64,000 bases of DNA from Parapedobacter koreensis. Its GTDB lineage: Bacteria; Bacteroidota; Bacteroidia; Sphingobacteriales; Sphingobacteriaceae. The position numbers and the translations under genes are program-made. The DNA is taken from positions 434,001-498,000 of the forward strand of contig NZ_FNZR01000003.1 of the NCBI RefSeq assembly GCF_900109365.1. The letters run 5' to 3'. Under the pieces are notes generated by a model. That model had not been told where the DNA came from. It searched no databases and worked only from the letters and a program-made list of their open reading frames with translations. Positions 1 through 64,000 of this stretch are shown piece by piece (the stretch's first letter is position 1; each line of letters opens with the position of its first letter).

Positions 1-233
1 ACCACGGCTGATCCGATGATGCCATACATGTGGAAGGATTGTAAGCGAAACATTTCCTGGATGCGGAACCAACTGATGATCTCCGCCTTTACGAATATAA
101 TGCCGAATAGGATACCAACAATAAGGTACTTGATGTTGTGGTATCCTTTGTGCTGCAAGTGCGATTCATTGACGCACATGGTATCCTGTGTGCGTACCTC
201 GAAATCCGTGTTTTGTAGTGTTGAATTGTTCAT
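1..233 (-). CDS. YeeE/YedE family (DUF6691-type) membrane protein, N-terminal part
   Basis: The gene runs off the left edge, so only the first 77 or so codons are visible. The protein starts [13 protein letters not shown], then has a first membrane segment ([14 protein letters not shown]) followed by an amphipathic stretch ending at [11 protein letters not shown]. This matches the second half-protein of split YeeE/YedE transporters, which are linked to import of thiosulfate or other sulfur species. Its ATG overlaps the TGA of the upstream YeeE/YedE gene by four bases (ATGA), so the two are probably translationally coupled and form one transporter. The family call rests on the partner gene and on the hydrophobic pattern; the conserved Cys motif would lie outside the window if present. 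Confidence 0.75.
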
Positions 234-790
234 CCTAAAATAAAGGGTAGTAATACATTTGCCATTAAAAATCCGCCAACCATGAAGCACACCGTGGCTA
301 CCAGCGACGGCCATTGCAACATACTTAGCCCCATGATCGCGTGCCCGCTGGTACAGCCACCTGCATAGCGGGAGCCGAACCCGACAAGGAAGCCGCCGCC
401 GACCATCAGGATAAGGCCTTTTGCGGAAAACAGGTATTCCCAATTGTACAGTTGCGTAGGCACCATGTTGGAATAATCGTTAATACCATATCCGGCAAGT
501 TCATTGACCAATGCTGGATTGACCACCATGGGATCCGGATTGGTCAGCCATAAGCTGGCGATCACACCGCCACCGAAGGCACCGACCACGAAAAAGAGAT
601 TCCAGAGCTCCTTGCGGTAGTCATACTTGAAAAATTTGATGTCGGCCGGAAAACATGCGGCGCAAATATGACGGAAATTCGCCGAAATGCCGAAGTGTTT
701 ATTTCCAAGTAGCAACAGGGCAGGAACAATTAATCCCACCAGGGGGCCGGCAATGTACCACGGCCAGGGTTGTTTGATAAAATCGATCAT
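230..790 (-). CDS. YeeE/YedE family sulfur transporter subunit
   Basis: An inner-membrane protein of 186 residues with about four hydrophobic segments, a C-rich CAACFP motif, and the signature [16 protein letters not shown]. In YeeE/YedE proteins the Cys of this motif relays thiosulfate-type substrates across the membrane. I chose the ATG at 790 ([11 protein letters not shown]) over the upstream ATG at 829, because the latter would put a charged, non-conserved stretch and half of the 805-836 hairpin inside the gene. It lies 73 bases downstream of the MBL-rhodanese gene on the same strand and overlaps the next YeeE/YedE gene by ATGA, so the three look like one sulfur operon. The exact substrate is not shown by sequence. 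Confidence 0.85.
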
Positions 791-804
791 ATGCTTTTTA
801 GTTA

Positions 805-836
805 TCGAGCATTGAAAGCGCATCTTCAATGCTCGA
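805..836 (-). other. Intercistronic hairpin with 12-bp perfect stem
   Basis: The arms TCGAGCATTGAA and TTCAATGCTCGA pair perfectly around an 8-base loop, between the MBL-rhodanese stop codon and the YeeE/YedE start. On the operon strand it is not followed by a T-run, so a simple intrinsic terminator is unlikely. It could be an mRNA processing or stability element that changes the ratio of enzyme to transporter; that is inference. Confidence 0.6.
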
Positions 837-863
837 TTTGCTATTTTTGATTTGAACGTACGG

Positions 864-2309
864 TTATAACATCGTATTTGGACAAATGTAGTCGCTTATC
901 GCGAATTTGCCAGATTTCTTGATAGCTTTGAAACCGCCCTGGACATCGATGAGATTTTCATAGCCCCGCGCACGCAGTATGGAAATGAAAATCATGGAGC
1001 GATATCCGCCCGCGCAGTGTACATAATACGTTTTGTCTTTGTCCACCTCGCTCAGGTGTTCATTGAGGTAATCCAGCGGTATGTTCTGCGCACCGATCAC
1101 GTGTTCCGAGTCGTGTTCGCTTTGTTTCCGTACGTCAAGGACGTGCAGGCCGGGGTCGGATTCTTTCAGGAGCGCCAGTTCATTCACGGTGATGGACATC
1201 ATGGTGTCGATTTCACGACCTTCGGCTTTCCAGGCAGCGAAACTACCTTTGAGGTAGCCGATGGCATGGTCGTAGCCCACACGGGCGAGGCGCGTGACGA
1301 TTTCTTCCTCCCGGCCTTCCTCGGCAATGACCAGGATCGGTTGCTGGATGTCAGGGATCAACGTGCCTATCCAGGGGGCGAAGTTGCCATCGATGCCGAT
1401 GTTGATGGAATTGGGGATAAATCCCTTGGCAAATACCTGCGCATCGCGCGTATCCAGCAGGAGGGCATCGGTTTCGTTGGCGATTGCCTCGAAGGCAGCC
1501 GGCTCCAGGGCTTGGAGCCCCCTGTCCAGTACGTCATCGATGCTATCGTAGCCTTGGATATTCATCAGCACATTCTTCGGGAAATAGGCAGGGGGAGGCA
1601 TCAGCCCAGTCAGCACCTGCTTGACAAACTCTTCCTTACTTATAGCTTGCAGGGCGTAGTTGGTCCTCTTCTGGTTGCCCAGTGTATCGGTGGTTTCCTT
1701 GCTCATGTTTTTGCCGCAGGCTGATCCCGCACCGTGGGCCGGATAGACGATGATATCATCGGCCAGGGGCATGATTTTATCGCGCAGCGAATCATAGAGG
1801 TGACTAGCGAGCACCGCTTCGGTGAGCTCAGCTTTTACCTTTTGGGCGAGGTCAGGGCGTCCTACGTCGCCAATGAAAAGTGTATCGCCCGTAAATAAGC
1901 CAATATCTTTCCCTGTTTCATCAGTAAGCAGGTAGCAAGTGCTTTCCATCGTATGCCCCGGAGTATGGATGGTGGTAATGGTCACCTTGCCCAGTTGGAG
2001 CTTTTCGCCATCCACAGCCACATGGGCAGGAAATCCCGGCTGAGCGGTAGGCCCGTACACGATGGTTGCCCCGGTCTTTTCGGCGAGATCGATATGGCCG
2101 GATACAAAGTCGGCATGGAAATGCGTTTCCAGCACATACTTGATGGTCGCCCCGTCTTTTGCCGCACGCTTCATGTAGGGATCCACTTCCCGCAATGGGT
2201 CAATGATGGCTGCTTCCCCATTGCTTTCGATGTAGTAGGCGCCTTGCGCCAGACATCCGGTGTAAATCTGTTCGATTTGCATGATTATGTTCGTTTTATT
2301 GTTTGCCAT
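864..2309 (-). CDS. MBL-fold hydrolase with two rhodanese domains (persulfide dioxygenase-like)
   Basis: This 481-residue protein has a metallo-beta-lactamase domain (about residues 10-230) with the metal motif H63-x-H65-x-D67 and later H72, plus the TPGHT and GDTLFIGDVGRPD motifs of ETHE1/Blh-type persulfide dioxygenases. Two rhodanese domains follow. The second has an intact active-site loop HCAGGYRS; the first has AEEGREEE where the catalytic Cys should be, so it is probably non-catalytic. The expected role is oxidation of glutathione- or low-molecular-weight persulfide to sulfite, plus sulfur transfer, in the cytoplasm. Start at 2309 is 24 bases from the promoter box, the same distance as in the neighbouring TauE gene; an internal ATG at 2282 (MQIEQIYTG) is the alternative. 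TauE next to it could export the sulfite formed. Confidence 0.88.
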   Translation of the reverse strand: MANNKTNIIMQIEQIYTGCLAQGAYYIESNGEAAIIDPLREVDPYMKRAAKDGATIKYVLETHFHADFVSGHIDLAEKTGATIVYGPTAQPGFPAHVAVDGEKLQLGKVTITTIHTPGHTMESTCYLLTDETGKDIGLFTGDTLFIGDVGRPDLAQKVKAELTEAVLASHLYDSLRDKIMPLADDIIVYPAHGAGSACGKNMSKETTDTLGNQKRTNYALQAISKEEFVKQVLTGLMPPPAYFPKNVLMNIQGYDSIDDVLDRGLQALEPAAFEAIANETDALLLDTRDAQVFAKGFIPNSINIGIDGNFAPWIGTLIPDIQQPILVIAEEGREEEIVTRLARVGYDHAIGYLKGSFAAWKAEGREIDTMMSITVNELALLKESDPGLHVLDVRKQSEHDSEHVIGAQNIPLDYLNEHLSEVDKDKTYYVHCAGGYRSMIFISILRARGYENLIDVQGGFKAIKKSGKFAISDYICPNTML

Positions 2310-2332
2310 TTCATATTGTTCCTGTCATGATA

Positions 2333-2340
2333 CAAAGGTA
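2333..2340 (-). promoter_or_regulatory. TAnnTTTG promoter box of the MBL-rhodanese operon
   Basis: The minus strand reads TACCTTTG, an exact match to the Bacteroidota -7 consensus TAnnTTTG, ending 24 bases before the ATG at 2309. A GTGA-N6-TCAC site lies just upstream and replaces a recognisable -33 element, as expected for an activator-dependent promoter. Confidence 0.65.
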
Positions 2341-2363
2341 CGGGCGACAGGTATATTGATTTG

Positions 2364-2377
2364 GTGACTTTCATCAC
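2364..2377. promoter_or_regulatory. Candidate Crp/Fnr-type operator (GTGA-N6-TCAC)
   Basis: Perfect GTGA/TCAC half-sites six bases apart (GTGACTTTCATCAC). The centre is 37.5 bases upstream of the far edge of the TACCTTTG box, roughly -43 from the expected transcript start, which is a typical class II activator position. A second site with identical geometry precedes the TauE gene at 3242-3255. The likely ligand is the Crp/Fnr protein encoded at 4128-4781. Confidence 0.65.
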
Positions 2378-2392
2378 GCTTATCCCATATTG

Positions 2393-3187
2393 TTAAAGAA
2401 AAAGTTCATTAACCAGGATATAGATGCTCATGACCAGCACAAACCATCCGAATCCCTTTTGCAGTTTGTGGCCGGATACCCTGACGGACATCGCATTACC
2501 GATATAAAACCCAAGGATAGCCAATCCGGTAACCGCCAGTAGGAACCCCCATGCGATAGTCGTATTAGCCACATCGCCTGTAAACCCAAGCAGTGATTTG
2601 GCGCCAATGATCAGCAGCGAGGTGCCGACCGCCTTTTTCATGGACAATTTGCTCAGCAGGACCAACGCGGGGATGATGAGGAACCCACCACCAGCCCCTA
2701 CCAGTCCCGTGAGCGTACCCACTACGATGCCCTCCAACAAAATCAGGAGATAGTTATACCGGACATCCCCATCGTCCGGGCAATCCTTGCAGGGTTTTTT
2801 GCGGATCATCGAAATGGAAGCCGCAAACATCATGATGGCAAACAGCAGCATGATGGCCATTGGTTTGTCGAAAGCAAAGCCATCCATCCTAAAAATCGGA
2901 TCGGGGATCGCTGGAACCAAGTACTTGCGGGTGGCATACACTGCAGCGATGGAGGGCATGCCGAATAGGAGGGCAGTCTTGAAATCCACCAATCCTTTGC
3001 GGTATTTTGGCCAGGCGCCCAATAAACTTGTAGCCCCCACGATGAACAAGGAATATGCTGTGGCTGTAATAGGAGGGATGCCAAAGAGGTACACCAGTAC
3101 CGGTACGGTGAGTATGGACCCGCCGCCGCCAATAAGGCCAAGGGCGATACCAATGGATAACGAAGCGAGATAACCGAAAATTTCCAT
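2393..3187 (-). CDS. TauE/SafE family sulfite/sulfonate exporter
   Basis: A 264-residue integral membrane protein with about eight hydrophobic segments. It carries the duplicated glycine-rich motif of the family: GLIGGGGSILTVP near the N-terminus and GLVGAGGGFLIIP near residue 175. TauE/SafE proteins export sulfite, sulfoacetate or related anions, and here it would clear sulfite made by the persulfide dioxygenase-like protein. The start at 3187 (MEIFGYLAS) is preferred over 3238 because the promoter box at 3211-3218 lies between them, so the longer form would begin upstream of its own transcript. The gene is transcribed toward the MBL-rhodanese gene but has its own operator and promoter. Confidence 0.87.
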   Translation of the reverse strand: MEIFGYLASLSIGIALGLIGGGGSILTVPVLVYLFGIPPITATAYSLFIVGATSLLGAWPKYRKGLVDFKTALLFGMPSIAAVYATRKYLVPAIPDPIFRMDGFAFDKPMAIMLLFAIMMFAASISMIRKKPCKDCPDDGDVRYNYLLILLEGIVVGTLTGLVGAGGGFLIIPALVLLSKLSMKKAVGTSLLIIGAKSLLGFTGDVANTTIAWGFLLAVTGLAILGFYIGNAMSVRVSGHKLQKGFGWFVLVMSIYILVNELFL

Positions 3188-3210
3188 TTGCGATATGTTA
3201 GTAACCACCG

Positions 3211-3218
3211 CAAAGGTC
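3211..3218 (-). promoter_or_regulatory. Promoter box of the TauE gene (near-consensus)
   Basis: The minus strand reads GACCTTTG, one base off TAnnTTTG, and ends 24 bases before the TauE ATG. That is exactly the spacing seen at the MBL-rhodanese promoter, which supports both boxes despite the mismatch. Confidence 0.5.
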
Positions 3219-3241
3219 GGTATACGTGTTGCATGCAAACG

Positions 3242-3255
3242 GTGACGGATGTCAC
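3242..3255. promoter_or_regulatory. Candidate Crp/Fnr-type operator upstream of TauE
   Basis: Perfect GTGA/TCAC half-sites with a six-base spacer (GTGACGGATGTCAC). The centre-to-promoter-box distance equals that of the site at 2364-2377. Two perfect half-site pairs at the same spacing upstream of two functionally linked sulfur genes are unlikely by chance. Confidence 0.65.
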
Positions 3256-3269
3256 ATAGGTTGGCTTAG

Positions 3270-3911
3270 CTACTGTGGGATCACACCGCAATATACACTG
3301 TCGGACAACTGGTCAAGCCACGTATTTCGAAATGCGGCGTAAACATGAATTGGCCCGGTGAATAAATGCAAAGGTTCAATCTCCCATTCATCCTGTTGCG
3401 CTTTCCGTTCGGCCCCAAGTTCCCTGAAGACGCGAATAGGTTCCTCGGGATTGTACAACAATATTACCAGCCGGTCAGTGGGACTTTGTTGTGTGCCTAT
3501 GTAATCCCAGCGAAACGTCAGCCGGTTGCCGTCGCGTTCGACGGTGCAGTTCAATGGTGGGGCCAGCTTGCCTTTTGAAATGAGCACTTTTTCGGGGTTG
3601 ATGAACGGATTGCCCTGTTCATCTACCTCGATCGCATTTTTTCGAGTATATGATTGCGCCAGTTGGAATGCACCGACGTGGCTGCCTGAGGGCACCTCAT
3701 GCTGAAATCCAAATTTTATGTATGGTTTGATCGGACCCAAGAATTCTGATACGACCTTCATCTTCGCTTGGTTCAATAATTCGAGTTTAGAAAAGGGTTT
3801 CGTACGCCTGCCTATTGCGCGAATGACATTTTTTCCATTGAGTTCGTACCCGACAATTGAGCCTACTTTTCCAATAAAAGCCCCATTTATTCCGTTTTTT
3901 GCAGTAGCCAT
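3270..3911 (-). CDS. DUF6266 family protein
   Basis: A 213-residue soluble protein with the N-terminal pattern of DUF6266 (MATAKNGINGAFIGKVGSIV, then GKNVIRAIGRR), a family largely found in Bacteroidota. No signal peptide, membrane segment or catalytic motif is visible; a beta-rich, immunoglobulin-like fold is plausible from the alternating hydrophobic pattern. Function is unknown. It lies between the TauE promoter and the Crp/Fnr gene on the same strand, but a 216-base gap containing an 11-mer tandem repeat separates it from the regulator. Nothing shows that it belongs to the sulfur regulon. Confidence 0.8.
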   Translation of the reverse strand: MATAKNGINGAFIGKVGSIVGYELNGKNVIRAIGRRTKPFSKLELLNQAKMKVVSEFLGPIKPYIKFGFQHEVPSGSHVGAFQLAQSYTRKNAIEVDEQGNPFINPEKVLISKGKLAPPLNCTVERDGNRLTFRWDYIGTQQSPTDRLVILLYNPEEPIRVFRELGAERKAQQDEWEIEPLHLFTGPIHVYAAFRNTWLDQLSDSVYCGVIPQ

Positions 3912-4010
3912 ATTCGTATCTCCGTATTACTTGCTCCGTAATTGATTTACCACAAATATAGGAATAATTAAGAATAAATAAAGTATTAATAGTGTGTTAG
4001 TAAAGGTTAT

Positions 4011-4065
4011 ACCTTTATTAAACCTTTGTCAACCCTTTATCAAATCTCTATTAAACCTTTATTAA
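4011..4065. repeat. Five tandem 11-bp repeats, consensus ACCTTTATTAA
   Basis: The units are ACCTTTATTAA, ACCTTTGTCAA, CCCTTTATCAA, ATCTCTATTAA and ACCTTTATTAA, head to tail with no gaps; first and last are identical. The first unit also forms a dyad with the preceding TAAAGGT (4001-4007). The array lies between the DUF6266 gene and the crp-like gene, upstream of DUF6266. The 11-bp period keeps each unit on about the same helix face, so it may be a binding array, though a simple microsatellite-like repeat is also possible. Confidence 0.8.
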
Positions 4066-4127
4066 TAGTAAATAAAGTATGAAGCAGACCCTAATCAGTC
4101 ACGAAGCAATAAGAAGGGTGGGCCAAT

Positions 4128-4781
4128 TTATGTGAAGAGTTGTATGGTATTCCGACCGAGAACGACTTTGCCGTGCTGTTCCATCTTTTTGAGCAGCCGC
4201 GAGATCACCTCCCTTGAAGAACCCAGATCGTTGGCGATTTGTTGGTGGGTGGTGATTATTAGTTTTGAATCCTGTTGTTTACTCAATTTTTGCAGGTAAT
4301 AATCGAGCCGCTCGTCCATGCCTCTGAATGCGACGTGATCAATCACTTCCAGTAGTTCCTCGAAGCGCGATCGGTAAGTTTCCAACACGAAATAATACCA
4401 GGTTTTGTATTTCCGCATCAGGTCATCCATCATCGCGATGGGAATGAGCAGGGCAGTCGTCTCTTCCACGGCAGTAGCCAGGATTTCGCTTTTTTCTTGC
4501 TTCGTGGCGCAAATCATGGACAGGGCGCAGGCACTGCCAGGCTCCAGGTGGTAGACGAAAAACTCCCCACCGTCGCCCCCTTCACGATATACCTTGACGA
4601 GCCCCTTGACAATGAGCATGGTGGATTTGAAGTATTGGCCGGTCTGCATCAATTGTTCACCTGCAGCGAAATGTTTAATACTGCACTGCTCGGCAAGTAT
4701 ATCTTTTAATTCCCGTTCGAACGAACTGAAATACGTGGTTAAGTAATCCTGTATGGCGGCTTGCAGCGAGGGTGTGTTCAT
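4128..4781 (-). CDS. Crp/Fnr family transcriptional regulator
   Basis: A 217-residue protein with an N-terminal cyclic-nucleotide-binding-like beta roll (about residues 20-130) and a C-terminal winged helix. No four-Cys iron-sulfur pattern is seen, so it is not a classic Fnr oxygen sensor, and the cAMP-contact motif is not evident. The recognition helix reads SSREVISRLLKKME. Aligned with E. coli CRP it keeps the Arg-Glu-x3-Arg residues that read GTGA half-sites. That fits the two GTGA-N6-TCAC sites found upstream of the TauE and MBL-rhodanese genes. It is therefore a good candidate activator of the sulfur cluster; the signal it senses is unknown. Confidence 0.9.
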   Translation of the reverse strand: MNTPSLQAAIQDYLTTYFSSFERELKDILAEQCSIKHFAAGEQLMQTGQYFKSTMLIVKGLVKVYREGGDGGEFFVYHLEPGSACALSMICATKQEKSEILATAVEETTALLIPIAMMDDLMRKYKTWYYFVLETYRSRFEELLEVIDHVAFRGMDERLDYYLQKLSKQQDSKLIITTHQQIANDLGSSREVISRLLKKMEQHGKVVLGRNTIQLFT

Positions 4782-5146
4782 GCGGTTCTTTGGATTCGAC
4801 GGTATAAAAATAGTAACAATTCATTGGATAGATTGAAAAAAACATTTTGGTAACTTGGACGTGATTCAGCGATTAGGATATGGTATGCGGTAGCAGAAGG
4901 GAGAATTATGAATAGTTTTGCGCTAAAATACGGTGTTTATTCGCCAGTGATCGGGCTGGAAGTTCAAGTGAATTTTGAATAAGATAGATATTTCATCCGT
5001 CTCGTTGAAGTAAATTTTAATTGAGCTGGAATGGCGCAGTATTTTGTAGATTAAAAAGTTAAAAATGTTAAAATAGGTGATTTTCAGGTTTTTTGATTCT
5101 ATTTTCGTTGCTAATTAAAAAATTATCAAACGCTAAAACTTCAATT
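4782..5146. other. Intergenic region without a clear gene
   Basis: 365 bases between the divergent crp-like gene and the beta-barrel gene, AT-rich. It contains one tiny open frame at 4908-4982 with a GGGAG ribosome-binding-like sequence (listed separately) and one TAnnTTTG match (TAGTTTTG, 4913-4920) inside that frame. I see no RNA gene, repeat or strong hairpin. Confidence 0.6.
4908..4982 (+). CDS. Very small open frame, 24 codons, doubtful
   Basis: The frame encodes MNSFALKYGVYSPVIGLEVQ and four more residues (VNFE), preceded by AGGGAGAATT, a good ribosome-binding sequence by the standards of this genome. The alternating pattern resembles a single outer-membrane beta strand, so it may be the remnant of a barrel gene such as the one at 5147, or chance. 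No homologue can be asserted from sequence alone. Confidence 0.2.
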   Translation: MNSFALKYGVYSPVIGLEVQVNFE

Positions 5147-5710
5147 ATGAATCTAAAAAATCTTGTCTTGATCGTCCTGTTCTTTTCCCGGATATGGGTG
5201 GCAAATGCGCAGACTGCTTCGGATCCAAGGAAGCATAATTTGAGCTTCGGCCCCATGGCCGGATATAACCTTGACACCAAGGGATTGGCATATGGAGGCG
5301 GTTTAATGTATGAATACCGACCCTTTCAAAAATTCGGTTTTACGGCTGCGCTCATGTATGAAAGGACAAGGAAAGACGTTTCCGGCGATTTTTGGGGCGA
5401 TTTGAATGGTGTTCCTATTTATGGTGATGTCCGGGTTCATCAGGAGTATTCGCTCAATGTCGGAGCACGGTATTACATGGGCGGCTTTTACCTCGCTACG
5501 GCACTCGGTGTGGGATACGACGATTATTATACCAACTTGTCAGATGGCAGCACTTCGGACGGAGGGCATGCATACGGTTTATATAAAAGTTTGGGTGCCG
5601 GATACCAGATACCGTTGAAGAATCGTGATGTGATTGAAGCCGAGGCGGGCTTTTTTGGCACAAGGGACATGAAGATTGGGGGTACGGTAAGGTATAAAAT
5701 CAGAAAATAA
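5147..5710 (+). CDS. Secreted outer-membrane beta-barrel-like protein
   Basis: A 187-residue protein with a signal peptide (MNLKNLVLIVLFFSRIWVANAQ, cleavage after ANA or AQ). It then shows alternating aromatic/glycine strands (LSFGPMAGYNLD, GGGLMYEYRPF, YSLNVGARYYMGGFYLATALGVGYDD) typical of small porin-like barrels. The start at 5147 is chosen because the upstream ATG at 5093 would put a charged stretch before the signal sequence. There is no plug domain or known ligand motif. It stands alone between the crp-like gene and the toxin-antitoxin pair. Its function is not recognisable beyond a probable outer-membrane location. Confidence 0.7.
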   Translation: MNLKNLVLIVLFFSRIWVANAQTASDPRKHNLSFGPMAGYNLDTKGLAYGGGLMYEYRPFQKFGFTAALMYERTRKDVSGDFWGDLNGVPIYGDVRVHQEYSLNVGARYYMGGFYLATALGVGYDDYYTNLSDGSTSDGGHAYGLYKSLGAGYQIPLKNRDVIEAEAGFFGTRDMKIGGTVRYKIRK

Positions 5711-5803
5711 AAAATTACAGGTTACGTGACAACGACGTATGGTTAAAGAATGAAATTTCGACATGAATTTTGCTTGTGTTTTTCATACTTCAGGATTGTT
5801 AAG

Positions 5804-5811
5804 TATATTTG
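5804..5811 (+). promoter_or_regulatory. TAnnTTTG box of the toxin-antitoxin operon
   Basis: TATATTTG matches the Bacteroidota -7 consensus exactly. It ends only three bases before the antitoxin ATG at 5815, so transcription from it would begin at or just inside the first codons. Either the mRNA is leaderless or the box is not the active one. Confidence 0.45.
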
Positions 5812-5814
5812 TAT

Positions 5815-6042
5815 ATGGCTTCAGTGTTAGAAACCCCATTAAATGAACAGCAATTGCTGATGTTGCGGTTACTAAAAAAACCGCTTCCGGATTCGGAATT
5901 CCAAAAAATCCGCCGGTATGTAGTTAGCCTATTGGCAGAACAACTCGACGAAGTAATGGAGGAGTGGGAGAAGGAAAATAACATCACCGAAGAAGAATAC
6001 ATCAAAATGAGCCACGGCCATTTCCGTACACCAAGGCGCTAA
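5815..6042 (+). CDS. Putative antitoxin of a PIN-type toxin-antitoxin pair
   Basis: A 75-residue acidic, mostly helical protein (MASVLETPLNEQQLL...). It has a central RRYVVSLLAEQLDEVMEEWE helix and a basic C-terminus (HFRTPRR). Its size, charge and position directly before a PIN-domain gene (five-base gap) fit an antitoxin that binds the toxin through its C-terminal part. No DNA-binding motif can be named with confidence. An in-frame ATG at 5809 is possible, but it overlaps the promoter box. Confidence 0.6.
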   Translation: MASVLETPLNEQQLLMLRLLKKPLPDSEFQKIRRYVVSLLAEQLDEVMEEWEKENNITEEEYIKMSHGHFRTPRR

Positions 6043-6047
6043 AAACT

Positions 6048-6491
6048 TTGCTTGTCGTTTTAGATTCCAACGTTCTTTTATTAGCAATTGGGGCCCATAG
6101 TCCATTGCGGAAAATTTGGACTTCTTTTCTAATGGGTCAATTCAAGATTGCTGTTAATGAGGACATCCTAAAAGAATATGAAGAAATCCTGCAGATACAC
6201 AGCGCAATTGGAGCTGCCAAAATTGTGATAGATATCTTTGAAGAGAGTCCGGACGTGATATACCAGCGAGTATCCTATCATTGGGATGCTATAAAGAAAG
6301 ATCGGGACGACAATAAGTTCTTTGATGTGGCTGTTGTATCATCAGTACATTATCTTGTGACCAATGACAAACATTTCGACGAAGCAAAGCGGCTGAAATT
6401 CCCGAAAATCCATATCATCAGATCGGAAGAATTTATGGGGATTTTGAATGACAACAACTTCGACAATCCAACTCTAATTGAGGTATCCTAA
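6048..6491 (+). CDS. PIN-domain toxin (putative endoribonuclease)
   Basis: A 147-residue PIN-fold protein. The metal-binding acidic residues are in place: D6 in VVLDSN, E43 region in ILKEYEEIL, D88 and D93 in DRDDNKFFDVA, and D107 in TNDKHF. This is the arrangement of PIN toxins that cleave RNA. The only sensible start is TTG at 6048, five bases after the antitoxin stop, since no in-frame ATG gives a normal N-terminus. The weak start may keep toxin below antitoxin. The closest family is the 'putative toxin-antitoxin system toxin component, PIN family' group rather than VapC proper. Confidence 0.82.
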   Translation: MLVVLDSNVLLLAIGAHSPLRKIWTSFLMGQFKIAVNEDILKEYEEILQIHSAIGAAKIVIDIFEESPDVIYQRVSYHWDAIKKDRDDNKFFDVAVVSSVHYLVTNDKHFDEAKRLKFPKIHIIRSEEFMGILNDNNFDNPTLIEVS

Positions 6492-6539
6492 TTCTTTTGT
6501 CTCATGTTTCTGAGGGATGAGATTTTTTATTTAAACAAA

Positions 6540-6572
6540 AAAAGTGCAATTCTACATGAGAATCGCACTTTT
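6540..6572 (-). terminator. Bidirectional hairpin terminator next to tRNA-Leu
   Basis: AAAAGTGC...GCACTTTT arms extended by ATTCT/AGAAT, with one mismatch, around a short loop. On the minus strand the stem is followed by a T-run, ending the tRNA-Leu transcript. On the plus strand TTTTCCTTTTT follows, so it may also end the toxin-antitoxin transcript. Confidence 0.8.
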
Positions 6573-6580
6573 CCTTTTTG

Positions 6581-6664
6581 TGCCCGGAGAGAGACTCGAA
6601 CTCTCAAGGGACTGCTCCCAACGGCTTCTGAGACCGCAACGTTTACCAATTTCGCCATCCGGGC
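6581..6664 (-). tRNA. tRNA-Leu (CAG)
   Basis: The cloverleaf is complete: acceptor GCCCGGA/TCCGGGC, D-arm with AATTGGTAAAC, and anticodon arm GCGGT-CTCAGAA-GCCGT giving anticodon CAG. It has a long class II variable arm (GGGA...TCCC) and T-arm GAGAG-TTCGAGT-CTCTC. Discriminator is A. The CCA end is not encoded. The long variable arm plus A73 confirms a leucine identity reading CUG. Confidence 0.95.
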
Positions 6665-6784
6665 GAGCACGCCTCGAATCCTTTAATCGGATAGGGGACG
6701 CAAATATAGGGTTTTAATTGATAATTGAAAATGAGAAATTAAAATGCATTATTAATTTTTAATTTCCCATTTTCAACTTCCAAA

Positions 6785-9700
6785 CTATTCTTCATCATCA
6801 TCCGAGTGCAGCAAATCCTGGTGCTCTTCGGGCCTATAGTTCGCTTGAAGTTCCGCTAATTTCTTTTTGCTGTAAGCCACCTTGGTAATCAATACGAATA
6901 GGACGGGCACAATGAATATGGCGAACAGTGTAGCGATCAGCATACCACCGAAAACCGTCCAGCCAATGGTTTGGCGGGCGATAGCGCCTGCTCCTGCGGA
7001 ATACATCAGCGGGACGATACCGAGGATAAAGGCGAATGAAGTCATGATAATGGGCCGCAGCCGCAGTTTGACCGCTTCCAAGGTAGCGGTAAGTATCCCC
7101 ATACCGATATCTACCCGTTCTTTGGCAAATTCGACGATCAGGATGGCGTTTTTAGCCGCCAAGCCGATAATGGCTACCAACCCGATTTGCGCATAAATGT
7201 TGTTATCCAGGCGTGGTAAAAGGGTTAGCACGAGGATCGCGCCGAATACACCGAGCGGAACGGATAGCAATATGGAAAATGGTACGGACCAACTTTCATA
7301 CAGCGCCGCCAGCAGCAGGAAGACGAAGACAATACACAGGCCAAAGATCATTAGGGTCATGTTGCCCGCTTCTTTTTCCTGTAAGCTTAATCCCGAAAAC
7401 TCGTACGTAAATCCGGCACCCAGCGTCTCTGCCGCGGTTTGTTCCAGAGCCAGCAACGCATCGCCGCTACTGTATCCCGGGGCAGCGCTACCCGTCACTT
7501 CAATGGATCGGAAGATGTTGTGGTGGTTGATGATAGAGGGGCTCTCAATAATCTCGTGGGATACCAAGGCGCTCAAGGGCACGGGATTTCCCTGCTGATT
7601 CTTCACATACAGTTTATTGATGTCTCCGATATCCATACGGAACGTGGTGTCTGCCTGGGTGACCACCCGGAAACTTCGGCCATATCGCGTAAAGTCGTTG
7701 ACATAACTGCTTCCAAGGAACGAGGAGATGGTACTGTAGACGCTCGAGACCTGTACGCCCATGCGCTTTGCCTGTTCGCGATCCACTTTTACCAAGTAGT
7801 TGGGTGTACGTGAATTAAACAAGGTATATGCCATGCCGATTTCCGGTCGTTGATTGACGGCCATGAGGAATTTGCCAACCTGTGCCTCGAAATCTTTGAT
7901 ATCGCCGCTCCGTTGATCGATAAGCTGGATACTGAAGCCACCGCTCATACCCAGCCCGGGTATCGCCGGAGGCGATACCGGCAAGATGGTAGCCTGCTGA
8001 AAACCCGCGTACTTCCGCTGGATACCGGCGATCACCTCATCTGCAGTGCGGCTCCGCTCTCCCCATGGATGAAGCTGAACGAAGAAGGTACCCCCGTTGG
8101 GCTTGAATGAACGGTTCAACAGGTTGATTCCGGCAATACGCATCACGTTTTTAATTTCGGGATTGTCTTTCCGAAGGGAATCCGACAGGGCATCGAGCAC
8201 ATTGCCGGTCCGTTCGGACGATGCACCTTCCGGCAGTGTAACGCCAACCAACATCACACCGGCATCTTCCGTGGGAATAAACCCGGTAGGCTTGGCAGAG
8301 AATAATCCAATCGTACCTATGTAAATACAGACCAGCAGGATCATGACCAGCGGAGCGCGTTTGATGGCCACTCGTACACCACCCGAATATCGCTTGGTGA
8401 CCCGTTCAAACCACGTATTGAATTTATAAAAAAGCCTGTTGATGCCCTTAGACTTTTCGTCGAATTGAGAAGGCTTCAGTAACAAGGAACAAAGCGCTGG
8501 AGTAAGGGATAAGGCGACGAATGCAGAAAGCAGTACGGACACGGCGATGGTAATCGCAAACTGCTGGTAAAGTTGGCCGACCATGCCGGGTATAAAGCCT
8601 ACGGGTACGAAGACCGCTGCCAAGATAAGCGCAATGGCGATAACGGGGGCGGTGATCTCTTTCATCGCACGTCGCGTCGCTTCGGGCGCGGACAGTTTAT
8701 CATGATCGATGTAGTGCTGCACGGCCTCCACCACCACGATGGCGTCGTCTACCACGATACCGATGGCAAGTACGAAGGCCAGCATTGTGAGGTTGTTGAT
8801 GGAGAAGCCAAACAGGTTGAAAAAGATGAAGGTGCCGACAATCGAAACCGGGATAGCGAGCACAGGAATCAAGGTAGCTCTCCAGCTTTGCAGGAAAATG
8901 AATACAACCAGGGTCACTAATATCAGTGCTTCAACCAACGTGTGGAGTACGTTATTAATGGACTCTTGAACGACTGTCACGGTTTCGTAGTTGACTACGT
9001 AGTCCATATCGTTCGGGAAGTCGGCTTTCAGCTGCTCCAGTGCGGCATAGATGCCTTCGGCAGTTTCCACGGCATTTCCACCGGGCATTTGGTTGACCAT
9101 CATGCCGGTTGCAGTAAGTCCGTTGAGCTTGTTGGTGATGGAATAGGCAAACTCGCCCAACTCTACACGCGCCACATCTTTGAGGTATACAATTGATCCG
9201 TCGGTATTGGTCTTGACAATAATTTGCTCAAACTGTTCTTCCAGGTTGAGGTCGCCGTCGAGGATGACATTGTATTCGAAGACCTGCGTATTGACCTGTG
9301 GACGGCTACCCACGGCACCACCCGGCATCCGGATATTCTGCTCTTGGATGGCGGCATTGATTTCGGCGGGAGTGAGTCCCAGGTTAGTGAGTTTGGTCGC
9401 GTCGAGCCACACGCGCATACTGAACGGTTGGCCGAAGGCCATGACATCTCCCACGCCTTTGACACGCATCAAGGCGTCACGCACATATAAGTTGGCGTAG
9501 TTCGCCAAAAATTTCTGATCCCGTGTACCATTGGGTGAGATCAAAGAGATCATCATCAAGGCGTCTGTATTAGCCTTTCGCGTGATGACCCCGAGTCGCC
9601 GTACCGTTTCAGGGAGCGACGGCTCGGCAATACCTACGCGGTTTTGTACATCCAGGGTGGCAATATCGATATCGGTGCCCACGTCGAAGGTGACCGTAAT

Positions 9701-9970
9701 GGCCGATCGCCCATCGGAGGTACTGTTCGACTGCATATACGTCATCCCCGGCGTACCGTTGATTTGGCTTTCGATGAGCGTGGTTACCGTCTGTTCCACG
9801 GTCTGCGCATCCGCACCCGTATAAGTCGCCTGTACCTGTACAGTGGGCGGCGTAATATTCGGATATTGGCTGATGGGCAAAGTCGTTATGGAAATGACCC
9901 CAATCAGCGTAATCAGGATGGAGATGACGATGGCGGTGACGGGTCTTCTTATGAATACTTCTGAAATCAT
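6785..9970 (-). CDS. RND efflux pump inner-membrane permease (HAE1/AcrB-like)
   Basis: A 1061-residue proton-driven pump of the hydrophobe/amphiphile efflux-1 family, a normal length. It begins MISEVFIRRPVTAIVISIL, the standard first membrane helix. It has two large periplasmic loops and the TM4 motif GIVVDDAIVVVEA, whose paired Asp residues carry the proton relay. The second half repeats the layout (ALYESWSVPF, LVAIIGLAAKNAILIVEFAKE). It should form a trimer that takes drugs, detergents or lipophilic compounds from the periplasm and passes them to the TolC partner. It is the last gene of the tetR-tolC-adaptor-permease operon, 46 bases after the adaptor. The specific substrate cannot be read from sequence. 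Confidence 0.95.
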   Translation of the reverse strand: MISEVFIRRPVTAIVISILITLIGVISITTLPISQYPNITPPTVQVQATYTGADAQTVEQTVTTLIESQINGTPGMTYMQSNSTSDGRSAITVTFDVGTDIDIATLDVQNRVGIAEPSLPETVRRLGVITRKANTDALMMISLISPNGTRDQKFLANYANLYVRDALMRVKGVGDVMAFGQPFSMRVWLDATKLTNLGLTPAEINAAIQEQNIRMPGGAVGSRPQVNTQVFEYNVILDGDLNLEEQFEQIIVKTNTDGSIVYLKDVARVELGEFAYSITNKLNGLTATGMMVNQMPGGNAVETAEGIYAALEQLKADFPNDMDYVVNYETVTVVQESINNVLHTLVEALILVTLVVFIFLQSWRATLIPVLAIPVSIVGTFIFFNLFGFSINNLTMLAFVLAIGIVVDDAIVVVEAVQHYIDHDKLSAPEATRRAMKEITAPVIAIALILAAVFVPVGFIPGMVGQLYQQFAITIAVSVLLSAFVALSLTPALCSLLLKPSQFDEKSKGINRLFYKFNTWFERVTKRYSGGVRVAIKRAPLVMILLVCIYIGTIGLFSAKPTGFIPTEDAGVMLVGVTLPEGASSERTGNVLDALSDSLRKDNPEIKNVMRIAGINLLNRSFKPNGGTFFVQLHPWGERSRTADEVIAGIQRKYAGFQQATILPVSPPAIPGLGMSGGFSIQLIDQRSGDIKDFEAQVGKFLMAVNQRPEIGMAYTLFNSRTPNYLVKVDREQAKRMGVQVSSVYSTISSFLGSSYVNDFTRYGRSFRVVTQADTTFRMDIGDINKLYVKNQQGNPVPLSALVSHEIIESPSIINHHNIFRSIEVTGSAAPGYSSGDALLALEQTAAETLGAGFTYEFSGLSLQEKEAGNMTLMIFGLCIVFVFLLLAALYESWSVPFSILLSVPLGVFGAILVLTLLPRLDNNIYAQIGLVAIIGLAAKNAILIVEFAKERVDIGMGILTATLEAVKLRLRPIIMTSFAFILGIVPLMYSAGAGAIARQTIGWTVFGGMLIATLFAIFIVPVLFVLITKVAYSKKKLAELQANYRPEEHQDLLHSDDDEE

Positions 9971-10016
9971 GTTGGTTCTGTCCTAAATAACTTGATAGTC
10001 GTTTTTCGGCCTTACT

Positions 10017-11156
10017 CTATTTGGATTGTGCAGGTTGGTTTACCTGTACCTTGGCCCCCGGCCGCAAGTTGATGAGGCCGTCGGTCACCACTTGTTCGCC
10101 CTTGGACACTCCTTCATTGATGACGACACGATCAGCGACTTTCAACCCCAATCGTACACCGCGTTGTTCAACGGTACTGCTGTCTGTCAGTACGTATACC
10201 GACGTCTGACCTAATTGTTCCATGATGGCGCGGTAGGGGATAACCAATTGGTTGGATTCCGATTGGTTGCTGACGTGCAAGGTGGTATTCATGCCCGGCA
10301 GTAGAGTATTCGCTTCATTCGGGAAGCTTGCCCGTACGGTAATGGTGCCCGTATTGCGGTCTACCGCCCGATCGATGGCGGTGATTGCGCCAGGATAGGG
10401 ATAAGTTTGGCCACCTGGCAATGTGATATGAATGCTGGAATCGCGGGCTGTACCTGATTGGCGCATGGCATTGAATCGTGGAATGTCGCGCTCGTTCACG
10501 GGAAAGTCCACGGCGATAGGGTTTGTAGAGGAAATGCTATTGAGCAAGGTGGTTCCGGCGGATACCAGTGCGCCCATGCGCACTTGGGAGATGCCCACCG
10601 TGCCGCTGAACGGTGCGATGATGATCGACCGGCTGAGGTTGGTCTGTGCCGTGGTAAGTGCAGCCCGCGCGGCAATCGTTTGGGCTTTGGCATTATTAAA
10701 GTCGGTTTCTGCGTAGTCCAATGTTTGTTTGGCAATGGCATCCTGTTCGGCCAATTTCTGGTAACGTTCTACGTCCCGTTTCAGCCGGGAAAGATTAGCT
10801 TCGGCAATCGCCAGGCTGGATTCCGCTTGTTCGACTTCTGCGGCGTACCGCGTACGGTCGATCTCGTAGAGCTTCTGGCCTTTGGCAACCGATGCACCGT
10901 CTGCCACGAAGATGCCGGTGATGTAGCCACTCACTTCAGCACGGAGTTCGGTTTCGTTCAAGGCGACCACGGTACCCGGATAGTCGCTTACGCCAACAAC
11001 GGATTCCTCGGTGACCTCGGCTACGGTCACGGCGATGGCCTGCTGGCCAGGGGCCTGCTGCGGTTGGTTGTTTCGGCAGGAGGCGACGACGCTTGCTCCG
11101 ATGATAAGTAAGCCGATGATGATGTTATTGCTATTCATGGTTATGGATTTCGACAT
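10017..11156 (-). CDS. RND efflux periplasmic adaptor (membrane fusion protein)
   Basis: A 379-residue lipoprotein-type adaptor. An N-terminal hydrophobic segment leads to VVASCRNN, a lipobox-like Cys that would be lipid-anchored. A lipoyl-like/barrel-sandwich half (VAEVTEESVVGVSDYPGTV) comes next, then a long helical hairpin (about residues 90-170, rich in Ala/Glu/Gln), the second lipoyl half (IIAPFSGTVGISQVRMGALVSAG) and a beta-barrel with a membrane-proximal domain. It bridges the permease at 6785 and the TolC protein at 11174. A start at 11138 (MNSNNIIIGLL) would also leave an intact signal sequence. Confidence 0.93.
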   Translation of the reverse strand: MSKSITMNSNNIIIGLLIIGASVVASCRNNQPQQAPGQQAIAVTVAEVTEESVVGVSDYPGTVVALNETELRAEVSGYITGIFVADGASVAKGQKLYEIDRTRYAAEVEQAESSLAIAEANLSRLKRDVERYQKLAEQDAIAKQTLDYAETDFNNAKAQTIAARAALTTAQTNLSRSIIIAPFSGTVGISQVRMGALVSAGTTLLNSISSTNPIAVDFPVNERDIPRFNAMRQSGTARDSSIHITLPGGQTYPYPGAITAIDRAVDRNTGTITVRASFPNEANTLLPGMNTTLHVSNQSESNQLVIPYRAIMEQLGQTSVYVLTDSSTVEQRGVRLGLKVADRVVINEGVSKGEQVVTDGLINLRPGAKVQVNQPAQSK

Positions 11157-11173
11157 GTTTTAATTCAAGACAA

Positions 11174-12514
11174 TTAGTTGGTATTCGGTTCGATTTGGCC
11201 CAATGCCTGCTGTACATCCAGCTTTCCTGCCAGTACGGCATATAAGGCATTGAGGTAATTGATTTGCGTTGTACGGAGGTCTGTTTCGGCCGTCATCAAA
11301 TCCAGGTAGGTCTTGATGCCCTCGTCATATTGCAATTTGATGGTATTGTAGACCTCTTCGGAAAGCGCTACGTTCTGCTGTGCCACTTGCCAGTCATTCA
11401 GGTTTGCCTGATAGGTGGCCATGGCCATCTCATACTGTGTGCTGATTTGGTTTTTGAGGTTTACAATATCCCATTCGATGCGGGTCTCCTGCAACTGGGA
11501 TTTGCGGATTTCGTGGATGCGCTTACCGCCTTGGAAAACCGGGATGTTCAGCGTGAGCCCGAATACCGAACGGGGAAATGACTCGTTGAATAATCCGGAA
11601 AGCTGTGTATCCCTAAAATCCCATGCATAATTGTAAAAAGCCGACAAGCTTGGCAGGAATGTCCATTTATTGTATTGGGTATTCAACTGCTGGAGTTGTT
11701 TGACCGTCTGGAGCTGCCTGAATTCCACCCGTTGCTCATAATTTACCGTCGTGGTGGTATCCAGCAGGATTTCACTTTCCATGGCGGATACGTTGGCGAG
11801 CGACAGGGTGAGGGGTTGGGCTGCGGGAAGCCCGATAAGTTCCTTTAAGAATGTATATTTATAGGTGAGCAATTCGGTGACCCGCTTTTGTTCGGCCAGC
11901 GTATTGCTCAATGCAATCTGGGCCCGTTTGAAATCGGTATTATCCACAATGCCCGTTTCATACCTTGCCCTGGCATCACTGAGCTGCCGCTCCAAGCGCA
12001 GGATATTTTCTTTGATGATGTTGAGCTGCTCTTCACTGGTCAGGATGTCATAGTATGCTTTGCTGACTTCCACTACCGTATTGATGTAGCTGTTTTCCGT
12101 ATTCAGGGCATTTTGTTGGCGGATGTAACGGGCCGCCTTAGCTGCCTGGATGAGGCTGGGATTGAGGATTTGCTGATCGGCCTGCAATACGGCGGCACTC
12201 ACATGCTTCTGTCCCAGTTGGATGACATTGCCACCGATGACGTTGGTCGGTATTTTGACATTCCAATTGTAGGTGCCCGTAGCATTGATTTGTGGAAACC
12301 AACCAGATAATGCTGAGGCAATTTCCCGTTCGCCGATTTCCTCATCGATCAGTGCCTGGTGCACTGATGGCCGATTTTCGAGTGCGTAGGCTACCACATC
12401 TGCCAATGTGGCCTTCGCCGGCAACGGTGGCTGGGTTTCCTGGCCGAACAGGAGCGTGCTCGCCGAGGTAAGTACTACTGTTAAAACTAAGCTGTTTCGC
12501 AATTTTCTGTACAT
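11174..12514 (-). CDS. TolC-family outer-membrane efflux protein
   Basis: A 446-residue outer-membrane channel with a signal peptide (MYRKLRNSLVLTVVLTSASTLLFGQ) and the two repeated helical-barrel halves of TolC proteins. These are visible as long heptad-like segments around residues 140-220 and 350-420 (for example IKENILRLERQLSDARARYETG and VALSEEVYNTIKLQYDEGIKTYLDLMTAETDL). As a trimer it forms the exit duct for the RND pump. It lies 17 bases upstream of the adaptor gene and 23 bases downstream of the TetR gene, supporting one transcript. Confidence 0.93.
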   Translation of the reverse strand: MYRKLRNSLVLTVVLTSASTLLFGQETQPPLPAKATLADVVAYALENRPSVHQALIDEEIGEREIASALSGWFPQINATGTYNWNVKIPTNVIGGNVIQLGQKHVSAAVLQADQQILNPSLIQAAKAARYIRQQNALNTENSYINTVVEVSKAYYDILTSEEQLNIIKENILRLERQLSDARARYETGIVDNTDFKRAQIALSNTLAEQKRVTELLTYKYTFLKELIGLPAAQPLTLSLANVSAMESEILLDTTTTVNYEQRVEFRQLQTVKQLQQLNTQYNKWTFLPSLSAFYNYAWDFRDTQLSGLFNESFPRSVFGLTLNIPVFQGGKRIHEIRKSQLQETRIEWDIVNLKNQISTQYEMAMATYQANLNDWQVAQQNVALSEEVYNTIKLQYDEGIKTYLDLMTAETDLRTTQINYLNALYAVLAGKLDVQQALGQIEPNTN

Positions 12515-12537
12515 TGTTGTTCTGGTCTGAAAAGATT

Positions 12538-13122
12538 CTATTTTTTAATACCGTCCCATATAATGGCTACCATTTCGTTCATGGATGTTTCGTCAAACGA
12601 ATAGTGTCCGTTGATATGCCGCTTTGCAGTAGCAGTCACCGTGCCGATGAATGCAGCGCTTAGTATATTGATATCCAATGGTTTGATATGGCTGTCATCT
12701 ATGCCTTGCTGAAGAAAATTAAACATTTCGTTCTGCATCTGGACGCTGCATCCTCTTTCATAAACGGCTTCTGCATACGGCGAAGAAAAAAACTGTTCCA
12801 TAAAACTCAGCACTTCCGGATATTGGATATAAAAGTGTACCAAATTTGTCCAAACAGCCACAAAACGTGCTGGATAGGGTAGGTGTCCTTCTGCTATCTT
12901 AAACATCGCATTACCTATTTTATATTTGCAATGCTTAAACAGTTCGATGATCAATTCGTCTTTTGAAGAAAAATAATGATAGATAGTACCTGTGGCAACA
13001 CCTGCCTCCTGGGCGATTTGGCTCATTGGGCTTCCATGGAAGCCCTGCTTCATAACCAATCGGAGTGTGCTTTCAAATATAGCACTTTTCTTTTCTGCGG
13101 TATGTTCCAATTGAACGTTCAT
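12538..13122 (-). CDS. TetR/AcrR family regulator of the efflux operon
   Basis: A 194-residue one-component repressor. The N-terminal HTH (residues 10-55) carries the TetR signature GSPMSQIAQEAGVATGTIYHYFSSKDELI. The rest is a helical ligand-binding and dimerisation domain. ATG at 13122 is chosen over TTG at 13143, which would only add a short non-conserved tail. It is the first gene of the efflux operon, so it probably represses its own operon until an efflux substrate binds. A 7-bp inverted repeat at 13165-13185 is the best operator candidate and also lies upstream of the divergent helicase. Confidence 0.92.
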   Translation of the reverse strand: MNVQLEHTAEKKSAIFESTLRLVMKQGFHGSPMSQIAQEAGVATGTIYHYFSSKDELIIELFKHCKYKIGNAMFKIAEGHLPYPARFVAVWTNLVHFYIQYPEVLSFMEQFFSSPYAEAVYERGCSVQMQNEMFNFLQQGIDDSHIKPLDINILSAAFIGTVTATAKRHINGHYSFDETSMNEMVAIIWDGIKK

Positions 13123-13164
13123 TCGGTCGGCAAAGGAAAACAATATTTACGATAAATTGCCCCC

Positions 13165-13185
13165 TTTACGTATTATTAACGTAAA
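13165..13185. promoter_or_regulatory. Candidate TetR operator (inverted repeat)
   Basis: Arms TTTACGT and ACGTAAA are perfect inverted copies seven bases apart. A further half-like TTTACG begins at 13146. The site lies 43 bases upstream of the TetR ATG and between the divergent efflux operon and helicase gene. That is the usual place for an autoregulated TetR operator. Confidence 0.5.
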
Positions 13186-13244
13186 TTTGACAATTGTGGT
13201 CAGGAGGTCAATTCTTTACTTTCTTCTAATCAATTGAAATTACG

Positions 13245-13252
13245 TACTTTTG
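13245..13252 (+). promoter_or_regulatory. TAnnTTTG box of the DEAD-box helicase gene
   Basis: TACTTTTG matches the consensus exactly and lies 26 bases before the TTG start at 13279. It therefore argues against the in-frame TTG at 13234, which is upstream of the promoter. Confidence 0.55.
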
Positions 13253-13278
13253 CGTTCATTATTTTAACGGAGATTACT

Positions 13279-14541
13279 TTGACGTTTAGCGACTTTAATT
13301 TTGACAACAGCCTTTTTGAAGGATTAAATAGTATGGGTTTTAAAACGCCCACACCCATTCAAGCCGAAACCATTCCGATTATTCAAAGCAATCATGATTT
13401 AATTGCCTGCGCGCAAACGGGAACCGGGAAGACCGCTTCCTACCTGTTGCCTGTCATGGACGCGATATGCCGGATGGAACAACGACCCGTGATCAGTGCT
13501 TTGGTCTTGGCCCCGACGCGTGAATTGGCCATGCAAATCGATCAGCAGGTGGAAGGATTGGCTTATTTTACAGGGATTACATCGATGGCCATCTACGGTG
13601 GCGGCGATGGCATTGGCTATGAGCAGCAACGCAAAGCACTGCGTGATGGGGTCGATATTGTCATCGCGACGCCCGGGAGGCTCATTGCACACCTGAACTC
13701 CGGGGCTGTGCGCCTGGGTGAGATTAAGTTTTTGGTGCTTGATGAAGCCGACCGCATGCTGGATATGGGCTTTAAGGACGATATCAACCGTATTGTGCGC
13801 CAGGTGTCCAGCGAACGTCAAACCATGCTCTTTTCTGCGACAATGCCGCCCAAGATACGGACGTTTGCAAAGACGCTGCTTAAACATCCGAAACAGGTCA
13901 ATATCGCGATATCGAAACCTGCTGAAGGCATTGTGCAGCAGCATTACCAAGTGGCAGACGGACAGAAAACGGCGCTATTAAAGCAAATCTTGCAGTCTGG
14001 TACATACAACAGCGTAATCGTTTTTTCATCTACGAAGGAAAAAGTGAAGAACCTGGGACGTGAATTGGACAGGCTGGGATTGACCGTTGAACCCTTCCAT
14101 TCTGACCTTGCACAGGAGGAGCGCGAGAAAATTCTTCTTCGTTTCAAAAATAAGCAATTGCCGATATTGATTGGTACCGATGTGCTGTCACGGGGGATTG
14201 ACGTGGAAGGTATCGATTTGGTGGTCAACTATGACGTGCCGCCTGATCCGGAAGATTATATACACCGGATAGGCCGGACGGCACGTGCCGAGCGGACAGG
14301 TACAGCCATTACCTTCGTGAATAACCGTGACGTCAGGCGCTTTATTGCTATTGAGCGATTGATGGATAGAAAGGTAGAAGAGGTGCAGCTTCCCGAAGGG
14401 ATAACTGCTGACCCGGTATCTTCGGTACCGCCTGAAAAAAGAAGAAACAACCAACGAAAGAAAAAACGTAATTTCAGGCCAAAGGATAGGCAAAAGCCAC
14501 AAAATCCGGGTGATTTAAATCCAGATAGCCAAGCTTCTTAG
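13279..14541 (+). CDS. DEAD-box ATP-dependent RNA helicase
   Basis: A 420-residue RNA helicase with all core motifs in order: Q motif (FKTPTPIQ), Walker A AQTGTGKT, PTRELA, TPGR, DEAD (VLDEADRMLDMGF), SAT (FSATMPP), and the C-terminal VFSSTKEKV, GTDVLSRGIDV and HRIGRTAR motifs. The short basic tail (RRNNQRKKKRNFRPK) is typical of RhlE-like helicases working on rRNA or cold-shock mRNA. The start is taken as TTG at 13279 (TFSDFNFD) because GGAG lies eight bases upstream and the promoter box is between this codon and earlier ones. It ends directly against the convergent MgtC gene. Confidence 0.93.
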   Translation: MTFSDFNFDNSLFEGLNSMGFKTPTPIQAETIPIIQSNHDLIACAQTGTGKTASYLLPVMDAICRMEQRPVISALVLAPTRELAMQIDQQVEGLAYFTGITSMAIYGGGDGIGYEQQRKALRDGVDIVIATPGRLIAHLNSGAVRLGEIKFLVLDEADRMLDMGFKDDINRIVRQVSSERQTMLFSATMPPKIRTFAKTLLKHPKQVNIAISKPAEGIVQQHYQVADGQKTALLKQILQSGTYNSVIVFSSTKEKVKNLGRELDRLGLTVEPFHSDLAQEEREKILLRFKNKQLPILIGTDVLSRGIDVEGIDLVVNYDVPPDPEDYIHRIGRTARAERTGTAITFVNNRDVRRFIAIERLMDRKVEEVQLPEGITADPVSSVPPEKRRNNQRKKKRNFRPKDRQKPQNPGDLNPDSQAS

Positions 14542-15210
14542 CTAATTCCAGTTGATTTCTTGGACGTTTGGATCCGCCTGGAGTTCATTAATCAGTATCG
14601 CCAATAGCTGCTTATCTATCTCCTTGAATGAAAATGTGATCAGGTAACTGCCGTCCGTTTTGTCTACGGAACACGACGAAATATTCAGTTTTTCGCCCTG
14701 AAAGATTTCGTTTATGATTTGGAGTGATTTGGCCTCACTGACCGTTGATATACGCAAGCTCTTTTGTTTAAAGCGATCAGAAAATTTCCGCTCCAAGGGC
14801 TGCAATGCCCAAAGAATAATGATAGCTAAGGCGGTTGCCGTTGAAGCAGCGAAATACATGCCGCCCCCCGCTGCCAGGCCGATAGCGGCCACAGTCCACA
14901 GCCCCGCTGCCGTTGTAAGGCCGCGGACAATGCCCTGCCGTAAAAACAGAATCGTTCCGGCCCCGATGAAGCCAATCCCGCTGATCACTTGGGCCGCAAC
15001 CCGGGAGGGATCAAGGGTGATGTTGTCTTTTCCAAGGATGTCCATGAATCCGTAAGCTGAAACCATCATGGCCAATGCGGCACCAACACATACCAGCATG
15101 TGGGTTCTCAGCCCTGCCGCCCAGTTTTTCCGTTCTCGTTCAAGCCCAATTGCAGCGCCGAATAGCGCAGCTAATGTTAGCCGAATCAATACGTGTGTCC
15201 ATACAATCAT
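14542..15210 (-). CDS. MgtC/SapB family membrane protein
   Basis: A 222-residue protein with four or five N-terminal membrane segments including the family signature (LRLTLAALFGAAIGLERE, GLRTHMLVCVGAALAMMVSAYG, GIGFIGAGTILF, GLTTAAGLWTVAAIGLAAG) and a C-terminal ACT-like cytosolic domain (about residues 150-222). MgtC proteins modulate membrane energetics, often inhibiting F-ATP synthase, and support growth at low magnesium; some members are transport-linked. The gene is monocistronic, and its stop codon abuts that of the helicase. There is no visible magnesium leader. Confidence 0.9.
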   Translation of the reverse strand: MIVWTHVLIRLTLAALFGAAIGLERERKNWAAGLRTHMLVCVGAALAMMVSAYGFMDILGKDNITLDPSRVAAQVISGIGFIGAGTILFLRQGIVRGLTTAAGLWTVAAIGLAAGGGMYFAASTATALAIIILWALQPLERKFSDRFKQKSLRISTVSEAKSLQIINEIFQGEKLNISSCSVDKTDGSYLITFSFKEIDKQLLAILINELQADPNVQEINWN

Positions 15211-15388
15211 ATTGGTTTAATTTTTTATTTCAATCGTAGATTAGGTGACGGTATACAAAAATACTGAACGGGAGAGACAATGATGAATAAAAGACGGTAT
15301 AAATTTAAAAAAATGACATCAAATCAAATAGATTGTTAAAATTCTGTAATTAATGATGAAAATTTAGAAATAATCTGATTTCTGTCAT

Positions 15389-15396
15389 TAATTTTG
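15389..15396 (+). promoter_or_regulatory. TAnnTTTG box upstream of mqo
   Basis: TAATTTTG matches the consensus and ends 15 bases before the ATG at 15412. It would drive the mqo-pnuC-acyl-CoA-dehydrogenase-like operon. Confidence 0.5.
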
Positions 15397-15411
15397 CGGC
15401 AACTGAGACAT

Positions 15412-16929
15412 ATGGCTAAAAGAAGAAAAAAAACCGCCGAGGAGGTGGATGTCATTCTTATCGGCGCGGGCATCATGAGTGCCACCCTGGGTACATTAAT
15501 CAACGAACTACACCCCCGTGCAAGCATCGAGATTTTTGAGCGGCTGGATGAGGTTGCTGCTGAGAGTTCTGACGCATGGAACAATGCGGGCACGGGTCAT
15601 TCGGCGCTTTGTGAACTGAATTATACTCCGCAGCGCCCGGATGGATCGGTGGATATCAGCAAGGCAATAAAAATTGCCGAAGCTTTTGAAATTTCCAAAG
15701 AGTTCTGGTCGTATCTGGTTGCCAACGGATTGGTTGATCGGCCGGAAAGTTTCATTCGAAGTGTGCCCCACATGAGTTTTGTGTTTGGCAAAGCAAACGT
15801 TTCGTTCCTGCGTAAACGCTATGAGACCATGCAGGAACACCACTTGTTCCAAGGCATGGAGTATACGGAAGACCACGAAGAACTCAAACAGTGGATACCG
15901 TTGGTCATGGATGGCCGGAATGCAGATGAAGAGCTGGCGGCCACAAAAATTGATATCGGTACGGATGTCAATTTCGGGGCATTGACGCGCTCGTTATTTC
16001 ACCATCTTGGACGGAAAAGCAATGTCAAATTGCGGCTGGCGCATGAGGTGCGGGATATTGAACGCTTGCCCAACGGTCGGTGGCAGGTCAAGGTAAAGAA
16101 CCTGACCACCGATAAAAAACGCACAGTGTCTGCGAAATTTGTATTCATTGGCGCCGGCGGTGGATCGCTGTTGCTGCTCGAAAAATCCGGCATCCCCGAG
16201 GCGAAAGGTTTCGGTGGGTTCCCGGTAAGCGGGCAATGGCTGAAATGTACTAATCCGGAAATTATTGCTAAACACCACGCCAAGGTCTACGGTAAAGCAG
16301 CCGTCGGGTCTCCCCCGATGTCCGTGCCCCATTTGGATACGCGGGTTATCGACGGGAAGATGGCCTTGTTGTTTGGCCCTTATGCGGGTTTTTCTACTAA
16401 ATTCCTCAAAAATGGCTCATGGCTGGATTTGCCTGCTTCTATTAAATTCAATAATATCCGGCCCATGCTGGCAGCAGGCATGGACAATATCCCATTGACC
16501 AAGTACCTCATCAACCAGGTACGGCAAAGCCCGGACGATCGGTTGGCGGCATTGAAAGAATATGTGCCTACGGCCCGGAAAGAAGACTGGGAACTTGAGG
16601 TGGCCGGGCAGCGGGTGCAGGTGATCAAAAAAGATGAAAAACAAGGCGGCATATTGGAGTTCGGTACGGAAGTGGTAAGCAGCGCCGATGGTTCCATCGC
16701 TGCTTTGCTGGGGGCTTCGCCGGGTGCATCGACGTCCGTATCCATCATGATTGATTTGCTCGCGCGCTGTTTCCCTGAGCGTGCCAAGACGGCGCAGTAT
16801 TTGAGTAAACTGCATGAGATGATTCCTTCCTATGGCCGGTCCCTTGCCGCTGATGAACAGCTATGCAAAGAGACGCGCGAACGTTCGGCTGAGGTATTGA
16901 AGTTGGCAGGCACGCTGGAATCGGTTTGA
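15412..16929 (+). CDS. mqo: Malate:quinone oxidoreductase
   Basis: A 505-residue FAD-dependent peripheral membrane enzyme that oxidises malate to oxaloacetate and passes electrons to quinone, a TCA step and respiratory entry point. The FAD-binding motif [14 protein letters not shown] is near the N-terminus. The family hallmarks [22 protein letters not shown] and the C-terminal [11 protein letters not shown] are present. The start at 15412 (MAKRRKK) is chosen because the promoter box overlaps the alternative at 15394. Its stop codon overlaps the TTG start of pnuC. Confidence 0.95.
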
Positions 16930-17561
16930 TCGTGATAGGCGCAGCAGGAGTGGTTGATTGGATAAGGGAATTAGGTATCCAGCTCACGGAAACTCCACTA
17001 TTACATTGGATAGGCGTGGCATGCGGTGTCATCCAGGTGCTGCTGGCCAAAACCAACAATGTGTTGCTCTATCCGTTCGGTATTGCCAGTATCTTGGTTA
17101 CCCTTTACGTGCTGAATGAGGCCGGACTATATGCTGAAATTTTGTTGAACTTATACTACCTGATCATGAGCATCTACGGATGGGCATATTGGGTGAAACG
17201 CAGCGGCGAGGAACCTGTAAAGGCGTCATATGCTTCAAAAAGAGAGCGGCTCATTACCCTGTCGATCGTCTTCCTTGGTTTTCCGGCATTGCATTATGCA
17301 CTAGTCCATTTTACCGATTCCTCGGTGCCGGCATGGGATGCATGGGTAAGCGCCACGGCATGGGCAGGTATGTGGTTGCTGGCCAAGCGCAAGATTGAAA
17401 ATTGGGTCTTGCTTAATATTAGCAATGCGTTTGCTATTCCTTTATTGGTCTACAAAGGACTTCATCTCTACGCACTGCTGACCTTGTTTTTATTTATCGT
17501 GGCGATTTTCGGGTATTTTGAATGGAAGCGGATAATCAATCGGGAGCGAGTGCAAGCATGA
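16926..17561 (+). CDS. pnuC: PnuC-type nicotinamide riboside/vitamin transporter
   Basis: A 211-residue inner-membrane protein with about seven membrane segments and the PnuC pattern: [43 protein letters not shown] and [19 protein letters not shown]. PnuC proteins bring in nicotinamide riboside by facilitated diffusion, although relatives carry thiamine or riboflavin. The reading frame starts at TTG overlapping the mqo TGA (TTGA), or at GTG 16932; there is no ATG. Translational coupling with mqo is likely. A nicotinate phosphoribosyltransferase gene occurs at 42.5 kb, so NAD salvage is represented twice in the window. Confidence 0.9.
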
Positions 17562-18589
17562 TGGCTGCTGAGGTAGCAGCGTTACTCGGCGATCTATCGG
17601 GCCAGGCCGAGGTGGACGGTCGCCTCACGCCCGAGCAATTAGCCATTATTTATGATCGGCGATGGTTTAAATTATTTGTGCCCAAGTGCTACGGTGGGCT
17701 GGAGTTGACCGTACCTGAAGGTGTACGGCTCGAAGAGGAACTGGCGCAGATAGATGGCAGCTTGGGCTGGACGGTCACGCTCTGTGCAGGGGCTAACCTG
17801 TTTGTCGGGTATATCGAGCAATCCGTGGCGGCGACCCTGTTTACCGAGCCCATGGTATGCTTGGGTGGAAGCGGACACGCATCGGGTAAGGCCGTGGTTG
17901 AAAACGGCGGTTTCCGCGTGTCTGGAACGTGGCGTTATGCCACTGGCGCACCGCATCTCACCCATTTCACGGCAAACTGTATCCTTGAACGACACGGCGA
18001 AACGTGGGTGGACGAAGAGGGCAATCCCATCATCAAGTCGTTTTTCTTTGCCAAAGAAGATGTCCGGGTCGTTGAAGATTGGAATACGCTTGGGCTGAAA
18101 GCCACAGCCAGCCATTCGTTTGAAGTGGACAATGTCTGGGTAGCTAATACCCATGCCTTTATCATTGCACCCGAACAGGCTACATTGGCCCATCCGATAT
18201 ACCACTATCCATTCTTACAATTTGCGGAGGCTACGCTGGCGGCCAACACCCTGGGTATGGCGCGCCATTTCGTGGCGTGCACCGCTGCACAGGGAAAGGC
18301 CGCTTTATATGATTTGGCGGAAACCGCACAGCAGCAAATAATGCAGGTGAAGGAATCATTTTACCGGGCGGTGGATGCTTCATGGGATGAATTGCTGAGT
18401 ATCGGGAGTATATCGCCGGAGACGCTCCTGGCGGTAAGCAATCAAAGCCGCGTCCTGGCCCATGTGTGCCGGGAGCAGGTAATGGCCTTATACCCACATG
18501 CAGGATTGGCGGCCGCGGACACGGCCACCGAAATCAACAGGGTATGGCGCGATATCTTCACGGCGAGCCAGCATAGCCTCCTCCGTTAG
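17558..18589 (+). CDS. Acyl-CoA dehydrogenase-like flavoprotein
   Basis: A 343-residue member of the acyl-CoA dehydrogenase fold. The N-terminal helical domain is followed by FVPKCYGGLEL, LGWTVTLCAGANLFVGY, a middle beta domain (GTWRYATGAPHLTHFTANCIL) and LGLKATASHSFEVDNVWV, then the C-terminal helical bundle. The ending WRDIFTASQHSLLR is reminiscent of the flavin-dependent monooxygenase branch (DszC/HpaB-like) rather than true acyl-CoA dehydrogenases, and the canonical catalytic Glu is not obvious. ATG at 17558 overlaps the pnuC stop as ATGA with GGGAG upstream; ATG at 17522 is an alternative. Substrate unknown. Operon position with mqo and pnuC gives little functional hint. Confidence 0.75.
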   Translation: MMAAEVAALLGDLSGQAEVDGRLTPEQLAIIYDRRWFKLFVPKCYGGLELTVPEGVRLEEELAQIDGSLGWTVTLCAGANLFVGYIEQSVAATLFTEPMVCLGGSGHASGKAVVENGGFRVSGTWRYATGAPHLTHFTANCILERHGETWVDEEGNPIIKSFFFAKEDVRVVEDWNTLGLKATASHSFEVDNVWVANTHAFIIAPEQATLAHPIYHYPFLQFAEATLAANTLGMARHFVACTAAQGKAALYDLAETAQQQIMQVKESFYRAVDASWDELLSIGSISPETLLAVSNQSRVLAHVCREQVMALYPHAGLAAADTATEINRVWRDIFTASQHSLLR

Positions 18590-19065
18590 TCGGCTACACA
18601 ATCCACGGGCTCGTAGGCCACCGAAAAACCGCTGGTATCCCGTGTGACTTGCCTGCCGGTCTGTGTATCTACCGTCAATGGTTTTTGCATCAGCCTTCCA
18701 TCCTGGAGGGTAAATACCACCCGAAGTGTATCCTGCATGCCTTCTTGCGTGAATGTCCATACTAAATCGATCGCGCCATTTTCCAATTTGCCCAGTACTG
18801 TACCGCGTCTTGCATCTTTTTCGTATGGGATGGTATTATAAATGCCACTCACCGTCGATCCCCTGATGACTAACTGCACATAGGAGGAATCTTGTTGCTG
18901 TGTACCTTCCGTACGCAGGAAACAATATTTTTGCTCTTGGTCTTCGGGTAAATTATCCGCTTGCGATAAGGTGTCATTGGCTGCTGCTGTCTCGCTTCGA
19001 TTGCCGCTTTGGCACGCAGTGCACAAGGCAAAACAAGCTATACATAGGTAAGTATGTGTATTCAT
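18586..19065 (-). CDS. Putative lipoprotein of unknown function
   Basis: A 159-residue protein with a short lipoprotein signal (MNTHTYLCIACFALCTACQSG; the lipid-modified Cys is probably the one in TAC). The mature part begins with a low-complexity linker and then a compact beta-rich domain (VQLVIRGSTVSGIYNTIPYEKDARRG, GAIDLVWTFTQEGMQDTL). Similar small lipoproteins are common in Bacteroidota and uncharacterised. It is convergent with the acyl-CoA-dehydrogenase-like gene, and the two stop codons overlap by four bases. A TACCTTTG promoter box lies 70 bases upstream. Confidence 0.72.
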   Translation of the reverse strand: MNTHTYLCIACFALCTACQSGNRSETAAANDTLSQADNLPEDQEQKYCFLRTEGTQQQDSSYVQLVIRGSTVSGIYNTIPYEKDARRGTVLGKLENGAIDLVWTFTQEGMQDTLRVVFTLQDGRLMQKPLTVDTQTGRQVTRDTSGFSVAYEPVDCVAD

Positions 19066-19134
19066 CTCGATCTGAACTAACGATTTGAACGATTAACAAT
19101 TTGCAGGCTTGATTGTTTATGCCGTTATTTGCAA

Positions 19135-19142
19135 CAAAGGTA
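19135..19142 (-). promoter_or_regulatory. TAnnTTTG box of the lipoprotein gene
   Basis: The minus strand reads TACCTTTG, ending 69 bases before the ATG at 19065. It implies a leader of about 60 bases. Confidence 0.45.
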
Positions 19143-19306
19143 ATTGGCTAACCCCAATGGATCGGAAATCAATCATATTGCAATACTGGCGGTTTGCCGC
19201 TGAAACAGAAAGATGGTACCCGCCTTATGCGGATGCACTTATCCTTATCCGGAAGCTTAAAGGGGCATGGCCGTCGCATCGGAGCTTTTTGTAAACAAGT
19301 ATAAGG

Positions 19307-20110
19307 ATGGTTACGTTTGCCAATGCCAAAATCAATATCGGGCTGCAGGTGCTCAACCGCCGCGACGATGGATACCATAACCTCGAAACGGTTTTTTATC
19401 CATTGAAAATCTATGATATACTGGAAGTGGTGGAAGCCTCAGAAACGCGATTTATTGCTTCCGGTTTGCCCATTCCCGGCGATAGTAATAACAACTTATG
19501 TCTGAAGGCCTACCAGCTGCTTCAAGCAGCCTATGATTTGCCGCCCGTGGCTATTTATTTGCATAAAACCATCCCCATCGGGGCAGGGCTTGGCGGTGGA
19601 TCGGCAGATGCTGCTTTTCTATTGAAGCTGCTGAATTCAACTTTCGGACTTGGCCTCGATGAATTACAGTTAATAGCCTATGCGCGTCAGTTGGGGGCCG
19701 ACTGTGCGTTTTTTATCCGTAATACACCGGTACTGGCCACCGGAATCGGTGATGTCTTTCAAGAGGTAGCGATCGATTTATCCGCCTACCAGTTGGTACT
19801 GGTCAAGCCCGACGTGCATGTGTCCACGGGCGAGGCCTACCGAACGGTGACCCTGCATCCGGAGGGCAGGCAACTGGCAGCGTCCATTGTTCGTCCGGTA
19901 GCGACGTGGCGGGACACCATCTTCAATGATTTTGAGCCGGGCATCTTTGCTGCGCATCCGGAAATCGGAGTACTTAAAAATCTTTTGTATGAAAAGGGGG
20001 CCATGTATGCCTCCATGAGCGGCAGCGGTTCTTCGGTATATGGACTGTTCAGCGAATCGGTGCGGCTGCCGGAGCTGGATGCGTTGGGCCAGGTATTTTA
20101 CATGGATTGA
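19307..20110 (+). CDS. ispE: 4-diphosphocytidyl-2-C-methyl-D-erythritol kinase
   Basis: A 267-residue GHMP-family kinase of the MEP isoprenoid pathway. It phosphorylates CDP-methylerythritol at the 2-hydroxyl using ATP. The sequence has the N-terminal ANAKINIGLQVLNRRDDGYHNLET substrate motif (its catalytic Lys and His are conserved), the GHMP ATP loop PIGAGLGGGSADAA, and the C-terminal SMSGSGSSVYGLF motif. Length is typical. It is followed 14 bases later by a YdeI-like gene with a strong ribosome-binding site. Confidence 0.96.
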   Translation: MVTFANAKINIGLQVLNRRDDGYHNLETVFYPLKIYDILEVVEASETRFIASGLPIPGDSNNNLCLKAYQLLQAAYDLPPVAIYLHKTIPIGAGLGGGSADAAFLLKLLNSTFGLGLDELQLIAYARQLGADCAFFIRNTPVLATGIGDVFQEVAIDLSAYQLVLVKPDVHVSTGEAYRTVTLHPEGRQLAASIVRPVATWRDTIFNDFEPGIFAAHPEIGVLKNLLYEKGAMYASMSGSGSSVYGLFSESVRLPELDALGQVFYMD

Positions 20111-20124
20111 AAGGAGGTAGGGCG

Positions 20125-20649
20125 ATGGTCGAATTTCAAGCGGAAATCATCCGATCGGAAACCCAGGGAGCAGCCATGGTCGGCTGGGCTTACATCGATG
20201 TGCCGCAAGGGATTGCCGACCGACTGAAACCCGGCTACCGACAGGTCTACCGTGTGCGTGGTGAAATAGACGGACATCCCTTCTCGGGACTTTCCTTGAT
20301 GCCCAAAGGAGCGGGTGACTATATTTTGGCTATCAATAGCGGTATGCGAAAAGTGTTGGAGAAGGGAGTGGGAGATACGTTGTCCCTCCGGCTGGAGGAA
20401 GACCACGAATTTGTCATTGAAATACCGGAAGACCTGGAAATTTGCCTGCTGGATGATGCGGAGGACTTGTTGGGGCGCTTCATGGGCCTGCCTAAATCGC
20501 ACCGTAACTATTTCATCAACCACATCAACGGGGCCAAGACGGAGCCGACACGTACCAAGCGCATCGCCATGACCGTAGAAGCCATGGCGATGGGACTGGA
20601 TTTCGGTGCCATGATTAGGCTGGATAAAGCGAGGCGTCGCAACGAATGA
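20125..20649 (+). CDS. DUF1905 / YdeI-OmpD-associated family protein
   Basis: A 174-residue soluble protein. The N-terminal DUF1905 beta-barrel-like domain runs from residue 1 to about 90 (MVEFQAEIIRSETQGAAMVGWAYIDVP, VRGEIDGHPFSGLSLMPKGAGDYILAI). The C-terminal YdeI/OmdA-like helical segment reads LLGRFMGLPKSHRNYFINHINGAKTEPTRTKRI. The ATG at 20125 is fixed by AAGGAGGT seven bases upstream, one of the few canonical Shine-Dalgarno sites here. Function is not established for the family. It appears co-transcribed with ispE. Confidence 0.85.
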   Translation: MVEFQAEIIRSETQGAAMVGWAYIDVPQGIADRLKPGYRQVYRVRGEIDGHPFSGLSLMPKGAGDYILAINSGMRKVLEKGVGDTLSLRLEEDHEFVIEIPEDLEICLLDDAEDLLGRFMGLPKSHRNYFINHINGAKTEPTRTKRIAMTVEAMAMGLDFGAMIRLDKARRRNE

Positions 20650-20651
20650 TC

Positions 20652-21281
20652 TTAGTGATCATGTTCATCTTCATGGTCGTGGTCGCCTTCCACGACGTGG
20701 ACTTCCACCTTGAGGTCGAGGTCGTTCTCGCCGCCGAATTGCGTATAGTTAGGATTGTTCCAATCGTCAGCCGTAATGTTGGACTTCACACCTTCATTTA
20801 GGTGTCGCAGGATAACGTTAAAGACGAAGCTCTCAGAGGTTTTAAGCACATGTAAATAGCCAGTGACACCTACTTGCACGTTATCCGGATCGGCATACTG
20901 GTAGTCCAGCACGCCTTCAGGAGCACCCAAGAAAAATAATTGGTGAATATGGGCTTCTTCTATAAATTCCTGCTGGCTTTCCCTGCCTGCAAAATCATAG
21001 GCCTTAAGTTCAAGCCGATAGGTTTTGCCAACATCCAGATGTAGGTGGGCACCCACTGGAGGTAAGCCCGCTTCGTCAAATTCAACTTCCACAATTTCGG
21101 GATTTTCGATGTCATCGGCGTGGTCGCCATGCCATTCCACTTCGGTGAATGTAAGCTTTGCTCCGCCAATTTCTTCCTGTGGGATTTCGGGATCGGGATC
21201 GTCCTTGCTGCAAGAAGATAAAAATGCCAGAAATCCCAGTGATAGGAGGGCGAAGGAGAAATTTTTGAATTGCTTTTTCAT
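20652..21281 (-). CDS. Lipoprotein with His/Asp-rich tail, partner of the TonB receptor
   Basis: A 209-residue lipoprotein (MKKQFKNFSFALLSLGFLAFLSSCS; lipid Cys in LSSC). The mature protein is beta-rich and unusually acidic, contains HGDHADD near its N-terminus and ends in a His/Asp/Glu tail (GDHDHEDEHDH), a classic metal-chelating composition. It lies 58 bases downstream of the TonB-dependent receptor on the same strand, so the two probably act together at the cell surface, perhaps in zinc capture. This function is inference from composition and neighbour. The start at 21281 is chosen so the signal peptide begins at MKKQ. Confidence 0.75.
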   Translation of the reverse strand: MKKQFKNFSFALLSLGFLAFLSSCSKDDPDPEIPQEEIGGAKLTFTEVEWHGDHADDIENPEIVEVEFDEAGLPPVGAHLHLDVGKTYRLELKAYDFAGRESQQEFIEEAHIHQLFFLGAPEGVLDYQYADPDNVQVGVTGYLHVLKTSESFVFNVILRHLNEGVKSNITADDWNNPNYTQFGGENDLDLKVEVHVVEGDHDHEDEHDH

Positions 21282-21339
21282 ACAATAATTAAATTTAGTT
21301 AAACAGTTATTCATAGTTATTCATAGCCGAGCTGTTCCG

Positions 21340-23664
21340 TCAAAATGAATACGACAATCGGATGCCGATCTCGCGGCCTAAATTGTGGCTGTAATAGCGG
21401 AACCTATTCATGTATTCCCGGTATGGGGTATTGAGTGCATTATTGACGGAAACACCTACGTCCAGTTGGTGAGCACCCACGGCAAGTTTGCTACCTGCGT
21501 ATAATGCGAACAGGTGGTAGGCAGGGGGTGGTGGTGCATAGTCGGTATTGGGTTCGTATCGTTTTTGTTGCAATACCCATCGATGCTCGAATGTGATGTA
21601 TGTCTCCGTAGTGCGTTTGCTGGTCAATGGCACCTGCCAACGCAGGCGGTGGTTGAATCGATCCGCTGGGATGTAGGGCAGGAATACGTCATTGCTGATA
21701 TCACGCGCCCGGATAATTGACGCACTGAGCTGGTATTCCAGATCATGGGAAAGCTGGTATTTCGTCGAGAGATCTGCGCCGAAGAATGTGGCATCGGTCT
21801 GCTCGTACCGGAATACCGGAAAGGTACCCCGGATGGTCTGTAAGAATTCACCGGGCGACGGCTGTGCGTAGATGTAATCCTGTACATACTGGCCATAGAG
21901 GTCGAGGTCGATAGCCACTGAACCCCGTGTGTAGGAAGGACTAACCACCCACTTATAGCCGTGTTCGCTATTCAATTGGGCGTCTCCAATTTCGTAGAGT
22001 GCCGCACCATGGTGAAGGCCATTGCTGTATAATTCATTGGCATTCGGTGCGCGCCACGCTAAGCCGATGTTGCTGCGCAGTTGCCAAGTGTTACCGGGAC
22101 GCCAGACACCGCCAAAGGATCCGCTGACATTGTGGAAATCGCGCTGTCCACCATATAGGTTTTGGTATCGGTCAAATCCGGCGGCATCGAACGTTCTAAA
22201 GTCGTAACGAATGCCCAATTCCCACTCGTGGGTGTTTTCAATGAGCCGTTGGATAGCAAAAGCCCCGGCGGTGAAACTGTCATAATTCGGAATAAGGGGG
22301 GTGTTCAGCGTGCCGGGGACATTGTTGTTGACCTGCAGTGTGAGGTTGGTGCCCGCCTGCGTCCGCCACTTGCCATACAACGGTGTCTGGTACGTAGCGT
22401 CAAGCGTCTGTGTGGTGAGTACCATATCCAGCATGGGCAGTGCATCGCGGCCCGCGCGGCGGATATCATATTCCTGGCGATGATTGCGCTGGATGCCATA
22501 TTGCACATCCAGGCTACCGCCACTTGCCTGATCCCTGTGCCATTTCAGCTTACCCAAATCATGCGTGACGCGCTGGCGTGGGGCATTGATACCATAGGCA
22601 AATGGATACGTCTCAAAGGGTTCTCCGGCTTCTATACGAGCTTGTATGTCTGCAATGGTGCCTACGTGGGCGCCGGTGAAAATGCCGAGTGACGTGTGGA
22701 AACGGCTGTAATAAGCGTCAAAAGCCGAATGGGTATGGCTATAGCGCACTGCTGCCGACGCGTTATACTCAGCTACTCCCGTATTGCCCAAATAGTAGTC
22801 GGCCGTGCTGACATTGCCGCTTCTTTTGGCCGTACCTTGTACCCGCCAAGCCAGGCCGGTGATGCCTTTGACGCCGGATTGCAGCATGCCGGAGAGCACC
22901 CCACCCCGCCCATTGGCTTGGTAGATGGCATTCAGTTCGCCCGACAGGTGGGGATCGATAGGCAACGGGGGTGGGGATGTAATAATCACCCCGCCAATCG
23001 CGTCGGCACCGTAGCGTACGCCCTCCGCGCCTTTTATCAGCTTGAAATCCTTGGCAATGAACGGATCGATTTCAGGTGCATGCTCGCTGCCCCACTGCTG
23101 CCCCTCTTGCCGGACACCATTATTGAGGATGAGGATACGGTTGCCGTGCATGCCATTGATGACAGGCTTGGCGATGGTCGTACCAGTCTGCAGCATGCTC
23201 ACGCCGGGTAATGTACTGAAAATGTCTGCCAACGTTTTGCCCTGTACTTGCGCGACTTGCTCGCGGGAAACCGTTCTCACGGGATTTGCTGTGCTGACAG
23301 TCTGCTGGTGTCCTACTACGTTGACATCGTGCAATACAATATGGCCGTGGTGGAGTGCGAGGGTAAGCGTTTCATCGGTGTCAAGCAGCAGCGGTATGGA
23401 CAGGCTATCGAAGCCGACGCTTGTGGCTGTCAGGACGTAGTGTATATCTTGGCAAAGCTGGGAAAACCGAAAATAACCGTGGCCATCCGAAATGATTTGG
23501 TGTCCGCCGGGATGGGCTTTGATAGTGACTCCGGCTAAAGGAAGTTGTGTGTCGCTGTCGACGACCCTTCCCCTGATAGTTAGTGTGCAATTTTCCGTCT
23601 GGGCATATACCGATGATAGGAATAAAGAAAACAATATCGTAGTAAATATTTTTTGTATTCGCAT
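21340..23664 (-). CDS. TonB-dependent receptor, ZnuD-like
   Basis: A 774-residue outer-membrane receptor. Signal peptide (MRIQKIFTTILFSLFLSSVYAQ) and a carboxypeptidase-regulatory-like domain (residues 27-105) come first. The plug then shows the segment ITKPVINGMHG-like (AKPVINGMHGNRILILNNGVRQE), then EHAPEIDPFIA and GAEGVRYGADAIGGVI. This plug pattern resembles Neisseria ZnuD, a zinc receptor, more than siderophore receptors. A beta-barrel follows, ending GREIGIRLSYSF with the terminal Phe needed for assembly. The His-rich lipoprotein downstream and the dyad-rich promoter region upstream fit metal uptake controlled by a Fur-family protein, but the ligand is not proven. Confidence 0.88.
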   Translation of the reverse strand: MRIQKIFTTILFSLFLSSVYAQTENCTLTIRGRVVDSDTQLPLAGVTIKAHPGGHQIISDGHGYFRFSQLCQDIHYVLTATSVGFDSLSIPLLLDTDETLTLALHHGHIVLHDVNVVGHQQTVSTANPVRTVSREQVAQVQGKTLADIFSTLPGVSMLQTGTTIAKPVINGMHGNRILILNNGVRQEGQQWGSEHAPEIDPFIAKDFKLIKGAEGVRYGADAIGGVIITSPPPLPIDPHLSGELNAIYQANGRGGVLSGMLQSGVKGITGLAWRVQGTAKRSGNVSTADYYLGNTGVAEYNASAAVRYSHTHSAFDAYYSRFHTSLGIFTGAHVGTIADIQARIEAGEPFETYPFAYGINAPRQRVTHDLGKLKWHRDQASGGSLDVQYGIQRNHRQEYDIRRAGRDALPMLDMVLTTQTLDATYQTPLYGKWRTQAGTNLTLQVNNNVPGTLNTPLIPNYDSFTAGAFAIQRLIENTHEWELGIRYDFRTFDAAGFDRYQNLYGGQRDFHNVSGSFGGVWRPGNTWQLRSNIGLAWRAPNANELYSNGLHHGAALYEIGDAQLNSEHGYKWVVSPSYTRGSVAIDLDLYGQYVQDYIYAQPSPGEFLQTIRGTFPVFRYEQTDATFFGADLSTKYQLSHDLEYQLSASIIRARDISNDVFLPYIPADRFNHRLRWQVPLTSKRTTETYITFEHRWVLQQKRYEPNTDYAPPPPAYHLFALYAGSKLAVGAHQLDVGVSVNNALNTPYREYMNRFRYYSHNLGREIGIRLSYSF

Positions 23665-23686
23665 CCGTGTTGCATTATCAACGGGT

Positions 23687-23730
23687 CAAAAATACAACAT
23701 TGTTGCTTTAATAAGCAAATTAAATGCAAC
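23687..23730 (-). promoter_or_regulatory. Promoter with overlapping dyads upstream of the ZnuD-like receptor
   Basis: On the minus strand, TATTTTTG (23687-23694) is an exact TAnnTTTG box. Immediately upstream are CAAC-ATT-GTTG (23695-23705), TTGCTT-TAAT-AAGCAA (23703-23718) and an outer GTTGC/GCAAC pair reaching 23730. The dyads cover the -33 region, as a repressor operator would. A Zur-like regulator is the natural guess, but no motif match is claimed. Confidence 0.5.
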
Positions 23731-23890
23731 TTAATTTCGTCTTTGGTGATCGGTGGTGGGTGATTCAAGCCATTGCTCCTCAACTGGATCCGGCGGGCTT
23801 CGCTGCCGTCTCCTAGGTTTCGTCCGCAACGGCTTGAGTCAGTGGGTTGTTGGGGGCGACGATAGGTAGTCTCTGACCAGTGGTAGCGGA

Positions 23891-24784
23891 TTACGATCGG
23901 GGATGATATTGCGTAATGACGGAATGCAGGTATTCACGGTCGACATGCGTATAAATTTCGGTGGTGGTGATGCTTTCATGACCCAGCATTTCCTGTACAG
24001 CGCGGAGATCGGCACCGCCTTCCACCAAATGGCTGGCGAAGGAATGGCGGAAGGTGTGGGGGCTGATTTTCTTATTCAACCCGATGGCTTTGGCCAATTC
24101 CTTAATGATGATGAAGATCATAACACGGGTCAGTGGATCGCCCCTTCGGTTGAGGAACACGAAATCGGCACTGCCCGGTTTGATTTTCTGGTGCACCCGT
24201 ACTTCCTCCAGGTAGATGCGGAGGTATTTGATGGCCTGGCTGCCAATAGGGACGAGGCGTTCTTTGTTTCCCTTGCCGATGACTTTGATAAATTCAACAT
24301 CGAGAAACAGGTTAGAAACCTTCAGGCCGACCAGCTCGCTGACCCGCAGGCCGCAGCCATAGAGGACTTCCAGCATCGCTTTGTTCCGCATGCCTTCGGG
24401 CGTGGATAAGTCGATAGCGGCAATGAGGTTGTCTATCTCCATGATGTTGAGCACATCGGGAATCTTACGCCCGAGCCGTGGAGCCTGGATCAATGCCGTC
24501 GGATTTTCGATGAGCCCATGTTCGAGGCTCATGAACAGGTAGAAGGTCTTAATGCCCGACAGGATGCGTGCCTGACTATAGGCAGATAACCCGAAACCGT
24601 TGATCCACACTAAGAAATCTTGCAGGTTTTTTGGCGTGATGGTATCCGGTGGAATGTCCTGTGGCTCGGCAAACTGGCGTAGCTTGGTGACGTCGTCGTG
24701 GTAAGCCTCCACGGTATTGGCCGACATGGCCCGCTCCAACTGGAGGTAGTGTTTAAAGTCGTTAATGGCGTGTTTCCAGTCCAT
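23891..24784 (-). CDS. xerD: Site-specific tyrosine recombinase XerD
   Basis: A 297-residue recombinase of usual XerD length. The N-terminal SAM-like core-binding domain (residues 1-100, FKHYLQLERAMSANTVEAYHDDV) precedes the catalytic domain. The catalytic residues are visible: Arg in YGCGLRVSELVGL, His-x-x-Arg in HTFRHSFASHL, His in LGHESITTTEIY and the Tyr nucleophile in IYTHVD. With XerC it resolves chromosome dimers at dif. Nothing around it suggests an integron or prophage, so it is the housekeeping enzyme. Its own promoter is not clear. Confidence 0.95.
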   Translation of the reverse strand: MDWKHAINDFKHYLQLERAMSANTVEAYHDDVTKLRQFAEPQDIPPDTITPKNLQDFLVWINGFGLSAYSQARILSGIKTFYLFMSLEHGLIENPTALIQAPRLGRKIPDVLNIMEIDNLIAAIDLSTPEGMRNKAMLEVLYGCGLRVSELVGLKVSNLFLDVEFIKVIGKGNKERLVPIGSQAIKYLRIYLEEVRVHQKIKPGSADFVFLNRRGDPLTRVMIFIIIKELAKAIGLNKKISPHTFRHSFASHLVEGGADLRAVQEMLGHESITTTEIYTHVDREYLHSVITQYHPRS

Positions 24785-24808
24785 GATCGCCTGCCTGGAA
24801 AGAAGATG

Positions 24809-25090
24809 CTATTTGTTTAAATAAAGCAAAATGAACCCGAATGTTGCAGCGACTTGTCCAATCCAGAAAATGAACATCCGTTTGATTAATTCTGCTTTTG
24901 TACTGGCTATCGCTGTTCGCAAATCGCCTTTCAACTCGGAGAGATCTTCGCGAGTCGCCAATGTTTTCGTCTTATCTTCGACCTCTTCCTTGATCTTTTC
25001 CTCAATATATGTTGTTAGGTTTTCAGCTGACTCCTTTCCCAATTTATTGGAAAGCAATGAATATAGCTTTGTAATGGTAATCGTACTCAT
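24809..25090 (-). CDS. Small coiled-coil protein with C-terminal membrane anchor
   Basis: A 93-residue protein (MSTITITKLYSLLSNKLGKESAENL...) with a strongly charged coiled coil (TTYIEEKIKEEVEDKTKTLATREDLSELKGDL) and one C-terminal membrane segment (FIFWIGQVAATFGFILLYL). This is the arrangement of the DUF1640/CCDC90-like group. Longer forms with starts further upstream, as far as 25366, would run back over the MscS gene start and are not convincing. It sits 24 bases before xerD and is divergent from MscS. Function unknown. Confidence 0.65.
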   Translation of the reverse strand: MSTITITKLYSLLSNKLGKESAENLTTYIEEKIKEEVEDKTKTLATREDLSELKGDLRTAIASTKAELIKRMFIFWIGQVAATFGFILLYLNK

Positions 25091-25172
25091 TCTATAATCA
25101 ATTTGAACAAATTTCGGGAAAAATCCAGTGATATGCAAATTCATTCTGAATTGATTGTTAATTTTACACCCC

Positions 25173-26012
25173 ATGGAAAAGATAGAACCCGCATTGGAAC
25201 GCGTCATTGAAACAACATTGGCAAAAGTACCCGGTTTAGTATTGTCCATCGTATTGCTATTTGTGGGCAGCTGGCTAATCGGATTGATTTTAAAGATGCT
25301 CCATCGCCGATTTGAACGGCGTAATGTCGACTTATCACTACGTGATTTCGTGGCCAGCATCGTCAAGATCGCGCTTTATATTATGCTTATTCTGTCGGTC
25401 GCTTCGATGGTGGGCATACAGACGACGTCGTTCATCGCGGTGTTGGGCGCAGCCAGTCTTTCCATTGGTCTGGCCTTGCAGGGCAGCCTCTCGAATTTCG
25501 CGGGCGGGATGCTGATTCTGCTTTTCCGTCCTTTCCGGGTTGGTGATTACGTAAGCAGCGCAGCCGGAGCCTCCGGCACCGTGGAACGGATAGACATCCT
25601 TTACACGACATTGCGCACGGCCGAAGGGGTAACGGTATTTGCTCCTAACGGGCCGCTGGCCAACTCGGTGATCACCAACTATTCCAGCATCAGCCAACGG
25701 CGCATCGAATATCAAATAGGTATTTCCTACGAGTCGAATATCAAAGAAGCACGGTCGGTCATCCTGAAGGTGTTGGCAGCAGATGAGCGGCTATTGAAAA
25801 CGCCGGAACCCGAAGTGCATGTAGGTGAACTGGCCGATAGCGCCGTAAATTTGATCATCAGGGCATGGGCACCGAAGGATGTCTATTGGGATGCATATTA
25901 TGGCAATTTCGAAAGCATTAAGCTGGCATTTGATGCCAACGGCATTACCATCCCGTATCCACAGCAGGAGATGCGGATCGTAAACATGCCGAATGCGGGG
26001 AAAGCTGGATAA
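25173..26012 (+). CDS. MscS family mechanosensitive channel
   Basis: A 279-residue small-conductance channel. Three membrane helices occur at about residues 18-38, 60-85 and 90-115. The last is the pore helix, rich in Gly and Ala (AVLGAASLSIGLALQGSLSNFAGGMLILLFRPF). The cytosolic beta domain follows (RVGDYVSSAAGASGTVERIDILYTTLRT, FAPNGPLANSVITNYSS) and then the alpha-beta cage. It should release solutes on hypo-osmotic shock. The ATG at 25173 (MEKIEPALER) is the natural start; 25155 only adds a short tail. Confidence 0.93.
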   Translation: MEKIEPALERVIETTLAKVPGLVLSIVLLFVGSWLIGLILKMLHRRFERRNVDLSLRDFVASIVKIALYIMLILSVASMVGIQTTSFIAVLGAASLSIGLALQGSLSNFAGGMLILLFRPFRVGDYVSSAAGASGTVERIDILYTTLRTAEGVTVFAPNGPLANSVITNYSSISQRRIEYQIGISYESNIKEARSVILKVLAADERLLKTPEPEVHVGELADSAVNLIIRAWAPKDVYWDAYYGNFESIKLAFDANGITIPYPQQEMRIVNMPNAGKAG

Positions 26013-26027
26013 TCGGGCCTTTGTTTC

Positions 26028-26618
26028 TTACTGCCTCAGTTCCATGATCCGTGCCACATACTTGCCGATGATGTCAAATTCGAGGTTGACCGTATCGCCC
26101 GTGTTTACCTGCTTCAGGTTGGTGTGTTCGTAAGTATAGGGGATGATGGCCACAGAAAATTGGTTTGGTTTGGAATTGATGACGGTGAGGCTGATGCCAT
26201 TGACCGTGATGGAACCCTTTTCCACCGTGATATTACTCAGGGACCCATCGTATTGGAAGGTATATAGCCAGCTTCCTTGCTGTTCTACTACGGATACACA
26301 CTGTGCGGTCTGGTCGACATGCCCCTGTACGATGTGCCCATCCAGGCGGTCGCCGACCTTGGTGCACCGCTCCAGGTTGACGATACTGCCGACCTGTAAT
26401 TCCCCCAGGTTGCTCTTTTGAAGCGTTTCCATGATGGCGGTAACGGTGTGTTCGCCTGGTGATAACGCTACCACGGTAAGGCAAACCCCGTTGTGTGATA
26501 CACTTTGGTCGATTTTCAGCTCATCTGACAGGGAAGAAGCAACGGTGATGTGCAGGTTGCCTGCCTCCTGCCGGAGATGGGATACGGTGCCGATGGTTTC
26601 GATGATACCGGTAAACAT
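26028..26618 (-). CDS. ribE: Riboflavin synthase, alpha subunit
   Basis: A 196-residue enzyme that dismutates two molecules of 6,7-dimethyl-8-ribityllumazine into riboflavin plus the pyrimidinedione. The two lumazine-binding repeats are evident: MFTGIIETIGTV...SVSHNGVCLTV and GHIVQGHVDQTAQ...EKGSITVNGISLTV. The length is normal. It has its own TATCTTTG box just after the lnt stop codon, so it need not depend on the upstream operon. No FMN riboswitch-like leader is present; the space before the start is only 25 bases. Confidence 0.96.
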   Translation of the reverse strand: MFTGIIETIGTVSHLRQEAGNLHITVASSLSDELKIDQSVSHNGVCLTVVALSPGEHTVTAIMETLQKSNLGELQVGSIVNLERCTKVGDRLDGHIVQGHVDQTAQCVSVVEQQGSWLYTFQYDGSLSNITVEKGSITVNGISLTVINSKPNQFSVAIIPYTYEHTNLKQVNTGDTVNLEFDIIGKYVARIMELRQ

Positions 26619-26631
26619 GTGTGTTTTTTTG

Positions 26632-26639
26632 CAAAGATA
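26632..26639 (-). promoter_or_regulatory. TAnnTTTG box of the riboflavin synthase gene
   Basis: The minus strand reads TATCTTTG, an exact consensus match, ending 13 bases before the ATG at 26618 and starting four bases after the lnt stop codon. Confidence 0.5.
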
Positions 26640-26643
26640 AGCA

Positions 26644-28266
26644 TTAATTGCTACGTTTCCAGCGCGTGGACAAGGCCAAAAGGGCGAACACCAGGCTACC
26701 TACACATCCGGCGTAGGCGAGGTAATCTCCAGCGGTTACGTAGAACGTGATTTCTTCGTTGAGGTTGATATCCTGCTTAAGGGCCGCAGGTACCCACCAT
26801 GTTGTCTGCTGTACCACATCGCCGCGTTGGTTGATGAACGCCGAGATACCCGTATTCGCTGAGCGGGCTACCCATCGCCGGGTTTCGATGGCGCGAAGTT
26901 TTGCATAGGCCAGGTGTTGATCTTTGCCGGACGTATTGCCCCACCAACCATCATTCGTGACCACGGCAATGAATTGGGCACCTTGTTTGACGTATTGCGC
27001 TACATAATCCCCCCATATCGATTCATAGCAGATCACGGGCGCAGCGCCTATGCCGCTTTGCGAATAGAAGACCGATGGCTTATCCTGGCGGCCGTAGCCA
27101 CCTGTAGTGCCACCAAATGCCTTGAAGAGGGGTTTCATGAACGCCAAGGCACCGCCGAATGGAAACTGTTCGACCCCTGCGACCAATTTTGATTTGTGGT
27201 AGAATTGGAGTTTTGGCGAATTTTCAATGAGCACGGCTGCATTGAATGCATCATAGTATATCCCGTTGTATTCGCGCGCAGTGGGTGTTTCGGGGCTGCT
27301 GTATATCAAATAACTTTCTATCCCCGAGAGAATGTTGCCATTTCTATAGGCAGTAAGAAACGCTTGTATGCGGGGAAAAAAGGGGTGCCGTAGAAAGTCT
27401 TCCTCATTGTATCCTCCTTGGGCAGCTATAGCCGTTTCCGGCCACACAAAAAATTCGGTATTGGGCTGTGCTACGGATTCTGAAAGACGAATGAGGTTGT
27501 CCAGCTGCGCCTCAGGCGTGATGAAACTGAATTTGCCATAAGGGTCTACATTGGGCTGTGCGACCACCACATTGGAAGGATTTTCATACTCTTCATACGT
27601 GGCATAGCGATATAACGACCATGCGGAAGGCACAACAATGAGCGCAGCAAGGGCTGCTGATAACTTGCGCCGATGGGCAGGCGCGAAACCATCTTTGGCA
27701 GATAGTACGACCAAAAATGCCAAGATATTGGTTGCCCAAATCCACACGGTACCACCATAGACGCCCGTGTATTCATACCACTGGACAAGTTGGTGGGTAT
27801 CGGCAAATCCATTGCCCAATGTCATCCACGGGAAGGCCAGATCCCAAGTTTGGTGCAGGTATTCGTAGGCTATCCAAAAGCAGACCAGGCCGGCAAATGA
27901 CCATCCGATGGCATAGCGTTTTCTTAGCTGGTAATACAGCCGAAAGGCGAAGGCCATCAATACGGCCGATAGACCGAAAGGGATGAGGGCTACGAACATC
28001 GCTACATACACCGGCATCACGGCATTCATGGCGTTGAATACCCAATAGATGGAGGCGGTATTCCAGAGTAGTCCGGTAAGTCCACTCAGTAAAAACACCT
28101 TGGTGCCCTTTTTCCGGTAATCACTCCGCATGATGGTTTCCAAAGCGAGCAGCAGTGGTACGAAGGCCACCCAAAGCAGGGGAGCAGTATAGGGTATAGG
28201 AGGCCAAGCCAGCCATAAAAGGAAGGCACTTAGCAAGGCGAGCAGATAATTTTTTTTCACGGTCAA
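26644..28266 (-). CDS. lnt: Apolipoprotein N-acyltransferase
   Basis: A 540-residue inner-membrane enzyme that adds the third acyl chain to the N-terminal Cys of lipoproteins. The N-terminal half has six or so membrane segments, and the C-terminal half is a periplasmic nitrilase domain. The catalytic Glu-Lys-Cys triad fits VWPETAIA, HKSKLVAGVEQFPFG and PVICYESIWGD. The start is TTG at 28266 overlapping the TGA of the PH-domain gene (TTGA), or GTG at 28260; there is no ATG at the natural N-terminus. Given the number of lipoproteins in this window (SusD proteins and others), it is an expected housekeeping gene. Confidence 0.94.
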   Translation of the reverse strand: MTVKKNYLLALLSAFLLWLAWPPIPYTAPLLWVAFVPLLLALETIMRSDYRKKGTKVFLLSGLTGLLWNTASIYWVFNAMNAVMPVYVAMFVALIPFGLSAVLMAFAFRLYYQLRKRYAIGWSFAGLVCFWIAYEYLHQTWDLAFPWMTLGNGFADTHQLVQWYEYTGVYGGTVWIWATNILAFLVVLSAKDGFAPAHRRKLSAALAALIVVPSAWSLYRYATYEEYENPSNVVVAQPNVDPYGKFSFITPEAQLDNLIRLSESVAQPNTEFFVWPETAIAAQGGYNEEDFLRHPFFPRIQAFLTAYRNGNILSGIESYLIYSSPETPTAREYNGIYYDAFNAAVLIENSPKLQFYHKSKLVAGVEQFPFGGALAFMKPLFKAFGGTTGGYGRQDKPSVFYSQSGIGAAPVICYESIWGDYVAQYVKQGAQFIAVVTNDGWWGNTSGKDQHLAYAKLRAIETRRWVARSANTGISAFINQRGDVVQQTTWWVPAALKQDINLNEEITFYVTAGDYLAYAGCVGSLVFALLALSTRWKRSN

Positions 28267-28823
28267 AGTTGGGATAACAGTTCGTTTTTCTTGTTTTCGT
28301 ATTCGGCCTGCGTAATCAATTGCCGCTCGAACAGGGATTTTAGCTTTTTAAGTTTAAGCGTAAGTTCGTCTTCCTGTTCGTTCGGCGGCATGATTTTCAA
28401 TGTCGGTTCTTCTTCGGCCTGTTTTTCCAACCGTCGTTGTTTTGCTAGCGCATCACTTCCCCATTGATAGAGTTTACGCACCTGGTTTTTGGGGATGTAT
28501 CCCATCACTTGGGGTTCGTCCCTCCCTGTAAGTGCCACGATGATCTTAGCGCCCAAGATGCCTTCTTTGAAGGAGAGATCCTGTACATGATTCCAAGGGA
28601 AGATCTCGAAGTCAGTGGCCAGGCCCAACTTGGTGGATTTGCAGAAAAAAATGCGTTTGTCGGTCACGGCAATGCTGTCCGGGAATAACGTCACTGCGGG
28701 CATTTTTTGCACAGCAACATAATGGATATGCTCGTCAGCGGTAAGCATGTCCTGCAGTTTGAGTAATAGCTTTTCTGCTACCTTGGGATCCTGCCCATCG
28801 TTGATGTATCGGTCAATGTTCAT
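28263..28823 (-). CDS. PH domain plus SHOCT domain protein
   Basis: A 186-residue cytosolic protein. Residues 20-115 form a bacterial pleckstrin-homology-like domain (LTADEHIHYVAVQKMPAVTLFPDSIAVTDKRIFFCKSTKLGL...IFPWNHVQDLSFKEGILGAKIIV). After a charged linker comes a C-terminal SHOCT helix pair (LTLKLKKLKSLFERQLITQAEYENKKNELLSQL), a short oligomerisation-type module. It is co-transcribed with lnt by a four-base overlap. A membrane-lipid or envelope-stress role is plausible but unproven. Confidence 0.85.
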   Translation of the reverse strand: MNIDRYINDGQDPKVAEKLLLKLQDMLTADEHIHYVAVQKMPAVTLFPDSIAVTDKRIFFCKSTKLGLATDFEIFPWNHVQDLSFKEGILGAKIIVALTGRDEPQVMGYIPKNQVRKLYQWGSDALAKQRRLEKQAEEEPTLKIMPPNEQEDELTLKLKKLKSLFERQLITQAEYENKKNELLSQL

Positions 28824-28849
28824 TTTGCGGTGCTAAGATACTAAAGTTC

Positions 28850-29515
28850 CTAAACCAATCCCTGTACACAAATTACAAATTCGCCTTTTAGCGTGTGCGT
28901 TTCAAAATGACCAATTAACTCGGCGAGCGTTCCACGGACGGTTTCTTCATAGACTTTGCTGATTTCGCGCGATATGGAGGCCTGCCTTGCCTGTCCGAAG
29001 GTATCGGCAAACTCTTGGAGGGTTTTAAGCAGCCGATGGGGCGATTCGTAAAAGATTAGGGTACGGCTTTCGTCAACCAAAGCCTTCAATCGGGTTTGGC
29101 GACCTTTTTTCACGGGCAGAAACCCCTCGAAACAAAAGCGGTCGCACGGCAACCCGGAAGCAACCAATGCCGGCACGAAGGCCGTCGCACCGGGCAGGCA
29201 CTGTACGCCAATCCCTTGTTTGATGGCCTCCCGAACCAGTAGAAAACCGGGATCCGATATCGCGGGGGTGCCCGCATCGGAAATCAACGCCACGGTCTGG
29301 CCTTCTTTCAGGAAACGGATGATCTCATTGATAGCCTTGTGCTCGTTGTGCTGGTGGTGGGCATACGCTTTTTTTTCGATGCCGAAATGCTTGAGCAGGG
29401 GGGCACTGGTGCGGGTATCTTCTGCAAGGATGACATCGGCCTCTTTTAAAAGGCGTATGGCCCGAAAGGTCATGTCTTCAAGATTACCGATGGGAGTGGG
29501 AACGAGGTAAAGCAT
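28850..29515 (-). CDS. rsmI: 16S rRNA (cytidine1402-2'-O)-methyltransferase
   Basis: A 221-residue SAM-dependent enzyme of the tetrapyrrole-methylase fold that modifies C1402 in the ribosomal decoding centre. Clear signature at the N-terminus (MLYLVPTPIGNLEDMTFRAIRLLKEADVILAEDTRTS), then ISDAGTPAISDPG and LPGATAFVPALVASGLPCDRF. The start at 29515 gives the standard N-terminus; an in-frame ATG at 29536 adds seven residues. Divergent from serS, with about 38 bases between the start codons. Confidence 0.95.
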   Translation of the reverse strand: MLYLVPTPIGNLEDMTFRAIRLLKEADVILAEDTRTSAPLLKHFGIEKKAYAHHQHNEHKAINEIIRFLKEGQTVALISDAGTPAISDPGFLLVREAIKQGIGVQCLPGATAFVPALVASGLPCDRFCFEGFLPVKKGRQTRLKALVDESRTLIFYESPHRLLKTLQEFADTFGQARQASISREISKVYEETVRGTLAELIGHFETHTLKGEFVICVQGLV

Positions 29516-29521
29516 TTTTAT

Positions 29522-29529
29522 TATTTTTG
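29522..29529 (+). promoter_or_regulatory. TAnnTTTG box of serS
   Basis: TATTTTTG, an exact match, ends 24 bases before the serS ATG. Confidence 0.5.
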
Positions 29530-29553
29530 CCGACACAAATAACGTGAAAATAT

Positions 29554-30825
29554 ATGTTGCAAGTTAATTATATCCGTGAAAACCGTGAACAAGTGATGGA
29601 ACGCTTGGCAGTGCGGAATTTCAAAGCATTGGAACTGGTAGACGAAATCATTTCACTCGATGAGCGGCGCAGGCAGATCCAAACCGAGTCTGACGCACTT
29701 GCAGCTGAATCCAATGCTGCCGCACGGCAAATCGGCGAACTGATGCGCCAGGGGAAACGCGATGAAGCGGAAGCTATCAAAGCCCGTTCGGGAGGATATA
29801 AAGAACAGCAGAAGAAACTGGCTGATGAGCAGGCCGCCACTGAAGCCGACCTGTATGAAAAGCTGGTACTACTGCCCAACTTGCCGCATCCATCCGTGCC
29901 CAAAGGGACAGGCGCGGAAGACAACGAGATTGTGCTGGAGCATGGCCATCGCCCCGAACTGCCGGAAAGTGCCCTGCCGCATTGGGAGCTTGCCGCAAAA
30001 TATGATATCATTGACTTCGAATTGGGTACCAAGGTTACGGGGGCGGGCTTCCCGGTATATAAAGGTAAAGGCGCGCGCCTACAACGGGCAATGATAAACT
30101 TTTTCCTCGACCAGGCCGAAAAAGCTGGATACAAAGAGGTTCAACCGCCTATCTTAATTAACGAAGCGTCCGGATTCGGCACAGGTCAGCTGCCCGACAA
30201 AGAAGGGCAGATGTATCATGTGGGCATCGATAATCTTTACCTCATTCCCACGGCTGAGGTGCCGGTGACCAACCTGTACCGCGATACCATTGTCAAGGAA
30301 GCGGATTTCCCCATCAAACTTACGGCTTACACGCCCTGTTTCCGACGCGAAGCCGGATCGTATGGTGCGCACGTACGTGGGCTGAACCGCTTGCATCAAT
30401 TTGACAAGGTAGAAGTCGTGCAGCTCGTGCATCCCGATAAATCATATGAAGTGCTGGAAACGATGAGCGCTTACGTGCAATCCCTGCTCCAGGCATTGAA
30501 TCTTCCTTATCGCGTACTGCGTCTTTGCGGCGGGGATATGGGATTCACTTCGGCGCTTACCTACGACATGGAGGTATGGAGCGCGGCCCAAAAACGCTGG
30601 CTGGAAGTATCTTCCGTATCCAATTTTGAAACCTACCAAAGCAATCGGCTGAAGGTGCGGTTCAAAGGTGAAAATGGCAAAATGCAACTGGCACATACAC
30701 TCAATGGCAGCGCGTTGGCGCTGCCCAGGATACTGGCTTCCATTTTGGAAGACAATCAAACAGACAGGGGAGTGAAAATTCCTGAAGCGCTGGTGCCGTA
30801 TACCGGATTTGAGTGGATTGATTAA
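29554..30825 (+). CDS. serS: Seryl-tRNA synthetase
   Basis: A 423-residue class II aminoacyl-tRNA synthetase. Residues 1-110 form the long antiparallel coiled-coil arm that binds the variable arm of tRNA-Ser (rich in Glu/Arg/Ala: DEIISLDERRRQIQTESDALAAES). The catalytic core carries motif 2 (PCFRREAGSYGAHVRGLNRLHQFDKVE) and motif 3 (NGSALALPRILASILE). The C-terminus PEALVPYTGFEWI is standard. It is convergent with the XRE gene, and the two stop codons overlap by four bases. Confidence 0.97.
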   Translation: MLQVNYIRENREQVMERLAVRNFKALELVDEIISLDERRRQIQTESDALAAESNAAARQIGELMRQGKRDEAEAIKARSGGYKEQQKKLADEQAATEADLYEKLVLLPNLPHPSVPKGTGAEDNEIVLEHGHRPELPESALPHWELAAKYDIIDFELGTKVTGAGFPVYKGKGARLQRAMINFFLDQAEKAGYKEVQPPILINEASGFGTGQLPDKEGQMYHVGIDNLYLIPTAEVPVTNLYRDTIVKEADFPIKLTAYTPCFRREAGSYGAHVRGLNRLHQFDKVEVVQLVHPDKSYEVLETMSAYVQSLLQALNLPYRVLRLCGGDMGFTSALTYDMEVWSAAQKRWLEVSSVSNFETYQSNRLKVRFKGENGKMQLAHTLNGSALALPRILASILEDNQTDRGVKIPEALVPYTGFEWID

Positions 30826-31199
30826 ATCAGCTCAAATCCGTATCGTTTTCCCAGATCTTCCACTTGTTTGATAAAAGCGGGCAAATTTTCCAGATTTTCC
30901 CTATTGGCAGCGATGCTGATGTTGACGGTTATTTTTGGTTGTTGACCGAGGTATTTGACCTTCTGCTCTTCGGGCATTTTATCCATAACATTGTCAAATG
31001 CGTGATTCGTGAAATCCAAGCCGGAAGCTTCTTTGAAGCTTTGAAGAAATTCGATATCAAATTTTTTTCGCAGATCGATTTGGTTGATCGTTTGTCTTGA
31101 CACGTTCATTTTCCTGGCAACAACGGAACCTTTAATTCCCCTTTCTTTCATCGTTTCTTTAATGATTTCCCCTAAAGTCCTGTTGTTTACCTTGGCCAT
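30822..31199 (-). CDS. XRE-family HTH regulator
   Basis: A 125-residue protein with an N-terminal helix-turn-helix (residues 8-60, IIKETMKERGIKGSVVARKMNVSRQTINQIDLRKKFDIEFLQSFKEASG). A short C-terminal helical region is probably for dimerisation. No peptidase or ligand domain is present. It reads away from the first SusC gene, and the promoter region between them contains two identical 17-bp sequences, one of which covers the -33 element of the SusC promoter. It may therefore regulate itself and the SusCD pair. The signal is unknown. Confidence 0.82.
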   Translation of the reverse strand: MAKVNNRTLGEIIKETMKERGIKGSVVARKMNVSRQTINQIDLRKKFDIEFLQSFKEASGLDFTNHAFDNVMDKMPEEQKVKYLGQQPKITVNISIAANRENLENLPAFIKQVEDLGKRYGFELI

Positions 31200-31207
31200 G
31201 TTGCGAA

Positions 31208-31287
31208 TTTATCTTGCTTTTTGTTAATTATATATTGACAAAAAGATACTTTTTCATAGAAAAATGTTGCTTTATCTTGCTTTTTGT
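31208..31287. repeat. Two 17-bp direct repeats, candidate XRE operators
   Basis: TTTATCTTGCTTTTTGT occurs at 31208-31224 and again at 31271-31287. The copies are 63 bp apart start to start, six helical turns. The first copy lies just upstream of the XRE start codon (31199). The second contains the TTG of the SusC promoter (31277-31279). A related ATCTTTTTGTC occurs on the opposite strand between them. The arrangement suggests cooperative binding and looping. Confidence 0.6.
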
Positions 31288-31307
31288 AAAAAATTGATTT
31301 ACATTTG
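31277..31307 (+). promoter_or_regulatory. Promoter of the first SusCD operon
   Basis: TTG (31277-31279), 20 bases, then TACATTTG (31300-31307), a full Bacteroidota -33/-7 promoter. The expected transcript start is near 31313, giving a leader of about 255 bases before the SusC ATG at 31571. The second SusCD operon has the same promoter layout and the same -7 octamer. Confidence 0.65.
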
Positions 31308-31570
31308 ACGTCGATTGATTGACATTGCGCATGAATGTAGTCATTCCTGCAAATACGAACCGCAAATGACATTTTATGAGAAAAATTTATCAACTATTAT
31401 TTCAAATCATAACCGCATCAACATTACAAAACCTATAGACATCCGTTTGGGTACTCAGCAAAATCAATTCCATCTACAGGTATAAAAATAATTGAAAAGC
31501 TAAGATAAAAAGAAATCCGGTTTCCGGATATGTGATTTATTTATTTACTAATTAACCAAATTCAAAACAC
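31308..31570 (+). promoter_or_regulatory. Long 5' leader of the first SusC gene
   Basis: There is no gene in this stretch. It contains a small hairpin GAATG-TAGT-CATTC (31333-31346) and, near the end, ATCCGG-TTT-CCGGAT (31515-31529). That is followed by an AT-rich block ending AATTAACCAAATTCAAAACAC directly before the ATG. The last hairpin and block recur in front of the second SusC gene (37071-37125), so they are likely functional parts of the leader. Confidence 0.6.
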
Positions 31571-34500
31571 ATGAAACACAAGGTACATGGCTTTATTTTA
31601 TTGTGCTGTATGCTTCTATGTTCAGTAGCGTATACACAAGAGAGGAGAATTTCAGGAAGGGTTTCTGGTCCTGACGGTGGCCCGATGGCAGGGGTGACGG
31701 TTGTTGCTACAGGCACATCAAGCGGTGTAACGACGGATGATTATGGTCGTTATACGATCAGTATCCCTGCAGGAACTGAAAGTTTGACTTTTCGCTTTAT
31801 CGGTTATACGCCGAAAGTGATCGCTGTTGGTACATCAAACGTATTGGATGCAGCATTGTCACCGGATCCTACCCAACTTGCGGAAGTGGTGGTGACTGGA
31901 GCTTATGGCATAAAGGCAACTTCGCGATCAGCTTCGCACAACGCCCAGGTTGTCAGCCAGGAGCAAATGAATACGATTCGCCAAACGGACATCAATAACG
32001 CACTGGCGGGTAAAGTGACCGGTATTCAAGTGCGGAGCCAGTCGCCCGCGGCGCTTGGCCGGGAAACCGAAGTCCGTCTTCGGGGGATGTCCGGTTTTAG
32101 TCAAGGTATGGGTGCGATTTATGTAGTAGATGGTACGATTCTGCCGAACATTAATGACATCAACCTCGATGATATCGACAATGTCTCGGTGTTGCAGGGG
32201 CCAGCTGCAGCAGCGCAATTTGGATCGCAAGGTGCAAACGGTGCAATCGTTATTACATTGCGAAAAGGACGGCAAACACCAGGTGTGGGTGTAACCGTAA
32301 ACCTGGGCGCTCAGTTTGATAATGTGTACGTGCTTCCAGCCTATCAAAACCTATATGCCGGCGGAGCCAATGCTAGTTTGACTCAGTATACCTGGCAAGA
32401 GGGACACCCCGAAGCGTGGCGAGCACTTGACGGTAAATATTACCACGATATGCAGGACGATGCCAGCTGGGGCCCACGTATGGAAGGGCAGGAGTATATT
32501 CCCTGGTATGCTTGGTATGGTGGGCATTCTCGTTCCTACCAAACAGCTTCATTGATGCCTCAACCGAACAATGCACGGGATTTCTTTGAGACAGGGGTTA
32601 CCTTAAATAACGGGATCACGTTTTCTTCGAGTACCGAAAAGTTGGACTTTAAGACCACGTTTAATAACCAGACCGTAAACGGGCTGTTGCCGGAAAGCTC
32701 CATGTCTAAAAACAACTTAAATGTAGTCACCACATATCGTCTGAACGATAAATTGGCGCTTTCCGCCAACATTAATTATATCAACAGGGAACTTAATGGC
32801 CTGATCCAGGATTCGTATGGAAGCACGAGTACGGGTTCGTTCAACCAATGGTTCCACCGGGACTTGGACATTGATATTTTGCGTGAATTGCGAGGTTTGA
32901 ACCATAATGGTATCTATGGAAGCTGGAATAAACGTAATCCAAATGCCTATGATCCAAGTAGTCCGGACGAATGGTATAGGGCCAACTATTGGTATAATCC
33001 ATATACCCAATATGATTTTAATCCCATTAGTGAACAAAACGACCGTTTGTTCGGGGACGTGTCGTTTACTTATAAAATCATCGATGGGCTGTCTGTAAAA
33101 GGAACTTACCGCAAGCAGCAAAATACGTATGTGCGTGAGGCCAGAACGTATACGGAACTGGAGAACAGTGCATATCAAACAGGTGTGTTCGGTGCATACG
33201 CTACACAGACGAGTTATCAAAACCGGGAAAACTTGGAGTTCTTGGCTTCTTATGATAAGACGTTCAACGATTTCAGCGTGAATGCCAATCTCGGGACAGA
33301 CTTTTTTAATGCGGTTTACCGTTCGAACGGCGCAAATACTAATCAAGGACTTACCGTTCCCAATGGATTTTTCATCTCCAACAGTGTACAGTCTCCAACT
33401 ATCGAAAACACGCGTTGGAATGAAAAATACAACGCGGTATTCGGAACAGCGGTATTGGGTTATAAAGACATGTTGTTCGCAAACGTTACATTGCGGAATG
33501 ATTGGTTCTCGACCCTGCCATCGGACAACAACGATGTATTGTCGAAGTCGTTTGGCGGATCGTTCGTGTTCACCGAATTGTTGCCTGGGATCTCTTGGTT
33601 GAGCTTCGGTAAAGTGCGCTACTCTTGGGGAGAAATCCCACAAGCTCTGGGAGAATCGCGAGGGCGATTCGGGGCCTATCGTTACCCCGGAATGGCGTAC
33701 TCCATTGGCAATAACCAGTGGAATGGCAATATCCTGATGCCAACACCGGATCAACTCGTGGATCCCAATATCCACGGTGCGGTAAATATGCAACAGGAAA
33801 TGGGTATAGACCTACGTTTCCTAAGCAACCGGTTAGGAGCGTCATTTACATACTGGAACGGGAAGGATAGGGATTTCCCTTTTTCGTTGACTGTTAACGG
33901 CGCAAGTGGATTCACTTCACTGTTGACCAACATTGGCGAGATTAAGAAAGAAGGTGTTGAGATCCAGTTGACAGCCCAACCCGTTGTCAAGCCAGGCTTC
34001 CGTTGGGATGTCAATTTTACTTATTCCCACCTGATCAGGAATGATGTTGTGGAGGTGAGCGAAGAATATTTGGTGACGAGATCGAACTCGGTGGCCAACG
34101 TCGCTTTTGGGAATTTGCCTCAAGCTTATCACGAAAAAGGAATGCGGTCTGGCCAGCTTATCGGCCGGGGTATCCTGCGCAATGACGATGGTGTGCCTAT
34201 TCTGAATAGCAACGGAAGTTATCAAGTCGATCCCGAAGTATTTTACGGGAGTGTCCTCCCCGATTTTACCGGTGGTATTCAAAACAGCTTCAATTTCTTG
34301 AATGATTTCTACCTGGCATTCAATATTGATTACCAATTCGGTGGAGTATTTGCGTCCCTTTCGGATGGTTTCGGGGCATACAGTGGCCTTAGTGCACGTA
34401 CCGCTGTAACAAACGATAAGGGAATGAATGTACGTGACGCTGTGGAAGATGGCGGTGGTATCAAAGTCGTTGGGGTGAATGCCAATAACGAGCCGGTAGA

Positions 34501-34813
34501 GTATTACGTAGACGTTCGCACCCATTACGTCAACATCTTCAATAACGGAACCGTAGATGAATACATTCACCCGCTGGATTTCATTAAATTGAGGGAAGTG
34601 TCTCTTGGCTACGATTTGCCCGTAAATAAGTGGAATTTGAGGCGGCTGGGAGTTCAAAACGCTAACTTTTCGATTGTTGGCCGCAACCTTTGGTTAATTC
34701 ATTCAAAGGCAAACGGGGACTATGATCCTTCAGAGATCAGCAGTTTCGCGGGCGAGACCGCACAATTGCCTGGCACGAGGGGTTGGGGTTTCAATTTACG
34801 CGTCGGATTTTAG
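31571..34813 (+). CDS. SusC/RagA-type TonB-linked outer-membrane transporter (first pair)
   Basis: A 1080-residue TonB-dependent transporter. Signal peptide (MKHKVHGFILLCCMLLCSVAYTQ), then a carboxypeptidase-regulatory-like domain (GRVSGPDGGPMAGVTVVATGTSSGVTTDDYGRYTI) and a plug (LAGKVTGIQVRSQSPAALG, IYVVDGTILPNINDINLDDIDNVSVLQGPAAAAQFGSQGANGAIVI) with SusC hallmarks. The large barrel ends RGWGFNLRVGF. With its SusD partner 29 bases downstream it should import an oligosaccharide or peptide; no glycoside hydrolase or protease gene is adjacent, so the substrate cannot be guessed. It has the unusually long leader described above, and an XRE regulator is divergent. Confidence 0.95.
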   Translation: MKHKVHGFILLCCMLLCSVAYTQERRISGRVSGPDGGPMAGVTVVATGTSSGVTTDDYGRYTISIPAGTESLTFRFIGYTPKVIAVGTSNVLDAALSPDPTQLAEVVVTGAYGIKATSRSASHNAQVVSQEQMNTIRQTDINNALAGKVTGIQVRSQSPAALGRETEVRLRGMSGFSQGMGAIYVVDGTILPNINDINLDDIDNVSVLQGPAAAAQFGSQGANGAIVITLRKGRQTPGVGVTVNLGAQFDNVYVLPAYQNLYAGGANASLTQYTWQEGHPEAWRALDGKYYHDMQDDASWGPRMEGQEYIPWYAWYGGHSRSYQTASLMPQPNNARDFFETGVTLNNGITFSSSTEKLDFKTTFNNQTVNGLLPESSMSKNNLNVVTTYRLNDKLALSANINYINRELNGLIQDSYGSTSTGSFNQWFHRDLDIDILRELRGLNHNGIYGSWNKRNPNAYDPSSPDEWYRANYWYNPYTQYDFNPISEQNDRLFGDVSFTYKIIDGLSVKGTYRKQQNTYVREARTYTELENSAYQTGVFGAYATQTSYQNRENLEFLASYDKTFNDFSVNANLGTDFFNAVYRSNGANTNQGLTVPNGFFISNSVQSPTIENTRWNEKYNAVFGTAVLGYKDMLFANVTLRNDWFSTLPSDNNDVLSKSFGGSFVFTELLPGISWLSFGKVRYSWGEIPQALGESRGRFGAYRYPGMAYSIGNNQWNGNILMPTPDQLVDPNIHGAVNMQQEMGIDLRFLSNRLGASFTYWNGKDRDFPFSLTVNGASGFTSLLTNIGEIKKEGVEIQLTAQPVVKPGFRWDVNFTYSHLIRNDVVEVSEEYLVTRSNSVANVAFGNLPQAYHEKGMRSGQLIGRGILRNDDGVPILNSNGSYQVDPEVFYGSVLPDFTGGIQNSFNFLNDFYLAFNIDYQFGGVFASLSDGFGAYSGLSARTAVTNDKGMNVRDAVEDGGGIKVVGVNANNEPVEYYVDVRTHYVNIFNNGTVDEYIHPLDFIKLREVSLGYDLPVNKWNLRRLGVQNANFSIVGRNLWLIHSKANGDYDPSEISSFAGETAQLPGTRGWGFNLRVGF

Positions 34814-34842
34814 TTTAGTAGGGAGTTATTTTAATTTGATTA

Positions 34843-36261
34843 ATGATGAAAAGAATATATAAAATGCTAACTGCAACTTGCTTTGTTTTATCAGTTGCGG
34901 GGTGTGATAAGCTCGAAGATTTCGGCGACACGAACGTCAATCCAGGTGCGGCGACGGAGCCGGTTATCGGGGGATTGTTGACGAATGTACAAGCGAATAT
35001 CGGTTCGTATGCCTATGATACGCGAGGAGGGTTGTACGCTCAGATTTTCTCAGAAACGCAATATACGGACGTTTCTTTGTATGGAAGACCTGAATTGGCA
35101 TTTACCGATTATTACCGATTGTATCTCAATGATTTGCAAAATATTATCAATACAGGGGAAAGTAATAATATGACACAAATCTCGCGGATTCTGCAGCAGT
35201 ACATCTTTTTTGTTTTAACAAACCTTTGGGGTGATGTACCTTACGGTGAGGCGTTACAGGGCGACGTGAACCTTCAGCCGCGATATGATCGGCAAGAGGA
35301 TATCTACCGTGGTATATTTCAGACCCTGGGCGAAGCCGTGGATTCGTTCGATGACAGCGCGATTACCGGGGATATCATCTTTGGGGGTGATGTGGATGCG
35401 TGGAGGCGCGCTGCCAACTCGTTGAAATTAGTTGCTGCTATACAGCTTTCGAAAGCGGTTCCGACTGCCGATGGGTTTGCCGCAGAAGCTTTCCGTGAAG
35501 CGCTTGCAGCAACGGGCGGCGTGATTACCACCAATGCTCAAAATTTCCAAGTGAATTATCCGGGTGGAAATTTCCAAAGCCCGTATTTCACGCGTTATCT
35601 CACACGTCAGGATTATGCCGAAAGTGAACCGCTGGTTAGCCTCTTACTTGAATTGGAGGATACACGGCAAAGCGTTTATGGCAGTTCCAATGTGGGTATG
35701 CCGTATGGTTTACCACGGACAGGGGCTGAAGGTTCTGAAGCCTTTACGTCAGCTAATCCCAACTGGTCTCGGATATTTAGTGAGGACGCGAGACCGGAAG
35801 ATGGCAGTGTTTACATCATTACTGCGGCTCAAGTCGCATTGGCTCGGGCCGAAGCCTCGGATTTAGGCTGGACGACAGAGAACTTATCTGATCTCTATAC
35901 GACGGGTATTGAACTTTCCCACGCACAATGGGGCGTTGATATGTCTGCTGGATATTTAACCGGAGACGGTGTAGCACTTACGGCAGTAGCGGGATCAGGG
36001 GCAAATGTAGCGCAGATTTCTATCCAGCGTTATATCGCCAGCTATCCTGATGGTACACAGGCATGGAGCATTTGGCGTAAGTCGGGTTATCCTGTTCTGA
36101 CACCCACACCGCATGCAACAAGTGAAACCGGAGAAATTCCAAGAAGGTATATCTATGCCACAGCCGAATTCTCAACCAACAGAGCAAGTGTTGAAGAGGC
36201 TATTGCCAACTTACCCGGCGGGAATACCGCTGAAGCGCGGGTTTGGTGGGATCAAGAATAA
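34843..36261 (+). CDS. SusD/RagB family surface lipoprotein (SusD-like_2 type)
   Basis: A 472-residue lipoprotein (lipid Cys in LSVAGCDKLEDFG). The next segment, FGDTNVNPGAATEP, and the helical TPR-like core (FVLTNLWGDVPYGEAL, WRRAANSLKLVAAIQLSKAV) match the SusD-like_2 branch, which differs from classical SusD. It should cap the SusC barrel and bind the substrate. ATG 34843 is followed by a second in-frame ATG at 34846; AGGGAG lies in the 29-base gap after SusC. It is followed by the 102-bp element 36281-36382. Confidence 0.9.
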   Translation: MMKRIYKMLTATCFVLSVAGCDKLEDFGDTNVNPGAATEPVIGGLLTNVQANIGSYAYDTRGGLYAQIFSETQYTDVSLYGRPELAFTDYYRLYLNDLQNIINTGESNNMTQISRILQQYIFFVLTNLWGDVPYGEALQGDVNLQPRYDRQEDIYRGIFQTLGEAVDSFDDSAITGDIIFGGDVDAWRRAANSLKLVAAIQLSKAVPTADGFAAEAFREALAATGGVITTNAQNFQVNYPGGNFQSPYFTRYLTRQDYAESEPLVSLLLELEDTRQSVYGSSNVGMPYGLPRTGAEGSEAFTSANPNWSRIFSEDARPEDGSVYIITAAQVALARAEASDLGWTTENLSDLYTTGIELSHAQWGVDMSAGYLTGDGVALTAVAGSGANVAQISIQRYIASYPDGTQAWSIWRKSGYPVLTPTPHATSETGEIPRRYIYATAEFSTNRASVEEAIANLPGGNTAEARVWWDQE

Positions 36262-36280
36262 GTTATCATTATTATCTCCT

Positions 36281-36382
36281 ATACCGGCGGTTTCCCGGAA
36301 TTGTTCCGCTCGTATTTCATGTGTTTGTGAATCCAAAACAGTTCTATCGCGAAAAAAGGGGCTCCCAGCCCCTTTTTTATTG
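36281..36382 (+). repeat. 102-bp exact repeat, copy 1, 3' of the first SusD gene
   Basis: Identical base for base to 41715-41816, which follows the second SusD gene. It begins ATACCGGCGGTTTCCCGG, contains a small GGAA-TTG-TTCC hairpin and a conserved middle with no open frame kept with the upstream gene, and ends in a strong terminator (36352-36378). It starts 20 bases after this SusD stop codon but only eight after the other, so the coding ends differ and the element was added as a unit. It could be a 3'-UTR-derived regulatory RNA or a mobile repeat. Confidence 0.9.
36352..36378 (+). terminator. Terminator of the first SusCD operon
   Basis: A 12-bp perfect stem AAAAAAGGGGCT / AGCCCCTTTTTT with a CCC loop, with T-run built into the stem; a strong rho-independent terminator working in both directions. 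Confidence 0.9.
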
Positions 36383-36647
36383 GATAATATTTGGGATTGT
36401 TAGCTATATGGTGTGGTAAAATGCTTATTATTCGTGTTTGTGTGATAATAGCGAATGAAATTCATAATTTTTTCGATGAAAATAATATATTATATTAATT
36501 TTAATATATATATTAATATATTTTTTGCTGTTTTATTTGTTATTTATGATTTTTGTGTGATTTTTATCTTTTTTTTACAATATAAAATTAACTTATGTTA
36601 ATTATTTTTTATATTTTAAGTATTTTTTAAAAAAAATTAAAATTTTC
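36383..36647. other. Very AT-rich intergenic block before the second SusC promoter
   Basis: No gene is present. The stretch 36460-36660 is nearly all A/T with runs such as TTAATATATATTAATATATT. Such AT tracts upstream of Bacteroidota promoters may act as UP-like elements or as binding sites for nucleoid proteins. No repeats with the first SusC upstream region were seen here. Confidence 0.5.
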
Positions 36648-36679
36648 TTTGTTTATTCCTAACAATTAATTTACATTTG
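36648..36679 (+). promoter_or_regulatory. Promoter of the second SusCD operon
   Basis: TTTG (36648-36651), 20 bases, then TACATTTG (36672-36679). The -7 octamer and the spacing are the same as at the first SusC promoter. The expected start near 36685 gives a leader of about 440 bases. Confidence 0.68.
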
Positions 36680-37125
36680 GCGTTAATGATGGAACATTTT
36701 ATTGTTTTGTCTTAAAAAAATCTTTTTTTGGTAAGAATGTTTGTTGTTTAGAATGACAAACACAATTAGAACAAACACAAACACACATCAATTTAGAACA
36801 AACACAAATCCCATCAATTAGAACAAACAAACACAAAGCAATACACACTTTTGAGGAAAATTTACTAAATTATTCTGAACCATTGAATCAAACAACCGGG
36901 CCCGGTAATTGAGATTTTGTTAACGTAGTTTGATCGACCGCAAGAATTAAATACTAGGAAATATTGTAATTGGATTTCCATCTTGTTGATGGAAGAAACT
37001 TGTAGTGCCGTATGCAAATAGTTTGTATACAAGGACCTGCAATATCGGATACTATCGTATCCGCAAAGGAATCCGTTTTTCGGATGTATAGTAATTCATT
37101 ATTAATTAACCAAATTCAAAAACAC
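36680..37125 (+). promoter_or_regulatory. Long structured 5' leader of the second SusC gene
   Basis: No gene. Perfect or near-perfect hairpins: TGTTTGT/ACAAACA (36738-36762), palindrome ACCGGGCCCGGT (36895-36906), TTCCATC/GATGGAA (36976-36994), GTATGCAAA/TTTGTATAC with one G-U (37010-37030), CGGATAC/GTATCCG (37046-37063) and ATCCG/CGGAT (37071-37085). The last two share complementary pentamers, so CGGAT 37046-37050 can instead pair with ATCCG 37071-37075, and ATCCG 37059-37063 with CGGAT 37081-37085; these are mutually exclusive folds. The final block AATTAACCAAATTCAAAA before the ATG matches the first SusC leader. Confidence 0.6.
36763..36838 (+). repeat. Three imperfect direct repeats, CAATTAGAACAAACACAAA
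   Basis: Copies begin at 36763, 36789 and 36815, exactly 26 bases apart, with a weaker related segment at 36748. The stretch is rich in A and C and nearly free of G on the coding strand, so the leader RNA would be unstructured here. The even spacing and low G suggest a binding tract for an RNA-binding protein or Hfq/Rho-like loading, but this is speculation. Confidence 0.7.
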
Positions 37126-40100
37126 ATGAAACAAAAATTACTTGGGTTTTTCATGTTGGGCATCTTGCTGATCGGATCAGCGTATGCTCAAGACAAGCGG
37201 CTCAGCGGCACTGTCGTCAGTGCCGAAGACAATTCGCCACTAAGTGGCGTCAGCGTTCGGGTGGAAGGTTCTTCGATGTCCACGTCAACGGACAACAGCG
37301 GCCGGTACACCATCACGGCAAATACCGGGGATGTGCTGGTTTTTACCTACCTTGGCTATGCCGAACAGCGGATTACGGTCGGCACAACCGCTATTATTGA
37401 TGTTTCCATGTTGACTGATGCGCAACAGTTGGATGAAGTCATCGTATCCGGTGTGGCTGGAGCTACGGATAAAAGGAAAATGACCGTGTCTGTAACTAAA
37501 ATCGGAGAAGCTCAACTTAATGCAGTACCCGCTACTTCGCTTTCTTCTGCATTGACAGGGAAAGTAGCAGGCTTGAGGACCTCTTCGGTAGGAGGTGCAC
37601 CCGGCCAACAGGCAGACATTCTGCTTAGGGGTGATAACGTTTTGGGTGTCAGTGCTTCTCCGCTTATTTTGATCGATGGAATCATCATGCAAGGTAGCCT
37701 TGCCGACATTAACGTGGACGACGTTGAATCTATGGAAGTAATCAAAGGTGCAGCTGCCTCTGCGCTTTATGGTTCGCGTGCAGGAAGCGGCGTTATTGCT
37801 ATTACGACCAAAAGAGGCAAAGGTGCCGCTCTAGGACAGACTCAGGTTACTGTCAGAAATGAAGTAGGGTTTCAGAATCTTCAGCATTATATGGAAACGT
37901 CGCAGGCACACTTGTATAAACTTGCTGATGATTGGGAACAATATCGGGGCCAATATACTAAATATGCTGGTGTTACGTTTCCTGAAGGCTATACAGGTGG
38001 ATATAATGCCGGCATTTCGGGATCCCGGGCAATTGATGATGACGGATATATGGATAACCCGTATGGTGTGTATCGTTTTGATCCGGCTGATGTGTTTAAA
38101 ACAGGGAATACGTTGACTAACTTCGTTGGTGTGTCTAACAGGACAGAGAAAAATAACATTTATTTATCTTTTGAAAATAATGTTCAACAGGGTGTGGTCC
38201 AATACCGTGATGGGTATTCAAGGCAGAATTACCGTTTCAATATGGATCAAGAACTAGCTCCTTGGTTAAAAGTGAGTGCCACTAACTTATTTATTAACAG
38301 AAATGTACAACAGCCGTCAGGTATATTCTATAATGTGTCTCGTATGGAAAAAGATATTGATTTGTTTGCTCTTAACTCCGACGGTCAGCCTTATAATATA
38401 AGGGTGAATCACTTCAACTCAGAAGTAACCAATCCCTTGTACCCTTTATATAAACAGAGCGATAACAGGAATACCCGTCGCTGGATGGGTAACTATTCGG
38501 CCAATGTCAAGTTCGCTGAGTGGGCTAACCTTGATGTCAGCCAAACCCTGGAAATTGAAAATTACAGAAGGGAAGTGATCAATCCCAAGGACACATGGAA
38601 CGCTGCGGCTACTGCTTATACAAATGGTTCGCTTCAACATGAGAGTGAGGAATACGCTACTTACAACACACAAATTACACTTAACCTCAATAAGCAGTTT
38701 GGCGACCTGAGGGTAAATTCCAAGTTGTCGTACTTGTACGAGAACCGTAATTATGAACGAACAAATACACAGGCTTCTGCATTCATCGTTTCCGATATCG
38801 AGGCTTTCAACAATTTCACCGTCATCAATAGTGCAGCCTCCAGCAAAGAGAAAGAAAGGGCGCAAAACTATTTTGCCATTGTAGGGCTCGATTATAAAGA
38901 CCGGTATTTGCTTGACGGGATGTTCCGTTATGACGGATCTTCATTGTTTGGCCCCGATGCACGCTGGAATCCGTACTACAGGTTGTCTGGAGCTTATCGG
39001 ATATCCCAGGATGTAAATATTCAGGGTATAGACGAATTGAAAGTAAGGGCAGCATATGGTACTGCTGGGATACGTCCTGAATTCGCATGGCAATATGAAG
39101 TATATACTCTGTCCTCTGGGGTAGCAACGGCAAGCCAAAAAGGCAACACGGAGTTGAGGCCTTCGCAAACTGCAGAACTCGAATTTGGTTTAAATGTTGA
39201 TTTTCTTAAGAAATTTGCATTTGAAGGCGTGTATGCGCGCTCCAAGACTACGGATCAGTTTCTTAATGTTCCACTTATTGGCTTCCTAAACGACGGATTT
39301 ACCAGTCAACGGCAAAATGCTGGTACAGTAGAATCGAATACGTTAGAGCTGATGTTGGGGGCCAATTGGGTAAGGAAGAATGACTTTTCTTGGAGCTCTA
39401 ATATTGTGTTCTCCAGAATTCGCCAAGAAATCACGGAATTACCAATTCCTGCGTATTGGTTAAGTGCGGTTAACGGCGACGTGAATGCATTCCGTATTGC
39501 AGAAGGTGAGACGTACGGTGCTATTTATGGTCGCAGAATGGTAAGAACCTTGGACGAAATGGCAAGACAGCTTCCGGCAGGAGCGAGTATTGCTGATTAT
39601 ACAGTGAATAGTGAAGGTTATGTGATCGCTGCTGGAACGGAAGGTACAACAACTGAACGACCGATTGTCTACACTGAAAACGGTGCGCCCTGGCTGGGCA
39701 AAATAGGGGATGGAAATGCTAAGTTTAACATGGGTATCGCCAATACGTTTAACTACAAAGGGGTTACGCTCTACGTGCTGCTCGACTGGAAAAACGGTGG
39801 CGATGTATATAACAGTAATGAGCAACGCATGGCGTTCAACAACGTCAGTCAACGACAAGACATGACCAACGTGCCGGAAGGGCAAAAGAAAGCCGCCTCA
39901 TACTGGACTGTTGGTATGTATGATGCCAATAATGCCAATGCCTATTGGGTGGAAGACGCGTCCTATTTAAAACTGAGGGAAGTGGCTATTGGATATACCA
40001 TTCCTGCAAAAGCGCTTAGCGGCTTTTTACATGGTACGATTAAGGGGCTTACAATCAAAGCCGTAGGCAGAAATCTGTATACCTTTACAAATTATTCGGG

Positions 40101-40200
40101 TTATGATCCGGAGGTGGGTACCCTAAGACAGCCTCTTGACGGAATTGGAACGAACCCAATCTATAGAAACTTTGCGTTCTCTTTGGGATTCAATTTGTAA
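37126..40200 (+). CDS. SusC/RagA-type TonB-linked outer-membrane transporter (second pair)
   Basis: A 1024-residue transporter with the same domain order as the first SusC: signal peptide (MKQKLLGFFMLGILLIGSAYAQ), carboxypeptidase-regulatory-like domain (LSGTVVSAEDNSPLSGVSVRVEG), plug (LTGKVAGLRTSSVGGAPGQQADILLRGDNVLG, LIDGIIMQGSLADINVDDVESMEVIKGAAASALYGSRAGSGVIAI) and barrel ending NFAFSLGFNL. The protein has clearly diverged from the first SusC, so its substrate is probably different. The start is ATG 37126; in-frame codons from 37012 upstream lie inside leader hairpins. The SusD partner begins 20 bases after its stop. Confidence 0.95.
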   Translation: MKQKLLGFFMLGILLIGSAYAQDKRLSGTVVSAEDNSPLSGVSVRVEGSSMSTSTDNSGRYTITANTGDVLVFTYLGYAEQRITVGTTAIIDVSMLTDAQQLDEVIVSGVAGATDKRKMTVSVTKIGEAQLNAVPATSLSSALTGKVAGLRTSSVGGAPGQQADILLRGDNVLGVSASPLILIDGIIMQGSLADINVDDVESMEVIKGAAASALYGSRAGSGVIAITTKRGKGAALGQTQVTVRNEVGFQNLQHYMETSQAHLYKLADDWEQYRGQYTKYAGVTFPEGYTGGYNAGISGSRAIDDDGYMDNPYGVYRFDPADVFKTGNTLTNFVGVSNRTEKNNIYLSFENNVQQGVVQYRDGYSRQNYRFNMDQELAPWLKVSATNLFINRNVQQPSGIFYNVSRMEKDIDLFALNSDGQPYNIRVNHFNSEVTNPLYPLYKQSDNRNTRRWMGNYSANVKFAEWANLDVSQTLEIENYRREVINPKDTWNAAATAYTNGSLQHESEEYATYNTQITLNLNKQFGDLRVNSKLSYLYENRNYERTNTQASAFIVSDIEAFNNFTVINSAASSKEKERAQNYFAIVGLDYKDRYLLDGMFRYDGSSLFGPDARWNPYYRLSGAYRISQDVNIQGIDELKVRAAYGTAGIRPEFAWQYEVYTLSSGVATASQKGNTELRPSQTAELEFGLNVDFLKKFAFEGVYARSKTTDQFLNVPLIGFLNDGFTSQRQNAGTVESNTLELMLGANWVRKNDFSWSSNIVFSRIRQEITELPIPAYWLSAVNGDVNAFRIAEGETYGAIYGRRMVRTLDEMARQLPAGASIADYTVNSEGYVIAAGTEGTTTERPIVYTENGAPWLGKIGDGNAKFNMGIANTFNYKGVTLYVLLDWKNGGDVYNSNEQRMAFNNVSQRQDMTNVPEGQKKAASYWTVGMYDANNANAYWVEDASYLKLREVAIGYTIPAKALSGFLHGTIKGLTIKAVGRNLYTFTNYSGYDPEVGTLRQPLDGIGTNPIYRNFAFSLGFNL

Positions 40201-40219
40201 AATAAAAAAAATTAAAAAC

Positions 40220-41707
40220 ATGAAAAAATCACATAGATTACTTTTTATTGCTTTTGTTTCTGCGGGCCTGGCCGGTTGTGAAGACAACCTTTTGGATATA
40301 CCGAATGAAAATAACCCGGATTTTGCACGTGTATATGCTACGGGTGCTGACGTAGAAAATGTGGCTTCGGGCCTCTACAATGCAATTTTCATAGGAGAAA
40401 ATAGCACGAGCGGTGTGCAACCTATGTTAGCTACTGCGGCCGATAACGTAACCTGCTCATTCGGCAACTTCGGTATGCGAGATATGTCTTGGGAACCCCG
40501 TAATTTTGCATGGGACAATTCCCCCACCTATGCCAATAGCGGTCAGACAAACTATTCTTATAATCAATGGTACTCAGCTATAGGCACAGCTTCTAATGTG
40601 TTGAGAGCACTTGATGGGGGGGTTCAGATTGGCGCTAATGGATCCGGTAACAACCGTACCCGGGCTTTTGCCAAATTTATCTTAGGTCTTGGCTATGGAA
40701 ATCTGGCACTCGTATTTGACAGGGCCCATGTCGTAGACGAGACTAAAACAGTTGAGGCAGCGCTTGAGACAGCTGTTCCTTACGAGGAGGTTGCATCGGC
40801 AGCTATTGCTTATCTGGAAGAGGCGTTAGCTTTATCCAATGAATCTTTCACCATTCCGGCAAGCTGGTTAGGCGCACCCGCAGATGTAAGCAGTGCTGAT
40901 TTTAGAAAAATCATTAATACTTCTGCGGCCCGTATCCTTGCTTATCTTCCAAGAAATAACGCAGCCCTTGCCAGCGTGGATTGGGCCCAGGTTAGCGCTT
41001 ACGCGGATAATGGTATTACTGCTGATTGGCTTGTCCTGCAAGATGGTACATCCAGATGGAGCTTTAATTCAGGAGATTATCTAAGACGCGTTGGTTGGGG
41101 TAGGACCGACATGTACGTAGTTAACATGATGGAGCCGTCTTTACCTGATTATTGGGAAGACCGTGGTGATTTCCCAACGCCCCCTGAACCGGCAACCTCT
41201 TTGGATAACCGTTTAAAAACAGATTTTGAGTATATGCCATCTAACGACTTTATTGCTGACAGGGGGTACTATCACTTCAGTTGCTACAGGTTTAAACGAT
41301 ACGATGCTGTTTTTCAGCCCAATATCGGATCGAAACCAACGGTGGCGTTAGCCGAGAATGATATGTTGAGAGCGGAGGCGAAGGCCTATTCAGGAGATCT
41401 TGCAGGCGCAGCAGCTATTATCAATGCGGGCACCCGTGTTACCAGGGGTAGCTTGGCTCCCGTAGCCGCTAACCTTGATGATATCATTGAAGCGATTCAC
41501 CATGAAAGGCACGTAGAGCTTCATACTACCGGCTTTGGGGTACAGTTCTTTCAAATGAGAAAATTAGACTTTTTACAAATTGGTACTCCCTTGCAATTAC
41601 CATTGCCGGGTGCCTTACTTCAAAATTTAGGATTAACGGAGTTCTATACCTTTGGAACAGTTGCTGCCGCTGACGGTATCGGCACATCTAATGGCGGTTG
41701 GAGGTAA
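40220..41707 (+). CDS. RagB/SusD family surface lipoprotein (second pair)
   Basis: A 495-residue lipoprotein (MKKSHRLLFIAFVSAGLAGCEDNLL, lipid Cys in LAGC). The helical body has DIPNENNPDFARVYATGADVENVASGLYNAIF and the TPR-like FRKIINTSAARILAYLPRNNAALASVDWAQVSAYADNGI. It ends with the typical SusD pattern AIHHERHVELHTTGFGVQFFQMRKLDFLQIGTPLQLPLPG. It differs in type from the first SusD, yet is followed eight bases later by the identical 102-bp element. The start ATG 40220 is chosen for the signal peptide. Confidence 0.92.
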   Translation: MKKSHRLLFIAFVSAGLAGCEDNLLDIPNENNPDFARVYATGADVENVASGLYNAIFIGENSTSGVQPMLATAADNVTCSFGNFGMRDMSWEPRNFAWDNSPTYANSGQTNYSYNQWYSAIGTASNVLRALDGGVQIGANGSGNNRTRAFAKFILGLGYGNLALVFDRAHVVDETKTVEAALETAVPYEEVASAAIAYLEEALALSNESFTIPASWLGAPADVSSADFRKIINTSAARILAYLPRNNAALASVDWAQVSAYADNGITADWLVLQDGTSRWSFNSGDYLRRVGWGRTDMYVVNMMEPSLPDYWEDRGDFPTPPEPATSLDNRLKTDFEYMPSNDFIADRGYYHFSCYRFKRYDAVFQPNIGSKPTVALAENDMLRAEAKAYSGDLAGAAAIINAGTRVTRGSLAPVAANLDDIIEAIHHERHVELHTTGFGVQFFQMRKLDFLQIGTPLQLPLPGALLQNLGLTEFYTFGTVAAADGIGTSNGGWR

Positions 41708-41714
41708 TATCCGC

Positions 41715-41816
41715 ATACCGGCGGTTTCCCGGAATTGTTCCGCTCGTATTTCATGTGTTTGTGAATCCAAAACAGTTCTATCGCGAAAAAAGGGGCTCCC
41801 AGCCCCTTTTTTATTG
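41715..41816 (+). repeat. 102-bp exact repeat, copy 2, 3' of the second SusD gene
   Basis: Identical to 36281-36382 over the full length. It ends 36 bases short of... no other flanking identity: the bases on both sides differ from copy 1, so the repeat edges are sharp at ATACCGG and TTATTG. No terminal inverted repeats or target duplications were seen. Confidence 0.9.
41786..41812 (+). terminator. Terminator of the second SusCD operon
   Basis: Same 12-bp stem AAAAAAGGGGCT / AGCCCCTTTTTT with CCC loop as in copy 1. The convergent methyltransferase gene ends six bases later, so the hairpin may stop transcripts from both sides. Confidence 0.9.
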
Positions 41817-41818
41817 AA

Positions 41819-42520
41819 CTATGTTGATAGGGGCGTCATTCGCGCCAAATACTGGTCGGTTTCGTCTTCATACAGTATTTGTACGACCCAGCCTTCGGCG
41901 TGGGCAAGTTGGATCAGGGTCTGCTGGTCAATAAATAGCCAGTTAAATGGTTTGCCCCAAATGCCCTTATATCCGTATTGGTACCTTATCTCGCCATAAT
42001 ACCCTGTGGGTTTGTCCACAGTGCCGTCTGCATAGAGGTAAGCAATATCCGAGGAGTCAAACAGCAACTGGCCACCTTTATTCAGCAAGGATTGGCTGTG
42101 CCGGAGCAGCTTTTTCAACCCCTCGATGCTACCGGCAATGCCGATGCCATTCATCATAAACAATAACGTGTCGTACTTATGACCTTGGTGCCGGAAGAAA
42201 TCATCGTGGATCACATCCCGGACACCCCGTTCGCGCATAAGCGTGCACGCCAGCCGTGAATGTTCCAATGCGGTCACCGTGGCGCCTTGCGCTTGGAGGT
42301 GCAAGGCGTGGCTGCCTGCACCGGCTCCTACGTCGAGCACATGGCCGTCGCACAATGCCATGGCAATATCTTCCAATTCGGGGAAATCATCCGGCCCGCG
42401 AAAGAATACATCTACGGGCATCTCTTCGCTATCGGTGTAGCTAGTATGAAGTAACAGCTTTTTGCTGCGTTTTCCATGGAAATAATCGATTAGGGCATTA
42501 CCAAGTACGTCGTTGGCCAT
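41819..42520 (-). CDS. Class I SAM-dependent methyltransferase
   Basis: A 233-residue protein. The SAM-binding motif I is HVLDVGAGAGSHALHLQAQG, followed by TALEHSRLACTLMRERGV and a catalytic-region LLFMMNGIGIAGS. No substrate motif is recognised. The start ATG 42520 lies one base after the nicotinate phosphoribosyltransferase stop codon, indicating an operon with that gene. The N-terminal extension to 42640 would overlap the pncB coding region and is rejected. Confidence 0.85.
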   Translation of the reverse strand: MANDVLGNALIDYFHGKRSKKLLLHTSYTDSEEMPVDVFFRGPDDFPELEDIAMALCDGHVLDVGAGAGSHALHLQAQGATVTALEHSRLACTLMRERGVRDVIHDDFFRHQGHKYDTLLFMMNGIGIAGSIEGLKKLLRHSQSLLNKGGQLLFDSSDIAYLYADGTVDKPTGYYGEIRYQYGYKGIWGKPFNWLFIDQQTLIQLAHAEGWVVQILYEDETDQYLARMTPLST

Positions 42521-42521
42521 G

Positions 42522-43685
42522 TCAGGGAATATGGAGAATTTGTTTGGCGAGGGCAATGGTTGCAGCATCGCCGGTGTGCTTGCCCGGTTCGTCCGAAAGC
42601 TTGATGGCAGGGGTCCATTGGGCCTCTTCTGGAAAGGCATCGATCATTTTAATAACGATATTCATGGGTACCAATCCGACATCATTGGTGAAGTTGGTGC
42701 CCACGCCGAACGACATGCCGATCCGGCCGTGGCAATGCTCCACGATTCGGGCTACTTTTTCATAATTCAGCCCATCGGAGAAAATGATGGTTTTCGATAG
42801 CGGCTCGATGCCTTTTGATTGATAGTGCCGGATAGTGTTGTCTGCAAAGGCCAACGGATCGCCGCTGTCATGGCGTACACCATCAAATAATTTGCTGAGT
42901 TTTTTGTCAAACTGCGAAAAAAAGACGGCTGACGTATAGGTGTCGGAAAGTGCAATGCCCAAATCGCCACGGTATACGTCCGACCAATGTTCCAATCCCA
43001 AGAGGTTGGCCATTTTAAATCCATATTTGGCAGCATGGAACATAAACCACTCGTGGGCATGAGTACCAATGGGCTTAGTTTGGTAAAGCATGGCCATGTA
43101 CACATTGCTTGTTCCGATGAATGTCCCTTCACCATATTGTTTGAGCGCCTGCACCACCAGACGGTGTACACCATAGGAATGTCGTCTGCGGGTGCCGAAT
43201 TCGGCAATGGTGACACCCAATTGTCGATATAATGCGATTTTTTTGTGTGCGGTGGCGGTGACTTCCTCATCCGATTGCCGCTGCCCGTTGGTCATCCCGT
43301 AGTACAATTCACAGATAAGTGACATGATGGGTACTTCCCAAAGAATAGTGCGGTACCAATAGCCTTCAACAACTACTTCGATTTCCTCGCCATGCTGGCG
43401 GATGTAGACTTCTTCAGGGTCATATCGATAGCCTTGTAGGAAATCGAAATAGGTAGGATCGATATAGGGACAGGTAGCAGCAAAATACTGTTTTTCCTGC
43501 GGGGTCAACTGCAACCTCGCCAATTCATCAATGGCCTTCCGCAGTTCCTCGGCAAATCCAGCAGGAAATTTATGCCCCCCGCGATTGATAAACTCGTACC
43601 TCGCTTTGGCTTTGGGAAATAGCTTCACCACGGCGTTTTGCATGGTGAATTTGTAAAAGTCGTTGTCCAGTAGGGAATTGATCAT
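42522..43685 (-). CDS. pncB: Nicotinate phosphoribosyltransferase
   Basis: A 387-residue enzyme converting nicotinate and PRPP (with ATP) to nicotinate mononucleotide, the entry of the Preiss-Handler NAD salvage route. Conserved segments: NDFYKFTMQNAVVKLFPKAKARYEFINRG, TFIGTSNVYMAMLYQTKPIGTHAHEWFMFH (phosphorylated His region), GVRHDSGDPLAFADNTIRHYQ and SFGVGTNFTNDVG. Length fits the bacterial enzyme. PnuC at 16.9 kb may feed the same pathway with nicotinamide riboside. It leads the operon with the methyltransferase. Confidence 0.96.
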   Translation of the reverse strand: MINSLLDNDFYKFTMQNAVVKLFPKAKARYEFINRGGHKFPAGFAEELRKAIDELARLQLTPQEKQYFAATCPYIDPTYFDFLQGYRYDPEEVYIRQHGEEIEVVVEGYWYRTILWEVPIMSLICELYYGMTNGQRQSDEEVTATAHKKIALYRQLGVTIAEFGTRRRHSYGVHRLVVQALKQYGEGTFIGTSNVYMAMLYQTKPIGTHAHEWFMFHAAKYGFKMANLLGLEHWSDVYRGDLGIALSDTYTSAVFFSQFDKKLSKLFDGVRHDSGDPLAFADNTIRHYQSKGIEPLSKTIIFSDGLNYEKVARIVEHCHGRIGMSFGVGTNFTNDVGLVPMNIVIKMIDAFPEEAQWTPAIKLSDEPGKHTGDAATIALAKQILHIP

Positions 43686-43722
43686 GGCTATTAAGAATCA
43701 GTAGTCCGCCGCTGGCTATCAA

Positions 43723-44478
43723 CTATTTTACCACAGATAGCCATGCTTCGGCCATCAGCTGGGCACCCGCCAACGTCGTATGCACGCCATCACCGGTCCA
43801 ATATTCGGGCGAAACCCGTTTGGAGGCTTCATCAAATACCCGTTGGTAGGGGATGAATGCGGCTTTGTATTCGCTGGCTATTTCCTGCGCGGCTTGGCGG
43901 TATTTGTCAAATGCCGGAAACCAGGCATCTGTCACGGCTTTTACGTTATTGACGGCAAAAGGTTCGCCGACGATGAGTTTTACATTGGGGAGAGCCTCCA
44001 ATGTACGGTCGAGCAGCTTACGGTAATCATCGCGATATACCTGTATCGTGCCATCATACCCGCTCGACAAAGTATGCCAGTAATCGTTGACACCGATGAG
44101 GATGCTTAAGACATTCGGCTTGATGTTGAGGCAATCTTCTTCCCAACGTTCGGCCAGTTGGTGCACCTTGTTGCCGCTGATTCCTTTGTTGTATATGGTC
44201 AATTGCTGTGAAGCGTGCCCGTGTAGCAGGCGGGCCGTCGCTAAGAACGCGTAACCATTGCCCAGGGCTTGGTTGTTATTGGGTGCCTTGTTGTTCTTGT
44301 CGCGCCCTGCATCGGTAATGGAATCCCCTTGAAACAGGATGATGTCGTTTTGTTGAATTTGGACTTTAGGTGCTGCATGCGAAGATGTTGCTGCAGCTTT
44401 GACGATTTCAGGGAGGTTGACAGCCAATGCAGCTCCCATTAGTGAAGTTCCGATAAATGTTCTTCTGCTTTTATCCAT
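43723..44478 (-). CDS. Exported SGNH/GDSL-family hydrolase
   Basis: A 251-residue esterase-fold protein. Signal region MDKSRRTFIGTSLMGAALAVNL has a twin-Arg-like motif, so Tat export is possible. SGNH blocks are visible: block I FQGDSITDAGRD (Ser nucleophile), block II YNKGISGNKV (Gly), block III LIGVNDYW (Asn) and block V GDGVHTTLAG with Asp-x-x-His. Such proteins deacetylate or deacylate sugars in the periplasm. It is 24 bases from the terminator 44519-44555, with its own TACCTTTG box. Confidence 0.88.
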   Translation of the reverse strand: MDKSRRTFIGTSLMGAALAVNLPEIVKAAATSSHAAPKVQIQQNDIILFQGDSITDAGRDKNNKAPNNNQALGNGYAFLATARLLHGHASQQLTIYNKGISGNKVHQLAERWEEDCLNIKPNVLSILIGVNDYWHTLSSGYDGTIQVYRDDYRKLLDRTLEALPNVKLIVGEPFAVNNVKAVTDAWFPAFDKYRQAAQEIASEYKAAFIPYQRVFDEASKRVSPEYWTGDGVHTTLAGAQLMAEAWLSVVK

Positions 44479-44503
44479 GGTTAATATAATGGTTTGACGA
44501 TTT

Positions 44504-44511
44504 CAAAGGTA
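44504..44511 (-). promoter_or_regulatory. TAnnTTTG box of the SGNH hydrolase gene
   Basis: The minus strand reads TACCTTTG, an exact consensus match, ending 25 bases before the ATG at 44478. Confidence 0.5.
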
Positions 44512-44518
44512 GGTATTT

Positions 44519-44555
44519 AAAAGGAAAAAGGAGGTTATTCCTCCTTTTTCCTTTT
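44519..44555 (-). terminator. Strong bidirectional terminator
   Basis: A 16-bp perfect stem (AAAAGGAAAAAGGAGG and its complement) around TTATT. It lies 12 bases after the DUF6600 stop codon on the minus strand and ends that transcript before the SGNH gene promoter. Confidence 0.9.
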
Positions 44556-44567
44556 GAAAAACCATGG

Positions 44568-45872
44568 CTATCCTCTGCCGCGTCCCGATGAACTTCCCCG
44601 CTCGGACGACCTGCTTTGTGTAGCGCTGCTGCTATTTCGTCCTGTACTTCGTCCTGTGGATACGCTTGGCCTCGACGTCGTGCGGGATGATACAGAACCG
44701 CTGCGACTGGGTGCATTGCTTTGCGAACGGGAAACAGCGTTGCTTCCACTACTACGCGAAGGGGCCGCAGTTTGTGACCGGGCTGGTTGTGACCGGGTTG
44801 AAGCTTGGCCGTTTGTGCTGGCAGAAGGACGGACAGCTGAACGGGCGCTTGTCGTTGTTCCGCGTTGGCTGGTACCCGTCGCAGCCCGATTGCTCGTGCT
44901 GCTTGTGCGTTCAGCTGATCGTGTTGGTGCGGCTACAGCATTGCTGCTTGCGGCACTGCCGGATGGCCTGACGGCATCGGTATTCCTGCTGCTCCTTGTG
45001 GTCGATGAAGTGCGCGAAGTGGATGAAACACGCGGCGCTGAAACCTCGCTTCGGCTGCTACCGCTGCGGGTACTGGCACTGGCCGACCGCACGGTTGCTG
45101 CATCCGCTATCCGAGATGGTTTTGCCGAGGTACGTGTGCTGCGGTCTACATCCGGACGGTAAATGCTCACCGAACGGCTGCTCACCGTTGTCCTTCCTGG
45201 GCGCGAGGCATTGCTAATTTCCCTTACGGCCACCCTGCTGCGGGTTACCCGTTCGATTTCACTGCGTCCAGGGCCGCTCACATATGTACGATTATTGTAT
45301 ACATAGGTATTGTTGATGATCGTCGTGCGATTGTAAATGGTCACACGATTCCGATACGGCACGTAGTAGCTGTAAATTCGTGGGCTGCATATATATCGCT
45401 GGGGTACAAACACCCAATGGCTATGTGGAATGCCGATATGGACATTGATGCTCATACGGGGGGCTAATGGTGCCCAGCCATAGTAGCCACCGCCGCTTCG
45501 CCAACTCACCCAGGCGGGGCCCCACTCATAGCCAGGCACCCATGCCCAACCGTAATAATCGGTATATTGCCAACGTCCGTAATGAAATGGTGCCCATCCC
45601 CAAGCATAATCGGATACCCAAGTGTTCCCATAGGAGGTCATTACCCAATGGCCATTGGTGGCATAGGGCTGAAAACCGGGATCGGCATTTGGTAGCCAGA
45701 TATAGCCATATTCAGGGTCGTTTATCCACTCTCCATATGGTGCTAATTCGTCATAGAATAATTGGAATGAAACGCTCATACCGGGCTGAGCCTTCACGGT
45801 GTTCGATACTGCTATGGCCATGAAGGCGAATGCAGCGAGTAATGATAGTCCGGTTTTCTTTAACGTTTTCAT
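44568..45872 (-). CDS. Exported DUF6600-like protein with long Arg/Ser-rich tail
   Basis: A 434-residue protein. After the signal peptide (MKTLKKTGLSLLAAFAFMAIAVSNTVKAQ), a 150-residue Trp/Tyr/Gly-rich domain repeats short motifs such as YGEWINDPEYGYIWLPN, HYGRWQYTDYYGWAWVPGYEWGPAWVSW, which matches DUF6600. From about residue 200 on, the protein is a low-complexity basic tail of Ser, Arg, Thr and Ala (for example RSSERGSSSGRGRG). Basic disordered tails on exported proteins may bind polyanions such as lipopolysaccharide, DNA or teichoic-like polymers. The in-frame start at 45956 lies upstream of the signal peptide and is rejected. No neighbour suggests a pathway. Confidence 0.75.
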   Translation of the reverse strand: MKTLKKTGLSLLAAFAFMAIAVSNTVKAQPGMSVSFQLFYDELAPYGEWINDPEYGYIWLPNADPGFQPYATNGHWVMTSYGNTWVSDYAWGWAPFHYGRWQYTDYYGWAWVPGYEWGPAWVSWRSGGGYYGWAPLAPRMSINVHIGIPHSHWVFVPQRYICSPRIYSYYVPYRNRVTIYNRTTIINNTYVYNNRTYVSGPGRSEIERVTRSRVAVREISNASRPGRTTVSSRSVSIYRPDVDRSTRTSAKPSRIADAATVRSASASTRSGSSRSEVSAPRVSSTSRTSSTTRSSRNTDAVRPSGSAASSNAVAAPTRSAERTSSTSNRAATGTSQRGTTTSARSAVRPSASTNGQASTRSQPARSQTAAPSRSSGSNAVSRSQSNAPSRSGSVSSRTTSRPSVSTGRSTGRNSSSATQSRSSERGSSSGRGRG

Positions 45873-46043
45873 GGCATGCTGAATTAAATGTACAACACTT
45901 TTGTTCGTTTCTGGTGGTATGACTGCGCGGAATGGCCAATGGTTTAACGGCTCCATGCCACCCGTGAAATTGTTACGATTGGCTTTTAAACGAACATTTT
46001 CCCGAAATACATGTTAATATAAGGAAATTAACGGCATTTTAGC

Positions 46044-46051
46044 TAAGTTTG
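46044..46051 (+). promoter_or_regulatory. TAnnTTTG box of the Mla-type operon
   Basis: TAAGTTTG matches the consensus and ends 24 bases before the mlaE-like ATG. Confidence 0.5.
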
Positions 46052-46075
46052 CAGCCTTAACTGCGAAAGCTCCCG

Positions 46076-46837
46076 ATGATAAAAAATATACAACGCACAC
46101 TGATCGAGCTGGCCAATATCCACCGGTTTGTCATGCGTTTTTACCGGGAAGTATTTATGCCTCCCTATGAGTTTAAGGAAATCATCCGGCAATGTTATGT
46201 TGTGGGGTGGAAGTCATTGCCGCTGATATCGCTTACGGGCTTCATTACCGGTGTGGTGTTTACCAACCAATCCCGGCCATCATTAGCTGAATTTGGCGCA
46301 ACATCCTGGTTGCCAGCGTTGATTTCCATTGCGATTATCCGTGCATTGGCACCGTTGGTGACGGCACTTATCGCATCGGGCAAGGTGGGTTCGCAAATCG
46401 GGGCCGAGTTGGGTTCGATGAAGGTGACGGAACAGATTGATGCGATGGAAGTATCAGGCACGAATCCCTTTAAGTTCTTGGTGGTCAGTAGGGTGCTGGC
46501 TACGACCATTAGCATACCCATTCTTTCCTTTTATACGGCGGCTGTAGGATTGTTTGGTGCTTTTTTGAGCGTCAATCAAAATGAGAACACCAGCTTCCGG
46601 GTGTATTTCGATCAAGTATTTGATGCAGTTACTTTTCTGGATATGTTTTCTTTAGTGCTTAAGGCAGTCGTATTCGGATTTACCATCGGTATTGTGGGAT
46701 GCTATCAAGGCTACCATTCCTCCAAAGGTACAGAAGGGGTAGGGCGGGCTGCCAATTGGGCGGTGGTGATGTCCATGTTTTTGGTATTTGTGGAAGAAAT
46801 ATTGATTGTGCAGATTATTCAAGCAATGCGGGCTTAA
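46076..46837 (+). CDS. mlaE: MlaE-type ABC transporter permease
   Basis: A 253-residue inner-membrane permease of the MlaE/YrbE family, with five membrane segments. Signature stretches are GWKSLPLISLTGFITGVVFTNQSRPSLAEFGA, ALAPLVTALIASGKVGSQIGAELGSMKVTEQIDAMEVSGTNPFKFLVVSR and GFTIGIVGCYQGYHSSKGTEGVGRAANWAVV. It is the first gene of a three-gene phospholipid/lipid transport operon and is followed two bases later by the ATPase. In this type of system lipids move between inner and outer membranes. Confidence 0.93.
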   Translation: MIKNIQRTLIELANIHRFVMRFYREVFMPPYEFKEIIRQCYVVGWKSLPLISLTGFITGVVFTNQSRPSLAEFGATSWLPALISIAIIRALAPLVTALIASGKVGSQIGAELGSMKVTEQIDAMEVSGTNPFKFLVVSRVLATTISIPILSFYTAAVGLFGAFLSVNQNENTSFRVYFDQVFDAVTFLDMFSLVLKAVVFGFTIGIVGCYQGYHSSKGTEGVGRAANWAVVMSMFLVFVEEILIVQIIQAMRA

Positions 46838-46839
46838 CG

Positions 46840-47613
46840 ATGTTAAAGACAGGCGGCCATATCGACTATCAGACGGAAGTGATTACCGTTCGCGACGTGA
46901 GCAAATCATTTGGTGAAAACCATGTGCTCCGTGGCGTTGATTTGAAACTGTACAATGGCGAAAATTTGGTGGTGCTCGGCCGGTCGGGTACGGGTAAATC
47001 CGTTTTAATCAAATTGATATCCGGATTATTGCGGCCGGATATGGGTACTATCGAAGTCCTTGGGGAGCATGTGGACGAGCTGAATGAGAAAGAATTGCAA
47101 CAGCTTCGGCTGAAGATTGGCTTTTCGTTCCAGAATAGTGCGTTGTATGACAGCATGACTGTCCGGGAAAACCTGGAATTTCCATTGGTACGGAATAAGC
47201 GGCATCTTTCGAGGGCCGAGATTGACCATGAGGTGGAAGACGTGCTGGATGCGGTGGGATTGCTGCATACCATCAACCAAATGCCTTCAGAATTGTCTGG
47301 TGGGCAGCGGAAGCGTGTCGGCATTGCACGTACGCTGATACTCCGGCCCGAGATCATGCTCTACGACGAACCTACTGCTGGGCTCGACCCGATTACGTGT
47401 ATCGAAATCAACGGACTGATAAACGAAGTGCAGGAAAAATATAAAACGTCGTCTATCATCATCACGCACGATTTGGCGTGTGCAAAAAGCGTGGGCGATC
47501 GCATCGTGATGCTGCTTGACGGTAAATTTGAGCGGCAGGGAAGTTTTGACGAAATTTTTGATACGAACGACGAACGGGTGAAGCCGTTTTATGATTATAA
47601 TTTTATCACATAA
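46840..47613 (+). CDS. mlaF: MlaF-type ABC transporter ATP-binding protein
   Basis: A 257-residue ATPase. Walker A is GRSGTGKSVLIKLI; the ABC signature is LSGGQRKRVGIARTL; Walker B is ILRPEIMLYDEPTAGLDP; and the switch His appears in IIITHDLACAKS. It energises the MlaE permease. ATG 46840 lies two bases after the mlaE stop; an upstream ATG at 46699 would overlap mlaE by 139 bases and is rejected. Confidence 0.94.
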   Translation: MLKTGGHIDYQTEVITVRDVSKSFGENHVLRGVDLKLYNGENLVVLGRSGTGKSVLIKLISGLLRPDMGTIEVLGEHVDELNEKELQQLRLKIGFSFQNSALYDSMTVRENLEFPLVRNKRHLSRAEIDHEVEDVLDAVGLLHTINQMPSELSGGQRKRVGIARTLILRPEIMLYDEPTAGLDPITCIEINGLINEVQEKYKTSSIIITHDLACAKSVGDRIVMLLDGKFERQGSFDEIFDTNDERVKPFYDYNFIT

Positions 47614-47616
47614 TTT

Positions 47617-48609
47617 ATGAGTGCTACAGAGAATAGACGTTCAATCATTGTGGGATTGTTTGTGGCGTTAGGCTTAATTATATTGGTGGCGGGTATATTG
47701 GTGCTCGGCGGACAACAAAACCGCTTTTCGAAGACGGTTACCGTGACTACCGTATTCGGTGATGTGAGTGGGCTGAAAGCAGGGAATAATGTGTGGTTTT
47801 CGGGCGTGAAAATCGGAACGATCAAGAGCATCCAGTTTAAAAACCTCAACGAAGTGGAAATTGCAATGGTCATTGAGGAAGCTTCGCGCCAATATATTCG
47901 CAAAGATGCGTTGGCGGAAATCGGATCCGAGAGTTTCATCGGAAACAAATTGATCGTGATAAAAGGGGGCAGCAGCGATGCGCCGGCTATTGAGGATGGT
48001 GATGTGTTGCAGACGGCCCCGGTAGGCGGCCTGGATGCTATGCTGGCCACCTTGCAGGTAAATAACGAAAACTTGGTGGAAATTACCAAGAATTTCGGTG
48101 AATTGAGTGCGCGTATTGCGCGTGGCGAAGGTACCGTCGGTACCTTGCTCACGGATTCGCTGATGGCCATCCATGTTAAACAAATGATTGCTAACCTTAA
48201 TCAGACCACGGCTAACACGGCAAAGGCGTCTCTGGCGCTCAACCAGCTGACGACTAAGCTTAATCAAGAAGGAACATTGATCAACGATTTGCTTACCGAT
48301 ACGGTTGTTTACGGCACGTTGCAATCAGCAGTGGCCCAATTGGAGGGAATCACCCAAACCGCTTCGGCCTTGGTGACCAACTTGAACCAAACCGCTGGTA
48401 AGCTGGACGATCAAAACAATGCAGTAGGTGTACTGCTCAACGATCCCGAGGCGGCAGAAACCATCCGGCAGACCTTGCAGAATTTGGAGCAGAGTACCGA
48501 GAAATTGGATCAGAACATGGAAGCCTTGCAGCATAACTTTTTGTTCAGGGGATTTTTCCGCAGGCAGGAACGCGAAGCGGCAAAAGAAGCTAAGCAGCGA
48601 GGACAATAG
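47617..48609 (+). CDS. mlaD: MlaD/MCE-domain protein
   Basis: A 330-residue protein with an N-terminal membrane anchor (IIVGLFVALGLIILVAGILVLGG), a single MCE domain (VTVTTVFGDVSGLKAGNNVWFSGVKIGTIKSIQF) and a long helical C-terminal part (residues 140-330) with repeated Asn/Leu/Ala segments (VKQMIANLNQTTANTAKASLALNQLTTKLNQEG). MCE proteins form hexameric rings or tubes that bind lipids in the periplasm; the long helical tail suggests a needle-like tunnel rather than the short MlaD of E. coli. Starts three bases after mlaF. No MlaA or MlaC homologue is present nearby. Confidence 0.92.
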   Translation: MSATENRRSIIVGLFVALGLIILVAGILVLGGQQNRFSKTVTVTTVFGDVSGLKAGNNVWFSGVKIGTIKSIQFKNLNEVEIAMVIEEASRQYIRKDALAEIGSESFIGNKLIVIKGGSSDAPAIEDGDVLQTAPVGGLDAMLATLQVNNENLVEITKNFGELSARIARGEGTVGTLLTDSLMAIHVKQMIANLNQTTANTAKASLALNQLTTKLNQEGTLINDLLTDTVVYGTLQSAVAQLEGITQTASALVTNLNQTAGKLDDQNNAVGVLLNDPEAAETIRQTLQNLEQSTEKLDQNMEALQHNFLFRGFFRRQEREAAKEAKQRGQ

Positions 48610-48640
48610 ACGTTAGACAACAGGCGTTGATACGAATTAA

Positions 48641-49960
48641 TTAGTGGGTAAGCAACGCTGGTATTTCCGTAGCCTCTACATCTCCGTTATCCGTAATTTT
48701 CGAAAACTTCACGGGCACCAGTTCATTAACCAATAAGGGGTCATAGGGCGCCCTTACCTTGACGTAATTGCGGCTGAAACCGTGCATATAACCGTCTTTG
48801 ACATCGCCCTCGAATAAGACTTCACCTTCTTTGTCCAATTGGGTTTGATAAAATGCGCGGCGTTTTTTCTCCGACAGGATATGCAGCATTTTGCTGCGTT
48901 CGCCCCGTTGTGCACCCGGCACGGCACCCTGCATCTGTGAAGCGATGGTATTTTCGCGCTCTGAATAAGTGAATACATGCAGGTAAGAAATGGCCAAATC
49001 GTTGAGAAAGTTGTACGTGTCCAGAAAATCCTCCCGTGTCTCTCCCGGAAAGCCGACGATGACGTCCACGCCGATGCAGCAATCGGGCATCAATTCCTTG
49101 ATTTTGGCTACCCTGCTGGCATATAACTCCCTACGGTAGCGTCTGCGCATCAATCCCAATACCTTGTTGGATCCGGATTGCAACGGGATGTGGAAGTGGG
49201 GGACGAAACGCTCGGATTGCGCTACATATTCGATAATCTCATCGCTAAGCAGGTTGGGCTCGATGGAAGAGATGCGGAACCGGTCTATTCCTTCCACGGT
49301 ATCCAATGCTTTGACGAGATCAAAGAAGCGATCTTCGCGGCTGCCATTCCGTATGCCGAAGTCGCCAATGTTGACACCGGTCAATACAATTTCCCTTACA
49401 CCGGACGCGGCAATTTCTTTTGCTTGTTTTACGATGTCTGCAATCGTGCCACTACGACTGGCGCCCCTGGCCAACGGAATGGTACAGAATGTACAAGAAT
49501 AATCGCATCCATCCTGTACCTTAAGGAAGGTGCGCGTACGATCGCCAATCGAAAATGCGGGGACAAACTGGTTAGTATCTGCTATCGGGGCATTGTGTAT
49601 GATTACTTTTGGTTGCTTGGTTAAATCATTGATATGCTCGATGATATTGAACTTTTCTGCGGCACCCAACACCATATCCACTCCCGGTATTTCACTAATC
49701 TCGCGCGGCTTCAGCTGTGCATAACAGCCTACCACTACGATGTAAGCATTCGGTGAATGATTGAGCGCTTCCTTGACCACCTTACGGCATTTCCGGTCGG
49801 CATTTTCGGTGACCGAACAGGTATTGATGACATAGACATCTGCCGCACTGTTGAATGGGGTGGTTTCATAGCCAGCCTGTTGGAAAATACGACCAATGGA
49901 GGAAGTTTCTGAAAAATTCAGCTTGCATCCCAACGTATAGAAAGCGACTCTTCTGCTCAT
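48641..49960 (-). CDS. mtaB: tRNA (N6-threonylcarbamoyladenosine-37-C2)-methylthiotransferase
   Basis: A 439-residue radical-SAM methylthiotransferase converting t6A37 to ms2t6A37 in tRNAs. The N-terminal UPF0004 domain holds iron-sulfur Cys residues (YTLGCKLNFSE, NTCSVTENADRKCR, VVGCYAQ). The radical-SAM motif is DGCDYSCTFCTIPLARG, and a C-terminal TRAM domain follows. The start ATG 49960 (MSRRVAFYTLG) gives the standard N-terminus. It is convergent with mlaD. Confidence 0.94.
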   Translation of the reverse strand: MSRRVAFYTLGCKLNFSETSSIGRIFQQAGYETTPFNSAADVYVINTCSVTENADRKCRKVVKEALNHSPNAYIVVVGCYAQLKPREISEIPGVDMVLGAAEKFNIIEHINDLTKQPKVIIHNAPIADTNQFVPAFSIGDRTRTFLKVQDGCDYSCTFCTIPLARGASRSGTIADIVKQAKEIAASGVREIVLTGVNIGDFGIRNGSREDRFFDLVKALDTVEGIDRFRISSIEPNLLSDEIIEYVAQSERFVPHFHIPLQSGSNKVLGLMRRRYRRELYASRVAKIKELMPDCCIGVDVIVGFPGETREDFLDTYNFLNDLAISYLHVFTYSERENTIASQMQGAVPGAQRGERSKMLHILSEKKRRAFYQTQLDKEGEVLFEGDVKDGYMHGFSRNYVKVRAPYDPLLVNELVPVKFSKITDNGDVEATEIPALLTH

Positions 49961-49993
49961 TTCGAGGGGCAAAGGTAGGGATAAATAGGGATA

Positions 49994-50019
49994 TAAAAAA
50001 ACTCGGCTGGGTACCGAGT
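49994..50019 (-). terminator. Terminator of tRNA-Val
   Basis: Stem ACTCGG / CCGAGT with a 7-base loop followed, on the minus strand, by a run of seven T. It lies just after the tRNA-Val 3' end. Confidence 0.8.
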
Positions 50020-50023
50020 AAAG

Positions 50024-50101
50024 TGGTGGGAAATACAGGGCTCGAACCTGTGACCCCTACCTTGTCGAGGTAGTGCTCTGAACCAACTGAGCTAATTTCC
50101 C
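50024..50101 (-). tRNA. tRNA-Val (GAC), with an unusual C at position 33
   Basis: Complete cloverleaf: acceptor GGGAAAT/ATTTCCC, D-arm GCTC-AGTTGGTTCA-GAGC, anticodon arm CTACC-TCGACAA-GGTAG, T-arm ACAGG-TTCGAGC-CCTGT, discriminator A and encoded CCA. The anticodon is GAC. Position 33, nearly always U, is C (loop TCGACAA). The normal arms elsewhere argue for a functional gene; see findings. Confidence 0.9.
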
Positions 50102-50254
50102 TGAATGTGCCACAAAAATAGCTTTTTTTATCAAGGATGCAAATCATTTGTATAAAAGCGCATAAATGAGGGGGCCTGTTATTCACTTTCAAGTGCTAAC
50201 AACATTTGCATCTGTTTGTTGTTGTCTTTTCGGAAGCACCAATAAGAAGATGAT

Positions 50255-52780
50255 ATGGCACTGACCGAATATAAACGTAAGCGGGCTTTTGGGGAGACAC
50301 TTGAGCCAACAGGAGGTAAGGCGGCAACGAAAGGGTTGCTCCGTTTTGTCATTCAAAAGCATGAAGCTTCCCGGCTTCACTATGATTTCAGGCTGGAACT
50401 GCGTGGGGTCCTTAAGAGTTGGGCCGTGCCCAAAGGACCATCCCTGAATCCCGCAGACAAACGGCTGGCCATGGAGGTCGAAGACCATCCATATGACTAC
50501 AAGGATTTTGAAGGCATCATTCCCAAGGGCAACTATGGTGCCGGAACGGTAATGATTTGGGATGAAGGGACTTATGAGCCTATCGGGCAGTTCAAAAATA
50601 AAACGGCACAAGAAAACGCCTTATTGAAACAACTCAAAGCGGGTTCCATGAAATTTACCCTTCACGGAAAAAAGCTAAACGGCGAATTTGCATTGGTACG
50701 AACGAAAGGAATGGCGGACAATTCGTGGCTGCTTATCAAGCATAAGGATCAGTATGCAGCGATTGGGGATATCACCACAAATGACACGTCGGTGAAGTCT
50801 GGGAAAACGTTGGAAAAGATTGCCAAAACGCCTGCGGCGATAGTATCCATGTTGAGGAAAGCGAAAAAAGCCAGCTTCCCGACATCGCTTTCGCCCATGT
50901 TGGCCACCCTCGTAGATGTGCCTTTTGATGACGCAGGGTGGGAGTATGAAATCAAATGGGATGGCTATCGTGCTTTGGCGTTTATGAACAAGGGCAAAGT
51001 GACATTAAAGTCCCGCAAGGGCAATTCATTTGATGAACGGTTCTACCCGGTTTTGGATGCGGTAAAAGCGTGGGGTATCCAGGCGGTAGTCGATGGGGAA
51101 ATTGTCGTGGTCAGTGAAGAAGGGCTTTCCAGTTTTAATAGGCTGCAAAACTGGCGAAATGAGGCCGATGGCGATTTATTTTTCTATGTGTTTGACTTGC
51201 TTTGGTACCAAGGGAAAGACCTCACCGTGCTCCCGCTCAAGGAACGTAAAGCCATCCTGGCAACCCTCATCCCCAGCCACAACCTCATCCGTAGCGGCTA
51301 CAGTATTGCGGCCAAAGGCACGGAATTTTTTGATGCCGCCCACAAACTGGGCCTGGAAGGTGTTATCGCCAAACGTTCGGATAGCCTGTATTATCCCGGC
51401 GAACGGTCCAAAGATTGGTTGAAAATCAAGATACAAAAACGCCAGGAAGTCATTATCTGCGGATATACCAAAAACGAGGGGACATCCAAACCGTTCAGCG
51501 CGCTGTTGCTGGGTGTTTACGAGCATGGAACACTGCGCTATGCCGGCAAGGTGGGAACTGGTTTTAAGCATAGCGATCAAAAAGAAATGCTCCACTTATT
51601 TAAACCGTTGATCCGGAAAGAAAGTCCCTTCAGCAGTACACCGAATTACAATAAGCCTATCCGTTTTCGGCCCAATCCGCTGCATGCCGCTGCAACATGG
51701 CTCAAGCCTATGCTGGTGTGCGAAATCCACTTTACGGAAGTCACCGAAGATGGTGTATTCCGCCATCCGGCTTTTGTAGCGATGCGTGAGGATAAAGATG
51801 CAAAGGAAGTCGTGCGGGAAAAGGAATTGCCAGCCGCTAAGGTCTTGAAACGTGAAGGTAAGGATTTCCTTAGTCCTTCAGGCAAAACACAGGTAAAAAA
51901 AGTAGATGGCATCGAACTTCACTTTACGAATCTCGATAAAGTCTTCTGGCCGGAAGAAGGCTACACCAAACGGGATATGCTTAATTACTACCATCAGGTG
52001 GCAAAATATATATTGCCATACCTGAAAAATCGGCCACAATCGCTGAATCGCTTTCCAAATGGCATCAAGGGAGGGAGTTTCTACCAGAAAGACGTGACGG
52101 GAAAGGTGCCGGAATGGGTCGAAAAATATCCCTATAAAGCCGAGGGTGATGCGCGCAAGAAACACTATATGCTGTGCAATACCAAAGCGGCGCTATTGTA
52201 TATGGCTAATCTTGGTGCCATCGAGATGAATCCATGGAGCAGTACGGTACGTAAACCTGATTATCCCGATTGGTGCATATTGGATTTGGATCCCGATAAG
52301 GGAAATACATTCGACCAGGTTGTCGAGGTCGCCCGTACCATTCATCGGTTGTTGGATGATTTGGGGGTACCCGCCCATTGCAAGACATCAGGTGCCACAG
52401 GCATGCATATTTACCTTCCGTTGGGCGCAAAATACACCTATGAGCAATCCCAAACCTTCGCCAAGTGGGTCGCCGCTCGGGCGAATGAGGAATTGGATTT
52501 TACTAGCATTGAACGGATGACGGATAAGCGTAAGGGCAGGATATATATCGATTATCTTCAGAATAGGCCATCGGCTACACTGGCGGCACCTTACTCCGTC
52601 CGCCCCAAGCCCGGGGCTACCGTATCCATGCCCCTGGATTGGGACGAAGTAAAGCAGGGACTGAGCCCGAAAGACTTTACCATTGAAAATGCAATCGATC
52701 GGTTAATGGCAAAAGGTGATATCTTTAAGCCGGTACTTGGCAGAGGCATCGATCTCAAAAAGCTACTTAAACAGCTGTGA
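50255..52780 (+). CDS. ligD: DNA ligase D (phosphoesterase-ligase-polymerase)
   Basis: An 841-residue multidomain enzyme for non-homologous end joining. The N-terminal 3'-phosphoesterase domain (residues 1-170) carries HEASRLHYDFRLE with H36, H42 and D44 as metal ligands. The ATP-dependent ligase domain has the nucleotidyl-Lys K234 in YEIKWDGYRALAF. The C-terminal LigD polymerase domain (about 545-840) has LDLDPDKGNTFDQ as catalytic Asp residues. The order PE-ligase-polymerase differs from the Mycobacterium order and matches many Bacteroidota. Its usual partner Ku is not in this window. Confidence 0.95.
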   Translation: MALTEYKRKRAFGETLEPTGGKAATKGLLRFVIQKHEASRLHYDFRLELRGVLKSWAVPKGPSLNPADKRLAMEVEDHPYDYKDFEGIIPKGNYGAGTVMIWDEGTYEPIGQFKNKTAQENALLKQLKAGSMKFTLHGKKLNGEFALVRTKGMADNSWLLIKHKDQYAAIGDITTNDTSVKSGKTLEKIAKTPAAIVSMLRKAKKASFPTSLSPMLATLVDVPFDDAGWEYEIKWDGYRALAFMNKGKVTLKSRKGNSFDERFYPVLDAVKAWGIQAVVDGEIVVVSEEGLSSFNRLQNWRNEADGDLFFYVFDLLWYQGKDLTVLPLKERKAILATLIPSHNLIRSGYSIAAKGTEFFDAAHKLGLEGVIAKRSDSLYYPGERSKDWLKIKIQKRQEVIICGYTKNEGTSKPFSALLLGVYEHGTLRYAGKVGTGFKHSDQKEMLHLFKPLIRKESPFSSTPNYNKPIRFRPNPLHAAATWLKPMLVCEIHFTEVTEDGVFRHPAFVAMREDKDAKEVVREKELPAAKVLKREGKDFLSPSGKTQVKKVDGIELHFTNLDKVFWPEEGYTKRDMLNYYHQVAKYILPYLKNRPQSLNRFPNGIKGGSFYQKDVTGKVPEWVEKYPYKAEGDARKKHYMLCNTKAALLYMANLGAIEMNPWSSTVRKPDYPDWCILDLDPDKGNTFDQVVEVARTIHRLLDDLGVPAHCKTSGATGMHIYLPLGAKYTYEQSQTFAKWVAARANEELDFTSIERMTDKRKGRIYIDYLQNRPSATLAAPYSVRPKPGATVSMPLDWDEVKQGLSPKDFTIENAIDRLMAKGDIFKPVLGRGIDLKKLLKQL

Positions 52781-52793
52781 ATATAATCGGCTA

Positions 52794-53255
52794 TCAAATT
52801 GAATAGGCAAAATGGTGCTTGATTTCCTTCAGTACAAAGCCGCTGTTCAGCGTGCCGATATTGTGGATTTGCGATAATTTGTACTTCACGAAATCGTGGT
52901 ATTCATCCAGGCTGCCCACGTTGATTTTCAGCAGGAAATCAATCGGGCCACCCATGTGGTAGCACTCCTGTACTTCATTCATGCCTTGGATGTCCCGTTC
53001 AAACTGCTCAATGAACGTCTCGTCATGATACCGCATGGAAACCTGGCAAATCGCAGTGACACCCCGTCCAAGCAGTTTTTTGTCCAGCACGGCGACATAT
53101 TGCTTGATATACCCCCGTTCTTCTAAACGCTTGATGCGCTCATAGATCGGGGAGATCGTAAGTCCCAGATCCGCAGCCAGTTCTTTAGTGGTGGCTTTGG
53201 CATTTAGTTGCAATTTTCTTAATAATTCCCGGTCGATGTGATCGAGTTCTTCCAT
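52794..53255 (-). CDS. Lrp/AsnC family transcriptional regulator
   Basis: A 153-residue regulator. HTH residues 5-55 (LDHIDRELLRKLQLNAKATTKELAADLGLTISPIYERIKRLEERGYI) precede the ligand-sensing RAM domain (AICQVSMRYHDETFIEQFERDI, YHMGGPIDFLLKI). Lrp/AsnC proteins respond to amino acids. The gene is divergent from phenylalanine hydroxylase, 197 bases away, and is the natural candidate regulator of the aromatic catabolic genes that follow. ATG 53255 is preferred to GTG 53264. Confidence 0.92.
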   Translation of the reverse strand: MEELDHIDRELLRKLQLNAKATTKELAADLGLTISPIYERIKRLEERGYIKQYVAVLDKKLLGRGVTAICQVSMRYHDETFIEQFERDIQGMNEVQECYHMGGPIDFLLKINVGSLDEYHDFVKYKLSQIHNIGTLNSGFVLKEIKHHFAYSI

Positions 53256-53427
53256 GGCTTCCACGATTATATGATACAGCTGGTAAATTTAATGGTTGTA
53301 TTTGGTTGTGTCAAAAAAAAAGTTTGCCTATTTGTGGTTTGTTGATAAAAATTTCTTTATTCCTCAGCGCTACGTTTGCTTTAACCGTAATCTTTACTGG
53401 TGTGTTACGGAGCGGGCAAGAATTGGG

Positions 53428-53435
53428 TAGATTTG
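53428..53435 (+). promoter_or_regulatory. TAnnTTTG box of the phenylalanine hydroxylase gene
   Basis: TAGATTTG, an exact consensus match, ends 17 bases before the ATG at 53453. Confidence 0.5.
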
Positions 53436-53452
53436 TATGAAACCAACTATAG

Positions 53453-55219
53453 ATGAAAACGTACGGAAATCCGGTGCTGGAACAATTGCCGCTGCATTTG
53501 CAGCAATACATCGTGGATCAGCAATACGAACGGTATACGCCGGTGGACCAAGCGGTTTGGCGCTACGTCATGCGGCAAAATCACGCATACCTAAAAGATG
53601 TGGCTTACTATCCCTACATCCCCGGCCTGAAGAAGGCGGGGCTTTCCATCGAACGGATACCCGATTTGCAAACCATGAACGATAGCCTGCGACAGTTGGG
53701 CTGGGGAGCAGCTACGGTGGATGGGTTTATCCCGCCTGCGGCATTCATGGAGTTTCAGGCACACCGGGTGTTGGTCATCGCTGCCGATATCCGGCAGGCC
53801 GAACACATTGCCTATACACCCGCGCCGGACATCATCCACGAATCGGCGGGTCATGCACCTATCATTGCCGAGCCGGCATATGCGGCGTACCTCCGCTATT
53901 TTGGTGAAATCGGAACCAAAGCGATGTTTTCTTATCGGGATTTCGAGCTTTACGAAGCCATCAGGCATCTTTCTATCGTGAAAGAACAGCATGGTGCCTC
54001 AAAGCGGGATATTGAAGCTGCCGAATGGCGCTTGCAGGAAATACAGGGAGATATGGGCGAACCATCCGAAATGGCACTCCTCAGCCGTCTGCATTGGTGG
54101 ACGGTGGAATATGGCCTCATCGGGACGATTGACCAACCGAAAATATACGGCGCTGGGTTGCTATCGTCCATAGGCGAAAGTGCGGCCTGCATGCGTGCCG
54201 ACGTGCCGAAGCTGCCTTACTCGCTGGACGCCGTGCATTACCCCTATGATATCACGAAGCCCCAGCCGCAATTGTTCGTCACACCGGATTTCCAGCGATT
54301 GCTTGATGTGCTGGAGGCGTTTGCCGATACGATGGCCTTCCGCATGGGAGGAGTCGAGGGACTGGCTAAAGCGGTGGAATGCCGTAATGTGTGCACTGTG
54401 GAATACAGCGCTGGCCTGCAAGTGTCCGGTGTGTTTGTGCCGTATGGCAATGGCCGTGTCCGGTACGTCAAGACAGCGGGGCCTACCGCATTAGCCTACG
54501 GTGGCAGACAATTGCAGGGCCACAGCAAGGAATATCACGCCAATGGATTCGGATCACCGATAGGACGGCTGTTGGGCAGCTCCCGACCGCTGGAAGCGTA
54601 TGACGACGTGACGTTAGCGACGGTGGGGATAACGGTTGGACGGCACGCTGACCTGTTGTTTGAGTCGGGCATCCACGTGGAAGGAACGGTCGTATCGATC
54701 TTACGCAAAGATGGCAACCTGCTATTGATTTCGTTCAACGATTGCAGGGTGACCGATGAACGTGATGGAACGGTCTTGTTTAAACCCGATTGGGGTACTT
54801 ACGATATGGCCGTTGGCACAGGAATAGCCTCGGTTTGGTGCGGTGCTGCTGACAAAGATGCTTTTGAGCAAGCAGCCTTGGTGGCCAAGGAACATGCCGA
54901 GCCTCCCGTATTCGGCCCACGTCAGCTCCGGCTACATGAAATCTATGCTTCCATCCGGGAAATCCGTGAATACCGGAGGGGAGATGAAGAGCGACTAACC
55001 CGGTTATATGAAGAACTAGCCGAAGCCTATCCCGAAGATTGGCTGGCTTCGTTGGAATTGCTGGAACTCGCCCACCAACGGGGCTATTCATCATTAGCTG
55101 GCGGCATTGCGACACGCTTGCTGGCCAAGTCGCGCAACAATCCCGAACTGGAAAAATTGGTTGCCGATGGTTTACGGCTGGTTGCCAATCCCGCTAAAGA
55201 TTGGCTAATGCCCCAATAG
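53453..55219 (+). CDS. phhA: Phenylalanine 4-hydroxylase-like aromatic amino acid hydroxylase with extra C-terminal region
   Basis: A 588-residue protein. The N-terminal 300 residues are a pterin-dependent aromatic hydroxylase: iron ligands H129 and H134 in IIHESAGHAPII and E219 in HWWTVEYGL. It converts Phe to Tyr with tetrahydrobiopterin-type cofactor and oxygen. The family usually ends near residue 280-300; here about 290 further residues contain VSGVFVPYGNGRVRYVKTAGPTALAYGGRQL and a helical end rich in Glu/Leu. That region is not recognised. The catabolic genes hmgA and hppD lie 2-3 kb downstream, so it feeds tyrosine to the pathway. Convergent overlap of 15 bases with the flavin reductase-like gene. 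Confidence 0.92.
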   Translation: MKTYGNPVLEQLPLHLQQYIVDQQYERYTPVDQAVWRYVMRQNHAYLKDVAYYPYIPGLKKAGLSIERIPDLQTMNDSLRQLGWGAATVDGFIPPAAFMEFQAHRVLVIAADIRQAEHIAYTPAPDIIHESAGHAPIIAEPAYAAYLRYFGEIGTKAMFSYRDFELYEAIRHLSIVKEQHGASKRDIEAAEWRLQEIQGDMGEPSEMALLSRLHWWTVEYGLIGTIDQPKIYGAGLLSSIGESAACMRADVPKLPYSLDAVHYPYDITKPQPQLFVTPDFQRLLDVLEAFADTMAFRMGGVEGLAKAVECRNVCTVEYSAGLQVSGVFVPYGNGRVRYVKTAGPTALAYGGRQLQGHSKEYHANGFGSPIGRLLGSSRPLEAYDDVTLATVGITVGRHADLLFESGIHVEGTVVSILRKDGNLLLISFNDCRVTDERDGTVLFKPDWGTYDMAVGTGIASVWCGAADKDAFEQAALVAKEHAEPPVFGPRQLRLHEIYASIREIREYRRGDEERLTRLYEELAEAYPEDWLASLELLELAHQRGYSSLAGGIATRLLAKSRNNPELEKLVADGLRLVANPAKDWLMPQ

Positions 55220-56059
55220 TAGCACCTGCCACGCGCCTGCCATATCGCCGGCATCCAGTAGCGCTGCGGCCTTACGGTGAATGAGGTCCCTGGTGGTGGA
55301 CGTATCGTCCTCCAATGTCGCCACCCGATCGGGAATCCGTGGCACATTAGCCAATTGGGCCAGGTGATTGCCAGTAAGTACTGTGGACAGCCGGATGTCT
55401 TCCGGCAGTTGATCTACGCCGATACCCAGGTTGCGCAACGGCTTGGGGACTTCAAACAGGTTGGCTTCTATCACGCGGCAATACCAATCGCCACCTAAAC
55501 GGGCTACCAGATCAAGCTTACTCTGATTTAACTTATCGGGGCCGTCCAACAGATCTTCACGTACATGCATACGCAGTACCTCTGCCAATACCAAACTCCC
55601 AGCCCCGGGCGTATCACCAAGGGAAACCACGTTTTGCACGCGGCATTCCAGCTGCACGGGCGACTCACCCACGCGGGGCGGAGCGATCAACTCTGATGGG
55701 AGGGCGGTCACCCCTGATTTTATAAACTCATCCACACCTTCGGGGTATTCTGTGCTCGCGAGTGATTGCTGTTGCACCATGGCATAATCCACGATATTAA
55801 TAACCACCTCGGGCACTTCACGGATGTTGTTAAGTGTATGCTTTGTCGATCCATCCCGCATCCGCCTTACGGGAGAAAACACGCAAATGGCCGGGTGGTG
55901 GGATATGAGGTTGAAATAGCTGAAGGGACTTAGGTTTACCTGGCCTTGCTTGCTGATGGTGCTTGCAAAACAGATAGGGCGGGGTGCAACGGCATATTTA
56001 ATGAGATTGTCCAGCATCGGATCGTCTCCATGATAGGTTTTCAAACGGTATTTTATCAT
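55205..56059 (-). CDS. Flavin reductase-like (DIM6/NTAB) FMN-binding protein
   Basis: A 284-residue protein with a flavin-reductase-like split barrel (YAVAPRPICFASTISKQGQVNLSPFSYFNLISHHPAICVFSPVRR, then EYPEGVDEFIKSGVT and QLECRVQNVVSL). Such proteins reduce FMN with NAD(P)H or act as FMN-binding oxidoreductases. ATG 56059 overlaps the TGA of the fumarylacetoacetate hydrolase gene (ATGA), so the two are coupled. Its role in aromatic catabolism is not obvious; supplying reduced flavin is the simplest idea, and neither dioxygenase here requires flavin. Confidence 0.85.
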   Translation of the reverse strand: MIKYRLKTYHGDDPMLDNLIKYAVAPRPICFASTISKQGQVNLSPFSYFNLISHHPAICVFSPVRRMRDGSTKHTLNNIREVPEVVINIVDYAMVQQQSLASTEYPEGVDEFIKSGVTALPSELIAPPRVGESPVQLECRVQNVVSLGDTPGAGSLVLAEVLRMHVREDLLDGPDKLNQSKLDLVARLGGDWYCRVIEANLFEVPKPLRNLGIGVDQLPEDIRLSTVLTGNHLAQLANVPRIPDRVATLEDDTSTTRDLIHRKAAALLDAGDMAGAWQVLLLGH

Positions 56060-57027
56060 GTTTGGTCATCGTTTACGATTGAATTAATGAGTTTGCCCAG
56101 TCCGGTCACTTCAAGCTCCACCGTGTCGCCTGGTCGCAACCAACGGTCTTTATATAACGGATGGGTAAGCCGCGCTGTGCTATTCAATTCCAAAAAGCAG
56201 CCCGTACCGACGGTGCCCGATCCGATGATATCACCGGGATACAGTGTGGCCCCATAGCTCGCCCGCTCGATGATCTCCGCAAACGTCCAAGCCATGTCGG
56301 CTAGCCGACCCTCGGAGACTTTTTCGCCATTGACTACGCAACGCATGGCCAGATCATGGGTATGGCCTATATGTCCTTTGGGTGGCGGTACCCGATAAGG
56401 CTCCAGTTCATCGGGGGTGACCAGCCATGGGCCGAAGGCCGTGGCAAAATCTTTCCCCTTAGCAGGGCCGAGGTTGAGTTTCATCTCTTCCATCTGAAGT
56501 TTACGGGCACTGAAGTCGTTCATAATCATATAACCTCCAATATAGCTATCCGCCTCGGCGGCGGGAATGTTGCGGCCTTTACGGTTCAATACCACGGCCA
56601 CTTCCAGTTCGAAATCCAATTGGTCGAGCTGCAACGGCATGCAGGGAATATCGCCGGGCCCGTAAACCGCTTGGTGGTTGGAGAAATAAAACACGGGGAA
56701 CAGGTCAAATTCGGGAATCATCTCCAAGCCACGGTTTCGTCGTGAAGTTGCTACATGTTGCCTGAAGGCGTAGGCATCGCGGCAGGATGCCGGCCGTGGC
56801 ACAGGCGCTAAAAGCTGGGCACCCGAAAGCGGCACCACATGGGGGCTGCCATCTGCCAGCTTATTAGATGCCGCTTTTACATCGTCCATAGCCGTGTGCC
56901 CCTTTTCCAGCAGTGTGGCCATACGGGTGGGCAAGTGGTTGCCCAATCGCTCCAACGGGAAAATTCCCGTTCCAAGCACGATGCCGCAGCCTTCTTTTCC
57001 TTCCGTTAGGTATGAAACCAGTTTCAT
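56056..57027 (-). CDS. Fumarylacetoacetate hydrolase family protein
   Basis: A 323-residue enzyme of the FAH superfamily. Metal-binding and catalytic segments are visible: DFELEVAVVLNRKGRNIPAAEADSYIGGYMIMNDFSARK (acidic ligands), WTFAEIIERASYGATLYPGDIIGSGTVGTGCFLEL. Context with hmgA and hppD points to fumarylacetoacetase: cleavage of fumarylacetoacetate to fumarate and acetoacetate, the last step of tyrosine degradation. Acylpyruvase-type activity is also possible for the family. It is shorter than animal FAH, as is usual for bacterial forms. Confidence 0.87.
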   Translation of the reverse strand: MKLVSYLTEGKEGCGIVLGTGIFPLERLGNHLPTRMATLLEKGHTAMDDVKAASNKLADGSPHVVPLSGAQLLAPVPRPASCRDAYAFRQHVATSRRNRGLEMIPEFDLFPVFYFSNHQAVYGPGDIPCMPLQLDQLDFELEVAVVLNRKGRNIPAAEADSYIGGYMIMNDFSARKLQMEEMKLNLGPAKGKDFATAFGPWLVTPDELEPYRVPPPKGHIGHTHDLAMRCVVNGEKVSEGRLADMAWTFAEIIERASYGATLYPGDIIGSGTVGTGCFLELNSTARLTHPLYKDRWLRPGDTVELEVTGLGKLINSIVNDDQT

Positions 57028-57124
57028 TTGGGAATATTTCCTTGTTTGGAGTGCTATTTTGTTTTTTAATTACTGCAAATCTAATTTTTTATAGCAATAT
57101 TTATGGTTTGTTGCGCCGATTTAT

Positions 57125-57132
57125 TATGTTTG
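57125..57132 (+). promoter_or_regulatory. TAnnTTTG box of the hmgA-hppD operon
   Basis: TATGTTTG, an exact consensus match, lies 59 bases before the hmgA ATG. The divergent FAH gene starts about 100 bases away. Confidence 0.5.
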
Positions 57133-57191
57133 TACTGATGTAAAAAAGCATCAGGGACGCGCTAGCGGACTTGGTGTAAAGATAACCGATT

Positions 57192-58349
57192 ATGCCGATT
57201 TATCATCAGTTGGGTAATATTCCCCCCAAGCGACATACCGTATTTCGTAAGGCGGATGGCAGTCTTTATGCGGAAGAACTGGTATCCACGCATGGATTTT
57301 CGAGCACTTATTCGCTGGTGTACCACTGTCATCCACCCACGTTAGTCAAGCAGGTGGGCGACCCGTATTCAGTGGAACCCCGGATAGGCCGTGAACGGCA
57401 CCTTCGGCATACCAGCCTTAACGGTTTTCATATTGCTCCTGCCGATGACTACCTCCATAGCCGCATACCGGTATTGGTAAATAGCGATTTGCACATCTCG
57501 TTGGCTGCGCCGCGGCAGTCCATGGTTACCTATTTCTATAAAAACAGTCAGGCAGACGAGATCATCTTTGTGCATGAGGGAAGTGGTACCTTGAAGACGG
57601 GTTATGGGCAGATCCGCTTCGGATATGGCGATTACTTGGTCATACCACGGGGTGTCATTTACCAGTTGCATTTTGACGGACCGGATAACCGCTTGTTTAT
57701 CGTGGAATCATTTGCACCTGTCCGCACACCCAAACGGTACCGCAATGAATTTGGTCAATTGATGGAGCATGCCCCGTTTTGTGAGCGGGATATCAAACGC
57801 CCGGGTAACCTGGAGACGTTGGATACCAAAGGTAACTTCGATATCCGCATCAAGAAACAAGGGCTCATCTATCCATACGTGTATGGTAGCCATCCTTTTG
57901 ATTTTGTAGGTTGGGATGGCTACCATTATCCATGGGGCTTTTCCATCCACGATTTTGAACCCATTACGGGGCGACTACATCAACCACCGCCGGTGCATCA
58001 GACGTTTGAGACAGATGCATTTGTACTGTGCAGTTTTTGCCCGCGGATGTATGATTATCATCCGCAGGCAATTCCTGCACCGTACAATCACAGCAACGTC
58101 GACTCCGACGAAGTGCTCTATTATGTGGATGGCGACTTCATGAGCCGAAAAAGTGTAGCACGGGGCCAGATAACCTTGCATCCCGGCGGCATCCCGCACG
58201 GGCCGCATCCGGGTACGGTGGAAAAGAGTATTGGCCAGGCAGGTACCAATGAACTTGCCGTGATGATTGATCCGTTCCGGCCGCTCATGCTTACCGTGGA
58301 AGCGCTGGCCATTGAAGATCCGGCATACTACCGCTCGTGGATGGGATAA
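57192..58349 (+). CDS. hmgA: Homogentisate 1,2-dioxygenase
   Basis: A 385-residue iron enzyme that opens the ring of homogentisate to maleylacetoacetate. It has a cupin-type fold; motif stretches include FVHEGSGTLKTGYGQIRFGYGDYLVIPRG, YVYGSHPFDFVGWDGYHYPWGFSIHDFEPITGR and the metal-ligand region NHSNVDSDEVLYYVDGDFMSR ... TLHPGGIPHGPHPG. It is shorter than the human enzyme, as in several bacteria. Followed 13 bases later by hppD, an operon. Confidence 0.95.
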   Translation: MPIYHQLGNIPPKRHTVFRKADGSLYAEELVSTHGFSSTYSLVYHCHPPTLVKQVGDPYSVEPRIGRERHLRHTSLNGFHIAPADDYLHSRIPVLVNSDLHISLAAPRQSMVTYFYKNSQADEIIFVHEGSGTLKTGYGQIRFGYGDYLVIPRGVIYQLHFDGPDNRLFIVESFAPVRTPKRYRNEFGQLMEHAPFCERDIKRPGNLETLDTKGNFDIRIKKQGLIYPYVYGSHPFDFVGWDGYHYPWGFSIHDFEPITGRLHQPPPVHQTFETDAFVLCSFCPRMYDYHPQAIPAPYNHSNVDSDEVLYYVDGDFMSRKSVARGQITLHPGGIPHGPHPGTVEKSIGQAGTNELAVMIDPFRPLMLTVEALAIEDPAYYRSWMG

Positions 58350-58362
58350 TGGTTTTTTTGAT

Positions 58363-59511
58363 ATGAACTTACAAAGCAGGACTATGCAACCGACTTTTGC
58401 AGAAAAAATCGCCGGGGCGAAGGACTTCCTTCCCATCAACGGAACCGATCACATCGAGTTCTACGTGGGCAATGCCAAACAAGCTGCCCATTATTATAAA
58501 ACCGCCTTCGGATTCCAATCGGAGGCTTATGCGGGCCCTGAGACGGGTGTGCGCGACCGGGCATCCTATGTGCTGCGGCAGCATAAGATCCGGCTGGTGC
58601 TCACCACCGCACTTCATTCGGACCATCCCATCGCCGAACATGTGCGCAAACATGGGGACGGCGTGAAGGTGTTGGCGTTATGGGTCGATGATGCCACCCG
58701 GGCTTTTGCTGAAACGACTAAACGGGGAGCCAAACCTTACCAGGAGCCGCGTGTTATGGCGGATGCCCGCGGCAGGGTGGTTACGTCCGGGATTTACACC
58801 TATGGGGAGACGGTACACCTTTTTGTGGAGCGTAAGGATTATCACGGTGCTTTCATGCCGGGGTATGAACCGTGGGAGAGCAATTACCAACCATCGGAGA
58901 CCGGACTGCTGTACATTGACCACTGTGTGGGCAATGTTGGCTGGAACCGCATGGACGAAACGGTGCAATGGTACCAAGATGTCATGGGTTTTGTGAATAT
59001 CCTGTCGTTCGATGATAAGCAGATCAATACCGAATACTCGGCATTGATGAGCAAAGTGATGAGCAATGGCAATGGTTATGTGAAATTTCCCATCAATGAG
59101 CCTGCTGAAGGCCGTAAGAAATCGCAGATTGAAGAGTACCTCGAATATTACGAGGGCGAGGGGGTGCAACATGCCGCCTTGACGACAACTAACATCTTGG
59201 AGACGGTAAAGGCACTGAAGGACAGGGGTGTGGAGTTCCTGGGTGCACCGCCTGATGCCTATTACGACATGCTGCCCGAACGGGTAGGGGATATCGATGA
59301 AGAACTTGCAGCCATCCGTCGGCTGGGCATCCTCGTAGATCGTGATGAAGAAGGCTACCTCCTGCAAATCTTCACCAAGCCGGTTGAAGACCGACCGACA
59401 TTGTTTTTTGAGATTATCCAGCGGAAAGGCGCGCAAAGCTTTGGTGCCGGCAATTTTAAGGCACTTTTCGAGGCTATTGAACGGGAGCAGGAACGACGGG
59501 GCAACCTCTAA
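58363..59511 (+). CDS. hppD: 4-Hydroxyphenylpyruvate dioxygenase
   Basis: A 382-residue iron dioxygenase that converts 4-hydroxyphenylpyruvate to homogentisate. Two glyoxalase-like halves: NGTDHIEFYVGNAKQAAHYYKTAFGF and LYIDHCVGNVGWNRMDETVQWYQDVMGF; metal ligands are the His residues in YIDHCVGN and GVQHAALTT and a Glu in TLFFEIIQRKGAQSFGAGNFKALFEAIEREQ. The product is the substrate of hmgA directly upstream. ATG 58363 is used; ATG 58384 (MQPTFAEK) is an alternative. Confidence 0.96.
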   Translation: MNLQSRTMQPTFAEKIAGAKDFLPINGTDHIEFYVGNAKQAAHYYKTAFGFQSEAYAGPETGVRDRASYVLRQHKIRLVLTTALHSDHPIAEHVRKHGDGVKVLALWVDDATRAFAETTKRGAKPYQEPRVMADARGRVVTSGIYTYGETVHLFVERKDYHGAFMPGYEPWESNYQPSETGLLYIDHCVGNVGWNRMDETVQWYQDVMGFVNILSFDDKQINTEYSALMSKVMSNGNGYVKFPINEPAEGRKKSQIEEYLEYYEGEGVQHAALTTTNILETVKALKDRGVEFLGAPPDAYYDMLPERVGDIDEELAAIRRLGILVDRDEEGYLLQIFTKPVEDRPTLFFEIIQRKGAQSFGAGNFKALFEAIEREQERRGNL

Positions 59512-59538
59512 TCGGTGCCATGACGATCTACATGAACA

Positions 59539-60765
59539 CTACACCAGCTGTTTGAGGGCCAGCTCATAGGCCCTCGATGCCATACCGGTATACTCGGCAG
59601 AAGTCTCGTAGATATTGCGGATGGCACGGTGGATGACATCAGATACATCCGTAAAAATGGCCAAATCGCTGATTTCCGCGCCAGGCTGCATGAGATAAGC
59701 AAATACGCGGGCCATGCCACAGTTAGCGATGAAATCCGGGATGACCGATACCTTTGCATCGGCGAATGCCATGGTGGGGCCATAGAAAATCTCGCGATCG
59801 GCAAACGGCACATTTGCTCCTGAGGCGATGACCTCCAGCCCCCCCGATACCAATCGTTCCACATGGTTTTTAGTCAGCAAGCGCGACGCTGCAGCGGGAA
59901 TGAGTATTTCGGCATTAAGATCCCAAATGCATTTGTCAATCACCTCGAAAGGCAGCAGATGGGGAGCCGTCAGGCTATTTCCTTGACGGCTGACGAACAG
60001 CTCGGTGATTTCGTGTGGGGTAAAGCCTTCCGGTTTTATTAATCCGCCGTTTCGGTCGATAATGCCTACGATTTGCACCCCCTGTTGGGCGAGGTAATAG
60101 GCAGCGGCCCCGGCCACGTTACCCCATCCTTGGATGATGGCACGCTTACCGTTGCAACCATTGTGATAATGGGCATAATAATGCCTGATGGATTCGGCTA
60201 CGCCATAGCCGGTAATCAAATCGGCCACGCGATAGCGACGTTTCAAGTCGGGCGTGAAATCCGGATCTTCCATCACCTTAGATACCCCTTGGCGAAGTTG
60301 CCCGATTTGGTGAATGCGCTCATGTTCGCGGACATTGAAATGCCCGGCGAGGATGCCTTCCTGCGGGTGCCAGAGCCCATACCGCTCCGTAAGCGGGATG
60401 ACCTCATGAATTTCATCAACGTTGAGATCGCCGCCGGTACCATAGTAGTTTTTCAACAGCGGTGTCACCACACGATACCAGCGATCCAATACGCCTGCTT
60501 TGCGTGGATCGCCGGGATCGAAGTTGATGCCTGATTTGGCACCTCCAATGGCAGGCCCGGATACCGTGAACTTGACCTCCATGGTTTTGGCAAGCGACTC
60601 TACTTCGTGGCGGTCGAGCCCCAACCGCATACGGGTGCCGCCGCCGGCAGCGCCACCCCGGAGTGAATTGATAACCACCCAGCCCTCTGCCTCAGTCTCG
60701 CTGTCCTTCCATTCGAAGACGATCTCGGGCCGCTTGGCCTCGAAACGGTGTAATAGATCTTTCAT
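59539..60765 (-). CDS. Glu/Leu/Phe/Val-type amino acid dehydrogenase
   Basis: A 408-residue NAD(P)-dependent oxidative deaminase of the ELFV family. Catalytic Lys in GPAIGGAKSGINFDP; Rossmann segment IIQGWGNVAGAAAYYLAQQGVQIVGIIDRNGG; further N-terminal substrate segment GGAAGGGTRMR. The size and motifs fit Leu/Glu/Phe/Val dehydrogenases, and the sequence does not fix the amino acid. Placed at the end of the aromatic region, it could deaminate tyrosine or phenylalanine to the keto acid used by hppD, replacing the missing aminotransferase. A general glutamate or leucine role is equally possible. Confidence 0.88.
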   Translation of the reverse strand: MKDLLHRFEAKRPEIVFEWKDSETEAEGWVVINSLRGGAAGGGTRMRLGLDRHEVESLAKTMEVKFTVSGPAIGGAKSGINFDPGDPRKAGVLDRWYRVVTPLLKNYYGTGGDLNVDEIHEVIPLTERYGLWHPQEGILAGHFNVREHERIHQIGQLRQGVSKVMEDPDFTPDLKRRYRVADLITGYGVAESIRHYYAHYHNGCNGKRAIIQGWGNVAGAAAYYLAQQGVQIVGIIDRNGGLIKPEGFTPHEITELFVSRQGNSLTAPHLLPFEVIDKCIWDLNAEILIPAAASRLLTKNHVERLVSGGLEVIASGANVPFADREIFYGPTMAFADAKVSVIPDFIANCGMARVFAYLMQPGAEISDLAIFTDVSDVIHRAIRNIYETSAEYTGMASRAYELALKQLV

Positions 60766-60957
60766 TTTGTTTAGAAAAATATGTCACAATATTACGTGTA
60801 TTTAATAGTATATATTGTTATTTGTTTATTTTGTAGTATATTTTACTTTTAAAATAGTCTTTTGGTTTTATTTTTCTTTTTTAGATCGTGTGAAGATTTT
60901 TTAAATATTTTTTCGGAATTTGGGGCCTTTAGGTTCCACGAATGGAGGCAATAAAAA

Positions 60958-60981
60958 AAAGCCTCGAATATTCGAGGCTTT
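60958..60981 (-). terminator. Terminator of tRNA-Phe
   Basis: Perfect 24-base palindrome with arms AAAGCCTCGAAT and ATTCGAGGCTTT. On the minus strand it is followed by a run of eight T, directly after the tRNA-Phe gene. Confidence 0.88.
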
Positions 60982-60984
60982 CTG

Positions 60985-61057
60985 TGGTGCCAGCTGGAAT
61001 CGAACCAGCGACGCAAGGATTTTCAGTCCTTTGCTCTACCAACTGAGCTATGGCACC
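60985..61057 (-). tRNA. tRNA-Phe (GAA)
   Basis: Acceptor GGTGCCA/TGGCACC, D-arm GCTC-AGTTGGTA-GAGC, anticodon arm AAGGA-CTGAAAA-TCCTT with anticodon GAA, T-arm GCTGG-TTCGATT-CCAGC. Discriminator A; CCA not encoded. Confidence 0.96.
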
Positions 61058-61220
61058 CTTTCCGTAAACAACAGATATCGTTGTTTTGGGACTGCAAATG
61101 TAGCGCCTTTTTTCATTTATGAAAACTTTTTTTGAAAATTGTTCGGTGAATATTGGCAAGGGACTGATTGTGTTGAGGATAAAATGACAAGGCCAAAACA
61201 TATCATAAGGAAAATAGCCC

Positions 61221-61228
61221 TATCTTTG
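61221..61228 (+). promoter_or_regulatory. TAnnTTTG box of mnmA
   Basis: TATCTTTG, exact consensus, ends 18 bases before the ATG at 61247. Confidence 0.55.
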
Positions 61229-61246
61229 CATTTTTAATTAACAAAA

Positions 61247-62335
61247 ATGAGCAAAAGAGGAAGAGTATTGGTTGCCATGAGTGGGGGAGTGGATAGCTCG
61301 GTAGCCGCTGTGATGCTTCACGAACAAGGATACGAGGTCATCGGATTGACGATGAAAACGTGGGATTACGCTTCTTCCGGCGGCTCATCGAAAGAGACGG
61401 GCTGCTGCAGCTTAGACAGCATCAATGATGCCCGGGCATTGGCCGTGTCTTATGGTTTTCCACACTATATATTGGATATCCGGGGAGAGTTTGGCGATTT
61501 TGTCATTGATAATTTTGTCGAGGAGTACCTGGCTGGCCGTACCCCAAATCCCTGTGTGCTTTGCAATACCCACATCAAGTGGGAGGCACTGCTCAAGCGT
61601 GCTGATAAATTGGATTGCGAATTCATTGCCACGGGCCATTACGCCAACATTCGGCTACAGGACAACGGCCGTTACGTGATTTCTAAAGGAAGGGACACCC
61701 ACAAAGATCAGTCTTATGTCCTATGGGGTGTATCGCAGGAAAATCTTGCCCGTACCCAGTTCCCATTGGGTAGTTATACGAAGGCAGAAATCAGACAGAT
61801 GGCTGCCGAAATGGGGCAATTGGAGTTGGCTAACAAGTCTGAGAGCTATGAAATCTGTTTTGTGCCGGACAATGACTACCGCGCTTTCCTGCGCCACAGG
61901 GTGGAAGATATCGATGACCGCATCGGTCCCGGAAATTTTGTGCTGACCGATGGTACCATCGTGGGTAAGCACCAAGGGTATCCGTATTATACCGTGGGCC
62001 AACGGAAGGGCTTGGGCATTGCATTGGGACGGCCGGTCTTCGTGACGCAAATCCTGCCAGCGAGCAACACGGTGGTATTGGGCGATGAAGTGGATTTGCA
62101 ACGCGGTGAGGCGTACGTGAAAAATGTCAACCTGGTAAAATATGCATCGATTGAGCAACCGATGGAGGCCGTAACAAAGATACGCTATAAAGATGCTGGA
62201 ATGACCAGCACCATTGTACAGGAAGACGGAAAAATGAATGTACAATTCCACCACATGGTGAAAGGTATTGCACCCGGCCAATCGGCGGTATTTTATGAGG
62301 GGGACGATTTGCTTGGCGGTGGCTTCCTGGTATAA
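61247..62335 (+). CDS. mnmA: tRNA-specific 2-thiouridylase
   Basis: A 362-residue enzyme that thiolates U34 of tRNA-Lys, -Glu and -Gln. ATP pyrophosphatase loop AMSGGVDSSVAAVML; catalytic Cys pair in NPCVLCNTHIKW and SYEICFVPDND; tRNA-binding region ATGHYANI. A C-terminal beta-barrel follows. Length is normal. Monocistronic with a strong terminator after it. Confidence 0.97.
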   Translation: MSKRGRVLVAMSGGVDSSVAAVMLHEQGYEVIGLTMKTWDYASSGGSSKETGCCSLDSINDARALAVSYGFPHYILDIRGEFGDFVIDNFVEEYLAGRTPNPCVLCNTHIKWEALLKRADKLDCEFIATGHYANIRLQDNGRYVISKGRDTHKDQSYVLWGVSQENLARTQFPLGSYTKAEIRQMAAEMGQLELANKSESYEICFVPDNDYRAFLRHRVEDIDDRIGPGNFVLTDGTIVGKHQGYPYYTVGQRKGLGIALGRPVFVTQILPASNTVVLGDEVDLQRGEAYVKNVNLVKYASIEQPMEAVTKIRYKDAGMTSTIVQEDGKMNVQFHHMVKGIAPGQSAVFYEGDDLLGGGFLV

Positions 62336-62356
62336 AGATTGATGGTGTGAAAAATG

Positions 62357-62390
62357 AAAAAGGCTCCTGCTTTACGCATGGAGCCTTTTT
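62357..62390. terminator. Bidirectional terminator between mnmA and gap
   Basis: Stem AAAAAGGCTCC / GGAGCCTTTTT, 11 bp, 12-base loop, between the convergent mnmA and GAPDH genes; T-runs on both sides. Confidence 0.88.
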
Positions 62391-62417
62391 ATTACGTTGT
62401 TGTATCGAAGTCGGGAA

Positions 62418-64000
<1,583 letters not shown>

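Follow-up and report, generated by a model that had tools for sequence, protein, structure and literature searches.

An XRE-type regulator gene, paired 17-bp direct repeats and differing SusC/SusD genes at one conserved locus of Parapedobacter

SusC/SusD pairs decide the import range of Bacteroidota, and the locus described here raises the question of whether such a pair can be governed by a small XRE-type regulator. The DNA analysed, referred to as the window, is a stretch of 64,000 nucleotides from Parapedobacter koreensis. Its serS gene (29554-30825, plus strand; Seryl_tRNA_N and tRNA-synt_2b) forms the fixed left flank of the locus, and a methyltransferase-domain gene (41819-42640) together with a NAPRTase gene (42522-43685), both recognised by Pfam and occupying 41819-43685 on the minus strand, forms the fixed right flank. 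An open reading frame for an XRE/Cro-C1-type regulator of 125 aa (30822-31199, minus strand) overlaps the end of serS by 4 bp, and two SusCD units are encoded on the plus strand. In the first, a gene for a SusC/RagA TonB-linked porin (31571-34813), the present client, exceeds the cut-off of the family model TIGR04056 (473.5 bits, cut-off 368) and adjoins a gene for a SusD-like lipoprotein (34843-36261; SusD-like_2, PF12771, 280.6 bits, cut-off 27), which identifies the two as a SusC/SusD pair. The second consists of another TIGR04056 gene (37126-40200), whose likely start is the methionine of MKQKLL at 37126, the mechanical ORF start being 37012, and of a further SusD-like lipoprotein gene (40220-41707), for which the Pfam SusD matches fall below cut-off; both have orthologs in P. 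luteus. Upstream of the second SusC gene, positions 36763-36835 hold three degenerate copies of CAATTAGAACAAACACAAACA.

The repeat pair and the predicted promoters

The sequence TTTATCTTGCTTTTTGT occurs as two exact 17-bp copies on the plus strand, R1 (31208-31224) and R2 (31271-31287), which start 63 bp apart, corresponding to six helical turns at 10.5 bp per turn. The initial annotation had reported this repeat and its spacing, with one copy beside the XRE start and the other over the -33 element of the SusC promoter, and these observations were borne out. R1 and R2 are the sole exact copies of the 17-mer in the 5.5-Mb genome; R1 lies 8 bp from the XRE ATG (31199, minus strand), inside the predicted XRE promoter, and R2 includes the TTG (31277-31279) located 20 bp upstream of TACATTTG (31300-31307). 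When the 371-bp intergenic sequence was shuffled 5000 times with its dinucleotides preserved, one shuffle produced an exact 17-bp repeat, and a scan of the window with up to three mismatches returned two matches, namely R1 and R2 (expected 0.27; two reached in 2 of 100 shuffles). A wider regulon of the 17-mer in this genome was set aside, since the whole-genome scan at the same tolerance gave 52 matches against 52 for the reversed control.

Promoters of Bacteroidota carry a -7 box of the form TAnnTTTG, situated at -12 to -5 according to the relevant passages of PMC9723704, and a -33 TTTG element described in those of PMC7366714. The predicted SusC promoter TTG-N20-TACATTTG (31277-31307, plus strand), with TACATTTG as its predicted -7 element and a predicted +1 near 31312, matches the housekeeping consensus and recurs at all five loci that carry the XRE gene, those of the window, P. 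luteus, P. tibetensis, Olivibacter sitiensis and the Parapedobacter genome G006. R2, the predicted SusC-side operator, covers about -41 to -25 of this promoter. On the minus strand, TAAATTCG (31204-31211), set at -12 to -5 following the passage in PMC9723704, is the predicted XRE -7 element and corresponds to TATTTTTG in P. luteus and TATCTTTG in P. tibetensis, with R1, the predicted XRE-side operator, covering -25 to -9. Because this box puts the predicted +1 on the A of the ATG, the XRE mRNA is probably leaderless. This prediction weighs against the explanation proposed below, as mRNAs with no leader or almost none are uncommon in Bacteroidota, at about 4-6% in the corresponding passages of PMC7366714 and PMC9723704.

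The explanation that we hold to be probable is an autoregulated XRE repressor acting on R1 and R2 at an expression site whose SusCD clients can be exchanged. Briefly, the small XRE protein would bind both sites and repress its own gene through R1, which overlaps its own, probably leaderless, promoter, and R2 would overlap the -33 region of the divergent SusCD promoter, with a half-dyad extending to the -7 element. We infer the binder of the repeats to be the XRE protein, the effect of binding to be repression, and a shared helical face of the two sites to matter; a pair of dimers seated on the same DNA face would agree with the unvarying distance of 63 bp. A dyad built on R1, CTTTTTGTTAAT-TATAT-ATTGACAAAAAG (31217-31245), forms 13 of 14 pairs in P. 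tibetensis and 11 in the window, and the number falls to 9 in P. luteus, 6 in O. sitiensis and 4 in G006. As it is strong in the window and P. tibetensis only, it was rejected as the defining operator and treated as secondary, and its lack of conservation in O. sitiensis counts against the repressor explanation.

The same arrangement could be read with the opposite sign at SusC, in that XRE would activate this gene from a class II position around -33 to -42 and repress itself, as does lambda CI, an activator and self-repressor acting at OR2. The extent of R2 agrees with such a position, and G006 keeps R2 though R1 is lost. However, R2 contains the -33 TTG and, at loci with a visible dyad, its other half falls on the -7 element, which is a blocking position, and a promoter fitting the TTG-N20-TAnnTTTG consensus so well should not need an activator; activation of SusC is thus unlikely.

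The XRE protein and the distribution of its gene and sites

The XRE protein (P0001) scores 18.4 bits against Pfam HTH_3, below the cut-off of 23, and its AlphaFold2 model (mean pLDDT 43.4, with five sequences only in the alignment) is unusable, both of which weaken the repressor explanation. A homologue at locus L020 passes HTH_3 at 25.5, and the PHROG families phrog_8 (regulator, 1.4e-6) and phrog_3 (repressor, 6.8e-5) were matched by all six aligned XRE members. Residues 5-60 gave a profile match (E 0.002) to chain 8tac_A, DBP48, which we take to be a designed DNA-binding protein and which lends weak support to an HTH in the XRE protein; the other five of the six solved-structure matches, spanning 14-16 residues of pentatricopeptide proteins, were discarded. 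An Enterococcus match (L016, 44% over 42 residues) was likewise dropped as HTH-only. Searches with Pfam and NCBIfam recognised no sensing domain in the protein.

Pairwise comparison of the XRE genes of the window, P. luteus and P. tibetensis (three pairs) gave a dN of 0.04-0.12 with 76-88% of synonymous sites changed, and by this measure the gene is under purifying selection. This bears on the idea of a leftover mobile-element or prophage repressor with no present role, suggested by the PHROG families being those of a phage regulator and a phage repressor and by the small element-like genes that adjoin distant homologues (judged from ORF text and scanned at L020 only). Purifying selection on the gene, conservation of its sites, and searches of viral contigs, phages and plasmids that found no relative make such a relic extremely improbable. 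O. sitiensis has a further XRE-like copy (L015, 7678-8034), which is without the first residues and without the operator sites and has a gene for a DUF4143 ATPase and a transposase of the Mutator type as its neighbours; it was kept in the XRE alignment and left out of the locus count.

Within the genus, the XRE protein is encoded in four of nine genomes, namely the window's own (G000), P. luteus (G004), G006 and P. tibetensis (G008), the G006 protein being the most diverged (57%) and differing within the HTH stretch. Protein records outside the window's own genome came from P. luteus, P. tibetensis and O. sitiensis (G043), in whose genus one of five genomes has the gene. A profile search of the family found XRE-type matches in 39 of 399 genomes at E<=0.001, of which the strong ones (E<1e-59) were confined to G000, G004, G006, G008 and G043 and the others reached 9.5e-27 or weaker; class-wide, 1 of 395 genomes, the window's own, reached 1e-12.

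At all five XRE loci the gene diverges from a SusC gene that is followed by a SusD gene. The initial annotation had staked its proposal on conservation of the repeats in relatives with the same gene pair, and conserved they are: XRE diverges from SusC in all four relatives, three of which keep both copies 63 bp apart, the fourth (G006) keeping the SusC-side copy. Exact 63-bp spacing is accordingly found at four of the five loci (window, P. luteus, P. tibetensis and O. sitiensis), and R2 is recognisable in all five, with 10-15 of 17 positions common between pairs. Alignment of the four loci with both sites, anchored on TACATTTG (8 of 8 positions invariant), revealed invariant columns at 15 of 17 positions of R1, 11 of 17 of R2 and 14 of 46 in the stretch between them, and pairwise identities of 88-100%, 71-88% and 48-67%, respectively. 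Several features of this comparison tell against the repressor explanation. The stretch between the sites is itself 48-67% identical, making the contrast one of degree; R2 overlaps a promoter element, which accounts for some of its conservation; since R1 is lost from G006, the pair can be dispensed with; and the four Parapedobacter-type loci share ancestry, so that only O. sitiensis and a locus in genome G062 are more independent.

The G062 locus, from another genus, encodes an XRE homologue that is 26% identical (blastp 1e-14), and its divergent promoter contains TTGCTTTTTGTATC, with the element TTGCTTTTTGTA, as part of TTG-N20-TACATTTG. The divergent genes are not of the SusC type and comprise a 77-aa ORF with no Pfam match and a GerE/LuxR-type protein. 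In the nine genomes of the genus, the consensus ATYTTGCTTTTTGTWAA without mismatch occurs at six places, which are R1 and R2 of G000, G004 and G008, and at none in the five genomes that lack XRE. With one mismatch it occurs at 11 further places against 4 in the reversed control: R2 of G006, eight sites elsewhere in G000, G004 and G008, and one site each in G001 and G002. The last two are genomes without XRE, and these additional places speak against the repressor explanation. Judged by occurrence, the repeat sites track the XRE gene: within the genus the exact consensus is limited to XRE-positive genomes, and the distant homologue of G062 has the same TTGCTTTTTGTA element on its divergent promoter.

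Repeat geometry alone does not single out an XRE protein. The passages of PMC3878776 on SusR-like regulators infer direct repeats 67 or 77 bp apart, that is six or seven turns, near Sus-type genes. This comparison should be taken seriously, and the link to XRE that the initial annotation had drawn from repeats six turns apart is weakened to this extent. A SusR-like or other membrane-linked activator might hence bind both sites, with XRE as an unrelated neighbour, 63 bp being close to these distances. Nevertheless, the spacing is 63 bp at 4 of 4 loci with both sites, at neither SusR-type distance, and SusR as presented there is a membrane protein sensing maltose, whereas the linked gene here encodes a 125-aa HTH protein. 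Across the nine genomes the exact consensus lies only beside the XRE gene, and it accompanies this gene to O. sitiensis and, as a single site, to the non-SusC client of G062. All ORFs of at least 80 aa between serS and NAPRTase in the window encode XRE, SusC, SusD or methyltransferase proteins, with no SusR-like membrane regulator among them (ORFs of the other three loci were assigned from ORF text, two in G008 having no Pfam match). Control by such an activator is therefore very unlikely.

On a wider scale, 27 small-XRE loci of the family were compared, being those of 41 family profile matches that had a locus (11 had none), minus L009-L011, for which an analysis already existed, and including O. 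sitiensis and G006. A TTG-N19-21-TAnnTTTG promoter on the divergent strand within 250 bp was found at 10 of them, and its absence from the remaining 17 argues against the repressor explanation. All 10 promoters begin 75-87 nt from the start of the XRE match (77 in the window); 300 shuffle rounds gave 0.39 loci anywhere and 0.01 in the 75-87 nt interval, which was chosen after the positions had been seen. No such promoter (0 of 27 loci) points towards XRE. The scanned clients are of the SusC type (L035, L037), the sigma-70/ECF type (L024, L042) and the LuxR type (L020). L024 and L042 represent another small-XRE subfamily, divergent to their sigma-70/ECF-type genes and with ACTAT/ATAGT repeats around -33, which L025, L026, L036 and L043 resemble in ORF text; L024 also has a FecR-like ORF with no Pfam match. 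A third XRE subfamily is divergent to SusC-type receptors in L035 and L037, and in L035 a DUF5712 gene follows XRE, perhaps as part of a mobile island.

Differing SusCD pairs behind an orthologous head

The flanks of the locus are shared throughout the genus: serS is 84-94% identical in the eight other genomes, NAPRTase is 78-87% identical and present in all nine, and the two flank the locus in 9 of 9. The interval between them holds XRE with one or two SusCD units in G000, G004, G006 and G008. In G001, G005 and G007 it holds the methyltransferase gene alone, which in G002 and G003 is accompanied by a DUF6266-type gene of 244-245 aa (scanned in G002). XRE and SusCD are accordingly present or absent together in all nine genomes. 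Were the repeats to serve XRE autoregulation alone, with SusC a bystander, as the place of R1 inside the predicted XRE promoter and the common habit of small regulators to control themselves would allow, this joint occurrence would not be expected. In addition, R2 sits on the SusC -33 element at all five loci and G006 has retained it at the SusC promoter with R1 lost, which renders a purely autoregulatory role decidedly unlikely.

Sequence comparison of the clients gave a different picture from that of the flanks. The XRE, serS and right-flank genes are orthologous although the XRE-linked SusC genes are non-orthologous in most species. Over long alignments, the SusC proteins linked to XRE share 24-31% identity, with the exception of P. 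tibetensis and G006 (49%), and the first SusC of the window aligns with that of O. sitiensis at 40% over 246 aa only. Fast divergence of an orthologous SusC was ruled out by relatives of the first SusC at 65% and of its SusD partner at 62-63% in G219 and G116. Relatives of this SusD at E<=1e-100 occur in 42 of 399 family genomes including its own, with no other in the genus. At the five loci of such relatives that were read, the ORF text shows no XRE-like ORF next to them, and TTGCTTTTTGT is absent.

Comparison of the window with P. luteus places the limits of the proposed exchange. The second SusCD is orthologous, at 84% DNA identity across a 7.2-kb stretch that takes in the right flank, homology on the XRE side stops at window position 31333, 26 bp past the -7 element, and the first SusCD alone is non-orthologous; since the second pair is orthologous, only the XRE-linked pair would have been exchanged. 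By this evidence the control head and its SusCD client evolve separately. The XRE gene, R1, R2 and the SusC promoter would form a fixed control head, behind which SusCD pairs would be swapped as clients. The XRE switch of the initial annotation persists in so far as the repeat pair, the 63-bp spacing and a divergent SusC recur in relatives, but it is not tied to one SusC. In P. luteus, the XRE-linked SusC gene (L013 around 5474, NZ_FUYS01000015.1) is frameshifted near the N-terminus and represents a pseudogene, a switchable frame or an assembly error.

A 102-bp element ending in a terminator hairpin lies 3' of both units of the window on the plus strand, at 36281-36382 and, after the second SusD, at 41715-41816, the two copies being identical in 102 of 102 columns. 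The element follows all seven SusCD units of G000, G004, G006 and G008, and in the genus it is confined to this locus, in six of nine genomes at E<=1e-4. Copies within a genome agree at 102 of 102 positions in G000, 102 of 102 in G004 and 98 of 102 in G008, and between G000 and G004 at 89 of 102. On these identities the element shows concerted evolution, for which its copies must have either recombined with each other or been duplicated recently. Remnants of it behind serS in G002 and G003 (L068, L069), where relatives carry XRE and SusCD, suggest that these genomes lost the XRE/SusCD unit. The portion of the element ahead of the hairpin is likewise conserved, and it may be more than a terminator; an Rfam search of window positions 29-44 kb returned nothing at E<=0.5.

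On the 5' side, even unrelated SusC genes share about 72-85% identity in the stretch for the leader and signal peptide. It is plausible that this stretch on one side and the 102-bp element on the other are the crossover sites, and we infer that clients were exchanged between them by homologous recombination. No recombinase gene is visible in the serS-NAPRTase interval of the window. O. sitiensis shows no 3' element in the 12 kb searched, which detracts from this part of the explanation.

Relation to known systems and significance for outer-membrane uptake

In common with lambda CI/Cro-type systems, the proposed head comprises an HTH protein of small size and a short region between divergent genes that contains several operators, one of them over the regulator's own promoter with a probably leaderless mRNA. 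It differs from them in its SusC/SusD transporter client and in having two direct repeats 63 bp apart instead of clustered dyads. Hybrid two-component systems (HTCS) and ECF sigma/anti-sigma pairs, which the initial annotation had listed with SusR as the usual controllers, resemble it in linking a regulator gene to the SusCD operon, according to the passages of PMC3878776 on these regulators. Nonetheless, HTCS sites are 21 bp apart on average in those passages as against 63 bp here, and the serS-NAPRTase interval of the window contains neither an HTCS gene with repeats of about 21 bp nor sigma/anti-sigma genes beside SusC. The SusC/SusD shufflon of B. fragilis, with Tsr0667, likewise has variable SusC/SusD genes at one locus in the account given in the consulted part of PMC4747536; here, by contrast, the exchange is between species and the long repeats are direct. 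The window's serS-NAPRTase ORFs include no invertase gene, and the sole long inverted pair between the units is the palindromic terminator of the 102-bp element.

A search of titles and the starts of abstracts found no description of XRE control of SusCD; subscription journals lay outside this search, which is no proof of absence. In the portion of PMC10434189 consulted, the text contains no XRE, and HTH genes occur in tables and passages only. Both XRE repressors and variable SusCD genes belong to known kinds, and their combination appears to be a new variation on them.

Taken together, a conserved regulator and two-site promoter standing before differing transporters suggest a reusable switch for outer-membrane uptake. 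A broader and more tentative proposal, which we regard as possible, is that of a plug-in transporter expression site with a client-independent head and two phased operators, in which whole SusCD pairs are swapped by recombination between the SusC leader and the 102-bp element. Elsewhere in the family the layout, fitted with other operators, would be used again to serve further SusC genes, sigma genes of the ECF type and other clients, and XRE switches would be a regular, unrecognised mode of SusCD control. The described SusCD controllers SusR and HTCS sense the glycan concerned, according to the same passages of PMC3878776. For the XRE repressor, a general cellular cue is more likely as the release signal than the client's own substrate, because the clients change while the head does not.

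If this explanation is true, control would be uncoupled from substrate by a head that is conserved while its clients change, and a newly acquired SusCD pair could be expressed at once. The head offers a ready promoter to test in Sphingobacteriaceae, and the signal read by an XRE repressor of SusCD would become directly testable through comparison.
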